Below are positions 1-64,000 of a DNA stretch of 64,000 bases, piece after piece. Each line of letters starts with the position of its first letter. Within the stretch, counting starts at the first letter, position 1. The notes under the pieces are model-generated. The model was not told where the DNA came from. It did not search any database and worked only from the letters and a program-made list of their open reading frames with translations. Source of the DNA: Spartobacteria bacterium (lineage in GTDB: Bacteria > Verrucomicrobiota > Verrucomicrobiia > Chthoniobacterales > UBA10450); NCBI GenBank assembly GCA_003134765.1, contig PLCM01000018.1, forward strand, positions 223,465 to 287,464, in the 5' to 3' direction. A program made the translations under genes and the position numbers.

Positions 1-2087
1 AGGCGCTTTACCGAACGGGTCAGGTGCAAAACGTCCGCATCTTTGGGCAGCCGGACGGCGACGGCGTAAAAGTCATGGTCGTTCTTCAGACCCGCTCCCT
101 CGTCAACGAGATCGAGATCGAGGGCGCGGAGCGGATCAGCGCCAAGAAATTGCGAAAACAGATTGCGCTCAAGATTAACGGTCCGTTGAGCGAGGACGAA
201 CTGCAGAAAGCGCAGGAGAAAATCATCGAGAGCTATCAGGCGAAGGGCTTCACCGACATCTCCGTGAAATACAAGGTGGACACGGACCAGACGCGCGGGA
301 CTTCGCGAGTGGTTTTCACGATCACGGAAGGAACGAAAGGTGCGATCAGCGCGATCCGGTTCGAAGGCAACACGAAATTCAGCGATCGGATCCTGCGCAA
401 GCAGATGAAGACGAAGGGCAAGACCCTTTACTCATTCATCGACAAGTCGGGCCGACTCGATGAAACCCAGCTGGAACAGGATATCAGCGCCGTAAAGGAA
501 TGGTACCAGGACCACGGCTACATCGACGTGGAAGTAAAAGAGATCCGGCGCGAGCGCACCAACGGCCGGTTGAACATTGTCGTGGTGCTGGTGGAAGGCC
601 CGATCTATCACGTCGGCAAGATCCGGATCACGGGAGAGAAAGCCGCCAGCGAACAAAGGATTCGCAACCTGCTGAAAATGAAGGAAGGCGGGATCTATTC
701 GCCGAAGCAGATTCGTGACGACTCGAAGAAAATCGCGGACGCCTATGGCAGCGGCGGATACGTGGATCTCCAGGTAACGCCGCAGGGAGTGCCGGCTGGC
801 GAGCGGGTCATCGATGTCCATTATGAGATCCAGGAGGGCGGGCCATCCTTCGTCCAGCGGATCAACATCGTCGGCAACACCCGGACGAAAGACAAAGTGA
901 TCCGCCGCGAGGTGTTGATTGCGCCCGGCGACGTCATGAACAGCGTGCGCGTCGAGACCACCAAGAAGCGCCTCGACAACCTCGGCTACTTTTCCAAGGT
1001 CGAAACTTTCCCCGAGGACACGGGTGTGCCCGGCCGCAAGGACCTGACCATCCAGGTGGAAGAGAAGCGGACCGGTTCGGTTAACTTTGGCGCCGGTTTC
1101 AGCACGGTTGATCAGCTGGTCGGATTCGTCGAAATGTCGCAGGGAAATTTCGATATCCTCAACTGGCCGAACTTCACCGGAGCCGGGCAAAAGTTTCGGT
1201 TTCGCATCCAGTACGGAAATCAGCGCAAAGATGTGACCCTTTCCCTGACGGAGCCCTATTTCCTCGACCGGCGTTTGTCGCTCGGCGGCGAGCTCTTTTA
1301 TCGGGAGGCGGACTACCTGAGCAATATCTACTCGCAGCGCAACTATGGCTTCTCGCTCGAAACCCGGAAAGCCATCGCTCCGTTTGTTGCCGTGAGCCTT
1401 CAGTACCGGATCGAGGCCATCGAGATTTACAACGTCGCGGCCGGGTCTTCGAGCCAGATTTTGCTCGAACAAGGCCAGAGCACCAAGAGCCAGATTACCG
1501 CCGGCATTACTAATGATACCCGGGATAATCCGTTCCTGACCCGGACCGGACATCGCATTACGTTGACGCCTTATATCGCGGGCGGATTCCTGGGCGGCAC
1601 CGAGCAGATTTACGGATTCTCGCTCGAGGCGCGCCAGTATTTTCATCTCTGGAAAGATTCCATTCTCGTGTTCAGCGGCATGGTCGCGGGGGTGGATAAT
1701 TGGGGAAGCGGGACGCGCGTCCGCATCTTCGACAAGCTCTTCCTCGGCGGATCGAACGACCTCCGCGGCTTCAATTTCCGCGACGTCAGCCCGCGTGATA
1801 TCAATGGCGAGCCGTTAGGCGGCCAGAGCCTGGTTGCTTTTACCACGGAGTACACCATGCCGATTATCGAAAAGGCGCGCTTTGCGGTCTTCTACGACAC
1901 GGGCTTCGTGAATGCTGCTCCGTGGGACTACTCGTCGAACCATCTCGTCTCGGACGTCGGCATCGGCTTGCGGCTTGATCTGCCGATCGGGCCGTTACGC
2001 ATCGATTACGGCATTCCCATCCAGAAGGACGGGTTCAAGGACGCCGGCGGCGGCAAATTCAACTTTAACGTCGGTTATCAGTTTTGA
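1..2087 (+). CDS. bamA: Outer membrane protein assembly factor BamA (5' end outside window)
   Basis: BamA is the outer-membrane barrel of the BAM complex, which folds beta-barrel proteins. The reading frame is open from base 3 and the first residues already belong to a POTRA domain, so the signal peptide lies before the window; the GTG at 24 is internal. About 320 residues of tandem POTRA repeats are followed by a surface-antigen barrel. The barrel carries GGSNDLRGF, the family's conserved loop-6 (VRGF-type) motif, near 1747-1773, and the protein ends in NVGYQF with the terminal aromatic residue typical of outer-membrane proteins. The ompH/skp gene follows 53 bp downstream, the usual partner arrangement. 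Identification is firm; only the true start is missing. Confidence 0.95.
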   Translation, partial: ALYRTGQVQNVRIFGQPDGDGVKVMVVLQTRSLVNEIEIEGAERISAKKLRKQIALKINGPLSEDELQKAQEKIIESYQAKGFTDISVKYKVDTDQTRGTSRVVFTITEGTKGAISAIRFEGNTKFSDRILRKQMKTKGKTLYSFIDKSGRLDETQLEQDISAVKEWYQDHGYIDVEVKEIRRERTNGRLNIVVVLVEGPIYHVGKIRITGEKAASEQRIRNLLKMKEGGIYSPKQIRDDSKKIADAYGSGGYVDLQVTPQGVPAGERVIDVHYEIQEGGPSFVQRINIVGNTRTKDKVIRREVLIAPGDVMNSVRVETTKKRLDNLGYFSKVETFPEDTGVPGRKDLTIQVEEKRTGSVNFGAGFSTVDQLVGFVEMSQGNFDILNWPNFTGAGQKFRFRIQYGNQRKDVTLSLTEPYFLDRRLSLGGELFYREADYLSNIYSQRNYGFSLETRKAIAPFVAVSLQYRIEAIEIYNVAAGSSSQILLEQGQSTKSQITAGITNDTRDNPFLTRTGHRITLTPYIAGGFLGGTEQIYGFSLEARQYFHLWKDSILVFSGMVAGVDNWGSGTRVRIFDKLFLGGSNDLRGFNFRDVSPRDINGEPLGGQSLVAFTTEYTMPIIEKARFAVFYDTGFVNAAPWDYSSNHLVSDVGIGLRLDLPIGPLRIDYGIPIQKDGFKDAGGGKFNFNVGYQF

Positions 2088-2140
2088 ACGAATAATCGCG
2101 GTTGCGGTCTAACAACTTTCCTGCAACCTGTTAACCCTTT

Positions 2141-2800
2141 ATGAAAAAATTTCTTCTTCTCACGGCGGCGTTCGCGCTCGCCCTCCCGGCCGCAAGCTAC
2201 GCTCAGGGCACTCTCAAGGTCGGTACGGTCGACATGAACCGCGCGTTCAAGGAGTACAACCGGACCAAGGACTCCGAGAAGAAGATTAACGAGGCCAAGG
2301 ATGCCGCGAAAAAGGAATACGACGATCGCGCCGAGAACTACAAGAAAGCGCTGGATGAAATCAACAAGCTGAACCAGCAGCTCGATTCGCCGGCGTTGAG
2401 CGCCGACAAGAAAACCTCCATGGCCAAGGATCGCGACGACAAGATCGCGAACATCAAGAACATGGAGCGCGAGATCAACGAATTCCGTCAGACCCGCGAA
2501 CGCCAGCTGCAGGAACAGGCGATGCGCATGCGGGAAAACATTATCAAGGAAATCACAGACGTTATCATGGAGCGGGTCAAGACCTCCGGGTATGATCTCG
2601 TTTTCGATAAGTCCGGCCCGAGCATGAACGGCGTGAACGTCGTCCTGCATTCGAAAGATGGCATGGACTTCACGACCGATGTCATCACGGAGTTAAACAA
2701 GAAGCCGGTCACGACCACGACGGAAAAGCCCGCGACCAGCCCCGCCACGACGACCACGACTTCGACAGTCGCGCCGGCCGCGAGCCCAAAGAAGCCGTAA
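2141..2800 (+). CDS. ompH: OmpH/Skp family periplasmic chaperone
   Basis: This 219-residue protein should act as a periplasmic holdase that carries unfolded outer-membrane proteins to BamA. Residues 1-22 form a signal peptide (MKKF start, hydrophobic core, cleavage near SYAQ). The next segment, VGTVDMNRAFKEY, is the typical Skp strand-plus-helix start. Residues 40-135 are a long charged coiled coil forming the Skp tentacle, followed by a return strand (YDLVFDKSG). The last ~35 residues are a Thr/Pro/Ala-rich tail that classical Skp lacks. No clear Shine-Dalgarno is visible before the ATG, so coupling to bamA is possible. A strong terminator follows. Confidence 0.9.
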   Translation: MKKFLLLTAAFALALPAASYAQGTLKVGTVDMNRAFKEYNRTKDSEKKINEAKDAAKKEYDDRAENYKKALDEINKLNQQLDSPALSADKKTSMAKDRDDKIANIKNMEREINEFRQTRERQLQEQAMRMRENIIKEITDVIMERVKTSGYDLVFDKSGPSMNGVNVVLHSKDGMDFTTDVITELNKKPVTTTTEKPATSPATTTTTSTVAPAASPKKP

Positions 2801-2825
2801 CGCTCTGCCAAAAAAATTGACGTAG

Positions 2826-2856
2826 AAAAAACACGCGGGTATCCCGCGTGTTTTTT
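2826..2856 (+). terminator. Rho-independent terminator after bamA-ompH
   Basis: A perfect 14-bp inverted repeat (six A, then CACGCGGG, loop TAT, then CCCGCGTG and six T) lies 26 bp after the ompH stop. The T run follows the stem directly. It is symmetric, so it could also work on the minus strand, but no minus-strand gene ends here. Confidence 0.92.
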
Positions 2857-2935
2857 CTTGCCCGCCAGGTTACGGGAAATGACGACGGCCCTCTTGAGTG
2901 GCAAGGTAACGCCTTCTTCGGAGTCTGTTTTGCGA

Positions 2936-3733
2936 ATGATCAAGCACCTGAGATTACTGATATTTTCGCTCCTGGTCGCCCAGAACGGCTTTGCCGCCTC
3001 CTCGTGGGAGTCGACTCTGACCGCTTCGTCACCGCCGACATTCCCGAATCCGCGTCCGATGCATGCGCGATACGGCTTTGGCTGGAGCGGGTTTCCCTGC
3101 GGGTCGGCGGACATCCGGCTCACCAAACCATCGGGCGATCGCCTGCAACTCGAGGCAACGGTGCGCACGACCGGTCTGGTCCGGGCGCTGTGGAAATTCG
3201 ACGCGACCGGCACTTCGATGGTCCAGGCCGCAACGCTCCATCCAGTTTCCGTCACCCAAATCGAAACCGAACGTGGCAGGAAAACACTAACCGAGCTCTC
3301 CTTCGCCCCCTCCGGTGTGACTTCAAAGGTTACCGAGACTCCCGGCACGGGAACGAAGGTTCGCCGCTTCGATTTTCCAAACCTGTTCGATTTGCAATCC
3401 GCGTTGTTCTATCTGCGGAGCCAGTCTCTCCAGGAACGCAGCGTGCATCGAATCGTGGTCTATTCCGCGACGGACCCGTACCTGGCCACGGTCACGGTGC
3501 TGAGCCGCGAGCGAGTGACGGTGCCTGCCGGCACTTATAACGCCATCAAATTCGATCTCCAGTTGAACCGAATTCGCGAGGGCCAGCTTCAGCCGCATCG
3601 AAAATTCCGCCGCGCCGCGGCATGGCTGTCGGATGATCCCGATCGCATGATGTTGAAAATCGAAGCGCAGGTTTTTGTCGGCAGCGTCGTCTGTGAACTG
3701 CAGGCGGTCGATTTCGAAAATCCGAAATCGTAA
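2936..3733 (+). CDS. DUF3108 domain secreted protein
   Basis: This 265-residue exported protein of the DUF3108 family has no established function. I chose ATG 2936 because it begins a clear signal peptide (MIKHLRLLIFSLLVAQNGFA, cleavage near FAAS). An in-frame ATG at 2879 would add an unlikely polar leader. The mature part has the alternating strand pattern of the family: YGFGWSGFPCGSADIRL, then a basal-strand series and VTVPAGTYNAIKFDL. It could be a periplasmic lipid- or envelope-associated beta protein, but that is inference. It is separated from ompH by the terminator and so is probably transcribed separately. Confidence 0.75.
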   Translation: MIKHLRLLIFSLLVAQNGFAASSWESTLTASSPPTFPNPRPMHARYGFGWSGFPCGSADIRLTKPSGDRLQLEATVRTTGLVRALWKFDATGTSMVQAATLHPVSVTQIETERGRKTLTELSFAPSGVTSKVTETPGTGTKVRRFDFPNLFDLQSALFYLRSQSLQERSVHRIVVYSATDPYLATVTVLSRERVTVPAGTYNAIKFDLQLNRIREGQLQPHRKFRRAAAWLSDDPDRMMLKIEAQVFVGSVVCELQAVDFENPKS

Positions 3734-3819
3734 CAACGCGCTCTCTCTCTCCTTCTTGACCTCACCCCAGCCCTTTCCTTCAGGGAGCGGGTGATTATTC
3801 GCGCGTGGCCCGTGTTGGT

Positions 3820-3886
3820 AGGGCGAGACTCTGTCGAGCCGCGTATTTTCTGAGCTCGCACCTTCGGCTCGACAGAGTCTCGCCCT
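3820..3886. repeat. Palindromic element, family A
   Basis: Perfect 22-bp arms (AGGGCGAGACTCTGTCGAGCCG and its complement) flank a 23-bp loop between two converging genes. The same arms recur at 38668-38736 and 43703-43758, and half an arm at 31783-31797. There is no coding potential. The rest of 3734-3950 holds nothing else I recognise. Confidence 0.9.
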
Positions 3887-3950
3887 CCCAAGTAAGCCTT
3901 ATCGGAACAGTTCCTTCTCTCTCAGGGAGAACGTTAAGATGAGGGTCTGC

Positions 3951-4727
3951 TCAGCGCGGGATGTAAACTGGCTCGCTGCCGGGCCCGATCCGGATGCGCG
4001 GAGGAAGAAAGCGCCGGTGAAATCCGCGAAAACCGGTGGTTTGCTGTTCAGGAAGCAGACTGAGCGAGGCCAATGTTTCCACGTCGAGCCGGCCGCTCGG
4101 CCTGAGACCAAGACGCGCCTGATAATTCCGCACCGCGAAATTCATCGCTGGTCCGTAGAGTCCGTCGATTGGATCCCGGTAATATCCCAGGCGCGCCAAA
4201 AGGAGTTGCGCCCGGCTGAGGATATCCTGCTGGGTGGAAGGTGGCGCGCCCTCGTATGGCGTGCCGGAGAATGGATCGGCCCGGTCGAAATGCGGCGGGG
4301 GCGGCTCCGGCGCGTTCTCGGCATCGTCGAGCTGCGACGGTGAAGAACGAGGCGGTGGCGTGACTTTAGGCGCGGGAGCTTCCTCGAGAAATCCGGGGGG
4401 CGTCGGGCCGGGGGTTTGCGCCGGGCGAGAGGCGGGTGTCGATGTGGGTTTCGTAGTCAGGCCAAGGGCGCGCTGCGTCTCCGCGTTCAGCTCTCCCGTG
4501 ATCTGCAATCCGTTGCGAATCTGATAACGCCGCAGGGCCGCCGTCGTGTCTGCGTCTTTCTGGCCATTGATTTCGCCGTAATAGAAACCCTGGTCTTTGA
4601 GTTTTTGTTGAGCGGACTCCGTGGCCGGATCGGCCCATGCGATCGACCATATCGTGAAAAGAACGAAAGCCGCTCCGAGAAATTTCCGGTTCATCGAGGA
4701 TTTCAATTTTGGACGCGGCGCTGTCAT
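3951..4727 (-). CDS. Secreted protein with two peptidoglycan-binding domains
   Basis: A 258-residue exported protein. The N-terminal basic stretch and hydrophobic segment (GAAFVLFTIWSIAWA) form a signal peptide. The first PG_binding_1-like domain has LKDQGFYYGEINGQKDADTT followed by ALRRYQIRNGL. A Pro/Thr-rich linker of ~80 residues follows, and then a second domain (LARLGYYRDPIDGLYGPAM, AVRNYQARLGL). The paired D-G-x-x-G motifs are typical of wall-binding modules. No catalytic domain is seen. It lies just after the amidase gene (7-bp gap) and is probably the last gene of the proteasome operon. ATG 4727 is chosen; ATG 4694 (MNRKF) is an alternative. Confidence 0.8.
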   Translation of the reverse strand: MTAPRPKLKSSMNRKFLGAAFVLFTIWSIAWADPATESAQQKLKDQGFYYGEINGQKDADTTAALRRYQIRNGLQITGELNAETQRALGLTTKPTSTPASRPAQTPGPTPPGFLEEAPAPKVTPPPRSSPSQLDDAENAPEPPPPHFDRADPFSGTPYEGAPPSTQQDILSRAQLLLARLGYYRDPIDGLYGPAMNFAVRNYQARLGLRPSGRLDVETLASLSLLPEQQTTGFRGFHRRFLPPRIRIGPGSEPVYIPR

Positions 4728-4733
4728 CAATAT

Positions 4734-5537
4734 TCACCGGGCCGGCAGGTCGAGGGTGAGGGGTGTTCGCTCCTCCAGCAGCGTCTCGCGATATCGCACG
4801 ATCCCGTCTGCGATCCCGGCCGCCATTTGCTCCCGGTAATCGGCGTTCGCCAGTTTCACGACATCATCCTTGTTCGTAAGAAATCCACCTTCCACCAGCA
4901 CCGCAGGGTGCCGCACATTGGCGATGACGAAAAACTGCTGAGGGCGCGTGCCGCGATTTACGGCCTGGGTATGCGCCACCAGTGATTCCTGAATCGACGC
5001 CGCCAGGCTTTGACTCTCCAAATTTGGCGGGTCCGACGAGGTCCGCTGCAAAAACGGCAACCAGGATACGACCCGTTCCGGAAACGAAATCGGATGCGTG
5101 GCGTAATACGTTTCGATGCCTGTCGCCGCGGATCGACCGGCTTCATCAAAGTGAATACTGACGAAAACGGACTGGGGCTGGTTGTTCGCCATCGTGGCGC
5201 GGTCCTGGAGTGAAACGTAGCTATCGTCCCCGCGCGTGAGCAGCGTGGTAACGCCGCGTTCTTGCAGAATCCGTTCGAGCCGGTGCGCGACATCGAGGGC
5301 AAGATCCTTTTCCACCATGCCTGCCTTCATGGTCCCGGAATCCTGGCCGCCGTGGCCTGGGTCGATCACGACGAGGGCAAAGGGAGCGTTTTGGGGCGCT
5401 GGTATTTCGAGCCGCGTCAAGGATCGCGGAACGGCCGTAACTTGCAGCCAGACGAACGAGCCGGCCATGAGCAAGAGCCCGATCCAGGCCAGGAGCGATC
5501 TCTCGCCGGTTCGCGTGCGCGCACGTCGCCGGAACAT
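4734..5537 (-). CDS. N-acetylmuramoyl-L-alanine amidase (Amidase_3)
   Basis: A zinc amidase that cleaves the MurNAc-L-Ala bond of peptidoglycan. The N-terminal hydrophobic segment (residues 14-34) is a signal anchor. The catalytic domain begins with VVIDPGHGGQDSG (zinc His). It continues with the ELA-like zinc Glu segment MVEKDLALDVA, then LLTRGDD and VFVSIHFDEA (zinc His). It ends with VLVEGGFLTNKDD, where the catalytic Glu lies. At 267 residues it is a bare catalytic domain. It starts 15 bp after prcA, so it is apparently co-transcribed with the proteasome genes, which is not a typical partner. Confidence 0.9.
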   Translation of the reverse strand: MFRRRARTRTGERSLLAWIGLLLMAGSFVWLQVTAVPRSLTRLEIPAPQNAPFALVVIDPGHGGQDSGTMKAGMVEKDLALDVAHRLERILQERGVTTLLTRGDDSYVSLQDRATMANNQPQSVFVSIHFDEAGRSAATGIETYYATHPISFPERVVSWLPFLQRTSSDPPNLESQSLAASIQESLVAHTQAVNRGTRPQQFFVIANVRHPAVLVEGGFLTNKDDVVKLANADYREQMAAGIADGIVRYRETLLEERTPLTLDLPAR

Positions 5538-5552
5538 AATTTCATGCGGACC

Positions 5553-6332
5553 TCAATCGCCCAGGCCCGATCGTATCTCCGGTTCGGTCAGGGGGCGGTA
5601 GCGAATCGCGGTTTTGTCGCTTCGTTCCAGGACGGCGGCTTCGATGACGACCGCACGCAACCGCTCCTTTCGTTCCGCCAGTATCTTGTCGCGCGCCGGC
5701 AAATCCTTCACGCCGACGTCGCCCAGCGCGAGATGGCCGACCGTCCAGGCATCGAGACTCAGTTTCAACGCTCGATCGAAGGTCGCGCCGGTAGAATGTT
5801 CGGCGTCGAGATACTTTTCCATTAGCTCGGTCGATGGCCGCGTGCCGCTCAGGGCGCCGAAGTTCTGCCGGGTTTGCGCAAAGGTTCCGCTGTTCGTCGC
5901 AATCGCACCGTCGTAATCGAGCCGGAGAAAGAGGTCGTTTTCCTGCTTCGCGCCGATCTCGGCGAAGAGGAGCCGCGCCAGATAGGGCGCCCCGTAGACT
6001 TGCTCGAACGCGGTTTTCAAAATCGGGCTGAGCGAATAATGCGCGAGCCGACGGAGCGACACGTCCGCCGCCGAACGCGTAAAACCCTCCGTGCTGGCGA
6101 GCTCGATGGCCGCCATCCGCAACCGCTCGATGTCGCCCGGATGCCCGATCGCTCCCATCGCGATGCGATCGTAGATCTCGAAAAGTTTCTGCCGCGTTTT
6201 GCCGAGAGTGAGGAAGAGGATGCCGTCTCGATATCCGACCGCCACGATCGGGCTCCCCGCCGCCAGCTGCGTCTCGATGTATTCGGCGCGGTTCGCGATC
6301 GCCTCGACCCAACGATACGGCTCCTCGGTCAT
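5553..6332 (-). CDS. prcA: Proteasome alpha subunit (PrcA)
   Basis: This 259-residue Ntn-fold protein forms the outer, gating ring of a bacterial 20S proteasome. It has no N-terminal Thr nucleophile. Features visible are the helix before the gate (residues 5-24), the strand VAVGYRDGILFLTLGK, then KLFEIYDRIAMGAIGHPGDI and the long helices ending EKYLDAEHS. It overlaps prcB by 4 bp (ATGA), which implies coupled translation and equal supply of the two rings. The C-terminus ends SGLGD; whether it docks an ATPase ring cannot be judged from sequence. The neighbouring UBact gene places it in the UBact proteasome class. HslV is ruled out by the alpha/beta gene pair. Confidence 0.9.
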   Translation of the reverse strand: MTEEPYRWVEAIANRAEYIETQLAAGSPIVAVGYRDGILFLTLGKTRQKLFEIYDRIAMGAIGHPGDIERLRMAAIELASTEGFTRSAADVSLRRLAHYSLSPILKTAFEQVYGAPYLARLLFAEIGAKQENDLFLRLDYDGAIATNSGTFAQTRQNFGALSGTRPSTELMEKYLDAEHSTGATFDRALKLSLDAWTVGHLALGDVGVKDLPARDKILAERKERLRAVVIEAAVLERSDKTAIRYRPLTEPEIRSGLGD

Positions 6333-7126
6333 GCCACGCTCCGCTTGAAGACCGCCGCGATTCGTTTCTCGGGCAGCGTCGTGATGCCTTCGCGCGAAAC
6401 GATTTTGATCACCGGGAAAATCTTCGCGTTCCGATCCACGCCGCCGGTCGCCGTGTCCGACTCCGCGGCGGTATCGAGCGCCCGCAGGGCCACGGTCAAG
6501 GCTTCGTCTTCGTCCAATTTCAGAAGTGGTTTCTTTCCCCAGTTATTTTCATAGTAAAGAATTCCACGGACCGCCGGCGACCCGGAGCCCGTGGCGGCGT
6601 AATCGGCCACCTCGAATTGCGCGCCCATCGCGTCGTAAAAATAAAGCCGTGCGGCCGGCTCCGCGCCGGAATCGTAAGTCGCGAAAATGGGAACGACGAT
6701 GCCGACGCCTTGCAGGACGAACCCAAAATTGTCTCGTAACAATTTCGAGAGCGCACGCACTTTCCCGTCCACGCTCATCTCCTGCAGTTGCGTCCGCCGG
6801 AAAAACTGGAACGAATGTTCGAGGACCCGCGCCATTTCCCAGGCGGTCGCCGGAACGCCCGCGATCGCCATGATGGAATGCCGATCGATCTCGAGCACTT
6901 TGTCAGCGCGATCGTAGATGACGGTGTTGCCTGCGGTAGCTCGGCGATCTCCGGCGACCAGAACCCCGCCCTGGAATTTAAAAGCGAGGATCGTAGTTGC
7001 TTGGGTCTGTGGGATATCGGCGGTCGCCACCATAGGACCTATCGGACCTATGGGTCCTATATGGCCCATTCGCTTTAGCAGCCCAACGAAATCATCGGAG
7101 CCAGCTCCGCCTCCGGCCGTTTCCAT
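6329..7126 (-). CDS. prcB: Proteasome beta subunit (PrcB), N-terminal Thr protease
   Basis: The catalytic ring subunit of the 20S proteasome. A ~43-residue propeptide precedes TTILAFKFQGG. Counting the first Thr as Thr1, Asp17 (AGDRR) and Lys33 (ADKVLEID) fall exactly at the catalytic positions of the family, and a GSGS segment sits near 137-140. The start is ATG 7126, which shares bases with the UBact stop codon (TGATG); a GTG at 7129 is also in frame. The propeptide contains an odd GPI tripeptide repeat made by a 9-bp tandem repeat (7031-7067). At 265 residues the length is normal for PrcB including its propeptide. Confidence 0.93.
   Translation of the reverse strand: METAGGGAGSDDFVGLLKRMGHIGPIGPIGPMVATADIPQTQATTILAFKFQGGVLVAGDRRATAGNTVIYDRADKVLEIDRHSIMAIAGVPATAWEMARVLEHSFQFFRRTQLQEMSVDGKVRALSKLLRDNFGFVLQGVGIVVPIFATYDSGAEPAARLYFYDAMGAQFEVADYAATGSGSPAVRGILYYENNWGKKPLLKLDEDEALTVALRALDTAAESDTATGGVDRNAKIFPVIKIVSREGITTLPEKRIAAVFKRSVA
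7031..7067 (-). repeat. 9-bp tandem repeat inside prcB propeptide
   Basis: About four imperfect copies of the unit AGGTCCTAT (minus strand) encode GHIGPIGPIGPM in the PrcB propeptide. The same unit, also about four copies, occurs in the flavoprotein gene at 28955-28991 in a different frame. Confidence 0.8.
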
Positions 7127-7296
7127 CACTGGCCGGTGCGTTGGCGATAACGCTTGGACTGGTTCGGATCGACCTTGCGCATTTTTTTCAACAGGTCCCG
7201 CGTGTCCGGCCGCGAGACATCCGGCGGCTTGGGACCATCACCGTCTCCCTGCTTCGGCCCCCACGGCACGGGAGGCTTTTGCACGCGCTCAGGCAT
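7126..7296 (-). CDS. UBact, prokaryotic ubiquitin-like protein
   Basis: A 56-residue, highly charged, probably disordered protein starting MPERVQKPPVPWGPK and ending KRYRQRTGQ. The small size, the P-x-P and G-D-G-D-G-P rich N-terminal half, the helix-forming DLLKKMRKVDP segment and the terminal Gly-Gln are features of UBact. UBact is the Pup-like modifier of several Gram-negative phyla. By analogy with Pup, the C-terminal Gln would need deamidation to Glu by a Dop-type enzyme before ligation to target lysines. Its stop overlaps the prcB start (TGATG), so modifier and protease are coupled. The ligase, deamidase and ATPase genes are not in this window. No good Shine-Dalgarno precedes the ATG. 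Confidence 0.85.
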   Translation of the reverse strand: MPERVQKPPVPWGPKQGDGDGPKPPDVSRPDTRDLLKKMRKVDPNQSKRYRQRTGQ

Positions 7297-7387
7297 GCGA
7301 AAAAGGTTAGAGACAATTCCCGGAAAGGCAAGCTGGGGGCGCCGCGGCGCTTGCCTCTTCCCCCGGCAAATGCCAGAATGCAGACCC

Positions 7388-7858
7388 ATGCAGCGCCTCG
7401 CCCTTGGCTCCTTAAGTCTGCTGTTCGCGGTCATGGTTTGTGCAACCGCCGCCGCGCAAGCGCCCGCGGGAGACAAGTCCGAGAAGATGCTCGAAGCCTT
7501 GAGCAAAAAAATTGACGAGCAGAACGCGAAGATCGACACGCTTTCGCAACAGATCCTGAAACTGGAACAGCAGGTCACCAAGATGCGACCGGGGGTAATG
7601 ATTGGAGAAACGCCGGCGCCGACGTCCGCCAGCAACGCGACGGCCGAGGCGCCGAAGCCGACGCAGCAATCTGGCAACAGCCATGTCGTGGCGAAGGGCG
7701 AAACGCTCACCTCGATCGCGAAGATGCACAAAGTGACCGTGGAAGAATTGCAGAAGTTCAATCACATCGAGAACGACCGGAAGCTGCAAATCGGCCAGAC
7801 AATCATGATTCCTCCCTCCGCGAGTTCTCCCGGCGCCTCACCGTCGCCGAACGGATGA
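7388..7858 (+). CDS. Exported LysM domain protein
   Basis: A 156-residue exported protein. MQRLALGSLSLLFAVMVCATAAAQ is the signal peptide and decides the start at ATG 7388. A coiled coil (about residues 30-62, KKIDEQNAKIDTLSQQILKL) is followed by a Pro/Thr/Ala-rich linker. One LysM domain sits at the C-terminus (HVVAKGETLTSIAKMHKVT through LQIGQTIMIP) and should bind GlcNAc-containing glycan such as peptidoglycan. It diverges from UBact across a 91-bp gap that must hold both promoters. Its last codons overlap the next gene (ATGA), so the two form a small operon. Confidence 0.85.
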   Translation: MQRLALGSLSLLFAVMVCATAAAQAPAGDKSEKMLEALSKKIDEQNAKIDTLSQQILKLEQQVTKMRPGVMIGETPAPTSASNATAEAPKPTQQSGNSHVVAKGETLTSIAKMHKVTVEELQKFNHIENDRKLQIGQTIMIPPSASSPGASPSPNG

Positions 7859-8355
7859 TGGATGCGGTCGCGGCGCAGGATTGGTTCCTCCGCAAACACG
7901 AGGAGGGCAACATTTTTGGACCACTCCCTTTCGCGCAGCTCGCGCGCTGGGCTTCCTCGGCGCAAGTCGCACCGCACGACAGTGTTTCGATCGACCAGGT
8001 CACCTGGATGAAAGCGCCGATGCTGGCGGAGCTGGAAATGGATTGGCTCGTCGAGGTAACGACGGAGCGCTTTTACGGGCCGACAACGCTGGGCGCGATC
8101 CAGGAGTTCATGCGCCTGGGTGAAATCAATAACGAAACCTGCGTCATCAATTCCCCGGATGGTTCGCGCAAACGGGTTGGCGAAATGCCACTGGTTCTGT
8201 CGCCGGTTGCTCCGGAGGATGTTCTGGCCAGCGATCCGGACGTGGCGGGACCGGCTGCCACCGGGATGTCGATTAACATTGAGGACCGCATCCGCGATCT
8301 CGAGCAAAGCTTGCGCGAAGAACGCCGCGCCTTGCAGGAAGCCGAGGAACGCTAG
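7855..8355 (+). CDS. GYF_2-type domain protein, apparently cut short by an in-frame TAG
   Basis: A 166-residue cytoplasmic-looking protein with two GYF-like modules. The first is DWFLRKHEEGNIFGPLPFAQL with VTWMKAPML, and the second is VTTERFYGPTTLGAIQEFMRL. Bacterial GYF_2 modules often sit on membrane or scaffold proteins; no function is established here. The C-terminus is a charged coiled coil (DRIRDLEQSLREERRALQEA). After the TAG at 8353 the same frame continues the heptad pattern for 14 more codons (RALEQKYQELAQRL) to a second TAG at 8398, so the stop looks recent or is read through. It overlaps the LysM gene by 4 bp. Confidence 0.75.
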   Translation: MMDAVAAQDWFLRKHEEGNIFGPLPFAQLARWASSAQVAPHDSVSIDQVTWMKAPMLAELEMDWLVEVTTERFYGPTTLGAIQEFMRLGEINNETCVINSPDGSRKRVGEMPLVLSPVAPEDVLASDPDVAGPAATGMSINIEDRIRDLEQSLREERRALQEAEER

Positions 8356-8409
8356 CGCGCTCTCGAACAAAAATACCAGGAGTTGGCGCAGCGCCTCTAG
8401 CCGCCGCTT

Positions 8410-8486
8410 CTGTAGCCGCTTCGCTGTGCGAAGCGTGAGAATAGTCGACCCGTTTTCTCACGCTTCGCACAGCGAAGCGGCTACAG
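8410..8486. repeat. Palindromic element, family C
   Basis: Perfect 31-bp arms (starting CTGTAGCCGCTTCGCTGTGC) separated by a 15-base loop, between converging genes. A single arm recurs at 51951-51979, and related arms at 27781-27882 and 52880-53031. No T tract, so not an obvious terminator. Confidence 0.92.
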
Positions 8487-8492
8487 GGAGGT

Positions 8493-10307
8493 TTAGACCG
8501 GCACGTCGAGCGTCTCTTCGGGAACTGGGCATTCGACGCTCGGCGTTGGGGGTTCGGAGTTTTCCTCGAAGTCTTTTTCGACCGGCTTCTCGAGAAAGCT
8601 TTGTTCCCAAAGCCGGGCGTATTTTCCTCCCAGCTCCAAGAGCGACGCGTGCGTTCCGCGCTCGATGATCCGTCCGCGTTCCAAAACCAGAATCTGATCG
8701 GCGCGAAGAATCGTCGACAGGCGGTGCGCGATGACGAAACAGGTTCGATGCGACATCAGGTGTTCCAGCGCTTCCTGGATCAGGCGCTCCGTCGTCGTGT
8801 CCACGCTCGCCGTCGCTTCATCGAGAATCAGGATCGGCGGATCCTTCAGCAGCGCGCGCGCGATCGATAACCGTTGTTTTTCACCGACACTCAGCTTCAC
8901 TCCGCGCTCGCCTACCACGCTATCCAGACCTTTCGGCAACAGTTCGATGAATCCCCGCGCGTTGGCGGCCTCGGCTGCGGACAAGACCTCGTCATCGCTC
9001 GCCTCCGGCCGCCCCATCAGCAGATTCTCGCGGATTGAACCGTTGAACAGAAAACTTTCCTGCGTCACCACCGCGATCATCTCGCGCAACCGGCGCATCC
9101 CAAATTCACGGATCGGCGTGGCGTCGATCAAAATCTCGCCGGCGTCGTATTCGTAGAATCGGGTGAGCAAATTCACCAGCGTCGATTTGCCGGCGCCGGT
9201 TGTGCCCACCAGCGCGATCGTCTCGCCCGGTTGGGCGTGAAACGTGATGTGCTGGAGCGCGGCTGCGCCTTCTTTTCCGTAGCTAAAGCCGACATCATCG
9301 AAGCGGACGTCGCCGCGCACGCGCGCCGCCGGTTTCGTCACGTCCCAGCCAGGCTCGATCGGCTCGTCCACGATCTCGAAGACACGTTCTCCCGCCGCGC
9401 GTCCCACCTGCACCAGCTGGTTGAGTTGATGCAGCTTGTTGATTGGCTCGTACAAGAATCCGGTCAGCATGAGGAAGGCGATCAGGTCGCCCACCTGCAT
9501 GCCGCCGCTCAGCACCACGCGCGCGCCGAACCACACCGTGAAAACAATTCCGAGCGACCCGGTGAGGATCATCGACGGGTGATACAACGCCCAAACCCGC
9601 ATCACCACGAGCGTCGCCTGGCGGAGCTGGTTACTCACGGAGTTGAAGCGGGCATGTTCTCCCCGTTCCCGGACGAAGCTCTTGATCTGCCGGACGCCCG
9701 CGAGGTTGTCGTGCAGGAGCGAATTCATCGCCGAGGAGGCACGCCGCTGGAGGCGATAACGCCGATGCGCGGTGAGGGTGTACCAAAGCGCGCCCGCGGC
9801 CAGGATCGGCAGCGGGGTCAATCCGACAAACGAAAGCCGGACGCTAAAGTAGAACATCATCCCGAGCACGACCACGAGCTGCAGCACCGCCATGACGCCC
9901 TGCTCAATCCCGTCGATGAGCATCCGTTCGACTGAGGTCACGTCCTCGAGAATGCGTGTCATCAAATCGCCCGTCGCGCGATTGTCGAACCAGCGCAGCG
10001 GCAGCATCTGGATATGCGAGTAAAGATCGCTGCGCAGATCGAAGATGACTCTTTGCTCGAACGTGTTGTTCAAAATGATCCGGAGCGAATTCAGACCGTT
10101 CTGGACCAAGAAGGCGAGCGCTGCGAGCAGGACCAGCGGAGTCAGCCGCTCCGGGTGGTGCTGGTAAAGAACTTCGTCAATAATGCGTTTGGTCACGATG
10201 GGAAACACCATGACCATCAAGGTGCTGACGATGGCGCAAGCCAGGGTCCCGGCCGCCATCCACGGGTAGCGCTTCAGATAAGCAAAGACTCGCCAGACGG
10301 TTCTCAT
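8493..10307 (-). CDS. ABC exporter, fused permease and ATPase (MsbA-like)
   Basis: A 604-residue half-transporter that would act as a homodimer in the inner membrane. Residues 1-310 are the six-helix exporter domain. The ATPase follows, with Walker A GTTGAGKS, Q-loop VTQESFLFNGS, signature LSVGEKQRLSIARALL, Walker B ILILDEATASVD and switch IAHRLST. The best family match is lipid or multidrug exporters of the MsbA/LmrA type; substrate cannot be read from sequence. The C-terminal ~25 residues are acidic and Pro-rich. It is monocistronic between a palindrome and a 215-bp gap (10308-10522) in which I see no feature. Confidence 0.9.
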   Translation of the reverse strand: MRTVWRVFAYLKRYPWMAAGTLACAIVSTLMVMVFPIVTKRIIDEVLYQHHPERLTPLVLLAALAFLVQNGLNSLRIILNNTFEQRVIFDLRSDLYSHIQMLPLRWFDNRATGDLMTRILEDVTSVERMLIDGIEQGVMAVLQLVVVLGMMFYFSVRLSFVGLTPLPILAAGALWYTLTAHRRYRLQRRASSAMNSLLHDNLAGVRQIKSFVRERGEHARFNSVSNQLRQATLVVMRVWALYHPSMILTGSLGIVFTVWFGARVVLSGGMQVGDLIAFLMLTGFLYEPINKLHQLNQLVQVGRAAGERVFEIVDEPIEPGWDVTKPAARVRGDVRFDDVGFSYGKEGAAALQHITFHAQPGETIALVGTTGAGKSTLVNLLTRFYEYDAGEILIDATPIREFGMRRLREMIAVVTQESFLFNGSIRENLLMGRPEASDDEVLSAAEAANARGFIELLPKGLDSVVGERGVKLSVGEKQRLSIARALLKDPPILILDEATASVDTTTERLIQEALEHLMSHRTCFVIAHRLSTILRADQILVLERGRIIERGTHASLLELGGKYARLWEQSFLEKPVEKDFEENSEPPTPSVECPVPEETLDVPV

Positions 10308-10522
10308 TCTTTCCCCTCAATGTAGAACAACGAATGCCATCGTGCATGACGCAATCGGCGAACGTTGCCGCGCGTGATGACGACGGGTTGGGCTTCGCGG
10401 ATGACGGAGTGTGATGGCGTCATGCCACATTTTGAAGTTGACGCCGTTTCGGTGGGCGGAAGATAAGAAGCCTACCCCGTGCCGTTCGCGGAAATGCGTC
10501 AGCCAATGAGTATATCGCAGAT

Positions 10523-11947
10523 ATGCCCCCGGTGATTCGACCTTTCCGGTCGTCGCCGCCGGACCGGTACTGCCGCCTTTTCCGACGAAGTCTCCGGGAA
10601 GTGAGCGAGGAAACAATCGAAACTCTTAGTCACCTCGCGTTTTCGATGCTGAAGGACGACGACACCAGCCCCATTCCCAAAAGCTATTGGCGCAAGAACT
10701 CGCCCTTCGCCGGTTACACTTATTTCGGCCAGTTTATCGTTCATAATTTGACCGAAGACGACACCGCGCTGCGTGACGCCGGCGAACAGGAACCATGGGA
10801 AACTGTGAACTCCCGGGGTCCCTGGTTAAACCTGAGCGGAATCTATGATCCATCTCATGATCGTGCCCGGTGGAAGCTCCTTTACCAAGCTGACGGAATC
10901 AGGTTCCGCCTGGGCGAGCCGCGACGCGCGCAGAACGGCGAGCCGTTTGATCTGCCGCTGGATGACGACGGATATCCCGTCTTAACGGACGATCGAAACA
11001 ATGAAAACATCATCGTGCGACAGATTCACGTGATGTTCTTGAAGCTGCACAACCTGGCGATTGATGAGCTGCAAGCTGAGTCTCCGCAGCTTACTGACCG
11101 GGAGCTTTTTGCGAGCGCCCAGGAGCGTGTTTGCTGGCACTACCAATACCTCGTGCGTCAGGATTTTCTCCGCAAGATTTGTCATCCTCCTGTCTTCAAA
11201 GAGCTGGTCCTGGATGACGCGCCACCATGGATTGATTGGAAGACGGGGGGTTTCTCCATTCCAGTTGAACTCGCTCAGGCGGTGCTTCGCTTCGGACACA
11301 GCATGGTCCGCCCTGAATACACTTTGAACATATCGAGCGGGAAGGTTCCACTCGACAAACTCCTCTGCAGCGGACGCCGAGGACCGTTACAACCGGCGGA
11401 AGAGGTCCATTGGCCAAGTTTCCTGGAGGCAGGTGAGTTGGCGATGAGAATCGACACGGGCGCCGCGAGCGGGCTTTTTGGACTGGAGAGTAAGGACATT
11501 CATTCCTTTATTGACGCGGCCCCTCCGCACCTGCCCCACGCGCTTCCCGTTCGGACGCTGGTTCGAGGAGCAAGGAACAGACTTCCGACCGGCCAGGATA
11601 TCGCCCGGAAGTTGGGAATGCCGGTGATTCAGCCGGCGGCGGAACAAGTTGACGGGCAGCTCTACGATCCCGGCAAGGACCTGCGCGGGACCGGCCTCAG
11701 TGACGCCACCCCACTTTGGTACTACATCCTGCTCGAAGCTGAAATAGAGCCCGAAAACCGTGGAGCGAAATTGGGTGAACTGGGAAGCCGTTTGGTGATT
11801 GAAACTATCAACGGAGCTTTGCGGGAGGATCCGGGTTCGTATCTTTCGCGGTTCGGCTCGAACTGGGAACCTCCCCCCTGGAAAAAGACCGGCAAGTCGG
11901 TCACGACCCTCGCCGGTCTCGCGCAATTGGTTGGGTTATATGAATGA
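10523..11947 (+). CDS. Animal-type haem peroxidase family protein
   Basis: A 474-residue member of the peroxidase-cyclooxygenase superfamily (An_peroxidase). The distal haem segment is FGQFIVHNLTEDD (His74), the conserved central motif is DDRNNENIIVRQIHVMF followed by LKLHNLAID, and the proximal His259 sits in RFGHSMVRPEY. These enzymes use H2O2 or O2 to oxidise halides, tyrosines or fatty acids; the substrate here is unknown. No signal peptide is seen, so it is probably cytoplasmic. The stop codon overlaps the start of the LanM-type gene (ATGA), so the two proteins are made together. That makes a role in oxidising a modified peptide plausible, but this is inference. Confidence 0.88.
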   Translation: MPPVIRPFRSSPPDRYCRLFRRSLREVSEETIETLSHLAFSMLKDDDTSPIPKSYWRKNSPFAGYTYFGQFIVHNLTEDDTALRDAGEQEPWETVNSRGPWLNLSGIYDPSHDRARWKLLYQADGIRFRLGEPRRAQNGEPFDLPLDDDGYPVLTDDRNNENIIVRQIHVMFLKLHNLAIDELQAESPQLTDRELFASAQERVCWHYQYLVRQDFLRKICHPPVFKELVLDDAPPWIDWKTGGFSIPVELAQAVLRFGHSMVRPEYTLNISSGKVPLDKLLCSGRRGPLQPAEEVHWPSFLEAGELAMRIDTGAASGLFGLESKDIHSFIDAAPPHLPHALPVRTLVRGARNRLPTGQDIARKLGMPVIQPAAEQVDGQLYDPGKDLRGTGLSDATPLWYYILLEAEIEPENRGAKLGELGSRLVIETINGALREDPGSYLSRFGSNWEPPPWKKTGKSVTTLAGLAQLVGLYE

Positions 11948-13650
11948 AGGCGGAAGGAATTCCGCTGGAGTTCGATCGTTTATTCCTCGACGCGCTAAAT
12001 CCTGAAGAGCTAAGGAGACTCCAGCTTAGTTTAGGGACCAAGGCGAGTCCCGGGTGGCTCAAACTTTTGCAAGACTGCCTTCTTGATTTGAACACAGGCG
12101 CTTCCCGTCATAAGCCGAACCTCAGCATCGAGGAAAATCTGGCTCTGCCGATGGCAACGTATTTCGCCAGAAAATTTCTTGCCGCGCATCGGGAAGGCAT
12201 CAATCAACTGATGACCCGTTCTGTCTGGCGATCGTTGGAAAGGTCCTTGCGTTCGCGACTTGCTTCCACGGCGCGTTTTGCGGCGCAATGGGCGTGGCAG
12301 GTATTCTGTGGCACGCCGGGCTTGCGAGCCCTCGCTTGCTCGGATTCAACGACGACAAGGCTGGCGCGAATTTATTTCAAGGAGGGAATCGAGAAACGCA
12401 CGATTTTTCTCCTCTGCGCAAATCCGGCGCTGGCTCGGCTCTGGGCCGTCCAGGCTGAGCTATGGCTGAAGGCGACGGGCGATTTTCTGCAACACGCGGA
12501 GGAGTTCGCGGTCGGCTGGAAGCAGAAGCAACGCTTCCGGATTACCGCGATCGCGCCCGATCAATCGGATTTACATCGAGGCAATCGATCGGTCATTCAC
12601 GTTCGCCTGAACGATGGGAGTGAATGGTACTACAAACCCAGATCGGGAAACGCCGAGCTCCTCTGGGCTGTGGTCCTGAAGGCCGCCGGTCCCTTTGTAA
12701 GACGGCGCTTTCACAAGCCGCAATTGATCGCAGGAGATGGTCATTGTTGGATGGAATCGGTGTCCCACAAGCCGTGCCGGAACTCGAGAGAGGCCAGGGA
12801 ATTTTTCTTCAAGGCCGGCGTCATCCTGTCTCTGCTCCATCGTCTGCGCGGAGTGGACTTCCATGCGGACAACCTCATCGCTCATGGGTCTCAACCAGTC
12901 CTGACTGACTGTGAAGCATTACTTCATCCGCCAGTTGACCCATTGCTTCGATCCATCCGCGGAACCGGTTTCCTGCCGATGTTCGACCAGGTGAACGGTG
13001 CCGGAGACAGCTTGAGTGCTTTGAGCCGGATAACGTTCGGGCCGCACGCGGTCATGGTGGGAAAGCGGCGGGTGTATGCGTCCGATTTTTGCGACGCAAT
13101 TGTGGCTGGCTTCGAGATGCCTGGGGCCTCATCGCGCGGTCGCCGGTCGATTACTTCAGCCTTGTCGACAATTGTGCAAGAGACGGAGTTCCGTTTTTCG
13201 CGACACCTGTTTCGTTCCACCGCGGAATACAACGCGATTCTGGACGGTTCCCTGCGCCCAGGTGTCCTGCGCAGCTCGAGCGCTCGCCGGAGTTATCTAA
13301 AACGTCTCTGCAGAAAAGGCGGGCATAACTCGTTTCAGATTGAAGCAGAAGTTGCGGCGCTGGAGCAGAACGACATTCCCATATTCCATGGAACGCCGGC
13401 TCCAATCCGCCGCCTTAACCAGAACCAGCTTAAACAGGAGGTTCGAGAGTTAGGCAGGGCATGTCGTCATCTCTCGAAGCGCGTGAGGCTAAACGCGCAT
13501 ACTTATCCGGGTCCGTCGCTTTCCTGTTCCTATGCCCCGCTAGGTCGAGTAAGGAAACCAGGTGCACCTCCAAACGTCCTCTACCGGCTGGGTCAGACGG
13601 GAAGGCAGTGGAAGGGCTGCTTCATCCGGCGGCATAAGCAGAGTTACTAG
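11944..13650 (+). CDS. LanM-type lanthipeptide dehydratase (DUF4135), no cyclase domain
   Basis: A 568-residue protein matching the N-terminal dehydratase half of class II lanthipeptide synthetases. These enzymes phosphorylate Ser/Thr of a precursor peptide and eliminate phosphate. Kinase-like residues are present: Lys231 (YYKPRS), Asp305/His307/Asn310 (GVDFHADNLIAHG) and Asp322/Glu324 (LTDCEALL). The elimination motif Arg424/Thr426 (LFRSTAEY) is intact, and the domain ends with the typical LEQNDIPIF segment. The C-terminal LanC-like zinc cyclase of full LanM (about 1000 residues) is missing. The last ~37 codons overlap a convergent gene and look non-homologous. The start overlaps the peroxidase stop by 4 bp. 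Confidence 0.85.
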   Translation: MKAEGIPLEFDRLFLDALNPEELRRLQLSLGTKASPGWLKLLQDCLLDLNTGASRHKPNLSIEENLALPMATYFARKFLAAHREGINQLMTRSVWRSLERSLRSRLASTARFAAQWAWQVFCGTPGLRALACSDSTTTRLARIYFKEGIEKRTIFLLCANPALARLWAVQAELWLKATGDFLQHAEEFAVGWKQKQRFRITAIAPDQSDLHRGNRSVIHVRLNDGSEWYYKPRSGNAELLWAVVLKAAGPFVRRRFHKPQLIAGDGHCWMESVSHKPCRNSREAREFFFKAGVILSLLHRLRGVDFHADNLIAHGSQPVLTDCEALLHPPVDPLLRSIRGTGFLPMFDQVNGAGDSLSALSRITFGPHAVMVGKRRVYASDFCDAIVAGFEMPGASSRGRRSITSALSTIVQETEFRFSRHLFRSTAEYNAILDGSLRPGVLRSSSARRSYLKRLCRKGGHNSFQIEAEVAALEQNDIPIFHGTPAPIRRLNQNQLKQEVRELGRACRHLSKRVRLNAHTYPGPSLSCSYAPLGRVRKPGAPPNVLYRLGQTGRQWKGCFIRRHKQSY

Positions 13651-13899
13651 TTCATCCCCCTTTGTTACATCAATGTTGGGGTCATAGACCCGAAACTCTG
13701 TCTTGGTTGGAATCGGAACGAGATTCGGGTCCGCGTTTGGGTCTTCCTGCAAATAGAACCAACCATCCGCAAAGACTTGCTTCGCCTGTTTGGGATCATC
13801 AATACAGGCTTGTCTTTGCGCTTTGGAGAAGCTCCGCATTTTCTCACAGAACTTCCAGGTAGCTTCTTCGCGCGCGGCGAAATCAGTCCAATTCCTCAT
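13540..13899 (-). CDS. Small protein with NHLP-like leader; candidate RiPP precursor
   Basis: A 119-residue protein. ATG 13899 is favoured because AGGAG lies 7 bases upstream (13907-13911); ATG 13905 is too close. The central part (RQACIDDPKQAKQVF, then IPTKTEFRVYD and DELVTLLMPP) resembles the nitrile-hydratase-like leader (NHLP) of RiPP precursors, with its F/R-x-x-L-x-DP-x-x-A and terminal VLPP signatures. The ~30 residues after MPP contain S/T residues and one Cys (VWRCTWFPYST) and could be a core peptide. It is 25 bp after the kinase gene and converges on the LanM dehydratase gene with a 111-bp overlap. The leader similarity is by eye only; an unrelated small protein is the alternative. 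Confidence 0.55.
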   Translation of the reverse strand: MRNWTDFAAREEATWKFCEKMRSFSKAQRQACIDDPKQAKQVFADGWFYLQEDPNADPNLVPIPTKTEFRVYDPNIDVTKGDELVTLLMPPDEAALPLPSRLTQPVEDVWRCTWFPYST

Positions 13900-13924
13900 A
13901 ACCATGCTCCTTTGTTGGTGGGGT

Positions 13925-16714
13925 TCATTTCGTATTCGCTTTGGAAAAGAATGGCGCTTCCTGCCGGCGAGAATCCTGCAGTCGGGTTCTGAGTAGCTTC
14001 ACGGTTTCTTCAATTTCACCGGAAAGCTTTTGGAAGCGTGGGTCGGACCGGACCTGGTCGAAGCGCGGGTCGAGGCGCATCGAGCGATAATCAAGCCAGC
14101 CAGCTCGAACGGCGGCCATAAGGCGTGTGATGGCCTGCTCTCTCTTGTTCGCGGACGCTTCGATTGCCGCCAGTCGATAGAGGATCCCGGGGTGATCGGG
14201 CGCCGCCTGAAGCGCTGCCGTTTCTTTTTGCTCCGCTTCGTCGAGCGGGTTTCGATCTGCGTCTGCCCGTTTCTCAAGGCCATAAAGCCGGCCCAAGGCA
14301 GATTGATAACTTATCGCACCATAAAAATGCGCCCCGCCGGCGGGATCACTGCTGGATAATTCGCGGTAGAGACGTTCTGCCTCCGGAAAATTTCTGGAGA
14401 AGAACTCGACCTGGGCCGCCATCTGGCGTGGATAGACTGACTCTGGGTAGCGGTTCTTGTTCTCGTTACAGAGAGCCCGCGCCCCTTCGAAATCGCCATT
14501 GAGGACCTTGAGGTGGCACAACCCAACCCAACCATCGGGTAGTTGAGGATATAGTTCCAAAGCGCGGCGATAAATTGCTTCGGCCTTGGAATCGTCTCCT
14601 AATTCAGCCCAGCAATCGCCAATGATCCAAACATCCTCAGCTGGACGACGCTGCCATTGAGCCATGATCGTGAACCAGGTCAAAGCCTTGTCGGGGTGAC
14701 CAAGAATTCTCCAGAGGCTTCCCGTGAGAGCGATTGCCGGCACATCGGGACCACTCAGCTCGACGAAGGTAAGGATTTCCTCAAGCGAGTCGGCGGGTCG
14801 TCCCGTATGAAAGAGCACGCTCGCCAGCGCCCGGTGGACCTCGCCGGAAAGAGGGTCCATCGCTGCCGCTTCGCGCGCGGCTTTGGTGGCCCGCGCCAAC
14901 AACCTGGCGTCAAACTGATAATGGGTTCGGGTGGTGATAGCTCTGGCAAAATCTGTTCGCGCCAGGACAGATTTGGGCTCGGCATCGATCGCTTTTTGAA
15001 AGCAATTGATGGCCAGCGCCAGGTCTTCGGCCGATTGGCGCTGCGTCAATTCACGGCCGGCGAGGAGGAGGTCGCGTGATCGTTCGTTGTGGAACGCGGG
15101 GTCTTCCCGAGAGGCAACCAGTTTGTCCCAGTTCGCTTGCTCGAGCAGATCGTGAATTTCCCGGACGTCATCCCGCGAGATCTCGCTGGCTGATGCAGTT
15201 AGATTCGATGTTGTCCTGATCCGGCTGAAGAGGACGTTGCCCTCCGGGTCAGTTAAGCGGATCGAAACCCGGATTCCGTCGCGCACGGTGCGGTAGGTCC
15301 CCGAGAGCACGGTCCGGGTTTTGTAAGTTCGAGCCGCCGTCCGGATATCGGCGGCGCTTCCAAAAGCGGATGAAGTATTCTGAGAGCTGACGGAGAGAAC
15401 ACGGGCCGAACCATTTTGACGTAATCCCGAATCCAGACTGCTTGCGATCGTCGATCCGAAGGCCGGGTCCAGCCTCGCTTGATCGAGGTCGAGGAACGGC
15501 AACACCGCGATCGAGTGCTGGACGAGCGCGTGCTCATGCACGGCCTCGGAGAGCCGGCTGCCCTGGATTTGCCAACCGACCGCGGCCGTTGCGAGAAGGC
15601 CGCACGCAGTTATGGCCAGCGCCAGCCTGGGATTGCGTTTCGCCCACCGCCACAGTCGTAGCGGGGGCGAGACAGGCCGTGCCAAAATTGATCGCCCTTC
15701 CAGCCAGCGCTCGAGGTCTTCCGCGAGATCGCGGGAGGACTGGTAGCGCGCGGACGGTTCGCGTTCCAGGCAGCGGGCGCAAATGGTTTCGAGATCGCGA
15801 TCGGCGATCTTCGAGAGCGAGCGCAGTTTGGGCGCGGGAGACTCCGAGGCCTGGTGGATGACTGAAAGGGCGTGGCTGCCGAGAAACGGCGGCCGCCCCG
15901 CGAGCAGCTCGAAAAGGATGGCACCAAGACTATAAACGTCGGACGAGGGCTTCAGCTCGGCGACGGAACTACCGGCTTGTTCGGGGGCGATGTAACCGGG
16001 CGTGCCAAAGATGGTCAGGGTGCGGGTTAGATCGCTTGTGGTGTCGAGCCACTTGGCGAGGCCGAAATCGCTGACAAGAGGCTCTCCTAGGCCATCAAGG
16101 AGGATATTTCCCGGTTTCAAGTCGCGGTGGAGAATCCCGCGGCTATGCGCGTATTGGACGGCGCGCGCAACTTTGGCCACGAGCGCCACGCCCTGGCGAG
16201 GTTCCTTTCTCAAAGCGGGCGCGACCTGTTGCAGAGTTCCACCCGGCGCGAATTTCATGCTGAAGAAGGGCAGACCGTCCTCGCTTTCGCTCACTTCGAA
16301 GATCGGCAGAATGTTGGGATGATCGAGGCTCGCGGCGGCTTGCGCTTCCCGCCGGAAACGGGCCAGGGTTTCGCGCGAATCGGCGTGGTAACTCAGGACC
16401 CGCTTCAAGGCGACGATTCGGCGGGAATGCCGTTGGCGGGCCCGATAAATCACACCCATGCCACCGCGGCCGATCTCCTCCAGGATCTCGTAGTTGCCGA
16501 GCCGCCAGTTCTGGTCCGGCAATTTCACTTCAGCGAGAATGCCAGCGAGCGATTCCGATTCGGATTCGTCGGCCGGATCGAGCCCGGCTTCGAGGAGACA
16601 ACCCACGCAAAGGCCGCCGGCGATCTGCGAGGAGGAATCGCAATGCGGACAGGGCGGGGAATCAGTGACAACGCTGGCGATTGAATCGGAAAAGCCGGGG
16701 GAAAAACTTTTCAT
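13925..16714 (-). CDS. Membrane Ser/Thr protein kinase with zinc ribbon and TPR domain
   Basis: A 929-residue Hanks-type kinase. The N-terminus has a CPHC...CVGC zinc ribbon. The kinase domain (about residues 73-335) has the glycine loop IGRGGMGVIYRA, VALKRV, the catalytic loop HRDLKPGNILL, VSDFGLA and GTPGYIAPE, so it should be active. A single transmembrane helix (ALAITACGLLATAAVGW) is followed by a segment like a prokaryotic adenylate-cyclase-associated domain (SIAVLPFLDLD) and then TPR repeats to the end. It overlaps the ECF sigma gene upstream by 4 bp. Kinase-sigma pairs of this type are common in Verrucomicrobiota and Planctomycetota and suggest that phosphorylation controls the sigma factor. 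Confidence 0.9.
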   Translation of the reverse strand: MKSFSPGFSDSIASVVTDSPPCPHCDSSSQIAGGLCVGCLLEAGLDPADESESESLAGILAEVKLPDQNWRLGNYEILEEIGRGGMGVIYRARQRHSRRIVALKRVLSYHADSRETLARFRREAQAAASLDHPNILPIFEVSESEDGLPFFSMKFAPGGTLQQVAPALRKEPRQGVALVAKVARAVQYAHSRGILHRDLKPGNILLDGLGEPLVSDFGLAKWLDTTSDLTRTLTIFGTPGYIAPEQAGSSVAELKPSSDVYSLGAILFELLAGRPPFLGSHALSVIHQASESPAPKLRSLSKIADRDLETICARCLEREPSARYQSSRDLAEDLERWLEGRSILARPVSPPLRLWRWAKRNPRLALAITACGLLATAAVGWQIQGSRLSEAVHEHALVQHSIAVLPFLDLDQARLDPAFGSTIASSLDSGLRQNGSARVLSVSSQNTSSAFGSAADIRTAARTYKTRTVLSGTYRTVRDGIRVSIRLTDPEGNVLFSRIRTTSNLTASASEISRDDVREIHDLLEQANWDKLVASREDPAFHNERSRDLLLAGRELTQRQSAEDLALAINCFQKAIDAEPKSVLARTDFARAITTRTHYQFDARLLARATKAAREAAAMDPLSGEVHRALASVLFHTGRPADSLEEILTFVELSGPDVPAIALTGSLWRILGHPDKALTWFTIMAQWQRRPAEDVWIIGDCWAELGDDSKAEAIYRRALELYPQLPDGWVGLCHLKVLNGDFEGARALCNENKNRYPESVYPRQMAAQVEFFSRNFPEAERLYRELSSSDPAGGAHFYGAISYQSALGRLYGLEKRADADRNPLDEAEQKETAALQAAPDHPGILYRLAAIEASANKREQAITRLMAAVRAGWLDYRSMRLDPRFDQVRSDPRFQKLSGEIEETVKLLRTRLQDSRRQEAPFFSKANTK

Positions 16715-17493
16715 GAGGTAGGCTCGGAATTGGCGGCGAGGACACTGCAGAGATGGCGAATTTCATCATCGATCTCGGCCGGGTTGGTGACGGTATCCGC
16801 GACTTCATCGCGAAGCAGGTCGCGATACCGTTGGCGGAGCCGATGCACGAGGCGTTTCACGGTTGCCTCGGGCACGCCGAGAGTCTGGGAGAGTGTGGGA
16901 TAGGACACGTCTTCGCGTTCGGCTCCGAGACAGGGTCGGAGCGCTTCGAAGGCGCGCAGGCACCCCTGGCTTTCGCACTCTTCGCGCAACCGATGCAACG
17001 CCTGTTCGACGACAGTCGCGGCCCAGCGAAGGTCGAAGAGTCGCTCGGCCGGCCACGATTCGAGCGAACGCGCGGAAACCGTGAGTTGCGAGGGCGCTTC
17101 CGCCATCCAGTCATCCCAGGAAACAAACCGGACGTCCCCGCCACGCTTGCGCGCCGATTTCTTGCTCGCGGCGTCGTTCAGGAAATTCTGGAGCGACTTG
17201 AGCAGGAGCGAGCGGAAGCGGCCGCGGTGGGGGTCGGCGTTTTTGAGCCAGTTACCTTCCAGCATCATAAGAAAAAAGTCCTGGGTCAGGTCCTGAGCAT
17301 CTTCAGCGGAATGGCCGCGCCGGCAGACGAACGAGAAAATGGGCCGCCAGTAAATCCGGCAGAGTTCCGAAAGCGCCTGGCGCGCTTTTTGGTCGTCGCC
17401 GGCGAGATCGGCCGAGGTAAGGACAAGGCTCCAGCGCGTGGTTATGAAGTTGCGAGGAGCGCCACCGTCTTCCGTGGCTAGGCTGGAGTTCAC
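16711..17493 (-). CDS. ECF-type RNA polymerase sigma factor
   Basis: A 260-residue sigma-70 family regulator. Region 2 is recognisable as ALSELCRIYWRPIFSFVCRRG followed by AEDAQDLTQDFFLMML. Region 4 with its helix-turn-helix is YPTLSQTLGVPEATVKRLVHRLRQRY. A longer-than-usual linker (about 60 residues, RGGDVRFVSWDDW) lies between them, as in planctomycete/verrucomicrobial ECF groups linked to kinases. The kinase gene follows with a 4-bp overlap, and then the small precursor-like protein, so these three are likely one transcript. The 249-bp gap before folB (17494-17742) must hold its promoter; I could not identify one with confidence. Confidence 0.88.
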   Translation of the reverse strand: MNSSLATEDGGAPRNFITTRWSLVLTSADLAGDDQKARQALSELCRIYWRPIFSFVCRRGHSAEDAQDLTQDFFLMMLEGNWLKNADPHRGRFRSLLLKSLQNFLNDAASKKSARKRGGDVRFVSWDDWMAEAPSQLTVSARSLESWPAERLFDLRWAATVVEQALHRLREECESQGCLRAFEALRPCLGAEREDVSYPTLSQTLGVPEATVKRLVHRLRQRYRDLLRDEVADTVTNPAEIDDEIRHLCSVLAANSEPTS

Positions 17494-17742
17494 GGGCCGC
17501 GATGATGATTTTACCGTTCATGTTGCACAAGCCTAAACCGCCGATCCCGGCGGCCGGGCGCCTGGACCCAATCCGGTCCGTAATACTACGGCAACGGCGG
17601 GACCAGGTTCTAATCTCTTCGCCGGAGACCTTTGCGTTGGATTCAGACCGCGCGGGCCTCGCGCCATCCGGAGTGGGAGCGATGTTTGGGATCACCGGCT
17701 TTCGACTCGCGGCTCGGTCGGTTTCTGCCACACTGGGATTCC

Positions 17743-18102
17743 GTGGATGATCAGATTCACATTGAACAACTCGAAGTATTTGCGCACATCGGGGTGCCGG
17801 ATGAGGAGCGCGCCGCAGCTCAGAAGCTCACGTTTAACCTTACCTTTTGGCCAGTTCGTCCAATGGACGATTTGAACGACGAGGTGGGACGGGCGGTGAA
17901 TTACGCCGCCGTTTGCGCGGAGGTGAGAAAATTCGTCGAACCGCGAAGCGATAAGCTGGTCGAGACGCTTTCCAACGCGCTCGCCTTCCACTTGCTCGAA
18001 GTCTTTGAAATTCGCCGCATCACGGTCGAGCTACGCAAATACATTCTGCCGGAGGTGGAATTTGTTTCCGTCATCGTGACGCGCGAACGTTTAAGGAATT
18101 AA
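17743..18102 (+). CDS. folB: Dihydroneopterin aldolase (FolB)
   Basis: A 119-residue enzyme of tetrahydrofolate synthesis that converts 7,8-dihydroneopterin to 6-hydroxymethyl-dihydropterin and glycolaldehyde. The start is taken as GTG 17743 because family similarity begins at once (IHIEQLEVFAHIGVPDEER). Further family features are QKLTFNLTF, VNYAAVCAEV, LVETLSNALA and the C-terminal VSVIVTRER. The length is normal for FolB. It lies 3 bp before argH, so the two are likely co-transcribed although the pathways differ. An upstream in-frame ATG at 17632 would add an unrelated leader. Confidence 0.88.
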   Translation: MDDQIHIEQLEVFAHIGVPDEERAAAQKLTFNLTFWPVRPMDDLNDEVGRAVNYAAVCAEVRKFVEPRSDKLVETLSNALAFHLLEVFEIRRITVELRKYILPEVEFVSVIVTRERLRN

Positions 18103-18105
18103 CCC

Positions 18106-19467
18106 ATGCGACAAGGACGATTCGACGAACCGGCCAGCGAAACGGCACAACTCTACAGCGAATCGGTTTCGATCGACTGGCGTTTGTCTTCGCACGACAT
18201 CAAGGGTTCGTTGGCGCACGCCAAGGCGCTGGCCGCGGCGGGCATTCTGACCAGGGAAGAGCACGAACAGATCGAAGCGGCGCTGACGGTGATCGAGGCC
18301 GAGATCAAGGCCGGCGATTTCCGCTGGGAACGGTCGCTGGAAGATGTGCATATGAATATTGAGGCGGCGCTGACCAAACGGATCGGCGCGGCGGGCGCGA
18401 AGTTGCACACCGCGCGGAGCCGGAACGACCAGGTCGCGCTCGACCTGCGGCTCTACGTGAAGGCCGAATCGGCCGAAATCTGCACGCGCCTGCGGGCGCT
18501 CCAGCGCTCGATGCTCAGCCTGGCCGAGCGCTACCAGACCGTTGTCATGCCTGGTTATACGCATCTCCAGCGGGCCCAGCCGATCGTGCTCGCCCACTAT
18601 TTTCTCGCGCAAATGGAAGCGCTCGAGCGCGATCACGCCCGGATCATCGATTGCGCGCGGCGCGCGGACGTTCTCCCGCTCGGGTCGGGCGCGCTCGCGG
18701 GCTCGACGATCGTGCTCGATCGCGAATTGATCGCGCGAGAACTCGGTTTCGCGAAGCTCAGCCAGAACAGCCTCGATGCGGTGGGGGATCGTGATTTCAT
18801 CGCCGAGTTTCTTTTCGGTCTGGCCATGATCGGGATGCATCTCTCCCGGCTCAGCGAAGAGTTGATCCTTTGGAGCACGACGGAGTTTGGTTTCATCACT
18901 TTCAGCGATGCGTTCTCGACCGGCTCGAGTTTGATGCCACAAAAGAAAAATCCGGACATGGCTGAGCTGACCCGCGGCAAGACCGGCCGACTTTACGGAA
19001 ACCTCATCGCATTGCTGACCACCCTGAAGGGATTGCCCTCTTCCTACCAACGCGATCTGCAGGAAGACAAAGGGCCGCTCTTCGATTCAGTCACGACCGT
19101 AAAGGACGCCTTGAGCGTTTTTGCCGCGATGTTGCCGGAACTCGCCGTCAACCAGGGGCGAATGGAAAGTGCCGCGGACGATCCGAACCTGCTCGCGACC
19201 GATCTCGCGGAGTATCTGGTAAAAAAGGGGATGCCATTCCGCGAAGCACATGAAGCGGTGGGAAAATTGGTCGTGCGCGCCGCGAACGCGAAGCTGGCGC
19301 TGAACAACATCTCACTGCTCGAGATGCAGGAAATTTCGCCCTTGTTCGATGAGGAGGTGTTGAAGGTTTTCAACGTCCGCGCTTCGCTGGCCAAGCGTGC
19401 CGCGATCGGCGCTCCGTCCCCGGAAAATGTCGCCGCCCAGATCGCGCGCTGGAAGAGTCTGCTCTAG
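18106..19467 (+). CDS. argH: Argininosuccinate lyase (ArgH)
   Basis: The last enzyme of arginine synthesis, splitting argininosuccinate into arginine and fumarate. At 453 residues it is full length. The fumarase/aspartase signature GSSLMPQKKNPD lies at about residues 272-283, with the catalytic Ser in it. Other family blocks are HTARSRNDQVALDLRLY and MPGYTHLQRAQP. The start ATG 18106 follows folB by 3 bp. A family B palindrome begins 18 bp after the stop. Confidence 0.96.
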   Translation: MRQGRFDEPASETAQLYSESVSIDWRLSSHDIKGSLAHAKALAAAGILTREEHEQIEAALTVIEAEIKAGDFRWERSLEDVHMNIEAALTKRIGAAGAKLHTARSRNDQVALDLRLYVKAESAEICTRLRALQRSMLSLAERYQTVVMPGYTHLQRAQPIVLAHYFLAQMEALERDHARIIDCARRADVLPLGSGALAGSTIVLDRELIARELGFAKLSQNSLDAVGDRDFIAEFLFGLAMIGMHLSRLSEELILWSTTEFGFITFSDAFSTGSSLMPQKKNPDMAELTRGKTGRLYGNLIALLTTLKGLPSSYQRDLQEDKGPLFDSVTTVKDALSVFAAMLPELAVNQGRMESAADDPNLLATDLAEYLVKKGMPFREAHEAVGKLVVRAANAKLALNNISLLEMQEISPLFDEEVLKVFNVRASLAKRAAIGAPSPENVAAQIARWKSLL

Positions 19468-19484
19468 CGGCGCCGTCTTTCTCT

Positions 19485-19567
19485 CGGAGGGACGTGCTTC
19501 TGCACGGCCCAAGATTTTTAGTGACGCCTGCCAATAGAAATGGGACGTGCGGAAGCACGCCCCTCCG
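19485..19567. repeat. Palindromic element, family B
   Basis: Arms CGGAGGGACGTGCTTCTGCA... and the complementary ...GCGGAAGCACGCCCCTCCG pair over ~27 bp with two or three mismatches. Related copies lie at 22251-22335 and 35219-35276. It sits between two co-directional genes. Confidence 0.88.
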
Positions 19568-19635
19568 AGGGGGCGAATCGAATCCCCCCGACAGAAGCGA
19601 TTCGCTTTTCGTGGCGCTCCCCATAATCTTCCCGC

Positions 19636-20247
19636 GTGAAAAGCAGGACTCCAGATTCCGAGGCGGATGGTTGGGAAACTGTTTCCAGCAGGACCTGCTT
19701 CGAAGACGGGAACCTCACGGTGGTGATCGAGGAAATGCGGAGCCCCGCCCGGCGCGACCCGCGCCTTTGGACTGTCGTGCGGCGAAAGGGCGCCGTCGTC
19801 GTCGCGCCGATCACGTCGGAAGGGAAGCTCATTTTGATTCGACAGGAACGAATCCCGATCCGCGCCGCCATCTGGGAGGTTCCAGCCGGTCAGATCGATG
19901 GCGAATTCGAAACGAATCTCGATGAAATCGCGGCGGTAGCGTTGCGCGAGCTGCGCGAAGAGACGGGCTTCGAGCTTTCCGAGGGGGGCGACCTCATTCC
20001 CCTCGGCGATTATTTCACCTCGCCCGGCTTTACCGACGAGCGCGGATATTTTTTCCTGGCCCGGCCAGTCCGGGAATGCGCCTCTGGACACTCCCGTGAC
20101 GAATCGGAATCGATTCTTGATTGCCGCGCCTTCAGTCCGGAGGAATTGCGCGGCATGATTGCGAACAACGAGATCCGCGATGCCAATACTCTTGCGATCT
20201 GCGCGCGTTTACTCGCCTGCGGCTTTCTCTCATTCGGCCAGGGCTGA
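19636..20247 (+). CDS. NUDIX hydrolase (ADP-ribose pyrophosphatase-like)
   Basis: A 203-residue NUDIX enzyme that hydrolyses nucleoside diphosphate derivatives; the best fit is ADP-sugar pyrophosphatase. The NUDIX box is seen as VPAGQIDGE with AALRELREETGFEL (written across an insertion), giving the REXXEE metal site. The upstream strand KLILIRQERIPIRAAIWEVPAG is typical of the ADP-ribose group, as is the downstream SPGFTDERGYFFLA. The start is GTG 19636. It ends 5 bp before tatC. Confidence 0.85.
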   Translation: MKSRTPDSEADGWETVSSRTCFEDGNLTVVIEEMRSPARRDPRLWTVVRRKGAVVVAPITSEGKLILIRQERIPIRAAIWEVPAGQIDGEFETNLDEIAAVALRELREETGFELSEGGDLIPLGDYFTSPGFTDERGYFFLARPVRECASGHSRDESESILDCRAFSPEELRGMIANNEIRDANTLAICARLLACGFLSFGQG

Positions 20248-20252
20248 GCGTC

Positions 20253-21047
20253 ATGGTTCTCCGCGACGTTTTCAAATTTCGGGACCTGCCGGAGAGTGAA
20301 ACTTCGAAGCCGTTCCTCGAACATCTCGAGGACCTGCGCTGGACCATTGTCAAAATGGCGATCGCACTCCTCGTCGCGATGGTCCTCTGCTTCGTCTTTC
20401 GCTCGACGCTCGTCCAGATCATGCAGCGCCCGCTTCGAGACATCGATCCGAATATCGGGGCGTTGCGTGCTCTCGGGATCACCGACTCTTTCACGATCTC
20501 CTTTCGCCTCGCGTTTTATGCGGGAATCGTCCTGTCGTTTCCGATTCTCCTCTATTTCATGGCGGAATTTGTCCTCCCTGCCCTTACCGCGATGGAGAAA
20601 CGATTCCTCTTTCCCGCCATCGGCGTCAGCTTCGCTTTATTTCTGACCGGCGTGCTCACCGCCTATTACTGGCTCATGCCGAAAGCCATCCTCTTTTTTT
20701 TCCAGGACACGCGCTCGCTTGGCTGGACGCCCACCTGGACGGTCCAGGAATATTATTCCTTCGCGACCCGGTTCACGATCGGGTTCGGTGTTGCCTTCGA
20801 GTTGCCGGTCGTGGTCCTCGCGCTGGTCCGCTTCGGCTTCGTCACCTATGAATTCATGGCCCGGACCCGGCCTTACGCCATCGTCCTGATTTTCATTGTC
20901 GCCACCATCATCTGCCCTACGCCCGATGTGCTGACGATGGTCGCGATGGCGCTGCCGATGTGTCTGCTCTACGAGAGCTGCATTTGGATCACCTGGTTCG
21001 TCCGGCGAAAAGAGCAGCGCGCGGCGATCGATCAGCCCCATGAGTAA
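20253..21047 (+). CDS. tatC: Sec-independent protein translocase TatC
   Basis: A 264-residue inner-membrane protein with six predicted helices, the receptor for twin-arginine signal peptides. The family N-terminus is visible (KPFLEHLEDLRWTIVKM, with the conserved HLEELR-like motif). Hydrophobic segments follow at about 32-52, 82-102, 118-140, 167-190, 205-225 and 225-245. ATG 20253 is chosen because it directly precedes this block. No tatA or tatB is in the window. It overlaps the prepilin peptidase gene by 8 bp. Confidence 0.94.
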   Translation: MVLRDVFKFRDLPESETSKPFLEHLEDLRWTIVKMAIALLVAMVLCFVFRSTLVQIMQRPLRDIDPNIGALRALGITDSFTISFRLAFYAGIVLSFPILLYFMAEFVLPALTAMEKRFLFPAIGVSFALFLTGVLTAYYWLMPKAILFFFQDTRSLGWTPTWTVQEYYSFATRFTIGFGVAFELPVVVLALVRFGFVTYEFMARTRPYAIVLIFIVATIICPTPDVLTMVAMALPMCLLYESCIWITWFVRRKEQRAAIDQPHE

Positions 21048-22140
21048 TTCGCTCGCCGGCTACGATTTCTTCTTCAGCGCGGTGGCGTTCGCTCTCGGCG
21101 CGGTCGTCGGTTCGTTTCTCAACGTCTGCATTTACCGTTTGCCGCTCGACCTGTCGGTGAACGAGCCGCGCCGCTCGTTCTGCCCGTCGTGCAAGAAGCA
21201 ACTCACCTGGTACCAGAACATCCCCATGCTGAGCTGGACCTTCCTGCGCGGCCGCTGCGCGAACTGCGGCAGCCGCATCGCCTTTCGCTACTTCGCCGTC
21301 GAGCTTTTGACCGCGCTCCTTTTTCTTTGCGCCTGGAAATTTTTCCCGTGGCCGATGGCGATCGTTTACTGGGTTTTTGTTTCGCTCCTGGTCGCCGCGA
21401 CGTTCATCGACTTCGAACACTTCATCATTCCCGATGAAATCACGATCGGCGGAACTGGGGCCGGCATTGTTGCCAGCTTCATCGTTCCGGAGTTGATGAA
21501 CACCGCCAGCCGGGGCCGGGCCCTTCTCACCTCCGCGCTCTCCGCCGCGCTTGGTTATGTCGTCTTGTGGATCGTGCTCGAAGCCGGAAAGAAAGTTTTC
21601 GGGAAAAAGAAAATCCGGCTCGATGCACCCACGCCGTTTACCTGGACGCGAAAGGGCGACGATGCCGATTTCGTGGTGGGCGAGGAGCAAGGGTCGTGGA
21701 GCGATTACTTCGCACGCGAAACCGACCGGCTCATCCTTCATTGCGACGAAGCGATCGTCGCCGGGCGCACTCTGGGCGCGGCGGACCTCCAGTTCCATTA
21801 CAACCGCGTGCAGGTCGGCGACGACGAGATCGCGCTCGATACGCTCGATCGCATCAGCGGCGTCGTGCGTGAGCTGGAGATTCCGCGTGAAGCCATGGGG
21901 CGCGGCGACCTGAAGTTTCTCGCCGCCATCGGCGCGTTTCTCGGCTGGCGCGCGGTTCTGTTCAGCGTGTTCGCCGGTTCACTTCTCGGCTCGTTCGTCG
22001 GTCTCGGGACCCTGCTTATCGGCAAGCGCGTCTGGTCGGCGAAACTTCCGTTCGGCCCCTATCTCGCCCTGGGTGGCCTGGTCTGGATGTTCTTCGGTGA
22101 AGCGCTCGTGACCTGGTACACAGGCCTGCTCAATCCGTAG
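21040..22140 (+). CDS. Prepilin peptidase (A24 family) with a central insertion
   Basis: A 366-residue bifunctional aspartyl protease and N-methyltransferase for type IV pilin or type II secretion pseudopilins. The N-terminal domain has GSFLNVCIYRLP and the zinc site CPSC...CANC. The catalytic aspartates lie in DFEHFIIPDEI and RGDLKFLAAIGAFLGW. At 366 residues it is ~90-100 longer than usual. The extra part, about residues 185-275 (soluble, charged, DAPTPFTWTRKGDDADF onward), sits between the two catalytic Asp segments. No pilin genes are nearby. It overlaps tatC by 8 bp. Confidence 0.9.
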   Translation: MSNSLAGYDFFFSAVAFALGAVVGSFLNVCIYRLPLDLSVNEPRRSFCPSCKKQLTWYQNIPMLSWTFLRGRCANCGSRIAFRYFAVELLTALLFLCAWKFFPWPMAIVYWVFVSLLVAATFIDFEHFIIPDEITIGGTGAGIVASFIVPELMNTASRGRALLTSALSAALGYVVLWIVLEAGKKVFGKKKIRLDAPTPFTWTRKGDDADFVVGEEQGSWSDYFARETDRLILHCDEAIVAGRTLGAADLQFHYNRVQVGDDEIALDTLDRISGVVRELEIPREAMGRGDLKFLAAIGAFLGWRAVLFSVFAGSLLGSFVGLGTLLIGKRVWSAKLPFGPYLALGGLVWMFFGEALVTWYTGLLNP

Positions 22141-22250
22141 CCGGCTGGCTTGTTTCGTTTACCCGGTTCAAGGCATCAACGAGGGTAGCACTGAAGGCAT
22201 CATGCTTCTCGATGCCTGCGACGTGGACAGCGCGGCGATTCCCTAATGGC

Positions 22251-22335
22251 GGAGGGACGTGCTTCTGCACGTCCCGAGATGGTCTGGCTGTTTAGGCGCG
22301 AACAATAAGTGGGACGTGCGGAAGCACGTCCCTCT
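22251..22335. repeat. Palindromic element, family B
   Basis: GGAGGGACGTGCTTCTGCAC arms with the complementary GTGCGGAAGCACGTCCCTCT, between converging genes. The 110-bp stretch 22141-22250 before it holds no recognised feature. Confidence 0.88.
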
Positions 22336-22340
22336 GAAGG

Positions 22341-23318
22341 CTACGAAGACGGCTCAGCCGTATTGTCCGCGCAGTAGGTCGCAAGGATGGCGTGGTCGAT
22401 CTCAGCCAACCGGTCCTGAATTTTTTCGAGATATTCGTGCAGCCCGAATTTGAAAATCTCGCCGATGGTGGCGTAATCGAGATCGTAACGAAGCCGGCCC
22501 GACAACCGTTCGGCTTCATTGTCATATTTCGTCTCGGCTGAACCCGAGATGCGGTGGAGCGCGGCGTCGAAGCAATCCACGCTAAAGCGAATCGAGCGCG
22601 GAAAAGCGGAATGGGTGATGATGAATTCCGCCACTTTCCACGGCGCCACCTGGCCGAAGTAGAGTTTGCGATAGGCCTCCAGCGCACTGCACGAGCGCAG
22701 GACCGACATCCACTGGATAGTATCAATATTGCCGCCCACTTTTTCGCCGGAGGGAAGCAGGATGTGATATTTGATGTCGAGCAGGCGCGAAGTGCAGTCG
22801 GCCCGCTCCAGGAGTTTGCCGATCCGGATGAAATCCCAGCCTTCGCCATGGGTCATGGTCGCGTCGGTGATTCCCTGGAAAAGGTGAGAGCCCGTGATGA
22901 TGCGTTTAAAGAATTCGTAGGGGCTCGTCCGGACCAGTTTCTTTGCCGTGTCGCTTTTCGCGAAGAGATAGAGCCGGTTGATCTGTTCCCACATTTCACT
23001 CGAGATTTGTTCGCTCGTGGTCCGCGCGTTTTCGCGCGCGCGCGTCAGGCACGACGCAATCGAATTCGGGTTCTTTTTCTGGAGGCTTACGAAATCGATG
23101 ACGGCCTTGCCGTCGGGCGTGGGATAAAGCGAAGCGAACAGTTCGTTCTCCTCGAGCGAGCTGATGATCGGGTCCCATTGCTGGTTCGGATCGGCTTCGT
23201 CCTGGTTCGTCAGGTCGAGCAGCATCTGGAGATTGACCTCGGCGATGCGGGCGTTGTTTTCCGCCCGCTCGATATAGCGGCTCATCCAGTAGAGGGAATC
23301 GGCGACGCGGCTTAGCAT
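22341..23318 (-). CDS. Alpha-E domain protein (DUF403)
   Basis: A 325-residue all-helical protein of the alpha-E family, beginning with the diagnostic MLSRVADSLYWMSRYIERAENNAR. The biochemical role is not settled. It regularly occurs beside a circularly permuted ATP-grasp protein and a transglutaminase-like protease in a putative peptide-ligation system. Here the ATP-grasp gene is directly upstream on the same strand, separated by a palindrome. No transglutaminase gene is present in the window. Confidence 0.9.
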   Translation of the reverse strand: MLSRVADSLYWMSRYIERAENNARIAEVNLQMLLDLTNQDEADPNQQWDPIISSLEENELFASLYPTPDGKAVIDFVSLQKKNPNSIASCLTRARENARTTSEQISSEMWEQINRLYLFAKSDTAKKLVRTSPYEFFKRIITGSHLFQGITDATMTHGEGWDFIRIGKLLERADCTSRLLDIKYHILLPSGEKVGGNIDTIQWMSVLRSCSALEAYRKLYFGQVAPWKVAEFIITHSAFPRSIRFSVDCFDAALHRISGSAETKYDNEAERLSGRLRYDLDYATIGEIFKFGLHEYLEKIQDRLAEIDHAILATYCADNTAEPSS

Positions 23319-23321
23319 GGG

Positions 23322-23410
23322 AGGTGGATCGCGCGCTCCGTTGCGCGATGCCAGAGTGGCGCCGGAGGCGCATTAGTTTGCCATCGCGTGACGGAGCGCG
23401 CGATCCACCT
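23322..23410. repeat. Palindromic element, family E
   Basis: AGGTGGATCGCGCGCTCCGT arms with the complementary ACGGAGCGCGCGATCCACCT about 30 bases apart, with further internal pairing. It lies between the co-directional ATP-grasp and alpha-E genes. A related pair of ends (GGTGGATCG/CGATCCACC) bounds 36193-36313. Confidence 0.9.
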
Positions 23411-23429
23411 TTTCCAGCTTCTCATCCGG

Positions 23430-24887
23430 TTATGATGCGGCGCGTCCATTTCCTTCGAGGACCCACGTGTCCTTGCTGCCGCCGCCCTGCGATGAATTCA
23501 CGACGAGCGAACCCTCGCGCAGCGCGACGCGGGTCAGCCCGCCGGGAACAATCGTGACCTTGTCGCCATACAGAATGAAAGGGCGCAGGTCGACGTGGCG
23601 GCCCTGCATGCTGTCGTCGCAAAACGATGGAGCGCGCGAAAGGGCTATGGCGGGTTGCGCGACATAGTTTCGCGGATTCTTGCGCACCTTCTCTTTGAAT
23701 TTCTCACACTCGGCCGTGGTCGCCTGCGGACCGACCAGCATCCCGTAGCCGCCGCTTTCGTTCACGGCTTTCACCACCAGCTCGGAGATGTGCTCGAGGA
23801 TATAGGCGAGATCTTCTTTCACCGAGGCGAGATACGTCGGCACGTTCGGCAGCAGGGCGTCTTCGCTCAGGTAGTAGCGAATCATCTTCGGGACAAAATG
23901 GTAGACCGCCTTATCGTCGGCGATCCCGGTGCCAATGGAATTCGCCAGGCTGACGTTTCCGTCGCGATACGCCTCGACCAAACCGGGCACCCCGAGGCCG
24001 GAATCTTTGCGGAAGACCTGCGGATCGAGGAAGTCGTCGTTGATCCGACGATAGATCACGTCCACCTGCTTGTGGCCCTTGGTCGTGCGCATGAAAACCT
24101 TGCCGCCCTGCGCGACCAAATCACGGCCTTCCACAATCTCGATGCCCATCGAGCGGGCGAGAAAGGAATGCTCGAAGTAGGCGGAGTTATGAACCCCGGG
24201 GGTAAGGAGCACGATGGCAGGTTCGTGCTTGGAGTGGGGCGCGATGTAACGGAGCACGTTCAGCAATTCCTGGCTGTAATCTTCCACGGGCCGCACCCGA
24301 TATTGGCTAAGTAGACTCGGAAATGTCCGCTTCATCGTCTGCCGGTTCTCGATCACATAGGAGACGCCGGAAGGACAACGCGCATTATCTTCCAGGACGA
24401 GATACGCGCCCTCCTTGTCGCGGATGAGGTCGGTGCCGCAGATGTGGATGTAAACATTCCGCGGCACATCGAAGTGCATGAACTCCGGGCGAAAGTGGGC
24501 CGCTTCCCAAACAATTGACTTCGGGATCACGCCATCGCGCAGAATGTTTTGCTCGTGATAAATGTCGTGAAGAAACAGGTTCAGCGCCGTGATTCGCTGG
24601 ACGAGGCCGCGCTCGATCGCCTCCCACTCCTCCGCGGGAATGATTCGCGGCAGAAGGTCGAACGGGAAAATGCGTTCCGTTCCCTGGTCGTCATTGTAAA
24701 CGGTGAAGGTGACGCCCTGGCTCAGGAAGGTGGAGGCGGCCAGGGCGCGTTTCCGTTCGAACTCTTCCCGGTCCATTTCCTTGAAGCGCTCGAACAATTT
24801 GGTGTAATGGGGCCGCGCCACGCCCGGGCTGGCAAACATCTCATCAAAGAAATCTCCGACCTGATAGTCAGAGAAGAAATCACCCAT
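23430..24887 (-). CDS. Circularly permuted ATP-grasp protein (DUF404/DUF407)
   Basis: A 485-residue protein with the typical N-terminus [18 protein letters not shown], which supports ATG 24887 as start; a longer frame to 24980 adds an unrelated leader. Family blocks include [32 protein letters not shown] and [11 protein letters not shown] near the ATP-grasp site. The fold predicts ATP-dependent carboxylate-amine ligation. It forms a conserved gene pair with the alpha-E protein downstream, and the substrate is unknown. Its start is 34 bp from the divergent methyltransferase gene, so promoters are shared or overlapping. Confidence 0.9.
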
Positions 24888-24921
24888 AAATTCAGTCTGG
24901 CAGTGCGATAAATCGAAGCAA

Positions 24922-25626
24922 ATGGAAACCCTGAGACGAAATGTGGCCGAACACGAAAATGCGTGTGCACGGGTGGCCATGCGGTTCCCTCAGCGCTGGC
25001 TGCGCAATTACGTGCGGGGCAAGCTGCGGCGTGATCGGATTTACGCGACAGCTTATGAACTCCTGGCCCCATCCACCGAGCCGATTCTGGATGTGGGTTG
25101 CGGCGTCGGATTGCTGGCTTTTTATCTACGCGAGCGGGCCTGCCGCCAACCGGTCCTCGGTCTGGATGTCGATGCGCGCAAGATTCGTTACGGCGCGCAG
25201 ATCGCCGCCGGCCATTATCAAAACGTCGAGCTTCGCTTTCACGACGTCCAGGGAGAGATCCCGAATTTCTCCGGCAACGTCGCGCTCTTCGATGTTCTCC
25301 ATTACCTTCCCGTACCGGAGCAGCACAATCTGCTCTCGCATCTCGCCGGTTGTGTCGCGCCCGGCGGCCTGTTGATCATCCGCGATTGCCCGCGGGAACG
25401 TCGCCCCCGCTATTGGATCACCTGGCTGGCGGAGAAATTTGCGCAGGCGATTTCCTGGAATGTCAATGGAGCGCTCCATTTCCCGTCGCGCCGCAGCATC
25501 GATGAAGTCTTCGGCGCGGCTGAGTTCGAGCGTGAAAGCCGCCCGCTCTGGGGAGCATTGCCCTTCAATAACCACATTTTTATTTTCCGGCGGCATGCGG
25601 CCGCAGTTGTTCCGGTCGCGGGATGA
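24922..25626 (+). CDS. Class I SAM-dependent methyltransferase
   Basis: A 234-residue Rossmann-fold methyltransferase. Motif I is [15 protein letters not shown], the acidic residue of motif II lies in [11 protein letters not shown], and post-motif sequences are [10 protein letters not shown] and [10 protein letters not shown]. The N-terminal basic helix ([18 protein letters not shown]) suggests membrane or lipid association. The substrate cannot be assigned. Its last 47 bases overlap the convergent polysaccharide deacetylase gene. Confidence 0.82.
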
Positions 25627-26401
25627 CGCATCGATAACCCTTCTCCAAGAGGCCGGAGAGGGTCAGTTCCAGGCAGCGCGGATTGAAGGCGGGATCTTTC
25701 GCGACGCGTTGTCCCTCATGAAGAACGACAATGGCGCCCGGTCTGGTTTTGCGCACAATTCTGCCGGCCACCTGCGCGGGATCGCGCTGCACGGTATCGA
25801 GCCCGCGAACCGTCCATCCGATCAGCACGAGCCGCCGGCGTTTGAGCTCCGGGTGAACAAAAACATTTTTCAAACCGGCGGGTGCTCGAAAATAATGGGC
25901 CGGCCGATCCGGGCCGGCGCGGAGAAGCTCCGCGCAAAGATCGATTTCCGCCGAGATTCGTCCTGGTCCCGCGGCCCAAAACGTCGCGCTCGGATGTGAG
26001 TAGGTGTGATTCGCGATCTCATGGCCGCGTGCAAGAATTTCGGTCAGGAGGTGTGGACATTTTTCGGCGCGATGACCTATAACAAAAAAGGTCGCGCGAG
26101 CCTGGAAGCGATCGAGGAGGTCGAGCATCGCGATGGTGTGCTCGGGGGAAGGCCCGTCGTCAATCGTCAGCCAGACCTCTGGCTCGGTCGTTTCGAACGA
26201 GCGCATGACCGGGCCGAACCACTGGCAGTTGGCGACGAGCGTCGCGTAAAGAAGGAGGATGTGGGAGAGGAAGATCGGGGCGAGCGCGAGGAATAGGTTG
26301 GTGCGAACGAGGTAAAACGCGAGGCAAGGCGCGATCACGGCAAACGCCAGGAGGAAGCGACGGGCCCAGTTCGGTCGGTCAGGAATGGGAGCGATCTCCA
26401 T
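25580..26401 (-). CDS. Membrane-anchored polysaccharide deacetylase (NodB family)
   Basis: A 273-residue carbohydrate esterase 4 protein. Two N-terminal hydrophobic segments (about 15-55) anchor it. The catalytic domain has TIDDGPSPEHT (catalytic Asp and metal Asp), HEIANHTYSHP (metal H-x3-H) and the later LIGWTVRGLDT and AIVVLHEG, so it looks active. It would remove N-acetyl groups from a glycan or glycolipid. It overlaps the preceding membrane protein gene by 23 bp and is the third gene of an acyltransferase, membrane protein, deacetylase operon. That context suggests a lipid-linked substrate. Confidence 0.87.
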   Translation of the reverse strand: MEIAPIPDRPNWARRFLLAFAVIAPCLAFYLVRTNLFLALAPIFLSHILLLYATLVANCQWFGPVMRSFETTEPEVWLTIDDGPSPEHTIAMLDLLDRFQARATFFVIGHRAEKCPHLLTEILARGHEIANHTYSHPSATFWAAGPGRISAEIDLCAELLRAGPDRPAHYFRAPAGLKNVFVHPELKRRRLVLIGWTVRGLDTVQRDPAQVAGRIVRKTRPGAIVVLHEGQRVAKDPAFNPRCLELTLSGLLEKGYRCVIPRPEQLRPHAAGK

Positions 26402-26861
26402 TGCGTAAGACCAGGATGGCTGCTGCTGCGAGATTCATCGCCACGACAATCAACCAGATCGCAGCGATCTCGGTCCTCCAGCCACCGGTCTGGAGTAATT
26501 GAAACGACATTAAGCTCGCCGTGCCTGAGAGCAGAATACTTTGGGCGCGTCGAATCGGAATGGGGCGGAGAAGTCCGCAGGCGTGGAGCAACTTTATGAC
26601 CAGCGAATTAAAATAGAGCGCAAGCAACCAGAAGAGCCAGACCAGGAAAGTCAGGGCGGCGAGGATCAGGATTTTGAGCCCAGGGCCAGGCGTTTCCGGA
26701 ACAAATTGGGCAAAGAACAAATAGCTCACCAGGTAGGTCGCAATGCTGGCGATCCATGCTTCGCCGCCATTATTTTCTGCCCGCCTGGAACTGCCTCCAC
26801 GAAACGTTGCCAGCAGGCGGAGGAGCGCGAAGTAAAAGCGAGGAAATTCTCCGTTGCTCAT
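26379..26861 (-). CDS. Hypothetical membrane protein, four hydrophobic helices
   Basis: A 160-residue integral membrane protein starting MSNGEFPRFYFALLR. Hydrophobic segments lie at about 35-52, 62-87, 107-122 and 132-152. I do not recognise the family. The start ATG 26861 overlaps the acyltransferase stop (ATGA), and the end overlaps the deacetylase start by 23 bp, so it is tightly embedded in that operon. An involvement in lipid or glycan handling is an inference from context only. Confidence 0.7.
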   Translation of the reverse strand: MSNGEFPRFYFALLRLLATFRGGSSRRAENNGGEAWIASIATYLVSYLFFAQFVPETPGPGLKILILAALTFLVWLFWLLALYFNSLVIKLLHACGLLRPIPIRRAQSILLSGTASLMSFQLLQTGGWRTEIAAIWLIVVAMNLAAAAILVLRNGDRSHS

Positions 26862-27763
26862 CGCGCGAAGATTGGAGTGAAGGCGAACCATTGGTCCCAA
26901 CGACTTGCGATGATTTCCTCGAGAATCGCGCACCATTGCCCGACACCGTGCGCGATGTCTTTCTCGCGGTCGCCGGTGCTCTGCACCCGAATTGGCTCGT
27001 GCACAATGATGGCGTAACGGCGACAACCGAAACGCGCGATGAAGAGCGGGTAAATCGGGACCTGTGCGACCAGTGCCAGGACGAAGGGCCCGTTCGGCAA
27101 TCGCACCTCCCGTCCAAAAAGACGGGCGGCGACCTGTCCGACGTCGCCCTCGACGCGATCGCCCTGGATCGAGACGATCTCGCCCGCGCGCAACGCCTTG
27201 AGGAGATCGAAAGAGAGAAGCGGGCCGGCGGTGTTGTAATCGACTTTCACCGCGCCTTCCCCGGCTTTTTCGAGCGAGGCGCTCAGATGTTGCGCGCTTT
27301 GCCGGTCTGGCTCCGGTGCGCGCACGATCCGGATTTCGCGCCGGAATTTTTCGGCGAACAACGCGGCGCCGAGATCGTAGCTGCCCATGTGCGCGGTCAA
27401 AACAATCGCACCCGGCGCAGCGCCCAGTTGCTCCAGCCACTCGGACCCGATGATTTCGTAAGAGAATTCCTCCTTGATGAGCTTGTGGATCGCGGCCTCG
27501 GCAATCGTCCACGCAAAATTGTAGAGGGTGCGAAATGCGCGGAGATAATTCAGCGCGCGCGACGAACCGGGCAGGACCACCGCGAGGTTGGCGACGATGG
27601 CGCGGCGGGCCGGCGCGGCGAAGAAGAAAAAGAAGAGGGTGAAAAACAGGAGCTGCACCGGATAGAAATAGAAGGGCAGGTTCACGGCCGCCCAATCCAG
27701 ACAATGGCGCCAGAAAACTCCGCGCACCGCAAAACGACCGAGCCGGCTGGTGGAGTTGTTCAT
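26858..27763 (-). CDS. LpxL/HtrB-like lysophospholipid acyltransferase
   Basis: A 301-residue membrane-associated acyltransferase of the lipid A late-acyltransferase family. The N-terminal membrane segment (WAAVNLPFYFYPVQLLFFTL) is followed by the catalytic H-x4-D motif in LTAHMGSYDLGAALFAEKF. Further family blocks are VSIQGDRVEGDVG and the LPNGPFVLAL segment. It should transfer an acyl chain to lipid A or a related lipid. It heads the operon acyltransferase, membrane protein, deacetylase. A palindrome region separates it from the upstream flavoprotein gene on the same strand. Confidence 0.85.
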   Translation of the reverse strand: MNNSTSRLGRFAVRGVFWRHCLDWAAVNLPFYFYPVQLLFFTLFFFFFAAPARRAIVANLAVVLPGSSRALNYLRAFRTLYNFAWTIAEAAIHKLIKEEFSYEIIGSEWLEQLGAAPGAIVLTAHMGSYDLGAALFAEKFRREIRIVRAPEPDRQSAQHLSASLEKAGEGAVKVDYNTAGPLLSFDLLKALRAGEIVSIQGDRVEGDVGQVAARLFGREVRLPNGPFVLALVAQVPIYPLFIARFGCRRYAIIVHEPIRVQSTGDREKDIAHGVGQWCAILEEIIASRWDQWFAFTPIFAR

Positions 27764-27780
27764 CTTTCGGCGCCGCTTTC

Positions 27781-27882
27781 TGTAGCCGCCGCTCTGTGAG
27801 CGGCGTCTTTTCCCATTACTGAGCGTTTTCTCGCGCGCCTCGCAGAGGCGCGGCTGCAGGCCCTCACAGAGGCGCGGCTACA
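27781..27882. repeat. Palindromic element, family C-like, overlapping a gene end
   Basis: TGTAGCCGCCGCTCTGTGAG at the left pairs imperfectly with CTCACAGAGGCGCGGCTACA at the right; a second GAGGCGCGGCTGCAGG copy lies inside. The right arm covers the stop codon and last codons of the flavoprotein gene. Confidence 0.85.
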
Positions 27883-29417
27883 GGCGCTGAATTCGCGGCG
27901 GTAGAACTGGAAGCGGCGGATTGTCTGGTCCGTGGCGAGAAAATCAGCCTGAGATTTGTCAGCTCCGCTCGCCACCAATGAAAAAGACCTTTCCGGATCA
28001 ACTTCCCCACCCGGCGGTCCGGAACGAAACCGTCGTAGAGTTCGCGCCAGCCCGCGTTCCGCCTCCCATAAGTGCCGGTCGCGAGCCGCCGCTTCGCCAG
28101 CGTGACCAGCCGCCGATTGTAGAACTTCATCATTCCGGCAAAAATGCGTCCGGCTCTTCCTTCAAACGGCAGATGGAGAAATTCGCGTTCGGGATCTTTG
28201 TAAACCGGGATGACAAGTCCGATGAAGTAGGTTCCGACGTCGAGAAGAAGCGCGGCTGCCATTAGCTCGGCGTCGCCCATGTAATAATATTTGTCCTTGT
28301 ACAAGGTCTCGAACCAAAGCCGATAGGTGACGGGGAATTGCTCATTATAATAAGTGAGCGCGTCCGAGACATCCTCTCCGGCGAGACTATGGGCCAGTAA
28401 ATCGGCGACGTAGTAACTGGTGTAGGAACAGAAATCGAGTCCCGGACTGTAGAGCGGATCGATGAACCCGGCCGCATCGCCCACCGTGGCCCAGCCGGGG
28501 TCGCAAACTTTTCCGCTGGAATACGGCATCGCCGAATAAGCGTGGACATCGCCCTCGATGATCTGCGCGGCGCTGAAGATTTCGGCGCCGACGGGATGGG
28601 AGAGAAGGTGCGCCCGGAGCCGCTCGCCGAGGTTTGCGCCTTCCGCCAACTTGAAGATGCGCGAATCGTAAACAATGCCGGCACTGACATCGCCGCCGCG
28701 CAAAGGAATGATCCAGCACCACCAGCCGTGGCCCATGAGATGGTTTGTCGCCCAGTTCCGGCTGGTCCGGCAGGCGTTGGCGTAATCCCGGAATTTTTCC
28801 CGCCACTCATAACTGTCCCAATCCTTGACGCCGGTGAAACGGGCCCAGACGGCGTTGATCGGGTGTTCGGTGTTTTGGTGGAAGTGGCCCAGTTTTCGCG
28901 CCAGCATCGCGGCCCGGCCGCTGGCATCTATGAGCCAGCGGGTGCTCACCGTTTCATGGGACCCATAGGTCTCATAGGACACATAGGACCTGTTCGCAGC
29001 CAGCTCGAAGTGCGAGACCTTCGCCGGGCGTCGCAGCTCACAACCTGCTTCTATTGCCAGCTCCAGCAAATGCTGGTCGAGCGTGCTGCGGTCGACCTGA
29101 AAGGTTGGCAGCCGCGCCTGATAACGTGCGCCCAGCTCCACGCAATCGTCGAACGGCTGGTCCGGCCGGTTCGCGAACCACATCCGTAACCCCTGCTTCG
29201 CCAGGTGGTGATGGCCAAGATAATTCGTCAGGCCGAGGAGGCGCGTCATGTAACAGCTGCTCAGCTCGGTCGTCGACTCCCCGACCTTGCGATCGAACTC
29301 GGCGGCTTTCTCGATGATCAGAACACGTGCCTCGGGGTGCTTCCGTTTCAGCATGAGCGCCGTGGCCGCACCCGAGAAGGCGCCGCCGACGATCACGACA
29401 TCGTAGTCAAACTCCAT
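27864..29417 (-). CDS. FAD-dependent oxidoreductase (halogenase/geranylgeranyl reductase-like)
   Basis: A 517-residue flavoprotein. The N-terminal FAD site is YDVVIVGGAFSGAATALML, with the acidic ribose-binding end VLIIEKA. The second FAD motif GDAAGFIDPLYSPGLDF is typical of the flavin halogenase / geranylgeranyl reductase group. The halogenase W-x-W-x-I-P motif is seen as WWCWIIPL, which is suggestive but not proof of halogenation. ATG 29417 (MEFDYDV) is chosen over ATG 29456. A 9-bp tandem repeat encodes an odd RSYVSYETYGSHE stretch, and the C-terminal Ala/Ser-rich tail is encoded partly by a palindrome. Confidence 0.85.
   Translation of the reverse strand: MEFDYDVVIVGGAFSGAATALMLKRKHPEARVLIIEKAAEFDRKVGESTTELSSCYMTRLLGLTNYLGHHHLAKQGLRMWFANRPDQPFDDCVELGARYQARLPTFQVDRSTLDQHLLELAIEAGCELRRPAKVSHFELAANRSYVSYETYGSHETVSTRWLIDASGRAAMLARKLGHFHQNTEHPINAVWARFTGVKDWDSYEWREKFRDYANACRTSRNWATNHLMGHGWWCWIIPLRGGDVSAGIVYDSRIFKLAEGANLGERLRAHLLSHPVGAEIFSAAQIIEGDVHAYSAMPYSSGKVCDPGWATVGDAAGFIDPLYSPGLDFCSYTSYYVADLLAHSLAGEDVSDALTYYNEQFPVTYRLWFETLYKDKYYYMGDAELMAAALLLDVGTYFIGLVIPVYKDPEREFLHLPFEGRAGRIFAGMMKFYNRRLVTLAKRRLATGTYGRRNAGWRELYDGFVPDRRVGKLIRKGLFHWWRAELTNLRLIFSPRTRQSAASSSTAANSAPVAAPL
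28955..28991 (-). repeat. 9-bp tandem repeat inside the flavoprotein gene
   Basis: Four imperfect copies of AGGTCCTAT (minus strand) encode the triplet-periodic RSYVSYETYGSH. It is the same unit as in prcB at 7031-7067 but read in another frame. Confidence 0.8.
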
Positions 29418-29468
29418 CGCAGCAAAGATGATGGACTCGGCAAACAGCGAACGCAATTGCGTAGCTTT

Positions 29469-29527
29469 GGAGGGACGGGGCTCTGTCCCGTCCCAAATTA
29501 ATGGGACGACACGGCGGTCATCCCTCC
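29469..29527. repeat. Palindromic element, family G
   Basis: GGAGGGACGGGGCTCTGTCC at the left pairs with an imperfect complementary arm ending GTCATCCCTCC, between divergent genes, so promoters must lie in or beside it. A partial copy is at 39611-39650. Confidence 0.82.
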
Positions 29528-29540
29528 ACTAGGATCGGCA

Positions 29541-30515
29541 ATGTTTCAAAGTCGCCGCATCGACATGCATGTCCATATGGTGGGCAACGGCGGCGAAGGG
29601 TCCGGCGGCTGGCTCCGTTTGAAAGGCTGGCACCGCTGGCTTGCCGGCTTCATGCTTCGCCAGCTTGGCGTCCCCGCGAGTGCTCTCGAAGGGGACCTCG
29701 AACAGATCTATTCCGAACATCTGGTCGAACTGGTGCGCGCCTCGTCCATGGACTCCATCGTCCTTCTCGCCCATGAGCGCGTCCACGATCCCGACGGGAC
29801 GCCTCGAGAAGATCTCGGCTCGATGTTTGTCCCGAATGATGTCGTGCTTGGACTCGCCGAGAAATTCCCGGAATTTCTGGCCGGCGTTTCGATTCATCCG
29901 GCGCGAACCGACGCGCTCGATGAGCTTGAACGCTGCCTTGAGGGCGGCGCGGTCCTGATGAAATGCCTTCCGAACTGCCAGAATATCGACCCCTCGGATC
30001 GAAGGTACCGCTCTTTTTGGGAGCGAATGGCGGCGGCCGGTCTTCCGCTCCTCGCCCACACTGGCGGTGAGCACACCGTGCCGATCATCAATCCCGCCCT
30101 GGCCGATCCGAAACTCCTGCGCTTCCCGCTCGAGTGTGGAGTCACGGTGATTGCCGCCCATTGCGGGACCGGCAGCGGCGCGTTCGATCGCGATTACTTC
30201 GACGACTGGGTCGCGATGCTGCCCGAGTTCCCGAATCTCTACGGCGATATCAGTGCTCTGGTTTCACTGAATCGCTGCGCCCACCTCCGCGATTGCCTGC
30301 GCGATCCCAAGGCCGCGGGACGGATCCTGCACGGGAGCGATTTTCCTGTTCCGGTGCTCGGCCATCGCCTCTGGTTGCAAGGCTGGATCGATCGAACCAC
30401 GTTTCGGCGTTGTCAGAAGATCGGCAACCCGCTTGAGCGTGACTGGCAATTTAAGCGTGCGCTCGGATTTCCAGAGGAGACGGCAACGCGGGCCGCCGGC
30501 CTGCTGCGACGATGA
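29541..30515 (+). CDS. Metal-dependent amidohydrolase (Amidohydro_2-like)
   Basis: A 324-residue TIM-barrel hydrolase. Metal-site motifs appear in order: RIDMHVHM on strand 1, LLAHTGGEHT, VIAAHCGTGSG and ILHGSDFPVPVLG, the last carrying the catalytic Asp. No signal peptide is seen. The family includes decarboxylases and hydrolases for many substrates, so none is assigned. It is followed at 28 bp by nagA on the same strand, and both may serve amino-sugar or glycan breakdown; that is inference. Confidence 0.83.
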   Translation: MFQSRRIDMHVHMVGNGGEGSGGWLRLKGWHRWLAGFMLRQLGVPASALEGDLEQIYSEHLVELVRASSMDSIVLLAHERVHDPDGTPREDLGSMFVPNDVVLGLAEKFPEFLAGVSIHPARTDALDELERCLEGGAVLMKCLPNCQNIDPSDRRYRSFWERMAAAGLPLLAHTGGEHTVPIINPALADPKLLRFPLECGVTVIAAHCGTGSGAFDRDYFDDWVAMLPEFPNLYGDISALVSLNRCAHLRDCLRDPKAAGRILHGSDFPVPVLGHRLWLQGWIDRTTFRRCQKIGNPLERDWQFKRALGFPEETATRAAGLLRR

Positions 30516-30543
30516 AACCGAAACGCGTTGTCATGATCCACCT

Positions 30544-31683
30544 ATGATTTTCGCAAACGCGCGTCTTATTTTTCCTGACGGAATCCGCGACGGGCTCGAG
30601 ATCGTCGTTGTTGACGGAAAATTCGCGGAGATTCGCGAACGCGCCTCGGCCTCGGCGATCGATTTGGGCGGCAGCTATCTCACGCCTGGGTTCATCGATC
30701 TCCACCTTCACGGCGCGCTTGGGCGGGACACGATGGAAGCCTCCGCAGAGGCGTTCCAAACCATCTGCGATTATCATGGGAGTGGCGGGACGACATCATT
30801 GCTGCTGACCACCGTCACAGCGCCTGTCTCGGAAATCGTGGATGTTTTGCGCGCCGTTCGAGCCGCAAGGGGCGTCATCAGGCAGATTCTCGGTGTTCAC
30901 GTCGAAGGACCCTTCATTTCGAAGGCGCGCGCCGGCGCCCAACGAGCCGAGTTCATTCGCGATCCGAATCCCGATTTGCTCGATCAACTGCTGGCCTTCG
31001 TTCCTCTAATCAAAATCGTGACGCTCGCGCCCGAGCTGCCTGGCGCGCTCGCTTTGATCGATCGGCTGTGCCTGAACAACATTATTGTAAGCGGTGGCCA
31101 CAGCGATGCCTCGGACATCGAGGCCCGCGCCGGATTTGAATACGGCATGCGACAGGTCACACACACCTTCAACGCCATGTCGTCGGCGCGGCGGCGAGGA
31201 ATCTATCGCGAGGCCGGTTTGCTCGAATTTGCCTTAAGCGAACCGGGCATTGTCTGCGAGCTCATCGCGGATGGCCATCACGTTTCGCCGACGCTCATGA
31301 AGTTGCTGTACCGGGCGAAGGGTGCCCGCGGAATTTGTCTCGTAACGGACGCCACGGCCGGCGCTGGTTTGCCGGAGGGCAGGGAATTCTCGCTCGCAGG
31401 CCGAAGCTGCATCGTCGATGACGGCGTCTGCCTGCTGGCTGATCGTTCCGCCCTGTCCGGGAGTGCTTCGCGAATGATCGATCTGGTGCGCGTGATGGTG
31501 CACCAGGCAGGAGTGCCGCTACCCGAGGCCGTCGCCATGGCGAGCGCGAATCCGGCACTCGCCCTTGGCCTGAACACGAAAGGCAAACTCGAAGTGGGCG
31601 CCGATGCGGATTTTGTCGTGCTCTCGCCGGAGCTGACAGTCGAAAAGACATTCCTCGCCGGAGAGCAAATCTTTCCCAGGTAG
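30544..31683 (+). CDS. nagA: N-acetylglucosamine-6-phosphate deacetylase (NagA)
   Basis: A 379-residue enzyme that deacetylates GlcNAc-6-P to GlcN-6-P in amino-sugar and peptidoglycan recycling. Motifs are GFIDLHLHGALGRD, GVHVEGPFIS (metal Glu), VSGGHSDAS, VTHTFNAMS and LVTDATAGAG (catalytic Asp). ATG 30544 opens the family N-terminus (MIFANARLIFPDG). The stop codon TAG lies inside the left arm of the family H palindrome. It fits functionally with the GlcNAc kinase / MurQ fusion at 57.0 kb. Confidence 0.93.
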   Translation: MIFANARLIFPDGIRDGLEIVVVDGKFAEIRERASASAIDLGGSYLTPGFIDLHLHGALGRDTMEASAEAFQTICDYHGSGGTTSLLLTTVTAPVSEIVDVLRAVRAARGVIRQILGVHVEGPFISKARAGAQRAEFIRDPNPDLLDQLLAFVPLIKIVTLAPELPGALALIDRLCLNNIIVSGGHSDASDIEARAGFEYGMRQVTHTFNAMSSARRRGIYREAGLLEFALSEPGIVCELIADGHHVSPTLMKLLYRAKGARGICLVTDATAGAGLPEGREFSLAGRSCIVDDGVCLLADRSALSGSASRMIDLVRVMVHQAGVPLPEAVAMASANPALALGLNTKGKLEVGADADFVVLSPELTVEKTFLAGEQIFPR

Positions 31684-31766
31684 GGACACCGCGCGGCGGC
31701 GTCCGGACGTTGACCAGGATGATCGGGCGCCAAATTCAGCGGACGCCGCCGCGCGGCGTCCCTACC
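31679..31766. repeat. Palindromic element, family H
   Basis: 26-bp arms (starting GGTAGGGACACCGCGCGGCG, one mismatch) flank a 36-base loop, between converging genes. The left arm contains the nagA stop codon. A half arm of family A follows at 31783-31797. Confidence 0.9.
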
Positions 31767-31802
31767 ACGGAATCTGCGAAACTCTGTCGAGCCGAAGATC
31801 AG

Positions 31803-32903
31803 CTACAGCGACAGCAAAAATTGCGCGATGTCGAGGGACGCATTTGGGCGCCCGAGCTGGCTGATGTTCGCGGCCCATTCCCGCCACAGCGCGGCGTCCT
31901 TCGCGAACGCTTTTTGCACGGCGGCGATCACGGCATCGTGGGTCAGCGCGACATCGCCGGACCGCGTCTCCATGATGTAGCGCGCATTGCCTTCTTCCTG
32001 CCCCGGAATCACATGATTCACGATCATCGGGCAGGCTGCGGACATGGCTTCCTGCACGGTCGCGCCGCCGGCTTTGCTGATCACGAGATGGTTCGCGCGG
32101 AGCAGGCGTGGCAATTCGTCGCTCCAATCGACCGCCTCAAATTCCTGCGTCACGGTCTGGCGAATTTTTTCCACCGAGAGTTTTAGCCCAGCGTTACGAC
32201 CCACCGTGACGGTGAGCTGGATCTCCGGCAGACCGGCCAGCCGCCTCACCAGGTCGGGTGCCGCGGAGTTGGCCGCATTGATGATGTAAAGGACATGTCG
32301 GCCGTGTTCGGCCGAAGGCGGCAACCGCACCTCGCCGGGCTGGGCGAAGACCGGACTGACCGGAAAGCCAAACGTTTTGACCTTGTCGGCGGGAACCCCC
32401 GCGTCGAGCGGGACCGCGGCACTGACTTCGTTGGGCAGGAGAAAATAATCGGCGTCGCACTGGTACCAGATGGCGTTCACGCTGATCGAGTCGGTGATCA
32501 CGACGACCCGTTTGAAGGGCGGGGCGGCGTTCCGGCCGAACATCTCATCGAGCATGTGGGAGTAGGCGGGATAAACCGACACGATGATGTCCGGCTGCAA
32601 GCGATCGAGCAGTCGCCGCAGATAGTTTTTCAGCGCGAGAAAGACGCGAAAATCACCGACGAAATCCGTCTGGCGATCGAGCCAGCGATAGATGACGCCC
32701 CAGACGCGCGGCGTGCGATTGATCATTCCCATGTAGAGAACGCGGGCCCAATCGTTCACCATGCCATAGGTCTCGGCGAAAAGATCGTGGAGCTCGACGT
32801 GCGCGCCGTCCGGCGCGATCTTGCGGAGGCCGTCGCGGATGCCCCGTGCGGCGCTGTTATGTCCTTCGCCATAGCCGGCGGTGAGGATGAGAATTTTTTT
32901 CAA
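31803..32903 (-). CDS. MGDG synthase-like glycosyltransferase (GT28 type)
   Basis: A 366-residue GT-B fold enzyme. The N-terminal MGDG_synth domain begins KKILILTAGYGEGHNSAARG, the acceptor-binding loop. The C-terminal nucleotide-sugar domain has LVISKAGGATVQEAMSA and the switch PGQEEGNARYI. Relatives are diacylglycerol glycosyltransferases and MurG. Glycosylation of a membrane lipid is the likely role, and the sugar donor is uncertain. It diverges from the YihY gene with a 69-bp gap. Confidence 0.87.
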   Translation of the reverse strand: MKKILILTAGYGEGHNSAARGIRDGLRKIAPDGAHVELHDLFAETYGMVNDWARVLYMGMINRTPRVWGVIYRWLDRQTDFVGDFRVFLALKNYLRRLLDRLQPDIIVSVYPAYSHMLDEMFGRNAAPPFKRVVVITDSISVNAIWYQCDADYFLLPNEVSAAVPLDAGVPADKVKTFGFPVSPVFAQPGEVRLPPSAEHGRHVLYIINAANSAAPDLVRRLAGLPEIQLTVTVGRNAGLKLSVEKIRQTVTQEFEAVDWSDELPRLLRANHLVISKAGGATVQEAMSAACPMIVNHVIPGQEEGNARYIMETRSGDVALTHDAVIAAVQKAFAKDAALWREWAANISQLGRPNASLDIAQFLLSL

Positions 32904-32972
32904 GACTCGTTAGGCCCCGCCTCCGCCAAGGCTACGGCGCGGCCAGCGCCGGCAGGTTGAGGGGAGAGTTTA

Positions 32973-33893
32973 ATGGATATTTGGCTCTGGCAAAGTAAAC
33001 TTCGCCCTCACATGAATTGGCTGAAATTTTCGGGCCGAATTTTTCGGCGGCTGATTTACGAGACGGCCATGGACACAACCACCGGCCTCGCCGCCCAGAT
33101 GGCCTACCAATTTCTCTTCACCCTCGCGCCCGGTCTCCTCTTTCTCTGGCACCTCCTCAGCCTCTTCGGCACCGACCCGGCCAAGCTGCACCAGATGATC
33201 AACGTTTTGAAAAATTTCCTGCCGGCCGACCCGAAGGTGCAGGAAATCATCGACTCCCTCGTGGCCAACATCGTCGTGACCGGCTCGAGTGGCACGCTGA
33301 CGAACGTCGGGATTTTCTTTGGCCTCTGGCTCGGGACCCTTTTCATTTCGACCACCTCCTATGCACTCAGTCGCACTCATGGGGTCGTCGAGGATCGCAA
33401 CTGGTGGTCGAAATACATCATCGCGTTCTTCCTCGTCTTCTGGTTCGGAATCACCACCCTCTTTTGTTTCAACGCCATGGTCTTCGGCGAAACGCTGGCC
33501 GGGATCGCCGAGGTGAATTTTCAACTGACCATCCCGCTCCAGGAGTGGGTCGCGTTCCTCAGCCTGCCGCTGACCGCCCTCGCGCTCGTTGGTCTCGCGC
33601 TCGCACTTTATCTCCTAACGCCCGAAAATTATTTTACGATCCGCCAGGCGCTGCCGGGCGCGATTTTCTTCTCGATCGGCTGGATTTTGGTCACGAAACT
33701 TTTCCAGTTCTACGTCGCGAAATATGACCGGTATAACCCGACGTACCTGGCGCTCGCCTCCATCATCGTGCTGATGACCTGGATGTACTTGACCTGTCTG
33801 CTGTTGCTCCTCGGTGGGAAATTGAATGCGATTTTGCGCCGCGAACGCGAGCGGACCGCCCGAACGCCGGACGCGGTCCCGCTGCCCGCTTGA
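32973..33893 (+). CDS. YihY/BrkB family inner membrane protein
   Basis: A 306-residue polytopic protein with about six hydrophobic segments. The family start is seen as RLIYETAMDTTTGLAAQMAYQFLF, and the conserved end as YNPTYLALASIIVLMTWMYL. The YihY family has been wrongly called RNase BN in the past; its real role is unknown. The C-terminal ~25 residues are basic and cytoplasmic. It ends 55 bp before the PGRP amidase gene, which is on the same strand. Confidence 0.9.
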   Translation: MDIWLWQSKLRPHMNWLKFSGRIFRRLIYETAMDTTTGLAAQMAYQFLFTLAPGLLFLWHLLSLFGTDPAKLHQMINVLKNFLPADPKVQEIIDSLVANIVVTGSSGTLTNVGIFFGLWLGTLFISTTSYALSRTHGVVEDRNWWSKYIIAFFLVFWFGITTLFCFNAMVFGETLAGIAEVNFQLTIPLQEWVAFLSLPLTALALVGLALALYLLTPENYFTIRQALPGAIFFSIGWILVTKLFQFYVAKYDRYNPTYLALASIIVLMTWMYLTCLLLLLGGKLNAILRRERERTARTPDAVPLPA

Positions 33894-33948
33894 CTCCGAA
33901 GGCTTTCGCGAGTTGATCACGCATTCCGCTTTGTTACGCTCGACGCCC

Positions 33949-35205
33949 GTGACCCGACTCCGCGTTTTCCTCGGCACGGCCTTTGCCCTCGCCGCTCTCG
34001 TCGGAGCCTTCGTTCGCGCGCAATCGACCGATCCGGAGAAAAAGAAAAAGGCGCGCGAAGAGATGCGCGCCGTCACGTCGCCGACGCCATCGGAGACTCC
34101 GGAGCCGACGGCGAAACCGAAGCCGGCAAATCGAAAATCGAAAACAAAAAAGAACCCCAGCCCGACGCCGAAAGCGAAAGCGAAGCCGACGGAAACACCG
34201 GAACCCTCGAAGACGCCGCGGCCGAAGAAAACTCCTTCCGATGACGAGGAGGAAGGATCACCGACTCCAAAGGCAAAGACGAAATCGCCCGGGACGAAAA
34301 CGGGAAATGAAGAAGAGGATGTAACCCCCAAGCCGAAAACGAAAGCGACCGAGACGCCGGCCAGCAAGAAGAGTCCGAAACCGGGCCCGGACAAATCGCC
34401 TTCGCCAAAAAAGAAAGCGGAATCCGAGGAGCCAACCCCGAAACCAAAGCGGACCGAGAAGGCAGAGCCGGCGAAGACCCCGAGTCCCGCTGCCAGCACG
34501 CCGAAGCCGGAGTCCTCGCGTACCCCGGTGGAGGCCTCGCCGGTGCCGCGCCCGGCGACTCGTCCCACGCCGCGACCTGTTCCTCCCCAGACTTCACTTC
34601 CCTCGGACATTACCGTCGAAAAATCGGGGCTCGAACAGGAGCAGGGTTTGGAGCCACCCCCGCCTCCGCCGCCGAAGCGCGGTTGGTGGCCGTGGTCCCG
34701 ACAACAGCCGTCGAATTATCATTATCTGACCGCCGCAAACATCGATGCGATTCGCCGCGCACCAGTCCAGCGGTCGCGCTGGAAATTCGTTATCGTGCAC
34801 AACAGCGGCACGCGGCAGGGGAGCGCGAAGGTGTTCGATTATTATCACCGTCATGTCCGTCGGATGAAGAACGGGCTCGCCTATCATTTCGTAATCGGCA
34901 ACGGCACTTCGACGCGCAACGGCCAGATCGAGATCGGCGATCGCTGGGTGCGGCAAATGCGCGGCGGCCATGTTCATAGCGATTATATGAACAACATCGG
35001 GCTCGGCATTTGTCTGGTCGGCGATTTCAACCGCGATCAACCAACCCGCGCGCAGCTCGAGGCGTGCGAAGAGCTGATAAAATATCTGGAGGAACGTTGC
35101 GGCAAGATGTCGGTGCGGCCGCATCGCGAAGTAAATCCGCCGCGCTGGGCGACGGATTGTCCCGGCGACGTTTTTCCCTACGGCTGGTTTGGGCGCTTCC
35201 GGTAA
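33949..35205 (+). CDS. PGRP-type N-acetylmuramoyl-L-alanine amidase with long Lys/Pro/Thr linker
   Basis: A 418-residue exported enzyme. GTG 33949 is chosen because it starts a signal peptide (TRLRVFLGTAFALAALVGAFVRAQ). Residues ~25-225 are a low-complexity Lys/Pro/Thr/Glu linker with repeated PTPK and ETP units, likely extended and wall-binding by charge. The C-terminal PGRP/amidase_2 domain begins KFVIVHNSGTRQGSA (zinc His). It continues with YHFVIGNG and NIGLGICLVGDFN, and ends RPHREVNPPRWATDCPG (second zinc His and Cys). It should cleave peptidoglycan stem peptides. No downstream partner is evident. Confidence 0.85.
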   Translation: MTRLRVFLGTAFALAALVGAFVRAQSTDPEKKKKAREEMRAVTSPTPSETPEPTAKPKPANRKSKTKKNPSPTPKAKAKPTETPEPSKTPRPKKTPSDDEEEGSPTPKAKTKSPGTKTGNEEEDVTPKPKTKATETPASKKSPKPGPDKSPSPKKKAESEEPTPKPKRTEKAEPAKTPSPAASTPKPESSRTPVEASPVPRPATRPTPRPVPPQTSLPSDITVEKSGLEQEQGLEPPPPPPPKRGWWPWSRQQPSNYHYLTAANIDAIRRAPVQRSRWKFVIVHNSGTRQGSAKVFDYYHRHVRRMKNGLAYHFVIGNGTSTRNGQIEIGDRWVRQMRGGHVHSDYMNNIGLGICLVGDFNRDQPTRAQLEACEELIKYLEERCGKMSVRPHREVNPPRWATDCPGDVFPYGWFGRFR

Positions 35206-35218
35206 TCTGCTTTCTCCC

Positions 35219-35276
35219 CGGAGGCACGTGATTCTTCACGTCCCAAGAGTCGGACGAGCGGAAGCTCGTCCCTCCG
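35219..35276. repeat. Palindromic element, family B (diverged)
   Basis: CGGAGGCACGTGATTCTTCACG at the left and GGACGAGCGGAAGCTCGTCCCTCCG at the right, each with its own hairpin, between converging genes. Confidence 0.8.
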
Positions 35277-35339
35277 AATTACGACGCAAATTGTCGGAAC
35301 CGCACCTCGATCTGAAAGAGCGCGTCTCGTTCTGTCTTT

Positions 35340-35366
35340 GGGGAGCGCAGGCCGCCAGCGCTCCCC
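35340..35366. other. Short GC hairpin
   Basis: GGGGAGCGC and GCGCTCCCC separated by nine bases, just before the end of the convergent methyltransferase gene. There is no T run, so a terminator role is only possible. Confidence 0.5.
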
Positions 35367-35388
35367 AGGAAAGAATTCGCCACGCGAT

Positions 35389-36192
35389 CTAATCCGTTTT
35401 TCGGAACCGCACACCCAATTGGACGAGCGCTTTTTTCTTCAAAGGCCATGGCAAATGTCGGCTGATGCTTTCGGTGAAATTCACGATTCGCCGCGGTAGT
35501 ATTTTCAAAAGCGGTTCGGTCTTCACATATCCGGCAGTCAACGGGTTGGTGAAGAGCACGATTTTTTCCACCTCCAGGCCGGCGCTTCGTGCGAGCGGCG
35601 TGATCTCCTCGGAATGGAGAAGGAAGATATGGCCGTCGGCATTCGGTTTAAATTGGATCGATTCGAAGACTGCCGGATCCGCGCACTCGGAGAATTTCGG
35701 CAGTCGATTTTTGAAATAGCCGCCGTTCGGCGTCGTCATGACGATGTAACCGCCCGGCCTGACCAGCGCCGCCGCTTTGGCCAGAAAATCATCGGGATGC
35801 GCGACATGCTCGATAATTTCCGTGATGAGCACGGCGTCGAAGAGAGACGGAAACGTGAGTTCGAAGGCGTTGCCGGCAGCGAACGCGATCTGGCCGCGCT
35901 CATGTTTCAGCCGGACATAATCCTCCAGCTCGGCCCGCAAATCGTTCCAGGTCACATCAAAACCGAGCTCAGCCAGGGCCAGCGAAAAATTTCCCTGAGC
36001 GGCTGCGAGGTCGAGAATGCGGGCGCCGGGGGAGAGGACTTCGGTGAGCAAACGGAGCGTCTCACGGTGCCGGTTTTCGTAGGCGTAAGCGTAGCCGTGG
36101 TGCGAAATATTCCCGTAAATTTCGCTCTGATCGTAGAAGGAGGATTCCTGCCACGACTTCGGCCAGTCTGGTTGCGGGTCTATGCGCTTCAT
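35389..36192 (-). CDS. Class I SAM-dependent methyltransferase (UbiG-like)
   Basis: A 267-residue methyltransferase. Motif I is RILDLAAAQGNFSLALAEL, motif II lies in VTWNDLRAELEDY, and later motifs are LITEIIEHVAHPDDFL and VRPGGYIVMTTPNGGY. This is the pattern of methyltransferase domain 11/23 proteins often found in glycan or O-antigen loci. The substrate is not assignable. The start ATG 36192 abuts a palindrome, and the divergent glgX gene starts 193 bp away. Confidence 0.85.
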   Translation of the reverse strand: MKRIDPQPDWPKSWQESSFYDQSEIYGNISHHGYAYAYENRHRETLRLLTEVLSPGARILDLAAAQGNFSLALAELGFDVTWNDLRAELEDYVRLKHERGQIAFAAGNAFELTFPSLFDAVLITEIIEHVAHPDDFLAKAAALVRPGGYIVMTTPNGGYFKNRLPKFSECADPAVFESIQFKPNADGHIFLLHSEEITPLARSAGLEVEKIVLFTNPLTAGYVKTEPLLKILPRRIVNFTESISRHLPWPLKKKALVQLGVRFRKTD

Positions 36193-36313
36193 GGTGGATC
36201 GAGTCCCGCGCCTGCGGGACCGGCCGATGCTAATTCAACGCGGCTTCGCCGCCATTATTTATCATAGCCGATCCTTCGACGTTGCTCGGGATAAACTACG
36301 CGTGCGATCCACC
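36193..36313. repeat. Palindromic element, family E-like
   Basis: Outer ends GGTGGATCG and CGATCCACC enclose ~100 bases, with an inner hairpin GTCCCGCG CCT GCGGGAC. It fills most of the gap between two divergent genes; the remainder to 36385 shows nothing recognisable. Confidence 0.75.
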
Positions 36314-36385
36314 GGCGCGGCGATCTGAAAATTCTTTCGTCCGTTGCCAAGCGCAGAAGCGTAGCGGATAGGAAACGCTCGTTTT

Positions 36386-38650
36386 ATGACGCCGGTAAAA
36401 ATTTGGTTAGGCTATCCATATCCGCTCGGGGCGACCTGGCTCGGCAACGGGGTCAATTTCGCCATTTTCTCCGAGATGGCTACTTCGGTCGATCTCTGCC
36501 TTTTCGATAACATCGATGCGCCCCAGGAAAATATTCGCATCCCGATGACGGAACAGACCGACCAGGTATGGCACGTGTTCCTCCCCGATGTGCGGCCGGG
36601 GCAACTCTACGGCTTTCGCGTTTACGGACCGTACGATCCCGAGCGCGGCCTGCGCTTCAACAGCTCGAAGCTGCTGATCGATCCCTACGCGAAAGCGATT
36701 GCCGGCCAGGTGAATTGGGCAGACGAAATGTTCGGCTACGTCGTCGGCAACGCACATGAGGACCTGGCGCGCGATTTTCGGGACGACGCGTGGGGAATCC
36801 CGAAAGCGGTGGTGATCGACCACGCTTTTGACTGGGGCGGCGACAAACGACTCGGGATTCCGCTTCACAGCTCGATCATTTACGAGGTGCACGTGAAGGG
36901 TTTTACCCGGCTTTGCCCCGATGTGCCGCCCGAATTACGCGGGACTTACGCCGGCCTCGGCAGTGCGGGCGCGATCAAGTACCTCAAGGATCTTGGCATC
37001 ACCGCGGTGGAATTGCTCCCGGTGCATCAACACATTGACGACAAGGTTTTGATCGATCGCGGCCTGGTCAATTACTGGGGCTACAACACGATCGGTTTCT
37101 TCGCGCCGGAAGCGAAATATTCCAGCCGCGGCGTGATGGGCGAACAGGTCTCCGAGTTCAAAAGCATGGTGCGCAATCTGCACGCGGCCGGGATCGAGGT
37201 GATCCTGGACGTGGTTTACAATCACACTGCGGAAGGAAACCATCTTGGAGCAACTCTCGGTTTTCGCGGGGTGGACAACGCTGCCTACTACCGACTGTCG
37301 TCGGAGAATCCGCGGCACTACATGGATTTCACGGGGACCGGGAACACGTTCAACCTCCTCCATCCGCGCACGCTCCAGCTCGTCATGGATAGCCTTCGCT
37401 ACTGGGTGAATGACATGCACGTGGACGGCTTCCGTTTCGATCTCGCTTCCACGCTCGCGCGCGACGACAAGGGCGTGAACAAACTCCACGCCTTCTTCGA
37501 GATCATTCACCAGGACCCGGTGCTCTCCCAGACCAAGTTGATCGCGGAGCCGTGGGACGTGGGCGACGGCGGCTATCAGGTGGGCAATTTTCCCATCCTC
37601 TGGGCGGAATGGAACGGGAAGTATCGCGATGAAGTCAGGCGCTTTTGGAAGGGCGATGAAGGCCGGATCGGCGAAATCGCCTACCGGCTCACGGGCAGTC
37701 CGGATTTGTATCAGCACAGCGGGCGGCGCCCGTACGCCAGCATCAACTTCATCACTGCGCACGACGGTTTCACGCTGAACGACCTCGTCAGCTATAACGA
37801 CAAGCACAACGAAGCCAACGGCGAGGAAAACCGGGACGGCGAGAATAACAATAATTCGTGGAATTGCGGCGCGGAAGGCCCGACCGACGATCCTCAGATC
37901 AATAATCTGAGGGCCCGGCAGCGGCGGAATTTTTTAACCACCCTCTTTCTCTCGCAGGGGGTGCCGATGTTGCTCGCCGGTGACGAATGGGCCCGGACAC
38001 AGAACGGGAACAACAATACTTATTGCCAGGACAACGAGCTGAACTGGCTCTCGTGGGAGCACGCCGACGATCAGAAGGAACTGCTCGCGTTCACGAAAAA
38101 ACTGATCCAGCTCCGGCACGATCATCCAGTCTTTCGCCGGCCGAAATTTTTCCAGGGCCGCCGGATTCGCGGCTCGGAGATCCGCGACGTGATGTGGTTC
38201 AATCCGGGCGGTAACGAAATGACCGACGAAGAATGGACATCGCCCTTCGTTCGCGCCATCGAGGTGCTGCTGAGCGGCGACACGATCGACGTCCTTAGTT
38301 TCGAGGGCGAACCGATTCGCGACGAGACTTTCCTGTTCCTGATCAACGCGCATTTTGAGGCGCTTCCGTTTGTCCTCCCGGGCGAGGAACATCTCGAGTG
38401 GATGATGATTCTTGATACTGCGGAGGAGCATGGATTCCTGCCGGACCCGCAAAAATTTGCGTCGGGCGACGACGTGGAAGTCATCGGGCGCGGGATGAAA
38501 TTGCTGAAGCTCGCGGCCGGCGCGCAGGCCCAGGCGCGTCACGAATCTTGGAAGAAACGCCAGGTGCAATTGCCGCGCGACGTGATGCCCGCGGTGGCGG
38601 TGAAGCCGCCGCCCTTGCCGAAAACGGACGAAAAGGAATCCGACGCGTGA
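36386..38650 (+). CDS. glgX: Glycogen debranching enzyme / isoamylase (GlgX)
   Basis: A 754-residue GH13 enzyme that hydrolyses alpha-1,6 branches of glycogen limit dextrin. The N-terminal CBM48 domain begins YPYPLGATWLGNGVNFAIF. The catalytic barrel has VVYNHTAEG, GFRFDLAST (nucleophile Asp), LIAEPWDVGDGGYQVG (acid Glu) and NFITAHDGFTLNDLV (third Asp), so the active site is complete. Length is slightly above typical GlgX (~650-710), with an extra Lys/Pro-rich C-terminal tail. No other glycogen genes are in the window. Confidence 0.95.
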   Translation: MTPVKIWLGYPYPLGATWLGNGVNFAIFSEMATSVDLCLFDNIDAPQENIRIPMTEQTDQVWHVFLPDVRPGQLYGFRVYGPYDPERGLRFNSSKLLIDPYAKAIAGQVNWADEMFGYVVGNAHEDLARDFRDDAWGIPKAVVIDHAFDWGGDKRLGIPLHSSIIYEVHVKGFTRLCPDVPPELRGTYAGLGSAGAIKYLKDLGITAVELLPVHQHIDDKVLIDRGLVNYWGYNTIGFFAPEAKYSSRGVMGEQVSEFKSMVRNLHAAGIEVILDVVYNHTAEGNHLGATLGFRGVDNAAYYRLSSENPRHYMDFTGTGNTFNLLHPRTLQLVMDSLRYWVNDMHVDGFRFDLASTLARDDKGVNKLHAFFEIIHQDPVLSQTKLIAEPWDVGDGGYQVGNFPILWAEWNGKYRDEVRRFWKGDEGRIGEIAYRLTGSPDLYQHSGRRPYASINFITAHDGFTLNDLVSYNDKHNEANGEENRDGENNNNSWNCGAEGPTDDPQINNLRARQRRNFLTTLFLSQGVPMLLAGDEWARTQNGNNNTYCQDNELNWLSWEHADDQKELLAFTKKLIQLRHDHPVFRRPKFFQGRRIRGSEIRDVMWFNPGGNEMTDEEWTSPFVRAIEVLLSGDTIDVLSFEGEPIRDETFLFLINAHFEALPFVLPGEEHLEWMMILDTAEEHGFLPDPQKFASGDDVEVIGRGMKLLKLAAGAQAQARHESWKKRQVQLPRDVMPAVAVKPPPLPKTDEKESDA

Positions 38651-38667
38651 TGCCTGCCTCTTTTGGG

Positions 38668-38736
38668 AGGGCGAGACTCCGTCGAGCCGGAGGAAGAATC
38701 GTCGCTGCAAGTCGCGGCTCGACCGAGTCTCGCCCT
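38668..38736. repeat. Palindromic element, family A
   Basis: 22-bp arms starting AGGGCGAGACTCCGTCGAGC with one mismatch, 18 bp after the glgX stop. Same family as 3820-3886. Confidence 0.9.
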
Positions 38737-38764
38737 ACCGGGAATGATCCATAAGACTCACCCA

Positions 38765-39430
38765 ATGATTCGCGCGGCGATTTTCGATCTCGACGGGACG
38801 CTCGTCGATTCCAACGAACTCCACGTTCTGGCCTGGCAGGAAACGTTCCGGCATTTCGGCAAGGAAATCCCGCTCGAACGGCTCCGCCAACAAATCGGGA
38901 AAGGGGGCGATCAATATTTGCCGGTCTTTCTGGACGAGCAGGAGATGCGCGAATTCGGCGGACAAGCGGACGAATACCGCGGGAAGATTTTCAAAAAGAA
39001 GTATCTGTCAGAGGTCCGTCCGTTTCCGAAAGTGCGCGAACTATTCGAGCGCTTGCGCGACGGTGGAAAGAAGATCGCGCTCGCTTCCTCCGGGAAGGAG
39101 GACGAAGTGCGTCATTACGAAAAGCTGCTCAAGATCGAGGACCTGACAGACTCGATGACGACGGCCGATCAGGTCGCGCATTCGAAACCGAAGGCCGATG
39201 TCTTCATCGTGGCGTTGCGCATGCTCGGCTCCCTGCCGCCGGACGAAGCAGTCGCGATCGGCGATACGCCGTACGACGTTGCGGCCGCGAAGAAAATTGA
39301 GCTGCCGGTGATCGGCGTTCGTGGCGGCGGATTTTCCGAACAGGCGCTTCGCGATGAAGGCGCCGTCGCCATCTTTCGCGATCCGGCTGATTTGCTGGAG
39401 CGCTATTATCAATCCCCCTTGGCGGGATAG
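38765..39430 (+). CDS. HAD-family phosphatase (beta-phosphoglucomutase/phosphoglycolate phosphatase-like)
   Basis: A 221-residue haloacid dehalogenase superfamily enzyme. Motif I is AAIFDLDGTLVDSNELH with nucleophile and acid Asp. Motif II is KIALASSGKEDE, the motif III Lys is in HSKPKADVF, and motif IV is VAIGDTPYDVAAAKK. The helical cap type fits the Gph/PgmB group; the substrate is open. ATG 38765 is preferred because the homologous start MIRAAIFDLDGT follows; ATG 38744 is an alternative. The last ~25 codons are duplicated downstream at 39674-39751. Confidence 0.86.
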   Translation: MIRAAIFDLDGTLVDSNELHVLAWQETFRHFGKEIPLERLRQQIGKGGDQYLPVFLDEQEMREFGGQADEYRGKIFKKKYLSEVRPFPKVRELFERLRDGGKKIALASSGKEDEVRHYEKLLKIEDLTDSMTTADQVAHSKPKADVFIVALRMLGSLPPDEAVAIGDTPYDVAAAKKIELPVIGVRGGGFSEQALRDEGAVAIFRDPADLLERYYQSPLAG

Positions 39431-39447
39431 GCCTCGAATAAATGCGT

Positions 39448-39605
39448 GTCATCCCGAGTCGCGAAGACGACGAGGGACCTCTCAGGCGCTCTAACGCTTC
39501 CGCGAAATATCACGTCGGCTCCGTCGATGTGCGCCCAATCTTTCGCGGAAGCACAGTTTGCAATTGCGAGTTCCCTCGGCGCGCTTCGCCAGCCTCGGGA
39601 TGACA
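39448..39605. repeat. Nested palindromic element, family F (copy 1, 158 bp)
   Basis: Terminal inverted repeat TGTCATCCCGAG / CTCGGGATGACA, a second stem GAGGGACCTC / GAGTTCCCTC, and a third GCTTCCGCGAAA / TTTCGCGGAAGC. It is almost identical to 39769-39926 and related to 62068-62248 and 62355-62537. The whole gap 39431-39945 is repeat-derived with no real gene. Confidence 0.92.
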
Positions 39606-39610
39606 CCGTG

Positions 39611-39650
39611 CCGTCCTAAATATTGGGACGGGACAGAGCCCGCCCCTCCA
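39611..39650. repeat. Partial family G palindrome
   Basis: ATTGGGACGGGACAGAGCCC and the trailing CGCCCCTCCA match one arm of the element at 29469-29527; the opposite arm is reduced. It lies only in the first of the two tandem units. Confidence 0.65.
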
Positions 39651-39673
39651 ATACTTTAGTTCCGCCGCACTTC

Positions 39674-39751
39674 GATGAAGGCGCCGTTGCCATCTTTCGC
39701 GAACAGGCTGATTTGCTGGAGCGCTCCTATCAATCGCCGTTGGCGAGATAG
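39674..39751 (+). pseudogene. Duplicated 3' end of the HAD phosphatase gene
   Basis: About 78 bp repeat the end of the phosphatase gene at a spacing of exactly 321 bp, keep its frame and its TAG stop, and encode GAVAIFR...LLERSYQSPLAR with a few substitutions. Just before it (39655-39673) is a short copy of the 3' end of the convergent ABC transporter gene. It is a fossil of a tandem duplication, not a gene. Confidence 0.88.
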
Positions 39752-39768
39752 GCCTCGAATAAATGCGT

Positions 39769-39926
39769 GTCATCCCGAGTCGCGAAGACGACGAGGGACC
39801 TCTCAGGCGCTCTAACGCTTCCGCGAAATATCACGTCGGCTCCGTCGATGTGCGCCCAATCTTTCGCGGAAGCACAGTTTGCAATTGCGAGGTCCCTCGG
39901 CGCGCTTCGCCAGCCTCGGGATGACA
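39769..39926. repeat. Nested palindromic element, family F (copy 2, 158 bp)
   Basis: Offset exactly 321 bp from copy 1, with only one or two differences. It ends 20 bp before the transporter stop codon. Confidence 0.92.
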
Positions 39927-39945
39927 CGTATTCGTTAAGCCAATT

Positions 39946-41709
39946 TTAGTTCCGTCGCACCTCGAGCTGCCGCCGCAGGATCCAGTGCAGGACGCCGAGC
40001 AAGCCAAGGGTCGATGCAATCAGGACAATGGTGTTGAAGACGAAGAGATCCACCGTTACGCCGAGATAACGTTTCTCTTCCCCGAAGAAAACATTCAGCT
40101 TCCCGCCTCGCCGGTAATCGCTCTGCTCCATCTCGGCGTTCGAGATCAGGTCGGACACTTTCTGGTTCACGTAGAGCTGCTCCGCGGTCACGGGACCAAC
40201 CGCGTCCTTGAACAGGTCGCGGTCAAAAGGCCGCTTTCCAGAGATGACTTCGTCGGTCAGCGCGAGGAACCGGTCGAGCTCATCGGCCGATTTCGCTTCC
40301 AGGCCGGACAACATCGCGAGGACTTCCTTGAGGTCATTGAGCCGTTTGGTCGTGGCGGCATCTTGGTTGCGGCGTTCGACGATCCGTTGCATTTCCTGGT
40401 TGACCCGTTCCTGCCGGCGCGTGAGTGGATTCAACTTCGCCTGCGCCACCACCATTTCTTCGTACGACCAGCGCATCGCGATGAACTGGCAGACGAACGG
40501 CACTTGCAAACGGCTGTTCATCTTCTTGCCGCTCTCCTCGCTCGGATGTTCGGAGAACCAGCGGGTGAACGTGTAAACCAGCGCGAGGTTCCGGTTCATG
40601 TCCTCGTACTTAATGAGCGCGCCACCCATAATGATCTGCGGAATCAGAACCAGCGGCACGATGTTCGCCGCGGTTTTGGGATCGGCCACGAGTGAGGAGA
40701 TAACGAGGCCCAGGGCAACGCCGCCCATCGCCGTCATCAGCATGATGCCGAGGTCGATCCAGAACATGCCGCGGATCCCGAGGATGTAATTGCCGATCAG
40801 GACGAAGAGAATGCACTGGAAGAGCGCGAAGAAGCCGAGCGACATGAACTTCGAGAAGACGTAGTAGGGGAGGCGAACGTTAAGGTTCCGCTCACGTTGG
40901 AGCACGGCGCGATCGCGAATGATATCGTCGGCACTGTTCGTCAGGCCGAGGAACATCGCCACGATCAGGCTGAGGAAGAGGAAGGTCGGGATGTGATAGG
41001 CGGACGCGTAATCGTATTCGCCCCGCTCGGAATAACGGAGCAGCGTCGCGATCAAGAGCGCGAGAACGGGCGCAACGCCGATGGTGATGACAAGGTTCGC
41101 GCGGTTACGCAGCTTGCTCATGAACGAGCGGCGCATCAGCGTCCGCAGCTGGGTCCATTCGTCGCGCCAGCGCATGAAGAAACGCCGCTTGATCGAAGGC
41201 GCGGTCGGCAGCGCCGGCGCCGGTCCGCGACGGAGCGACACCTGTTTCACGTCCTGGATCAGCCGGAACGCTTCGTATTTGTCGCGCCAGAATTCCGGCG
41301 AATAACGGCGCGCCGCCACGAGCTGTCCGCGCGTGTTCTCCTCGTAAATAATGTCGCCGCTGATGTCTCGCAGCGGCGTCTCGAGCACGTCGAAGATGAA
41401 TTCCGGCCGTGTCGTCCCGCACGAAGGGCACGCGCCCATGTCGGCGCCGAACTGGTGCTGGTGTTCCGCCTCCGCGAAGTAGCGGAGCATGTCGGTGGGC
41501 GTGCCGAAAAAAACGAGTCGGCCGCCCTTGTCGAACAGGATCGCCTTGTGAAACATCTGGAAAAGTTTCGAGCTCGGCTGGTGGATGGTGACGATGATGA
41601 TCTTGTTGTGGGCGAGCGCCCGGATGATCTCGATGACGTGCTCGGAATCCTTCGACGACAAACCGGACGTCGGCTCGTCGAAGAGGTAAACGTCCGCCGA
41701 GCCAATCAT
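39946..41709 (-). CDS. ABCG-type transporter, C-terminal piece (after frameshift)
   Basis: This frame carries the second half of the ATPase and the ABC2-type membrane domain: Walker [14 protein letters not shown], the switch [10 protein letters not shown], then at least five hydrophobic helices between about residues 225 and 375 and a final one near the C-terminus. The ABC signature SGGERKRLN lies just upstream in the same frame (before the first ATG). The piece therefore continues the protein encoded in another frame upstream, and the break lies near 41846. Alone it lacks Walker A and would not be functional. The C-terminus reads LEVRRN, and a short copy of this end is found at 39655-39673. 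Confidence 0.8.
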
Positions 41710-43555
41710 ATCGAGGCCGATGTTGAGCCGCTTCCGCTCGCCGCCGCTGAGCGTCTTCTTGACCGGACTGCCGACGATGCTGTCGCGCCGTTCGTTTAGC
41801 CCGAGCTCGATCAGTTTTCCCTCGAGCCGCCGGGTCAGATCGCGACCCGGAGAGATGAGGCGCGCGAATGGCCGCCGCGAATTGCAGGTTCTCGCCGATG
41901 GTGAGGTGCTCGTCGAACGCGTCCTCCTGCGGGATGTAGCTGACGTAGCCCTTAAGCATATCGAGGTTTTCGTAAAACGGGCGGTCGTTCAGGAGCACCT
42001 GGCCCTGCGTCGCCTGAAGCTGGCCGCCCAGGACTTTCATGAGCGTGCTCTTGCCGGAACCGCTCGCGCCCATCACGCAGACGAGCTCGCCGCGATTTAC
42101 CGTGAAGGAAATCCCTTCGAGCGCGATCTCGGAATTGGTGAAGCGATGGTTGACGTCGACCACTTCGAGCGACCGAATGATGTTGCGTTCTTCTTCGATG
42201 ATTCGTTCGGAAAAATTGCAGCGCAGAAATTGGCCGACATCGATCCGGATGGTATCGCCGTCCTGAAGGGGCGCGGTCGTGCGCACCGGAGTTTCACCCA
42301 CGAGGATCGGTCGGTCGGAGTCGATCACTTCCAGCGTGCCGACGCGCTTGTCGTAATCGCAAAGAATTTTCAGGAGCACGTCGCCGCTCGTCCCGGGCGA
42401 GAGCAGAATGTCGTCTTCCTCGAGCATGCTCGGGTTGTTCGAAACGAGATATTCCGACTTCGAAGCCTTGAGCTGGAACCGGCCACCCATGGCCCGGGCG
42501 CGCCGGCGCAAGTCGATCAGGTCCATCTCGCTGTCGTTATGAAAAATGATCCGATCTTCCAGGGTCGCTTCGACCGTCGTGCCGGACTTCAGTTTCACGC
42601 CGTTGAGCACAGCGTCCACGTCGCGGAGCGCTTTCACCCGCACCTTCAGGCCGAAGGTGACTTCGAGCGCGGTTTCGCGCGAACGCGAGCGCTCCAGCTG
42701 CACTTCGTCTGCGTCCTTGTGCACGCGCACGAAGATCTGCGGCAGGGAAACGTTTTTCTTCGCGTTGAAATAGGCGGCGAGCTCCTGGTAAGTGAGGAAT
42801 TGGTCGCCGACAAGGATGCGTTGTCCGGGATAAATCCGGCAGAAACCTCCGCGCAAGAGCGGCCGGCCCCGCACCGAGATCGTCTGGCCGGTGTAGTTCT
42901 TGAGCAGGATCAAATCGTGATAACGAAAGGCGAGGAGCCGATCATTCCCGCTCAAACTTTTCAGGACCACGTCGGCCGCGCCGTTGGTCCCAAAGGAAAG
43001 CGATTCCAGCGGCGACGCGCCGCGCTGGTAAATGGCGCCGTCGGCATCTTCGGACGCATTCAGTTGATAAACGATATCGATCGCCTGCGCCGCCATGCCG
43101 AGCTGTGACATGAACGAGTAAAACGCCACGACCTGCTCCTGCTTCAGCCCCGCCTGCGAAATGAGGTCGTAGAGCTGGACGCCAAGCATGATTTTGCGAT
43201 CGGCGCTGAGCTGGACGGAGAGCTTCTGCGCCATGGCTCCGAGGTCCTGCTGTTCGTAAAGCGCCTGGCGAAAAAGCTGGCGGAGCTCCGAATACACCGC
43301 CTCCGGATAATCGTAACGAAGGAACCCAAGGCTGGAGTCGATTTCTTCTTCGAGCAAAACGCCGTCCGCTTTCGAAAAGCTCGCCAGCACCTGGATCAGG
43401 AGTGGCAGTAGGTTGGGCCCTTCCGAAACGCTCCGCGGTTTGCGCAGCGCCCGCCGCATCCAGCGCCGGCTTCGCCGCTGAATGCGATACGCAAACGGCG
43501 TCACCTTCTGCACGGCGCGATCGATCTTGTCTGCGACTTTGGTCAGGGCGGTCAT
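41105..43555 (-). CDS. ABCG-type transporter, N-terminal piece with TerB-like and FHA-like domains
   Basis: Start ATG 43555. Residues ~50-150 are helical and TerB-like ([21 protein letters not shown]). Residues ~170-480 hold beta-rich domains, including an FHA-like segment ([36 protein letters not shown]). The ATPase then begins with [15 protein letters not shown], Walker [10 protein letters not shown] and the Q-loop [13 protein letters not shown]. At about 41846 the frame changes: beyond [11 protein letters not shown] the reading is nonsense, while the sister frame continues correctly. Removing one base of a CCC run at 41846-41848 restores one protein of ~1200 residues. This is either a true pseudogene or a base error. 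Confidence 0.8.
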
Positions 43556-43610
43556 TTTACGGGGGCGCGCGAAATTACCGCACGCAGGCGGGAACCGCAA
43601 TGGAGCGCCA

Positions 43611-43685
43611 TTGGAGCCAGCACGCCCTCGTGCCGGAGAGTTACGGCCTCGCTTCTCTCAACGGCCTGGGGGCAGGCCCTCTCCA
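43611..43685. repeat. Palindromic element, family D
   Basis: TGGAGCCAGCACGCCCTCGTG at the left; CTCAACGGCCTGGGGGCAGG and CTCTCCA at the right. Family members are at 46273-46348, 58782-58861 and 60062-60138. Confidence 0.85.
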
Positions 43686-43702
43686 TTTCGCGGCAACCCG
43701 TT

Positions 43703-43758
43703 GGTAGGGCGACGCCCTGCGGAGCCGCCGCTTCAGCTCGACAGAGTCTCGCCTTACC
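43703..43758. repeat. Palindromic element, family A (diverged)
   Basis: GGTAGGGCGACGCCCTGCGG at the left and AGCTCGACAGAGTCTCGCCT at the right. With the family D element it occupies the 313-bp gap between the divergent transporter and ftsH; no promoter could be recognised. Confidence 0.8.
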
Positions 43759-43868
43759 ATTCGCTGAATACGCATGAGTTTGCCCGTTCTTCCGCCCTGC
43801 CGCCCTTTGCATTGGCAAAACGTTCATGTTAGCGTTTTCACGCCCGATAATCCCGGGCCCCACATCTC

Positions 43869-45905
43869 ATGGCCCAGCCTGATCGCAATTCTCAGAAAGA
43901 GAACAAACCTCGCGGAACCGAACCGAGCTTTAACTGGCGCGGCGTCATCCTTATCGCTATCGCTTTTGCCTTGATCGGTCTCGCCGTCCTCTTCCGTGGC
44001 GGCGCCTACGCGAACTTCGAGGACGTTCCCTACAATCGCTTCCTCGAGCTGCTCGACAACAAGCAGATCGTCGTGGACAAGAATTATCCGCTCCAACTGG
44101 TTTACCAGGAAGGGCAGCCGACCCAGACCCTGCGAGGTGCGTACATCAAACAGGCGATCGGCCCGAACGGGGCGCAGCAGGTTCCGTTTCGCACCACCGT
44201 CGCGCTCAATTACGCCACCAACCTGCAGGAAAAACTCGCCGCCGCCGGGATTCAGCCCGCCATTCGCACGGATTCCAACCTGATGGCGCAAACGCTGGTC
44301 GGCTTCCTCCCGATCGCGCTTTTCCTTCTCGTCCTCTATTTTCTCTTTCGACAGCAGATCCGGATGGCCGGCAAAGGGGCGCTCAACTTCGGCAAATCGA
44401 AGGCGCGCATGCTGGCACGGGACAAAAACAAGATCACGTTCAAGGACGTCGCCGGCGTCGAGGAAGCCAAGGATGAAGTCCAGGAGCTGGTCGAGTTTTT
44501 GCGCGACCCAAAAAAGTTTCAGAAACTGGGCGGCCGCATTCCGAAAGGCGTCCTTCTCGTCGGACCTCCGGGAACCGGAAAGACGCTGCTCGCGCGCGCC
44601 ATCGCGGGCGAAGCGGACGTGCCGTTCTTCTCGATCAGCGGCTCGGATTTCGTCGAGATGTTTGTCGGCGTCGGCGCCTCCCGTGTGCGTGACATGTTCG
44701 AGCAGGGAAAAAAATCAGCGCCCTGCATTATTTTCATCGATGAAATCGATGCGGTCGGCCGGCATCGTGGCCACGGGGTGGGCGGCGGGCACGACGAGCG
44801 CGAGCAGACCTTGAATGCGTTGCTCGTGGAAATGGACGGCTTCGACACGCAGGAAGGTGTCATCATTATCGCGGCCACGAACCGCCCCGATGTCCTCGAT
44901 CCCGCTTTGCTTCGTCCCGGCCGTTTCGATCGCCAGATCACGGTGAATTTGCCGGATGTAAAAGGCCGCGAGGAAATCCTCCGGGTCCATTCAAAGAAGG
45001 TGAAGCTGGCGGAAGGCGTCGATCTCCAGGTGGTCGCTCGCGGCACGCCCGGTTATTCGGGCGCGGAGCTGGCGAATGTGATCAATGAAGCCGCGCTCCT
45101 CGCGGCGCGTCGCGGTTTGAAGGGCATCACCCTGCACGAGCTCGAAGAGGCGCGTGACAAAGTTCGCTGGGGCAAGGAACGCCGGAGCATGGCGCTGAGC
45201 GAGAAGGAAAAAACGAACACTGCTTATCACGAAGCCGGCCACGCCTTGCTGCTCGAATTGCTTCCGCACACGGAGCCGCTCCACAAAGTTACAATCATCC
45301 CGCGCGGGCCCTCCCTCGGCTCCACAATGTGGCTGCCCGAGGAAGACAAATATACCAACCGCAAGAACGAGCTCATCGCCGGCCTTGCCGTCGGGATGGG
45401 TGGTCGCGTGGCCGAGGAAATTGTTTTCGGCGATGTCACCAACGGCGCCCGCGGTGACATCAAGCAGGCCACCGCCGTCGCCCGCCGGATGGTTTGCGAA
45501 TGGGGGATGAGCGAGAAGATGGGAATGGTCGAATACGGCGAGCACGAGGATTACGTGTTTCTCGGCCGCGATATCTCGCGCGCCCGCGATTACAGCGAAG
45601 CTACGGCCGAACAGATCGACGGCGAAGTGCGCAAACTCATCGACAATGCCTACCAGACCGCGATGCAGGTCCTGACCACGCACCGCGATCATCTCGAAGC
45701 GATCGCGAAAGCGTTGCTTGAATACGAGACTCTTGACGGCGTGCAGATAAAAGAAATCCTCCAGCACGGCCGCCTCATCAATCCGCCTCCGGGCGCCCCG
45801 CCTCCCGGTCAAAAGTTGCCTCCCGAGAAACCGCCCAAACAAGTCGTCATCGCCCCGGACGTCGGCCCGCCTCTGCCCGGCGCGTTGGGCGGCGCGCCAG
45901 CGTAG
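43869..45905 (+). CDS. ftsH: ATP-dependent zinc metalloprotease FtsH
   Basis: A 678-residue membrane-anchored AAA+ protease that degrades membrane and regulatory proteins. Two transmembrane helices (about 22-42 and 138-158) flank a periplasmic domain. The AAA module has Walker [19 protein letters not shown], Walker [13 protein letters not shown] and the second region of homology [19 protein letters not shown]. The protease has the zinc motif HEAGHALL. The C-terminal tail (after ~630) is Pro-rich, longer than in E. coli. All catalytic residues are present. Confidence 0.96.
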
Positions 45906-45915
45906 GAGAAATTCG

Positions 45916-46269
45916 GTGGCGACGCCGGAGACACATAACGGCTACCTCGCCGGAGTAGACGCGAACCAGCGCCGCGCGCTGGAAAAACTTCGGAAAGACA
46001 TCAAGGCCGCGGCGCCGAAGGCGGAGGAGTGCATCAGCTACGGAATCCCGGGCTTCCGGCTCAAGGGAAAGCTGCTGGTGAGCTATGGCGCGGCCGCGAA
46101 GCACTGCGCATTTTATCCCGGGTCGACGCTGCAAGCGTTCAAGAAGCAGACGAAAGATTACGACACGAGCGGAAAAGGGACGATCCGCTTTCCGGCGGAT
46201 GAACCGTTGCCGACAGCGCTCGTCCGCAAGATCGTCAAAGCGCGAATCGCGCAGCAAGCTGGAACATAG
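45916..46269 (+). CDS. DUF1801 family protein (YdhG/YdeI-like)
   Basis: A 117-residue protein of the DUF1801 family. Typical blocks are LEKLRKDIKAAAPKAEECISYGIPGF and KHCAFYPGSTLQAF, followed by GTIRFPADEPLPTALVRKI. The function is not established. GTG 45916 is the start, supported by GGAGA ending 7 bases upstream. It lies 10 bp after ftsH and is probably co-transcribed. Confidence 0.87.
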   Translation: MATPETHNGYLAGVDANQRRALEKLRKDIKAAAPKAEECISYGIPGFRLKGKLLVSYGAAAKHCAFYPGSTLQAFKKQTKDYDTSGKGTIRFPADEPLPTALVRKIVKARIAQQAGT

Positions 46270-46272
46270 ACC

Positions 46273-46348
46273 TGGAGACCGCCTGCCCTCAGCCCATTGA
46301 GAAAATGTGACGCCGCAACCGCACCGGCACGAGGGCGTTCCGGCTCCA
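46273..46348. repeat. Palindromic element, family D
   Basis: TGGAGACCGCCTGCCCTCAG at the left and GCACGAGGGCGTTCCGGCTCCA at the right, between converging genes. Confidence 0.85.
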
Positions 46349-46366
46349 AGGCGTAAACCAAAGACG

Positions 46367-46732
46367 TTACTTCGGCGAGCGGGACTTGGCGTGGGTTTTG
46401 ACTTCGTGACGCTGTTTCTCGACGACGCGCCGAAGCTCGCGCTCCATGATCTTGAAGGCGTCGTGGATTACTTTCGCCAGCGGCGCGTAAGAGCCGTTGT
46501 CCATGCCTTTTTCGTCGGCGACGAGTTCATGACCGGGCGGGACCGTCACGTCAATCCGCACCCGGAACGGATTTCCTTTTTGATGGGCGTGGTTCGGTTG
46601 CTCGATGGCGACATCGCAACGGGTGATGTGGTCGCAGAATTTTTCCAGGCGCGCCGCCTTCTCGAGGACGACCTGGTCGGTGGCTTCGGATTTGTCGACG
46701 CCGCGATAAGTGATGTTGACGGGTAGTTGCAT
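46367..46732 (-). CDS. hpf: Ribosome hibernation-promoting factor / RaiA family
   Basis: A 121-residue ribosome-binding protein of the HPF/YfiA family that stabilises inactive ribosomes. The beta-alpha-beta-beta-beta-alpha pattern is seen from LPVNITYRGVDKSEATDQVV through NPFRVRIDVTVPPGHELV to PLAKVIHDAFKIMERELRR. It is a short form without the long-HPF dimerisation domain. The C-terminus is basic (KTHAKSRSPK). The start ATG 46732 is well placed. Confidence 0.88.
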   Translation of the reverse strand: MQLPVNITYRGVDKSEATDQVVLEKAARLEKFCDHITRCDVAIEQPNHAHQKGNPFRVRIDVTVPPGHELVADEKGMDNGSYAPLAKVIHDAFKIMERELRRVVEKQRHEVKTHAKSRSPK

Positions 46733-46785
46733 AAAGTGAGGCGAGGGAACTTTACATTCTCATATCAGGAAAGGGCGAATGAAAA

Positions 46786-46883
46786 GTCATCCTGAGCGAA
46801 GGCCGTCTTGGGCCCGAAGTGGAAGATCCTGTGGAGAGGCTGCACGTGTCGCATCGGGATTCCTCGACTGCGCTCGGAATGAC
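46786..46883. repeat. Palindromic element, family J
   Basis: Ends GTCATCCTGAGCGAAGG and CGACTGCGCTCGGAATGAC with imperfect pairing. Similar to 59438-59521, and the GTCAT/ATGAC ends resemble those of family F. Confidence 0.8.
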
Positions 46884-46890
46884 CGGCATT

Positions 46891-47349
46891 TTACATCGAT
46901 TGTAACGACCGAAAATGCCCGGGCAATTTCGCGGGCTCGATCTTGACCAGGTCCGATTTCACGTGTTCGACGATTTTGTCGCGAACAGTGGCCGGCAGCA
47001 GATCGACGACGGCAGAGTGGATCGAGGCGGGCGCGGCGAACGACCAGCCATCTTTTCCTTCGCGCTCCACAACCTCGACAATGCTGTCGGCCAACTGCTT
47101 CACGATCCGGCGGTCATTTTCGGTTTCGATTCCCGTCCGTTCGGCGATCGAACTCCCCTGGCCCGGCGCAACTCCGCTCGGGAACGAGCCGGCCTGGTCG
47201 GTCAGCTTGTCCTGGTAACGGCCGTGCGCATCGGTGGTGTCGAAGGCCTGGACCAATTGCAGGCTGGGGCCGCGGGTTGGGGTGTCGTTAACTTTGTAGG
47301 CCTTGAGGGTGCCGCGGTCGGTGACGATGATCAAAGATGTCGGTGTCAT
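46891..47349 (-). CDS. Host attachment family protein (eRF1/Pelota-like fold)
   Basis: A 152-residue protein of the host-attachment family. The N-terminal strand TSLIIVTDRGTLKAYKV is typical, as are the middle KQLADSIVEVVEREG and the end of the fold VDLLPATVRDKIVEHVKSDLVKI. The name comes from an old plant-attachment phenotype; structural similarity is to archaeal eRF1 domain 2, and the actual role is unknown. ATG 47349 is chosen because similarity starts there, although the frame stays open far upstream. Confidence 0.8.
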   Translation of the reverse strand: MTPTSLIIVTDRGTLKAYKVNDTPTRGPSLQLVQAFDTTDAHGRYQDKLTDQAGSFPSGVAPGQGSSIAERTGIETENDRRIVKQLADSIVEVVEREGKDGWSFAAPASIHSAVVDLLPATVRDKIVEHVKSDLVKIEPAKLPGHFRSLQSM

Positions 47350-47451
47350 GTTGCAAACAATTCTTCGTGGACGATAACGCGTTTGGTTCGCTAAAACGAA
47401 TCGTTTGTCGCGCCGGATGACAAGGGAACGGTTCGCGCGTAGGAATGGGCC

Positions 47452-48591
47452 ATGAGCACGCGCCAGAAAAAAGACAACGCCACGCGCCTGATCGTCGCGG
47501 TGAGCGAACAGGATCCCGACCTGCTGTATGCGACCCGGTTTTTCGCGCCGGACGCCTTCATTTTCCTCGAGGAACGCGGGAAGCGGACGCTGGTCTTGAG
47601 CGACCTGGAGATCGATCGCGCCCGGAGGCAGGCGAAGGCGGACGAGTTCGTTTCGTATAGTGCGCTCGAGCGCGAGGTGCAGGGGAAACAAAAGAAAGCG
47701 CCGCCCTACGAAAAAGTGCTGGCGCATTTTCTCCGGAAACGCGGGGTGCGCTCGGCGCTGGTGCCGGCGAATTTTCCTCTCGGGTTCGCGGAGGAGCTGG
47801 CGGGATCGAGGATCAAGCTTCGGACCACGAACGGACTCTTCTGGCCGGAGCGAGAAGCGAAAACAGAGGAGGAATTGAAACTGATGCGCCGAGCCCTGGC
47901 GATCACGGAAGCCGGGATGGCGCGCGCGATGGAAGTTCTTTCGGCGTCGAAGCCGGGGACGGGCCGGAAGCTGTCGTGGTCGGGCAAAGCCCTTACGTCC
48001 GAAGTGCTCCGAGCGGAGATTGACTCGGCGATTCTGCGCACGGGCGGGCTGCCCGCGAACACGATCGTGGCGGGCGGCAATCAGGCCTGCGACCCGCACG
48101 AGCGCGGCTTTGGGCCGTTGAAAGCAGATTCGCTCATCATTCTCGACATTTTTCCTCGCGACGCCAAGAGCGGCTACTTCGGCGACATGACGCGGACTGT
48201 GGTGCGCGGTCGCGCGAACGAAGCGCAGCGCCGGCTTTGGGACACGGTGCGCGATGGCCAGGCGCTGGCCTTGAAGAAAATGAAGCCGGGCGTGGATGGC
48301 TTGGCCTTACACAATGAGGTGAAGCAGTTTTTCACCGATCGCGGCTTTCCCACCGAGGTTCGGAACGGACGGCAGGTTGGCTTCTTTCACGGCACGGGCC
48401 ACGGGCTTGGCCTGGAGATCCACGAGTTTCCGCGTTTCCAGAAAACGGTCTTCAAGCCGGGACAGGTGCTGACGGTCGAGCCGGGCCTTTATTATCCGGG
48501 GATCGGGGGCGTGCGGATTGAAGACGTGGTCGTCGTGACAAAGTCGGGGACCCGGATGCTTTCCCGGTTCGAGAAGCGGCTGGAAATCTAG
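47452..48591 (+). CDS. M24 family metallopeptidase (Xaa-Pro aminopeptidase)
   Basis: A 379-residue creatinase/prolidase-type peptidase. Dinuclear metal ligands are in order Asp in ILDIFPRD, Asp in GDMTRTVV, His in GTGHGLGLEIHE, Glu in LTVEPGLYY and Glu in GVRIEDVVVV, all present. The N-terminal creatinase-like domain spans about 1-140. It would cleave N-terminal residues before proline. The last codons (GAGAAGCGGCTGGAAAT) recur exactly 100 bp downstream inside a palindromic region. Confidence 0.9.
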   Translation: MSTRQKKDNATRLIVAVSEQDPDLLYATRFFAPDAFIFLEERGKRTLVLSDLEIDRARRQAKADEFVSYSALEREVQGKQKKAPPYEKVLAHFLRKRGVRSALVPANFPLGFAEELAGSRIKLRTTNGLFWPEREAKTEEELKLMRRALAITEAGMARAMEVLSASKPGTGRKLSWSGKALTSEVLRAEIDSAILRTGGLPANTIVAGGNQACDPHERGFGPLKADSLIILDIFPRDAKSGYFGDMTRTVVRGRANEAQRRLWDTVRDGQALALKKMKPGVDGLALHNEVKQFFTDRGFPTEVRNGRQVGFFHGTGHGLGLEIHEFPRFQKTVFKPGQVLTVEPGLYYPGIGGVRIEDVVVVTKSGTRMLSRFEKRLEI

Positions 48592-48594
48592 GTT

Positions 48595-48790
48595 TTACAG
48601 CTGAAGCGATCCCGCTCTGTCGGGGCGTGGGATCGGCGTTGAACGGCGACGGAGCGCCGTTGCTACAGCGAGAAGCGGCTGGAAATTTGAACGGTTGTTG
48701 GAGCGACGGTCCCGCAGCCGCGGGATCGCCGTTCATCGCGCCGCTCAAACGCCCCGACAGAGCAGGGCGGCTACAGCGGTGGAAATCATG
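48595..48790. repeat. Complex palindromic region with duplicated gene end
   Basis: Imperfect arms (TACAGCTGAAGCGATCCCGC, CTCTGTCGGGGCG at the left; CGCCCCGACAGAGCAGGGCGG, CTACAG at the right) enclose inner hairpins such as ACGGCGACGGAGCGCCGT. An 18-bp copy of the preceding gene's 3' end lies at 48670-48687. The 326-bp gap 48592-48917 contains no gene. Confidence 0.8.
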
Positions 48791-48917
48791 GTCCTCGGAT
48801 GAACAAAAGAGTTTCCGCGTGGTCTAATATGACAACGCAGTCAGATTGAGCGAAGTCGAGGCACCTCTCGAGAAGTCAGAGGGTTCTTCGACTTCGTTTC
48901 GCATACGGATAATTAAC

Positions 48918-49619
48918 GTGCTTGCCTACATTTACGGTTACGGTTTCGGATCCAACTGGCTCTTGCTCGTGGGCATCCCGCTTGTCATCGGGCTGATCGC
49001 GCAATTTCGGGTGCATAGCGCCTTCAAGAAATGGGGCGAAGTCCGCGCCAGCTCGAACATCACCGGGGCGGAAGCCGCCCGCGAAATCCTGGCGGCCGCG
49101 AAGATCAACGGCGTCCAGGTCGTCGAGACCAACGATTTCCTCGGTGACCATTACGATCCGATGAGCAAGCGGCTCTGCCTTTCGACCAACGTTTACAACA
49201 CGCCGTCGGTCGCCGCGCTCGGCATCGCCGCGCACGAGACCGGTCACGCCATTCAACACGCCGCCGCTTACGCGCCCCTCAAGATGCGGATGGCGATCGT
49301 GCCGGTCACCCAGATTGCCTCGAACATGCTCCCCTTCGTTATTTTCGGCGGGTTTATTTTCCACATCACGGGGCTGATCACGCTGGGCATCTACTGCTAC
49401 ATGATCCTGCTCGCCTTCCAGTTGATCACGCTGCCGGTCGAGTTCGATGCCTCGCGCCGGGCGAAAATCATTCTGCAACAGATGGGGATCGTTCAGCCGG
49501 GGAATGAAGTCGCCGGCGTGAACCGGGTCCTCAATGCCGCCGCGCTGACCTACGTGGCCGCGTTCGTCGCCACCCTGGGGAACCTGCTCTACCTCTTAAC
49601 GGTCCGCGATCGCCGCTAA
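48918..49619 (+). CDS. Neutral zinc metallopeptidase (YugP family)
   Basis: A membrane zinc peptidase of ~233 residues. Hydrophobic helices lie near both ends and at 130-180, with the zinc motif AAHETGHAIQHA between helices. Family blocks are GAEAAREILAAAKINGVQV, DHYDPMSKRLCLSTNVYNTPSVAALGIA and LPVEFDASRRAKIIL. GTG 48918 is chosen since similarity begins there. A TTG at 48846 would add 24 residues derived from repeat-like DNA. The substrate is unknown. It precedes the sigma-factor gene by about 118 bp. Confidence 0.85.
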   Translation: MLAYIYGYGFGSNWLLLVGIPLVIGLIAQFRVHSAFKKWGEVRASSNITGAEAAREILAAAKINGVQVVETNDFLGDHYDPMSKRLCLSTNVYNTPSVAALGIAAHETGHAIQHAAAYAPLKMRMAIVPVTQIASNMLPFVIFGGFIFHITGLITLGIYCYMILLAFQLITLPVEFDASRRAKIILQQMGIVQPGNEVAGVNRVLNAAALTYVAAFVATLGNLLYLLTVRDRR

Positions 49620-49736
49620 TCTCGCGTGGCGCCTCCCAAAAAGATGAATCCAGCCATCGCCCTGCCGTCTCCGCGTCGCTTCACCGAATTCTTGTCGTCG
49701 GGCCTGCGGCGGCGTGTTAAGCCTAAGCGGGACGCG

Positions 49737-50333
49737 ATGGAACAGCCGAGATCGGACGAAGACCAGCAACTGGTCGCGCGCACCCAAAGCGGCGAATCGG
49801 CGGCGTTCGATCAGCTCGTGGTCAAATACACCCCGCGGCTTTACGGCCTCGTTTACAACATGACCTCGAACCACGAGGACACGAACGACCTGCTCCAGGA
49901 TGTCTTTTCGAAGGCCTATAAATCGATCGGGGGGTTCCGCGGCAAGTCCTCCTTTTACACCTGGATCCACTCGATCGCGGTCAACATGACGCTGAACTTC
50001 CTTAAAAAGCGGGGCCGCCGTTTTCACCTGAGCCTGGACGACATGGACGGGAGCGTGCAGAACGACAAGGAATTCCTCGAGCTTACGGCCACGAGCAGCC
50101 CGGTGCGCGAAGCAGACTTGTCCGAGCTTCAGGGAAGATTGAACGCAGCCATGATGAAATTGTCTGATGAACACAGAGCCGTGGTCACCATGTTTCACAT
50201 TCAAGGGATGCCCCATGCCGAGATCAGTAAGATCTTGAAAGTCTCGGAAGGCACGGTACGTTCCCGGCTCTTTTACGCGAACCGGCAATTACAGAATTAT
50301 CTGGACGAATTTCGGAAGAACCCTGTTTCCTAG
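49737..50333 (+). CDS. ECF RNA polymerase sigma factor (RpoE-like)
   Basis: A 198-residue sigma factor. Region 2 is seen as LVVKYTPRLYGLVYNMTSN followed by DLLQDVFSKAYKSI, and region 4 as HRAVVTMFHIQGMPHAEISKILKVSEGTV ending SRLFYANRQL (written in parts). ATG 49737 is chosen since the family start follows directly; in-frame GTG 49626 would add an unusual 37-residue leader. The next gene, 12 bp downstream, is a single-pass membrane protein likely to be its anti-sigma factor, and an HtrA-like protein follows. The order resembles rpoE-rseA-mucD. Confidence 0.9.
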   Translation: MEQPRSDEDQQLVARTQSGESAAFDQLVVKYTPRLYGLVYNMTSNHEDTNDLLQDVFSKAYKSIGGFRGKSSFYTWIHSIAVNMTLNFLKKRGRRFHLSLDDMDGSVQNDKEFLELTATSSPVREADLSELQGRLNAAMMKLSDEHRAVVTMFHIQGMPHAEISKILKVSEGTVRSRLFYANRQLQNYLDEFRKNPVS

Positions 50334-50345
50334 AAGACCCGCAGC

Positions 50346-50840
50346 ATGGACCCATTGAACGAAGAACAAATCGGCAAACTTTTGCGGCTCAAGAGATTTG
50401 AGCAGCCGCCGCCGGGATACTTCGACAATTTCCTGCACGAGTTCCATCGCCGGCAACGGGACGAGCTCCTCAAGGAACCGGTCTGGCGTATCGCTTTGCA
50501 GCGCGCCCAGGATTTCCTGTTCCGCCTCAATATTCCCGGCCTCGCCTCTTATCCAGCCGCCGTCACGGCGCTCCTAGTCTGCGCCGCCGTCATCTCCCTG
50601 AAGGTTTACCAGACCCCCGAGACCGTGAATGTCGCGGCCCAGAATCGCGCTCCCGTGGTCGCGACCACGACGTTGCCGGATTCACACTGGAGCCTCTCCA
50701 ATCCGGTCACGACCCGTGATCTTGGACCGTCGCTCGCTCGCACTGTCAAAGACAGCTCCTATACTCACCGGGTCGCGGCGCCTCCGCGTTACGTGCTCGA
50801 CAGTACTCCAGTGAGTTATGAGCCGGCTTTCAGGTTCTAG
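50346..50840 (+). CDS. Single-pass membrane protein, putative anti-sigma factor
   Basis: A 164-residue protein. The N-terminal cytoplasmic part (1-70) is charged and helical (LNEEQIGKLLRLKRFEQPPPGYF). One transmembrane helix follows (YPAAVTALLVCAAVISLKVY), and then a ~75-residue periplasmic part rich in Ser/Thr/Pro. No zinc anti-sigma H-x3-C-x2-C motif is present. The role is inferred from topology and from position directly after the ECF sigma gene. I do not recognise a named family. Confidence 0.7.
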   Translation: MDPLNEEQIGKLLRLKRFEQPPPGYFDNFLHEFHRRQRDELLKEPVWRIALQRAQDFLFRLNIPGLASYPAAVTALLVCAAVISLKVYQTPETVNVAAQNRAPVVATTTLPDSHWSLSNPVTTRDLGPSLARTVKDSSYTHRVAAPPRYVLDSTPVSYEPAFRF

Positions 50841-50889
50841 CCTGCTCCAGGAGCGGCGGTTTCCCAACCGCCGAATTCTTTTTCCAGCA

Positions 50890-51948
50890 ATGACCCTGCG
50901 CTTTGTTTTTCCGCTGGCGTTTTTTGTCTGCGCGTTCGCGCGCGGGCAGGATGCGACTCCGGCCCCGCCGCCCGAGGCCCCGCATCCGCCGGAATCTTCC
51001 ACCAGCTCAATCAGCCGCGAGGTGAAGGAGATTTTCGAAAAATCAGGCAAAGCCGTCGTGAAAATTCGCGGCACCGATGAGCACGGTGACCTCTCCGGCA
51101 CCGGATTTTTCATCGACCCGGCGGGAACCATTTACACTGCCTTCTCGGTTGGCGGCGACACCGAGAATCTCACGGTTGAGTTTGACGGCAAGACCTATCC
51201 CGCGCGCGTGATGATGGCCGATCTTCGCAGTGGCATCGCCATCCTGAAAGCGGATATCGCGACTCCGGCGTTGCCGATCGGCAAATCGGAAACAATGGAG
51301 GTGGCGACGCCGGTGATGACGATCGGTTATCCATTCGATCTTCCTTCCACGCCGAGCTTCGGAATGGTGGCGGGGTTCGACCGGAAATTTCTTGGACGCT
51401 ATTTTTGCACGACGCATGTCCGGGTAAACCTGCCGACCCAGCGGGGGGAAGCCGGCGCGCCGCTCTTGAATTTCAAGGGCGAAGTGATCGGAATCCTCGT
51501 GGCCCAAATCGAGAACGGTTCCGCGTGTTATGCGCTGCCGATCGATGCCGCGGAAAAAATTCGCAACGACTTCATCCGTTTCGGCGAAGCGCGCCACGGC
51601 TGGATCGGGATCAACGTCGCTCCGACGGAAAAACCGATCGAGGGTTCGACCGCCGAGATGACGGAAATCATGAAAGACACGCCGGCCTACGGCTCCGGGG
51701 TTCAATCCGGCGACATTCTCCTTCAGGTCGGCAAGACCAAGGTGCACCAGCCGGAGGACGTGATCGATGCGTCCTTTTTCATCACGGCCGGCGACACCGT
51801 TCCGATCACCGTTGTCCGGGGCAACGAGAAAATGACTTTCGAGATCCAGGCTGATTTCCATCCCGCCAGTCACCACGCCCCGCTCCTGGCGGCCCCGGGA
51901 CAGAACGGACTCCCGCTGCGACTCGAGTCCAACCGCCGGACTCCGTAA
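50890..51948 (+). CDS. HtrA-like trypsin-fold/PDZ protein lacking the catalytic triad
   Basis: A 352-residue exported protein. ATG 50890 starts a signal peptide (MTLRFVFPLAFFVCAFARG). The trypsin-like fold follows (about 50-230) with GTGFFIDPAGTIYTAFSVGG, ADLRSGIAILKAD and RGEAGAPLLN. Compared with DegP/DegQ (TNxHVV, DxxSDIAL, GNSGGPL) the His, Asp and Ser are replaced by Ser, Gly and Ala, so it should be proteolytically dead. A C-terminal PDZ domain is kept (GWIGINVAPTEK through TPAYGSGVQSGDILLQVGK). Its place after sigma and anti-sigma genes suggests a sensor or scaffold role in the envelope stress circuit. Confidence 0.85.
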   Translation: MTLRFVFPLAFFVCAFARGQDATPAPPPEAPHPPESSTSSISREVKEIFEKSGKAVVKIRGTDEHGDLSGTGFFIDPAGTIYTAFSVGGDTENLTVEFDGKTYPARVMMADLRSGIAILKADIATPALPIGKSETMEVATPVMTIGYPFDLPSTPSFGMVAGFDRKFLGRYFCTTHVRVNLPTQRGEAGAPLLNFKGEVIGILVAQIENGSACYALPIDAAEKIRNDFIRFGEARHGWIGINVAPTEKPIEGSTAEMTEIMKDTPAYGSGVQSGDILLQVGKTKVHQPEDVIDASFFITAGDTVPITVVRGNEKMTFEIQADFHPASHHAPLLAAPGQNGLPLRLESNRRTP

Positions 51949-51950
51949 CT

Positions 51951-51979
51951 GTAGCCGCTTCGCTGTGCGAAGCGTGAGA
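51951..51979. repeat. Single arm of a family C palindrome
   Basis: CTGTAGCCGCTTCGCTGTGCG and following bases match the left arm at 8410-8440; the second arm is absent. It sits between two converging genes 43 bp apart. Confidence 0.85.
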
Positions 51980-51991
51980 GACCAGCGCTTT

Positions 51992-52837
51992 TCAGCGCAA
52001 ATGCTGAACCTTTTCGATCCACCAGGGCAGCAGCGCCAGGTTGGTGGCATCGAACACACCGTGGGCGATGACCGCCGGCCAGATCGATCTATGCAGGACC
52101 ATGATGATCCCGAGGAGCAAGCCGAGGATCCCTGCGATGACCGCGGCGAGCGCTCCCATTCGCAAATGCATTAATCCGAACACGACCGCGATCAGGGCGA
52201 TTGCCAGGCATTGCCCGCCACGCGAGTCGAACGCGCTCGGCCAGAGAGCCCGCATCGCGGCGAGGGTCCCGGCGCGCCAGACTTCCTCGCGAACACCCGC
52301 CACGACAAAACTCACGAACGTGACCATGAGCCAGAAATAGGTGGGATTACTGCGCATGGCCGAAACGCTGACGAGATTTTCAACCGCCGGGCGATTCGCC
52401 GTCACAAACTCCTGCACTTTTTCCGGCGTCGCCGCCCGCGTTGCCGTCAGGATCACGATGACCGCGCCGACCACGACCAAAAGGGCGAGGCGAAGTGCAA
52501 TCGAATAGCCGATCCCAAGAGGAATCACCCACCAGCCTGGCCGCCAGGGGAACAGGAGTTGTTCTCGGGATGCTCGAGAGACCAGCCACGCCGCTGCGAA
52601 AAACAGCGCGAAGAAAACGAGCTCGGTCCCGGACACCATGAGGAGACCGCGGACGTTCCCGGACATTGCGGGTCCGCGCCCGCCAGCCCATGAACTCAGC
52701 CGAAACAGCAGGCCCATTATTGGATAGGCGCCCACGAGGACGAGGTGGATCCACCATCGCCAGCGGGCTATATGCGGGGGAATCGGGGGCGGACCAGGGT
52801 TCGATTCCGACGGGGCGGGGGGAAGTTCATTGGTCAT
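51992..52837 (-). CDS. CPBP-family intramembrane metalloprotease (CAAX protease-like)
   Basis: A 281-residue integral membrane protein with about eight hydrophobic segments. The conserved motifs are VREEVWRAGTL (where family members have EExxxR), FGLMHLRMG (FxxxH) and AHGVFDATNL (HxxxD/N). The first motif reads R-E-E-V-W-R, so its first Glu may be shifted or replaced; activity is uncertain. Bacterial members process peptides or act as immunity or accessory proteins; no partner is obvious here. The N-terminal 22 residues are Pro-rich and cytoplasmic. Confidence 0.82.
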   Translation of the reverse strand: MTNELPPAPSESNPGPPPIPPHIARWRWWIHLVLVGAYPIMGLLFRLSSWAGGRGPAMSGNVRGLLMVSGTELVFFALFFAAAWLVSRASREQLLFPWRPGWWVIPLGIGYSIALRLALLVVVGAVIVILTATRAATPEKVQEFVTANRPAVENLVSVSAMRSNPTYFWLMVTFVSFVVAGVREEVWRAGTLAAMRALWPSAFDSRGGQCLAIALIAVVFGLMHLRMGALAAVIAGILGLLLGIIMVLHRSIWPAVIAHGVFDATNLALLPWWIEKVQHLR

Positions 52838-52879
52838 TTGTCTTCTGATCTCAATTACTCATCACGCGGCGGTCGTCTT

Positions 52880-53031
52880 CTGTAGCCGCTCTGTAGCCGC
52901 TTCGCTGCCTGCCACGCCGCAGCCGTGCGAAGGCGGGTGCGAAGCGTCAGGGGGGGCGAGCAACGGTGCCTGTCCGGCGTCGCCCACCCGCCTTCGGTTG
53001 GCTCCGGCGTGGCAAGCAGGGCGACGGCTAA
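52880..53031. repeat. Long palindromic element, family C-related
   Basis: TAGCCGCTTCGCTGCCTGCC and CACGCCG at the left pair with CGGCGTGGCAAGCAGGGCGA and CGGCTA at the right, with a further inner pair (GAAGGCGGGTGCGAAGCG / CGCCCACCCGCCTTC). It fills the gap between two co-directional genes. Confidence 0.82.
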
Positions 53032-53055
53032 AGAAGGTTGCCCCGCTCCCGAAAT

Positions 53056-54627
53056 CTACTTCCGGTAGCTGCGAATTTCTTTGGCGTCTTTCGCGTAGGT
53101 TTCCGTCTTTTCGCGCGGGCCACCCCATTTGATCGTGACCGAAGCGCTCACGATATCGACGTGCGCGTCGTAGGTCCCGATGAGCTGGTGGCCCTGGCTG
53201 TCCGTGAAGTTCGAGGTCGGGTCGGCGACAAACAGATGGGCATAGCCGACATCGAGGTCCAGCCAATCACGCGGCGAATATTTGGCGCCGAAGGAGAGCC
53301 AATAGCGGTTGTTATCCGGAATGCGGGGCGTGCGAAGTTCCGCGCTCTGGATCGGCGTCTCATCATAGGCGAAGCCGGTGCGCAACGTCAGGTTCTTGCA
53401 AGCGTACCACTCAAACCCAATGGCGTACCGCATGGCATCGTCGTAATTGATGGTCAGCACGTTTGGGGGCGTGCCGGGATTGTCGAAAACGATCGGCACT
53501 TGCTGCAGCCGGCTCCAATGCGTCCAGGTGACGTCGCCCATCACGGCGAACTGCTTCGCGAAGCGCTGATAAATGCTGGCGTGTAAAATATCCGGCAGGT
53601 CCAGGTTCGCGCTCACGCCTTGATTGAAAAAGACATCCTGAAACGCGGTCGGACTTGGGAACTGCACCGGCGCACCCGGCGCGGTAATCAACGGAACGCG
53701 ACGAAATTCCGCGTTACCTTCGAGGGTATGATCGATCTTCGAGCGGTAGCTGAGGCCAATGCGGCCGTCCTGCAGAAAGCTGTCCTCACCTTCACCCATC
53801 TTTCGATATTCGAATAATCCGCCAACGGTAAAACCGAGCGCCCAATCGTCACCGGTAATTTCCGTCACGCCATCGAGGCCGCCGGGAACAAATCCAGCGG
53901 CGGTGTAAGCGGCGCGCGTCGCCGCGATGACGCCTGGAATCGCGGCCGCGGGAATCCCGCGGGCGGCAAGGATCGCGGGCAGCGCCCCGTAAAATTGCCC
54001 GAGCGGAGCCTGCGCCGCCAAACCAAAGTCGATCGCCTGCGTCAGCCGGGCCGAAGCGTATTGAATATCGAGACCGGCGCCGATCGAGAAGCGGTCCCAG
54101 CGCCAGGCGACCGTCGGCTGGATATCGAGCGTCAGAAGCTTCGTGCGCAACGCCGCGTAACGACCGACCCAACCCGGTGAATAATCAGTCTCCAATCCAA
54201 ACGGACTCGTGAGACCGAGTCCGATCGTGAGATCGCCGTAACTCGAATTGCGAAGAATCGGCTGCGACAAATACATGTTGCCAATGAGGTGGTTGACGCC
54301 GGCATTCCCGCCATTGTTTCCGAAAACCGGCAACCCGTCGAAGGGTGTGCCCGGCAGATTGTAGCGCGAGCCCTGGTTCGTAAATTCGTCCGATGGGATA
54401 ATCGCGTTGAGGCCCATCTGGAATTCGCCCTGGTCGAGCCGGGCGAGACCAGCTGGATTGTAGAAGAGGGTGGAGGCGTCTTCAGCACTGGCGGCGCCGC
54501 CGGCGAAGGCAACCCCGAGGCCGCTGACACTTTGTTCACTTAGAACAAAGCTGCCCGCTCGAGCGGCGAGGGGAAGGATTAACAGAACAAAACAGGAAAC
54601 GACGCGGAGGATGGTGGATTGGCGCAC
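53056..54627 (-). CDS. OmpP1/FadL/TodX family outer membrane transporter
   Basis: A 523-residue outer-membrane beta barrel for uptake of hydrophobic compounds such as long-chain fatty acids. The signal peptide is at 1-24 (VVSCFVLLILPLAARAG). The mature N-terminus with the hatch is typical: FVLSEQSVSGLGVAFAGGAASAEDASTLFYNPAGLA contains the NPAG motif (written across conserved blocks). Later strands include PFGLETDYSPGWVGRY and WRWDRFSIGAGLDIQY. An Ala/Pro-rich stretch near residues 215-250 is a long loop. The last ~20 residues after VTIKWG extend past the barrel, which is unusual for an outer-membrane C-terminus. Confidence 0.9.
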   Translation of the reverse strand: MRQSTILRVVSCFVLLILPLAARAGSFVLSEQSVSGLGVAFAGGAASAEDASTLFYNPAGLARLDQGEFQMGLNAIIPSDEFTNQGSRYNLPGTPFDGLPVFGNNGGNAGVNHLIGNMYLSQPILRNSSYGDLTIGLGLTSPFGLETDYSPGWVGRYAALRTKLLTLDIQPTVAWRWDRFSIGAGLDIQYASARLTQAIDFGLAAQAPLGQFYGALPAILAARGIPAAAIPGVIAATRAAYTAAGFVPGGLDGVTEITGDDWALGFTVGGLFEYRKMGEGEDSFLQDGRIGLSYRSKIDHTLEGNAEFRRVPLITAPGAPVQFPSPTAFQDVFFNQGVSANLDLPDILHASIYQRFAKQFAVMGDVTWTHWSRLQQVPIVFDNPGTPPNVLTINYDDAMRYAIGFEWYACKNLTLRTGFAYDETPIQSAELRTPRIPDNNRYWLSFGAKYSPRDWLDLDVGYAHLFVADPTSNFTDSQGHQLIGTYDAHVDIVSASVTIKWGGPREKTETYAKDAKEIRSYRK

Positions 54628-54689
54628 AGAAGCATCTGGCTATCCCTCTCCCTCGCCGAAGACAATCCTAAATTGCAAAAATTTGTCTC

Positions 54690-54760
54690 TGTAGCCGGGA
54701 TCGCTGATCCCGGCTGGGCTCCACGCGGGCCATGGACCAGGATCACCGATCCAGGCTGCA
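54690..54760. repeat. Palindromic element, family K
   Basis: TGTAGCCGGGATCGCTGATCC begins a perfect hairpin GCCGGGATC GCT GATCCCGGC (54694-54714); a diverged second copy (AGGATCACCGATCCAGGCTGC) follows. It lies between fadL-like and ligA genes. Confidence 0.8.
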
Positions 54761-54773
54761 AACATGCTCTTTT

Positions 54774-56822
<2,049 letters not shown>

Positions 56823-56856
56823 TTAGAATTAACCTGAAACGCCGATCGCCAGGCCT

Positions 56857-56968
56857 GGGGAGTGCACGCGTCTCGCGTGTTGGTTTTGGCGTCTCGCCAA
56901 AACAAGCTTTCAGAAAAGTTCGCGAACCCGAGACGGCTTCGCCAACACGCGAGACGCGTGCGCCCCCC
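56857..56968. repeat. Palindromic element, family I
   Basis: 27-bp arms (GGGGAGTGCACGCGTCTCGC... with its complement, two mismatches) enclose another perfect hairpin GTTTTGGCG TCT CGCCAAAAC (56883-56903). It lies in the 262-bp divergent gap between ligA and the kinase-MurQ gene; no promoter recognised. Confidence 0.9.
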
Positions 56969-57039
56969 AGATCCGCGGCCCGCGCCTTGCCCATAGCCTG
57001 AGCTTTCATATTTTCCCAGAGCAGCTAACCATTACCAAC

Positions 57040-58773
57040 GTGAGCGAGCGCATCCTCGGCGTGGAAGGCGGCGGCACCAAGACGGCATGGGTGCTCGTCG
57101 AACGGGACGCCGATTCGTTGCGCATCATCGATCAGGGGAATTTGCCGCCTTCGAATTTCCGTCTCGTCTCACCGGAACGCTTGCGAGCGATCTTCGAGCA
57201 GATGCCGCCGGAGACGGACCGGCTCGGAATGTTTCTGGCCGGGTGCGCTACGGAGGAAGATCGCAACCTCCTGAGGACGTTATGCGGCCAGGTTTGGCCC
57301 AACGCGAGGATCATCGCCGGGAGCGACCGCGATTCCGGTCTCGCCGCCGCGCTCGGCCGTGGAGACGGCATTGCCGTCAACGCCGGGACGGGCGCCTCCG
57401 TCACCGGCCGCCGCGGCGATCGAGTCGAGAAGGCAGGCGGCTGGGGACATATTTTGGGCGACGCGGGCGGCGGTTATTTCATCTCGCTCCAGGCGCTTCG
57501 TTTCATTTTGCGTGAATACGATCTCCACCGGGGCGAAGCCCAATTCACCGCCACGATCCTGCGCGCGCTCGGATTGAACAGCCGCGATGAACTTGTTCGC
57601 TGGGCCCAGACCGCGGACAAGATGGACGTCGCGGGACTCGCCCCGGTCGTTTTCGAATGCGCGATCAACGGCGACGAAAGCGTGATGAAGATCGTTGAGG
57701 AGGGTGCGGGTGTGCTGAGCGAATACACCGCCGCGGTGGCGACGCGCCTCGGCCTGCTGGCGCCGAAGGTGATTTTGCTCGGTGGTCTTTTCCAACGCGA
57801 CGGCGTCTACGTGCACGCCTTTCGCAGGAAGATAAAAAAAAACCTTTCCGATGCGCGGGTTTCGATGAGCGAACAATCACTTGAACTGGGAGCAGCGTGG
57901 CTTGCGTCGCAAATGGAGGAACGCGCCCCGGTGACGATCCCAGCGACCGAAGCCGAGACGGCGAACCTTGCCCGGGCGTCGACCGAGCAGCGCAATCCGC
58001 GCTCCGAAACACTGGAAAAGCTCAGCGCTCCGGAATTGGTGGAGCTTTTCGTCCAGGAGGAAAGCTTCGTCCAGGAGGCGTTGCGCAAAGAAACCGCTTC
58101 GCTGGGGCGCGCGATCGAAATGGTAACGAAATCGCTGCGCCAGGGCGGCCGTTTGTTTTACGTCGGCGCCGGGACGAGTGGACGCCTCGGGGTGCTCGAC
58201 GCGAGCGAGATTCCGCCCACGTTCGGCGCCAGGCCCGATAAGGTGCAGGGGATTATCGCCGGCGGCGTCACCGCGCTCTCGCGGAGTGTTGAGGGCGCGG
58301 AAGACGAGCGGGGCAGTGGCGCGCTCGCGATCGAGGAGCGGGGTGTGGGGAATGCGGACATCGTCTGCGGAATCACGGCAAGCGGACGGGCGCCGTTCGT
58401 TCTCGGTGCGCTCGGCGAAGCGAAGAAACGCGGGGCCCGGACAATCCTGCTTACCTGCAATCCGGAACGCGATCGATTCGAGGGGTCCGACTTGGAAATC
58501 GATCTCCCGACCGGCCCCGAATTGTTGACCGGCTCCACGCGTTTGAAAGCCGGGACGGCGACGAAGGTTGCACTGAATGTCATCAGCACGGGCGCCATGG
58601 TCGCGCTCGGAAAAGTGCGCGGGAACCTGATGATCGACCTGACCATTTCGAACACGAAGTTGCGCGATCGCGCTGTTCGTCTGGTCGCGGTGCTGGCCAA
58701 ATGCGATTCGAACGAAGCCGCGCAGCGACTGGAACTCCACGGCTGGAACGTGCGCGCGGCGTTGGAAGAATAG
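57040..58773 (+). CDS. murQ: Fusion of BadF-type amino-sugar kinase and MurNAc-6-P etherase (MurQ)
   Basis: A 577-residue two-domain protein. Residues 1-295 are a BadF/BadG/BcrA-type sugar kinase of the GlcNAc kinase group: ILGVEGGGTKTAWVLVE, NAGTGASVTGRRGD, GGWGHILGDAGGGYFIS and VILLGGLF. Residues ~315-577 are the SIS-fold etherase MurQ: GGRLFYVGAGTSGRLGVLDA, EIPPTFGARPD, GITASGRAPFVLGAL and STRLKAGTATK. Together they would phosphorylate an amino sugar (MurNAc or GlcNAc) and release GlcNAc-6-P from MurNAc-6-P, which NagA at 30.5 kb can deacetylate. The start is GTG 57040. Both active sites look intact. Confidence 0.92.
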   Translation: MSERILGVEGGGTKTAWVLVERDADSLRIIDQGNLPPSNFRLVSPERLRAIFEQMPPETDRLGMFLAGCATEEDRNLLRTLCGQVWPNARIIAGSDRDSGLAAALGRGDGIAVNAGTGASVTGRRGDRVEKAGGWGHILGDAGGGYFISLQALRFILREYDLHRGEAQFTATILRALGLNSRDELVRWAQTADKMDVAGLAPVVFECAINGDESVMKIVEEGAGVLSEYTAAVATRLGLLAPKVILLGGLFQRDGVYVHAFRRKIKKNLSDARVSMSEQSLELGAAWLASQMEERAPVTIPATEAETANLARASTEQRNPRSETLEKLSAPELVELFVQEESFVQEALRKETASLGRAIEMVTKSLRQGGRLFYVGAGTSGRLGVLDASEIPPTFGARPDKVQGIIAGGVTALSRSVEGAEDERGSGALAIEERGVGNADIVCGITASGRAPFVLGALGEAKKRGARTILLTCNPERDRFEGSDLEIDLPTGPELLTGSTRLKAGTATKVALNVISTGAMVALGKVRGNLMIDLTISNTKLRDRAVRLVAVLAKCDSNEAAQRLELHGWNVRAALEE

Positions 58774-58781
58774 GAAGATCC

Positions 58782-58861
58782 TGGAGACGGCCTGCCCTCA
58801 GGCCGTTGAGAGAAATCCTTGCACCGCGCTCGCTCTCCGGCCCGAGGGCGTGTCGGCTCCA
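58782..58861. repeat. Palindromic element, family D
   Basis: TGGAGACGGCCTGCCCTCAGG (with CCGTTGAG) at the left and GAGGGCGTGTCGGCTCCA at the right, between converging genes. Confidence 0.87.
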
Positions 58862-58864
58862 AAG

Positions 58865-59353
58865 CTATCGCTGGGCGATCCGCTGTGACCGATGACGGCG
58901 GTGAAGCTTCGCCACTTCACGATGCGACGTGTGCTTCCGATTCCGCAGCTGCGCTGTCCGATGGTGGTGATGCCTTATCGGTTGGATGGTCTTGCTGTCA
59001 TCGGTCTGGGTGGAATCGCTCGGCGCGGGCGCGCAATCGTTGAAGTCGTCGCCCACGCGATAACGCGCGAACACTTCCGGCGTCACCATCCGCGAGCAGA
59101 TATGGCCGCTGTGGTAGCGCAGGACAAAGCTATAAAGACCTGCCTCCTCCGTGGTCCAATATTCGCGTGGCGGGACCAGGATCGGCCGCCGCGAGGTCCC
59201 GGTCGGTCCGCGAAAAACAAAGGCGTGAATTCCCTGGCAGTCGAGTACCGCCGTGTCGGGCACCTCCCGCGACTTCTTCTCCACGACGACAGCGGCGAAA
59301 GCCCCGCCGGCGAGGGCGACTCCTAGAAAAAAGGTGAGAAGTTTGGAACGCAT
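58865..59353 (-). CDS. Hypothetical exported protein with His/Arg-rich C-terminus
   Basis: A 162-residue protein I do not recognise. MRSKLLTFFLGVALAGGAFA is a signal peptide or anchor, which favours ATG 59353 over ATG 59374. The middle contains two Cys (LDCQGIHAFVFRG, HICSRM) and looks beta-rich (YSFVLRYHSGH). The last 40 residues are strongly basic with HHHH and many Arg, and could bind metal or nucleic acid, or be a frame-shifted tail. The gene ends 3 bp from a palindrome. There is no operon partner. Confidence 0.5.
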   Translation of the reverse strand: MRSKLLTFFLGVALAGGAFAAVVVEKKSREVPDTAVLDCQGIHAFVFRGPTGTSRRPILVPPREYWTTEEAGLYSFVLRYHSGHICSRMVTPEVFARYRVGDDFNDCAPAPSDSTQTDDSKTIQPIRHHHHRTAQLRNRKHTSHREVAKLHRRHRSQRIAQR

Positions 59354-59437
59354 GGATTTGGTTTGAAGGAACACGGGCGTTCTAATCTTTTCGAATCGAA
59401 GCGGCCAGCAATTTTTTCGGATCAGGCCAACCTCACT

Positions 59438-59521
59438 GTCATTCCGAGCGTTAGTCGAGGAATCCCGAGTTGGAATCTTCCAGGTAGCTTCACGGGATCC
59501 CTCGACTCCGCTCGGGATGAC
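59438..59521. repeat. Palindromic element, family J
   Basis: GTCATTCCGAGCGTTAGTCG and AGGAATCCCGAG at the left; GGGATCCCTCGACTCCGCTC and GGGATGAC at the right, in the divergent gap 59354-59674. The rest of that 321-bp gap has no recognised feature apart from the Shine-Dalgarno (AAAAGGA) before 59675. Confidence 0.85.
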
Positions 59522-59674
59522 CTGCTAACTTGCTGCCCGCGACAGCGATCGCGAGTTTCTGGAGGAGAGCCCGTTGGCGCACGCTTCAAATTTCCGAAGG
59601 AATTACAAAAATCTTTAAGCGCAACCGCGTCCCCACGCGCGAAGAAAAGTAAACCAACTCAAAAGGAAAAATAT

Positions 59675-59821
59675 ATGCTTTGGACTATCTTCGTTGTGCT
59701 TCTGATTCTCTGGCTCCTCGGTTTCATCGGTCACGTTGGTGGCGCGCTGATTCATCTTCTGCTCGTCATCGCGGTTGTCGTCCTGATTGTGAATCTGATC
59801 AGCGGACGGCGGACGCTCTAA
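59675..59821 (+). CDS. Lmo0937-type small membrane protein
   Basis: A 48-residue membrane protein with two hydrophobic stretches around a Gly-rich turn (MLWTIFVVLLILWLLGFIGH, then HLLLVIAVVVLIVNLI) and a basic end (SGRRTL). This is the pattern of the small Lmo0937 family, often stress-induced, of unknown function. The start is supported by AAAAGGA nine bases upstream; the frame is open upstream but non-homologous. It is co-directional with the DUF3185 gene 13 bp later. Confidence 0.8.
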   Translation: MLWTIFVVLLILWLLGFIGHVGGALIHLLLVIAVVVLIVNLISGRRTL

Positions 59822-59834
59822 CGCTCCCGCCTTC

Positions 59835-60056
59835 GTGAAACCCGCAGGAATTGTCGGGATCATTCTGATCGCGATCGGCATCATCGCGCTCGCTTACGGC
59901 GGCTTCAGTTACACGAAGCGCGAGAAGATCATCGACGCCGGTCCGCTCCAGGTAAGCGCGGACCGGGAGAAGACGATTCCGTTTCCACCGATTCTCGGCG
60001 GTATCTGCCTGGTTGGCGGTATTATTTTAGTGCTGGCCGGGAACAGGAAGGCGTAG
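59835..60056 (+). CDS. DUF3185 family small membrane protein
   Basis: A 73-residue protein with two transmembrane helices (GIVGIILIAIGIIALAYGGF and PILGGICLVGGIILVLAG) joined by a soluble loop containing YTKREKIIDAGPLQV. This matches the DUF3185 family, whose role is not known. The start is GTG 59835. It likely forms a unit with the Lmo0937-type gene. Confidence 0.82.
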   Translation: MKPAGIVGIILIAIGIIALAYGGFSYTKREKIIDAGPLQVSADREKTIPFPPILGGICLVGGIILVLAGNRKA

Positions 60057-60061
60057 GTGAT

Positions 60062-60138
60062 TTGGAGCCGGCACGCCCTGGTGCCGAGGCGTGGAATCTT
60101 GGTTTTTTCTCAACGGCCTGAGGGCAGGCCGTCTCCAA
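60062..60138. repeat. Palindromic element, family D
   Basis: TTGGAGCCGGCACGCCCTGG at the left; TCAACGGCCTGAGGGCAGGC and CGTCTCCAA at the right. It begins 5 bp after the DUF3185 stop. Confidence 0.88.
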
Positions 60139-60171
60139 TTCTCTTTCCGATCCGCCGGCAGGCGTGATTGA

Positions 60172-61521
60172 ATGCCGCCGATGCGCGCGGCGGATCGGTC
60201 CGGAACTCGCTGGCTTCTGGCGGAGCTTCCTGAGCTCGTGGCAGGTGGCATCATCAGCGCTGATTCGGCCGAGGCGCTGCGCCGCCATTATTCCACCACG
60301 CTACCAACCGAACCGCGCCGGATTGGGTTTGTTCTGTCAGCCATCCTCGGTTCGCTGCTGATCGGCGCCGGAATCATTCTCCTCGTCGCGCACAACTGGG
60401 ATTTCCTCAGCCGACCGGTCCGCTGCGCGATTTCGTTTGGGCCGCTGGTCCTGAGCCAGGCGCTCGCCATCTTTGTCTTGCTCCGCCGAAATGAATCCGC
60501 GCCGTGGCGGGAAAGCGCCGCCATCCTCAATGTCGCCGCGATCGGGACCGCCATCGCGCTCGTCAGCCAGACCTACCAGATTCAGGGTGATTTCGCCCGG
60601 TTCATTCTTGTCTGGATGCTGCTCGCGTTGCCCATCGTCTATCTTTTTAGAACGAACGTCGGTCTCGCGATCTATTTTGTCGGCGCCACCGTCTGGGTTG
60701 TCTCGTCGAAGACTGGCGATTTCTTCGGGGTCCGGCCTAACGATCTCTGGGTCTGGGCGCTTTTGCTCCTCGGCGTTCCTGCGTTCATCGCGCGTTTGCG
60801 GCAGGATCGGTTTGGCTTCGGAATGCTCCTCGTCATGACGGCGCTCGCCGTCGCCACGGCCTTCTCGTTAGGCCAAACGGACGAAATCGGCGCCCAATCC
60901 TTTTGGCGCTGTTCCTTTGCCGCTTTCTGGACGGTTGTGTATTTGGTCGGGGCCGCGCCCTTCAGGGATTGGCGGACGATTCGTCCCCATCCGTTCGTGG
61001 CCGCGGGCTGGATCGGCATTCTCTCGCTCGCGATCTTCCTGAGCTTCCAGGACACCTGGCGAACCCGCCAATGGCAGAACGCGGTCTACCTGGTCCCGCG
61101 CCATTATCCCGACGTGCTGGCGGCGGGCATTCAGGTCGCGTGGATCCTGGCCGCGCTCTTGTTCGCGACTTGCGCGCTTTGGAGGGCAGACCGCACCCGG
61201 GTGAATTTTGCGCCCGCCGGCCTCGCGCCCATCGCGCTCGTCGCGTGGGGGATCGCGAAGCGGACCGGAAATCCGCTCATTCCTTCGCTTTTGCTGAATT
61301 TTTTCACGTTCGTGCTCGGGATCTTCACCCTGCTTCGCGGCATTCGGGCCGGGCGGGTCTTCGAAGCAAATCTTGGCATGCTCGTCATCGCGATCCTCGC
61401 TGTCGCGCGATTTTTCGATAGCGACTTCGAATTCGTTCTGCGCGGCATCGCCTTCATCGCGATCGGTCTCGGTTTTCTGGTAACCAATCTCGTCGTGCTC
61501 AAACGGAGAGTGCGCGCGTGA
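60172..61521 (+). CDS. DUF2157 domain membrane protein
   Basis: A 449-residue polytopic protein. The DUF2157 domain is at the N-terminus (LVAGGIISADSAEALRRHY, then FVLSAILGSLLIGAGIILLV and AHNWDFLSRPVR). The whole protein has about 12 hydrophobic segments. The family has no known function and regularly occurs next to GDYXXLXY proteins, as here, with a 4-bp overlap. ATG 60172 and the nearby ATG 60181 are both possible starts. Confidence 0.88.
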   Translation: MPPMRAADRSGTRWLLAELPELVAGGIISADSAEALRRHYSTTLPTEPRRIGFVLSAILGSLLIGAGIILLVAHNWDFLSRPVRCAISFGPLVLSQALAIFVLLRRNESAPWRESAAILNVAAIGTAIALVSQTYQIQGDFARFILVWMLLALPIVYLFRTNVGLAIYFVGATVWVVSSKTGDFFGVRPNDLWVWALLLLGVPAFIARLRQDRFGFGMLLVMTALAVATAFSLGQTDEIGAQSFWRCSFAAFWTVVYLVGAAPFRDWRTIRPHPFVAAGWIGILSLAIFLSFQDTWRTRQWQNAVYLVPRHYPDVLAAGIQVAWILAALLFATCALWRADRTRVNFAPAGLAPIALVAWGIAKRTGNPLIPSLLLNFFTFVLGIFTLLRGIRAGRVFEANLGMLVIAILAVARFFDSDFEFVLRGIAFIAIGLGFLVTNLVVLKRRVRA

Positions 61522-62063
61522 AACATTGGCGGCTTCCGGTCTTTGCCTTCGTTGCTTTCGCGCAACTGGCGGCGCCGGCGTCGTTGATCTGGAAACGCGA
61601 GCAAACGTTGCGGCACGGTCGCGTCTGGAAGTTGCGGACCGCGCCGGTGGATCCGGTCGATGCTTTTCGCGGCCGTTACGTGGCGCTTGAGTTCGAAGCG
61701 GAAGGCCAGGAGATTTCGCCGCCACCCAACGCCAGCTACCAGCAGGCGGTTTTCGCGACCTTGCGGGAGAACGCCGAAGGCTTTGCCGAGATCGATCAGG
61801 TTTTGGCGAGCCGGCCCGGGGGCGATGATTTTTTCGAAGCACAGCTGAGAGGGAAAACGGTTTCGCTCCCCTTCGACAAATACTGGGTGACCGAGCGCGA
61901 CGCTCCTGCCGCCGAGGCTGCTTATCGCGCCCAAAGCGGGCGCGACAAACGAAACGCGTTCGTGACGGTGCGCGTCTTCCGGGGCGACGCCGCGCTCGAG
62001 CAGCTTTATCTCGACGGCTTGCCCCTCGGCGAATACCTGCGCGCGAATAGCGGCCAGAAGTAG
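61518..62063 (+). CDS. GDYXXLXY domain protein
   Basis: A 181-residue exported or anchored protein (N-terminal hydrophobic segment WRLPVFAFVAFAQLAAPASL). The family motif is present as FRGRYVALEFE (G-x-Y-x-x-L-x-F/Y form). A second conserved region is KYWVTERDAPAAEAAY, and the end is GLPLGEYLRAN. It is translationally coupled to the DUF2157 gene by an ATGA overlap, and the pair presumably forms one membrane unit. A diverged copy of the last ~30 bases of the gene is found 287 bp downstream. Confidence 0.87.
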   Translation: MKHWRLPVFAFVAFAQLAAPASLIWKREQTLRHGRVWKLRTAPVDPVDAFRGRYVALEFEAEGQEISPPPNASYQQAVFATLRENAEGFAEIDQVLASRPGGDDFFEAQLRGKTVSLPFDKYWVTERDAPAAEAAYRAQSGRDKRNAFVTVRVFRGDAALEQLYLDGLPLGEYLRANSGQK

Positions 62064-62067
62064 AACG

Positions 62068-62248
62068 TGTCATCCCGAGGCTGGCGAAGCGCGAGCCTGC
62101 CCTGAGCGAAGCCGAAGGGAGGGACCTCCCAAGCGCTCAATCGCTTCCGCGCAACAACGGGCGTATTCCGTCAGGGTGCGCCTGATGTTTCGCGATAGCG
62201 CAATTGCAACTGCGAGGTCCCTCGCCGTCTGCGCGGCTCGGGATGACA
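62068..62248. repeat. Nested palindromic element, family F (long form, copy 1)
   Basis: 181 bp with ends TGTCATCCCGAG / CTCGGGATGACA and inner GGGACCTC / GAGGTCCC. Compared with 39448-39605 it has an extra left-hand segment (CTGCCCTGAGCGAAGCCGAA). The gap 62064-62545 contains only this and its copy. Confidence 0.9.
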
Positions 62249-62354
62249 TGCTTTTGCCGATGTCTCGGAAGCTCCAACTTCCTCATCGTCCCGAGCAGAG
62301 CGTCAAAGAACAGATTGTAATACCTGCGCGCGCACACGGCGCCGAAGTAGAACG

Positions 62355-62537
62355 TGTCATCCCGAGGCTGGCGAAGCGCGAGCCTGCCCTGAGCGAAGCC
62401 GAAGGGAGGGACCTCCCAGGCGCTCAATCGCTTCCGCGCAACAACGGGCGTATTCCGTCAGGGTGCGCCTGATGTTTCGCGGTAGCCGCAAATTGCAACT
62501 GCGAGGTCCCTCGCCGTCTGCGCGGCTCGGGATGACA
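62355..62537. repeat. Nested palindromic element, family F (long form, copy 2)
   Basis: Offset 287 bp from copy 1 and nearly identical, preceded by a diverged copy of the end of the upstream gene (62319-62354). It ends 8 bp before the protease stop codon. Confidence 0.9.
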
Positions 62538-62545
62538 CGTTCTAT

Positions 62546-64000
62546 TTACCCGCCTGCCTTCAACACCGCGAAGGTCTTGCTGCCCTTCCGATCCAGATAG
62601 AGCAGCACGCCCTTCCGCGGATCGGCCTTGTTCAGGGCTTCGCGAAACGCCGACAGGCTGGTGATCTTTTTTCCGTCCACCTCTGTGATCACGTCTTCGC
62701 GTTGAATGTCCTGTGCCGCGGCCAGGCTGTTTTCCGCCACGTCCGTTACGATTACCCCCTGGTCGACACCCAGTTTCAAACGCGCCGCCACTTCCTTGTT
62801 CAGTTCCTGCACCTGCAGCCCGAACTTGTTCGGAGAATCCTCCGGTTTCGATGGCGAAGGGGGTTTGATCTCGTTCGACGCCTGCGAAATGTCGTTCGGC
62901 AGTTCACCCGTCGTAACCGGAATCTTCAGGGTCTGCCCTTTTCGCCAGACTGTCAGCTCGACGTTCTGCCCGATCTTCTTCTTCAAAATCTCGCGCTGCA
63001 GCTGGGTGTCGGTCGTCACCGCTGCTCCATCCACCTGCGTGATGACGTCGAACGGACGCAGGTCGCTTTTGTAAGCCGGCGCGTCCGCTTCGATCGTCCG
63101 CACCACCACGCCTTTATCGAGCCCCTTGAACAAGTCGCGGATGGACGGGTCGTCACCTAACGACTCGATGCGGATGCCAAGCCACGGCCGCACGATCTTG
63201 TGCCCGGCGATCAGTTGCTGCCCGATCTCGTTGGTCAGGTTACTCGGGATGGCGAACCCGAGCCCGCGATTGAGTCCGTTGATCAGGGTGTTCATTCCGA
63301 CCACTTTCCCGTCGATGTCGCAAAGCGGTCCGCCACTGTTGCCCGGGTTGATCGAAGCGTCCGTCTGCAAATAATCCGAGATCGAGTAGCCGCCGGTCGC
63401 GATCAATTTGCTCCGTCCTTTCCCGCTGATCACGCCGTAGGTGAACGTGTAATCGAGCTTGAACGGAGCCCCGATCGCAAACGCGAACTGCCCCACGCGG
63501 ACCGCTTCGCTGTCGGCAAACTGGGCCACGGGAAGGTTGGTCGCGTCGATCTTGATGACCGCGATATCCGTCTTCTCGTCCGTGCCGACTACCTTGGCCT
63601 TGAATTCGCGCCCGTCTTTCAATTTGACGTCAATCTGGTCCGCGCCTTCCACCACGTGATAGTTCGTATAGATGAAGCCGTCGGCGCGGACGATGAAGCC
63701 CGAGCCTTCGCTTTGAGTCGGCTGGGGGGATCGGGGACCGCGCCGCGGCGCGCTTTCATCCTGAGGTCCCTGGAAAAAAAGATCGTCCAGCGCGGAGGTG
63801 TCCGTCCCCTCGCTTTTCTTCGTGACCTCGATGATGACAACGGTCGGCGCGACGATTTCGAACACCTTGGTAAATGCGCTATTGAGCTGGTGAACCACGT
63901 CCTTCCCGGCATCCGCCGCAGCCGGTGGAACGGTCGAGGTCGGGCCGGATTCCGGCTGGGAGAGTGGCGGCGCGGCGCGCAACAATGAGGCGGAGAGCAC
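62546..64000 (-). CDS. Do/HtrA family serine protease with two PDZ domains (5' end outside window)
   Basis: At least 484 residues of a periplasmic DegP/DegQ-type protease. The catalytic triad is intact: His in IYTNYHVVEGADQ, Asp in DEKTDIAVIKID and Ser in NPGNSGGPLCDIDG. PDZ1 begins RPWLGIRIESLGDD and contains ADAPAYKSDLRPFDVI; PDZ2 follows (FGLQVQELNKEVAARLKLG, ending VDGKKITSLSAFREAL). The N-terminal signal peptide probably lies partly beyond base 64000. It should degrade or refold damaged envelope proteins, in contrast to the catalytically dead relative at 50.9 kb. Confidence 0.93.
   Translation of the reverse strand: MLSASLLRAAPPLSQPESGPTSTVPPAAADAGKDVVHQLNSAFTKVFEIVAPTVVIIEVTKKSEGTDTSALDDLFFQGPQDESAPRRGPRSPQPTQSEGSGFIVRADGFIYTNYHVVEGADQIDVKLKDGREFKAKVVGTDEKTDIAVIKIDATNLPVAQFADSEAVRVGQFAFAIGAPFKLDYTFTYGVISGKGRSKLIATGGYSISDYLQTDASINPGNSGGPLCDIDGKVVGMNTLINGLNRGLGFAIPSNLTNEIGQQLIAGHKIVRPWLGIRIESLGDDPSIRDLFKGLDKGVVVRTIEADAPAYKSDLRPFDVITQVDGAAVTTDTQLQREILKKKIGQNVELTVWRKGQTLKIPVTTGELPNDISQASNEIKPPSPSKPEDSPNKFGLQVQELNKEVAARLKLGVDQGVIVTDVAENSLAAAQDIQREDVITEVDGKKITSLSAFREALNKADPRKGVLLYLDRKGSKTFAVLKAGG

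Follow-up and report, generated by a model that had tools for sequence, protein, structure and literature searches.

The window analyzed here, a 64,000-nt stretch of a Spartobacteria bacterium contig (PLCM01000018.1, positions 223,465 to 287,464), contains a locus of five genes on two converging strands. On the plus strand, a haem peroxidase gene overlaps by 4 bp a gene for a stand-alone LanM-type dehydratase (DUF4135). On the opposite strand the order is ECF sigma factor, Ser/Thr kinase and small precursor-like gene: the sigma factor gene overlaps the start of the kinase gene by 4 bp, the kinase gene lies 19 bp before the small gene, and the small ORF runs antisense to the dehydratase gene over 111 bp. 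The features are as follows.

10523..11947, plus strand: haem peroxidase gene, 474 aa, animal-peroxidase/cyclooxygenase superfamily
11944..13650, plus strand: stand-alone LanM-type dehydratase (DUF4135) gene, 568 aa, no LanC cyclase
13540..13905, minus strand: small precursor-like gene, 121 aa, NHLP-like leader and short C-terminal core
13543..13572, minus strand: predicted core WRCTWFPYST (residues 112-121) with a C-T-W-x-x-Y motif, from the alignment and the tails of the individual loci
13925..16714, minus strand: Ser/Thr protein kinase with TPR repeats, 929 aa (Pfam Pkinase E 1.7e-46, plus TPR)
16711..17493, minus strand: ECF-type sigma factor, 260 aa (Pfam Sigma70_ECF E 6.6e-05)

A preliminary description of this DNA reported that the two enzyme genes overlap by 4 bp and that a small gene converges on them, and both points were correct when the coordinates were re-checked. 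It ended the feature and the small gene at 13899, which is the second Met of an ORF spanning 13540-13905; the small gene is the third gene after those of the sigma factor and kinase, and the real extent reaches 17493. The kinase and sigma factor part, like the conserved Cys beside the Thr of the tail, was absent from that earlier reading.

The peroxidase matches Pfam An_peroxidase (PF03098, E 4.5e-17), and its haem-site residues His74, Arg158, Arg256 and His259 are identical in 16/16 relatives. The Pfam domain together with the distal and proximal haem residues places it in the animal-type haem peroxidase superfamily, bearing out the peroxidase-cyclooxygenase identity first proposed from His74 and His259. 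An AlphaFold model (mean pLDDT 72, with the stretches around R158 and H259 below 50) resembles the cyanobacterial TDX16 peroxidase (8s6c) and myeloperoxidase. Structural relatives include myelo- and lactoperoxidase, which are halide oxidisers.

The dehydratase matches PF13575 (DUF4135, E 1.3e-55) and, in Foldseek searches, CylM (5dzt, E 3.7e-19) and LicM2 (6st5, E 2.6e-18); its NCBIfam LanM match covers the first third of the model only and scores 187 bits where the cut-off is 304. The window's protein has every one of the nine residues tested in CylM. Across the 16 loci with both enzymes, the equivalents of CylM D347, H349, N352, D364 and R506 are found at every locus and those of D252, H254 and K274 at 15, and the T512 position is occupied by T at 14 loci and by S at the other 2. 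The elimination residues named earlier stand in part: Thr426 does align with CylM Thr512, and the Arg506 equivalent is Arg420, not Arg424. The protein has the dehydratase domain of a LanM class II synthetase, with kinase and elimination residues, and lacks the C-terminal LanC domain. The absence of a cyclase was borne out in Pfam, where LANC_like gave no match to the window's protein, and a search of the window's genome (94% complete) turned up no LanC. Loss of LanC by local truncation was considered and rejected, since DUF4135 is matched in 18/18 aligned members and LANC_like in 0/18, the ORFs of the 16 loci measure 468-589 aa, and the genome search gave no LanC.

The NHLP-like leader attributed to the small gene was recovered by profile comparison against NHLP leaders (E 1.9e-8), and the leader is diverged. 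In single-sequence searches, 6/17 members match TIGR03793 (best E 1.5e-4, at L049) and 7/17 match NF038399 (best 0.0054), with no match shown to exceed the cut-off; the window's own small protein gave no match to the curated NHLP models. NHLP-leader precursors carry a Gly-Gly cleavage motif and have a linked C39/PCAT exporter. Neither feature is conserved at the 16 loci: no conserved Gly-Gly appears in the small-protein alignment (A1, in which the L036 row is without its first two codons), and GG is present in all five NHLP-type leaders of alignment A4. The small gene is under purifying selection in relatives (codon-position differences 0.18/0.11/0.56). These values, with homologues in place at 16/16 loci, dispose of a chance ORF.

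It had been allowed that no other genome might keep the peroxidase-DUF4135 pair; it was found at 16 loci, spread over 14 genomes of the host's family. Gene content and synteny agree among these loci. A neighborhood comparison, as the preliminary description had proposed, found the peroxidase, DUF4135 and small gene conserved together at 16/16 two-enzyme loci, with the small-protein homologue always in the same place. The kinase is present at 16/16 loci and the sigma factor at 15/16, the sixteenth contig ending before it. Because the layout recurs at every two-enzyme locus, it is not due to chance. Within the stretches compared, each of 7.7 to 20 kb, these loci share no gene family beyond the five of the set, among which there is no protease, transporter or YcaO. 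The neighboring ABC transporter gene (8493-10307) was considered as a cluster exporter and rejected, since a transporter family shared by all 16 loci is lacking. A gene similar to it, judged by its start sequence, adjoins the cluster in L053 and L062.

A peroxidase scan of named genomes gave at least 593 pattern matches, and 561 of those listed encode a relative. Among the matches listed, 79 named peroxidase loci were retained: 13 have the small gene and/or DUF4135, all in Verrucomicrobiota and most on contigs already found in another scan, and 66 have neither nearby. The peroxidase profile matched 10 of 387 genomes in a phylum sample and the DUF4135 profile 12 of 384 in a class sample, three of the latter lying outside the order in ORFs of 1109-1190 aa. 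The viral contigs searched gave no relative.

The tail of the small protein tends to follow the enzyme content of the locus. At two-enzyme loci it ends C-[T/S]-[YW]-x-x-[WY] in 16/16 cases; the precursor of L041 has CSY where CTY would otherwise stand. At seven peroxidase-only loci with nine cores, Ar-x-x-Ar is kept in 8/9 and C[TS] in 1/9; taken singly, C is in place in 3/9 and T in 3/9. Per locus, C[TS] occurs at 16/16 two-enzyme against 1/7 peroxidase-only loci (Fisher p 7e-5, uncorrected for relatedness). Five dehydratase-only loci of another family have CT in 5/5 and CT followed by Ar-x-x-Ar in 0/5; two of these five small ORFs (L205 and L218, the latter being one locus with L048) gave no precursor-profile match and were picked by position, and DUF4135 is broken into pieces in L203 and L205. 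The more distant dehydratase-only loci L207 and L208 have no CT. L184 is nested inside a dehydratase-bearing clade of the tree, yet its locus lacks a dehydratase gene and its tail (GAWFPY) carries G-A in place of C-T. At L049, which has a DUF4135 of its own, the tail reads SLCTDPTG. CTW is kept in L183 though no dehydratase gene adjoins it. Another DUF4135 is encoded in the genomes of L183, L184, L185 and L189 (none in G110, G142 and G149), and supply in trans does not explain L183, because L184, L185 and L189 have no C[TS] despite that gene. In L189 the leader-core unit is duplicated, with WxxY in both cores. The peroxidase has a twin-Arg start and the small protein a signal-peptide-like start in L185 and L188, both peroxidase-only, and the genome of L049 (G073) encodes a distant peroxidase elsewhere.

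These counts leave out L186 and L191, whose contigs stop at the peroxidase and show no precursor; L202, where breaks in both the peroxidase and the small gene leave no core; L200, which has a fragment of a peroxidase and no called small gene; L192-L195, L197-L199 and L201, whose peroxidases are fragments or belong to another subfamily and have no called small gene of this type; L196, with a distant peroxidase; and L206, where the forward frames examined gave no recognisable precursor. L210 is not used. Over-long starts were kept in some rows of alignments A2 and A3 and of the tree. The tree also includes very long out-group rows (L063, L064, L068, L071 and L100), some probably in a wrong or merged frame, and only forks inside the Verrucomicrobiota rows were used.

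Selection on the small gene, its NHLP-like leader and the covariation of its tail with the enzymes together support one peptide served by two enzymes. We consider it probable that the locus is a RiPP-like cluster in which Thr is dehydrated and the aromatic pair is oxidised, probably with cross-linking. The 121-aa protein would be the precursor and the likely substrate of both enzymes, one or both of which may bind its leader. The DUF4135 protein is proposed to phosphorylate the Thr (or Ser) of the Cys-Thr pair, Thr115 in the window's precursor, and to eliminate the phosphate, giving dehydrobutyrine; with no LanC, a classical lanthionine ring would not be expected. The neighboring Cys could react with the alkene so formed, or serve recognition. 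The aromatic pair, the residue right after Thr and that three positions on (W-x-x-Y or Y-x-x-W), is the proposed target of the peroxidase, for which coupling of the two aromatics would be the most likely outcome. The sigma factor and kinase are probably regulators and would control expression. Which chemical changes the peptide undergoes, and in what order, is speculative. Counting against this reading, the excised DUF4135 domain of CcaM was inactive without its cyclase domain, according to the available part of PMC10676384. Further points against it are the CTW of L183, the C and T that persist singly in peroxidase-only cores, the missing CT of L207 and L208, the position-picked ORFs and broken DUF4135 among the five dehydratase-only loci, the small proteins' scores below the NHLP cut-offs, the lack of a conserved Gly-Gly, protease or transporter, and the 66 of 79 peroxidase loci with neither partner nearby.

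The small protein could instead go unmodified and act as an accessory or regulator of the peroxidase, such as an inhibitor or chaperone, its tail being a binding motif. Its retention beside the peroxidase at loci lacking DUF4135, and the weakness of single-sequence leader matches, would fit such a role, which we nevertheless judge improbable: the tail Cys-Thr tracks DUF4135 even in the family with no peroxidase at the locus, and L189 has duplicated its leader-core unit. Alternatively, the peroxidase might halogenate or hydroxylate the aromatics through hypohalous acid or compound I chemistry, with no cross-link. The halide oxidisers among its fold relatives speak for this, and the fixed aromatic spacing (16/16 two-enzyme loci and 8/9 peroxidase-only cores) better suits a bond, so we regard it as unlikely.

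The Cys-Thr pair might also become a thioether or another ring derived from Cys-Dhb (an adjacent-residue methyllanthionine or a rearranged product), formed by DUF4135 alone or spontaneously. We treat this as possible if doubtful, and it can be true together with the preferred dehydration and oxidation. The pair does track DUF4135 with or without the peroxidase, but a seven-membered ring between neighboring residues would be strained. Moreover, the lanthionine bridges described in the available text of PMC11251773 are of the form [ST]*C, or in occasional cases C*[ST], the partners being separated by two or more residues. Phosphorylation of Thr with no dehydration, the phosphopeptide then being oxidised by the peroxidase, seems to us decidedly improbable. 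The equivalent of CylM Thr512, a residue critical for elimination in the accessible portion of PMC4550811, is Ser in 2/16, and there is no downstream cyclase for which a dehydro residue would be of use; set against this, the Arg506 equivalent is invariant, those of Asp252 and His254 occur in 15/16, and excised CylM, HalM2 and NukM dehydratase domains sufficed for dehydration, as cited in the available part of PMC10676384.

More tentatively, and with somewhat less than even confidence, we suggest a new RiPP family in which the peroxidase staples Ar-x-x-Ar beside a residue that a LanM enzyme lacking a cyclase has dehydrated, the adjacent Cys is trapped by the alkene, an ECF sigma factor and a eukaryote-like kinase exert control, and lineages gain or lose each enzyme with the tail following. 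If true, an animal-type haem peroxidase would join the known tailoring enzymes of ribosomal peptides, and a LanM dehydratase would be shown working without a cyclase; the one-enzyme loci would be natural controls, the residues each enzyme targets could be predicted from genomes, and the cores are short and simple. The open-access literature searched showed no haem-peroxidase RiPP of this kind, no peroxidase-DUF4135 pair and no RiPP role for a peroxidase-cyclooxygenase superfamily member linked to a precursor-like peptide.

With that superfamily (8s6c, myeloperoxidase) the window's enzyme shares the fold and haem-site residues, and differs in its fixed linkage to a precursor-like peptide. Class II lanthipeptide synthetases such as CylM and LicM2 have the same DUF4135 fold and nine catalytic residues; here no LanC was found in protein or genome, and the partner is a haem peroxidase. 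In the predicted core, Cys stands directly beside Thr. The dehydrazoles offer a further likeness, predicted here from genes, in DUF4135 dehydration, an NHLP-led precursor and no lanthionine. CcaM (LanMbC), as described in the available part of PMC10676384, depends both on a class III-like cyclase domain fused to it and on YcaO-made azoles, whereas in the window DUF4135 stands alone with no cyclase domain found by Pfam, YcaO is not among the five shared families, and the partner is a peroxidase. Finally, the leader profile links the small protein to NHLP-led precursors (proteusins and LanM-linked NHLPs), from which it differs in falling below single-sequence cut-offs, in having no conserved Gly-Gly, in its very short and fixed core and in its linkage to kinase and ECF sigma factor genes.

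The peroxidase gene overlaps the DUF4135 gene by 4 bp and the small gene converges on the pair, the layout given in the preliminary description. The five genes of the cluster are as follows:
Haem peroxidase, + strand, 474 aa
DUF4135 protein, + strand, 568 aa, gene overlapping the peroxidase gene by 4 bp
13540-13905, - strand, small gene, 19 bp after the kinase gene, its 3' end overlapping the DUF4135 gene by 111 bp
13925-16714, - strand, Ser/Thr kinase carrying TPR repeats, gene overlapping the sigma gene by 4 bp
16711-17493, - strand, ECF sigma factor, converging on the peroxidase/DUF4135 pair
Elsewhere in the window, 5553-7129 (- strand) encodes two subunits of proteasome type side by side (E 2e-5 and 1.2e-28 to Pfam Proteasome), which are not known to be common in Verrucomicrobiota.

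Of 213 genomes searched from the order, 27 contain a match to the window DUF4135 protein. Fourteen of these, all from the window's own family, contain 16 loci in which a stand-alone DUF4135 gene directly follows a peroxidase gene; in the remaining 13, either the LanM-like ORF is longer or the genome comes from a different family of the order. Profiles detected the small gene and the kinase gene at 16/16 loci and the ECF gene at 15/16, the contig ending first at the sixteenth; the pair with its small gene is kept in other genomes. BLAST clustering of neighbouring ORFs of at least 100 aa (7.7 to 20 kb per locus) identified no further family in more than 6/16 loci; within these stretches the set therefore includes neither an exporter nor a protease. 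The closest named relative among the matches listed is Verrucomicrobia bacterium AV80 (peroxidase 73% identical to that of the window), and other named cluster-bearing relatives are labelled Verrucomicrobia, Spartobacteria or Chthoniobacterales. A decayed copy (locus L202, genome G145) has its kinase and peroxidase in pieces and its small gene cut short before the core.

The AlphaFold model of the DUF4135 protein (mean pLDDT 80) matches the LanM enzymes CylM (E 3.7e-19) and LicM2 (E 2.6e-18), with TM-scores of 0.60-0.62 by its own length and 0.40 by theirs. CylM residues important by mutation, as described in PMC4550811, map by phmmer alignment to D209, H211, K231, D305, H307, N310, D322, R420 and T426. 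D305, H307, N310, D322 and R420 are invariant in 16/16 loci, D209, H211 and K231 are kept in 15/16, and position 426 is T in 14/16 and S in 2/16. Six of the LanM catalytic residues named earlier (K231, D305, H307, N310, D322, T426) were confirmed, but the arginine is R420, not R424. The reported absence of a LanC cyclase was borne out by Pfam, which detected no LANC_like domain in this protein, in 18 aligned members or in the window genome (Verrucomicrobiota; 4.05 Mb, 41 contigs, 94% complete).

Peroxidase residues His74, Arg158, Arg256 and His259, which we take to have the roles assigned in the superfamily, are invariant in 16/16 loci. The peroxidase model has a mean pLDDT of 72, and its confidence is low near two of the four; it matches cyanobacterial TDX16 peroxidase, Dictyostelium peroxidase A, myeloperoxidase, DUOX and cyclooxygenases. 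Peroxidase matches occur in 28/83 genomes of the family, so that several loci contain the peroxidase without DUF4135. At L193, L195 and L197 (genus g14), ECF sigma and/or kinase genes also adjoin a peroxidase of a second subfamily, one that has a hydrophobic stretch at its N terminus, and no recognisable small gene accompanies it.

Single small proteins match NHLP models weakly (TIGR03793 6/17, best E 1.5e-4; NF038399 7/17, best 0.0054), and the window's own matches neither. When the family profile was compared with NHLP-type leaders from five proteins of this order (all four of those scanned score above the curated cut-off), the alignment had a probability of 95% and E 1.9e-8; similarity to NHLP leaders, as proposed for the small gene, shows at the level of the family profile. 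Judging from differences per codon position of 0.18, 0.11 and 0.56 (seven-locus group, dS mostly saturated), the small protein evolves as under purifying selection. Its middle is variable in length and its tail fixed across the 16 loci, reading C-T-[YW]-x-x-[WY] in 15 and C-S-Y-x-x-W in one.

Small-protein tails at loci missing one enzyme gene
Peroxidase only (7 loci with readable precursor, 9 cores)
L183: FRCTWFPY
L184: FKGAWFPY
L185: GCFTKFRLG and EGFYFVW
L187: WIGTWVPY
L188: MCCYQAW
L189: WVAAWPPY and WIAAWSPY
L190: WVATWPPY
DUF4135 only (five loci, another family)
L049: SLCTDPTG
L203: STLCTDYTTTITNPNT
L204: QYCCTGGTQTILTLLTR
L205: QMLCTVGTSW
L218: LECTQGGGTNPPT (Lys-rich small ORF)

Among the peroxidase-only cores, Ar-x-x-Ar (two aromatics spaced by two residues) is found in 8/9 and C[TS] in 1/9, that of L183, which adjoins the nearest relative of the window peroxidase and has a split kinase gene. 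Cys alone is in place in 3/9 (L183, L188, one L185 repeat), as is Thr alone (L183, L187, L190); the lost feature is the C-T pair, rather than either residue singly. By locus, C[TS] is present in 16/16 with DUF4135 versus 1/7 without (Fisher p 7e-5, indicative only, the loci being related). A DUF4135 gene lies elsewhere in the genomes of L183, L184, L185 and L189 and was not found in those of L187, L188 and L190; given its presence with L184, L185 and L189, supply in trans does not separate L183 from the others. In the peroxidase tree L184 is nested in the DUF4135-bearing clade and L187/L189/L190 form a separate supported clade, placing the change in at least two lineages. At L185 and L188, both missing the ATP-using DUF4135, the peroxidase has a twin-arginine start and the small protein a signal-peptide-like hydrophobic start (peak hydropathy 2.2-2.3 vs ≤1.03 in the 16), and from these export-like starts the two proteins seem to have shifted compartment together. 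A single ORF at L189 (7680-8405, genome G127) encodes two complete tandem leader-core units with a WxxY tail on each.

The DUF4135-only tails contain CT in 5/5 and CT followed by Ar-x-x-Ar in 0/5; the L205 and L218 ORFs, with no precursor-profile match, were picked by position, and DUF4135 is in pieces at L203 and L205. Counter to this pattern, small ORFs at L207 and L208, beside more distant DUF4135 proteins, lack CT, and no precursor-like small ORF was recognised in the forward frames at L206. At L048/L218 (one locus, genome G075) a ketoacyl-synthase-like gene, assigned by eye, lies directly 5' of the stand-alone DUF4135 gene, which faces the Lys-rich ORF with C-terminal end ECTQGGGTNPPT.

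The simplest account of the two sets of tails and the compartment shift at L185/L188 is that the small protein would be a substrate of both enzymes, with Cys-Thr as the putative DUF4135 site and Ar-x-x-Ar as that of the peroxidase. Because the elimination residues are conserved, DUF4135 would probably dehydrate the Thr. A Cys-Dhb ring could then form between the neighbouring residues of the pair, although this runs contrary to the usual spacing rule as stated in PMC11251773, and we regard it as doubtful. As the two aromatics keep a fixed spacing, the most economical role for the peroxidase would be to couple them; that it halogenates or hydroxylates them is less probable.

Searches of open-access papers showed none that describes a haem peroxidase acting as such a RiPP enzyme, and none that describes a peroxidase-DUF4135 pair. 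Whereas LanM enzymes have a cyclase, the window DUF4135 protein has none. According to PMC10676384, the dehydrazole enzyme CcaM likewise uses DUF4135 without making lanthionine, but it keeps a cyclase-like domain, needed for function, and has a YcaO partner. From this lack of precedent and these differences from LanM and CcaM, the five-gene cluster would represent a RiPP type that stands a reasonable chance of forming a class of its own.
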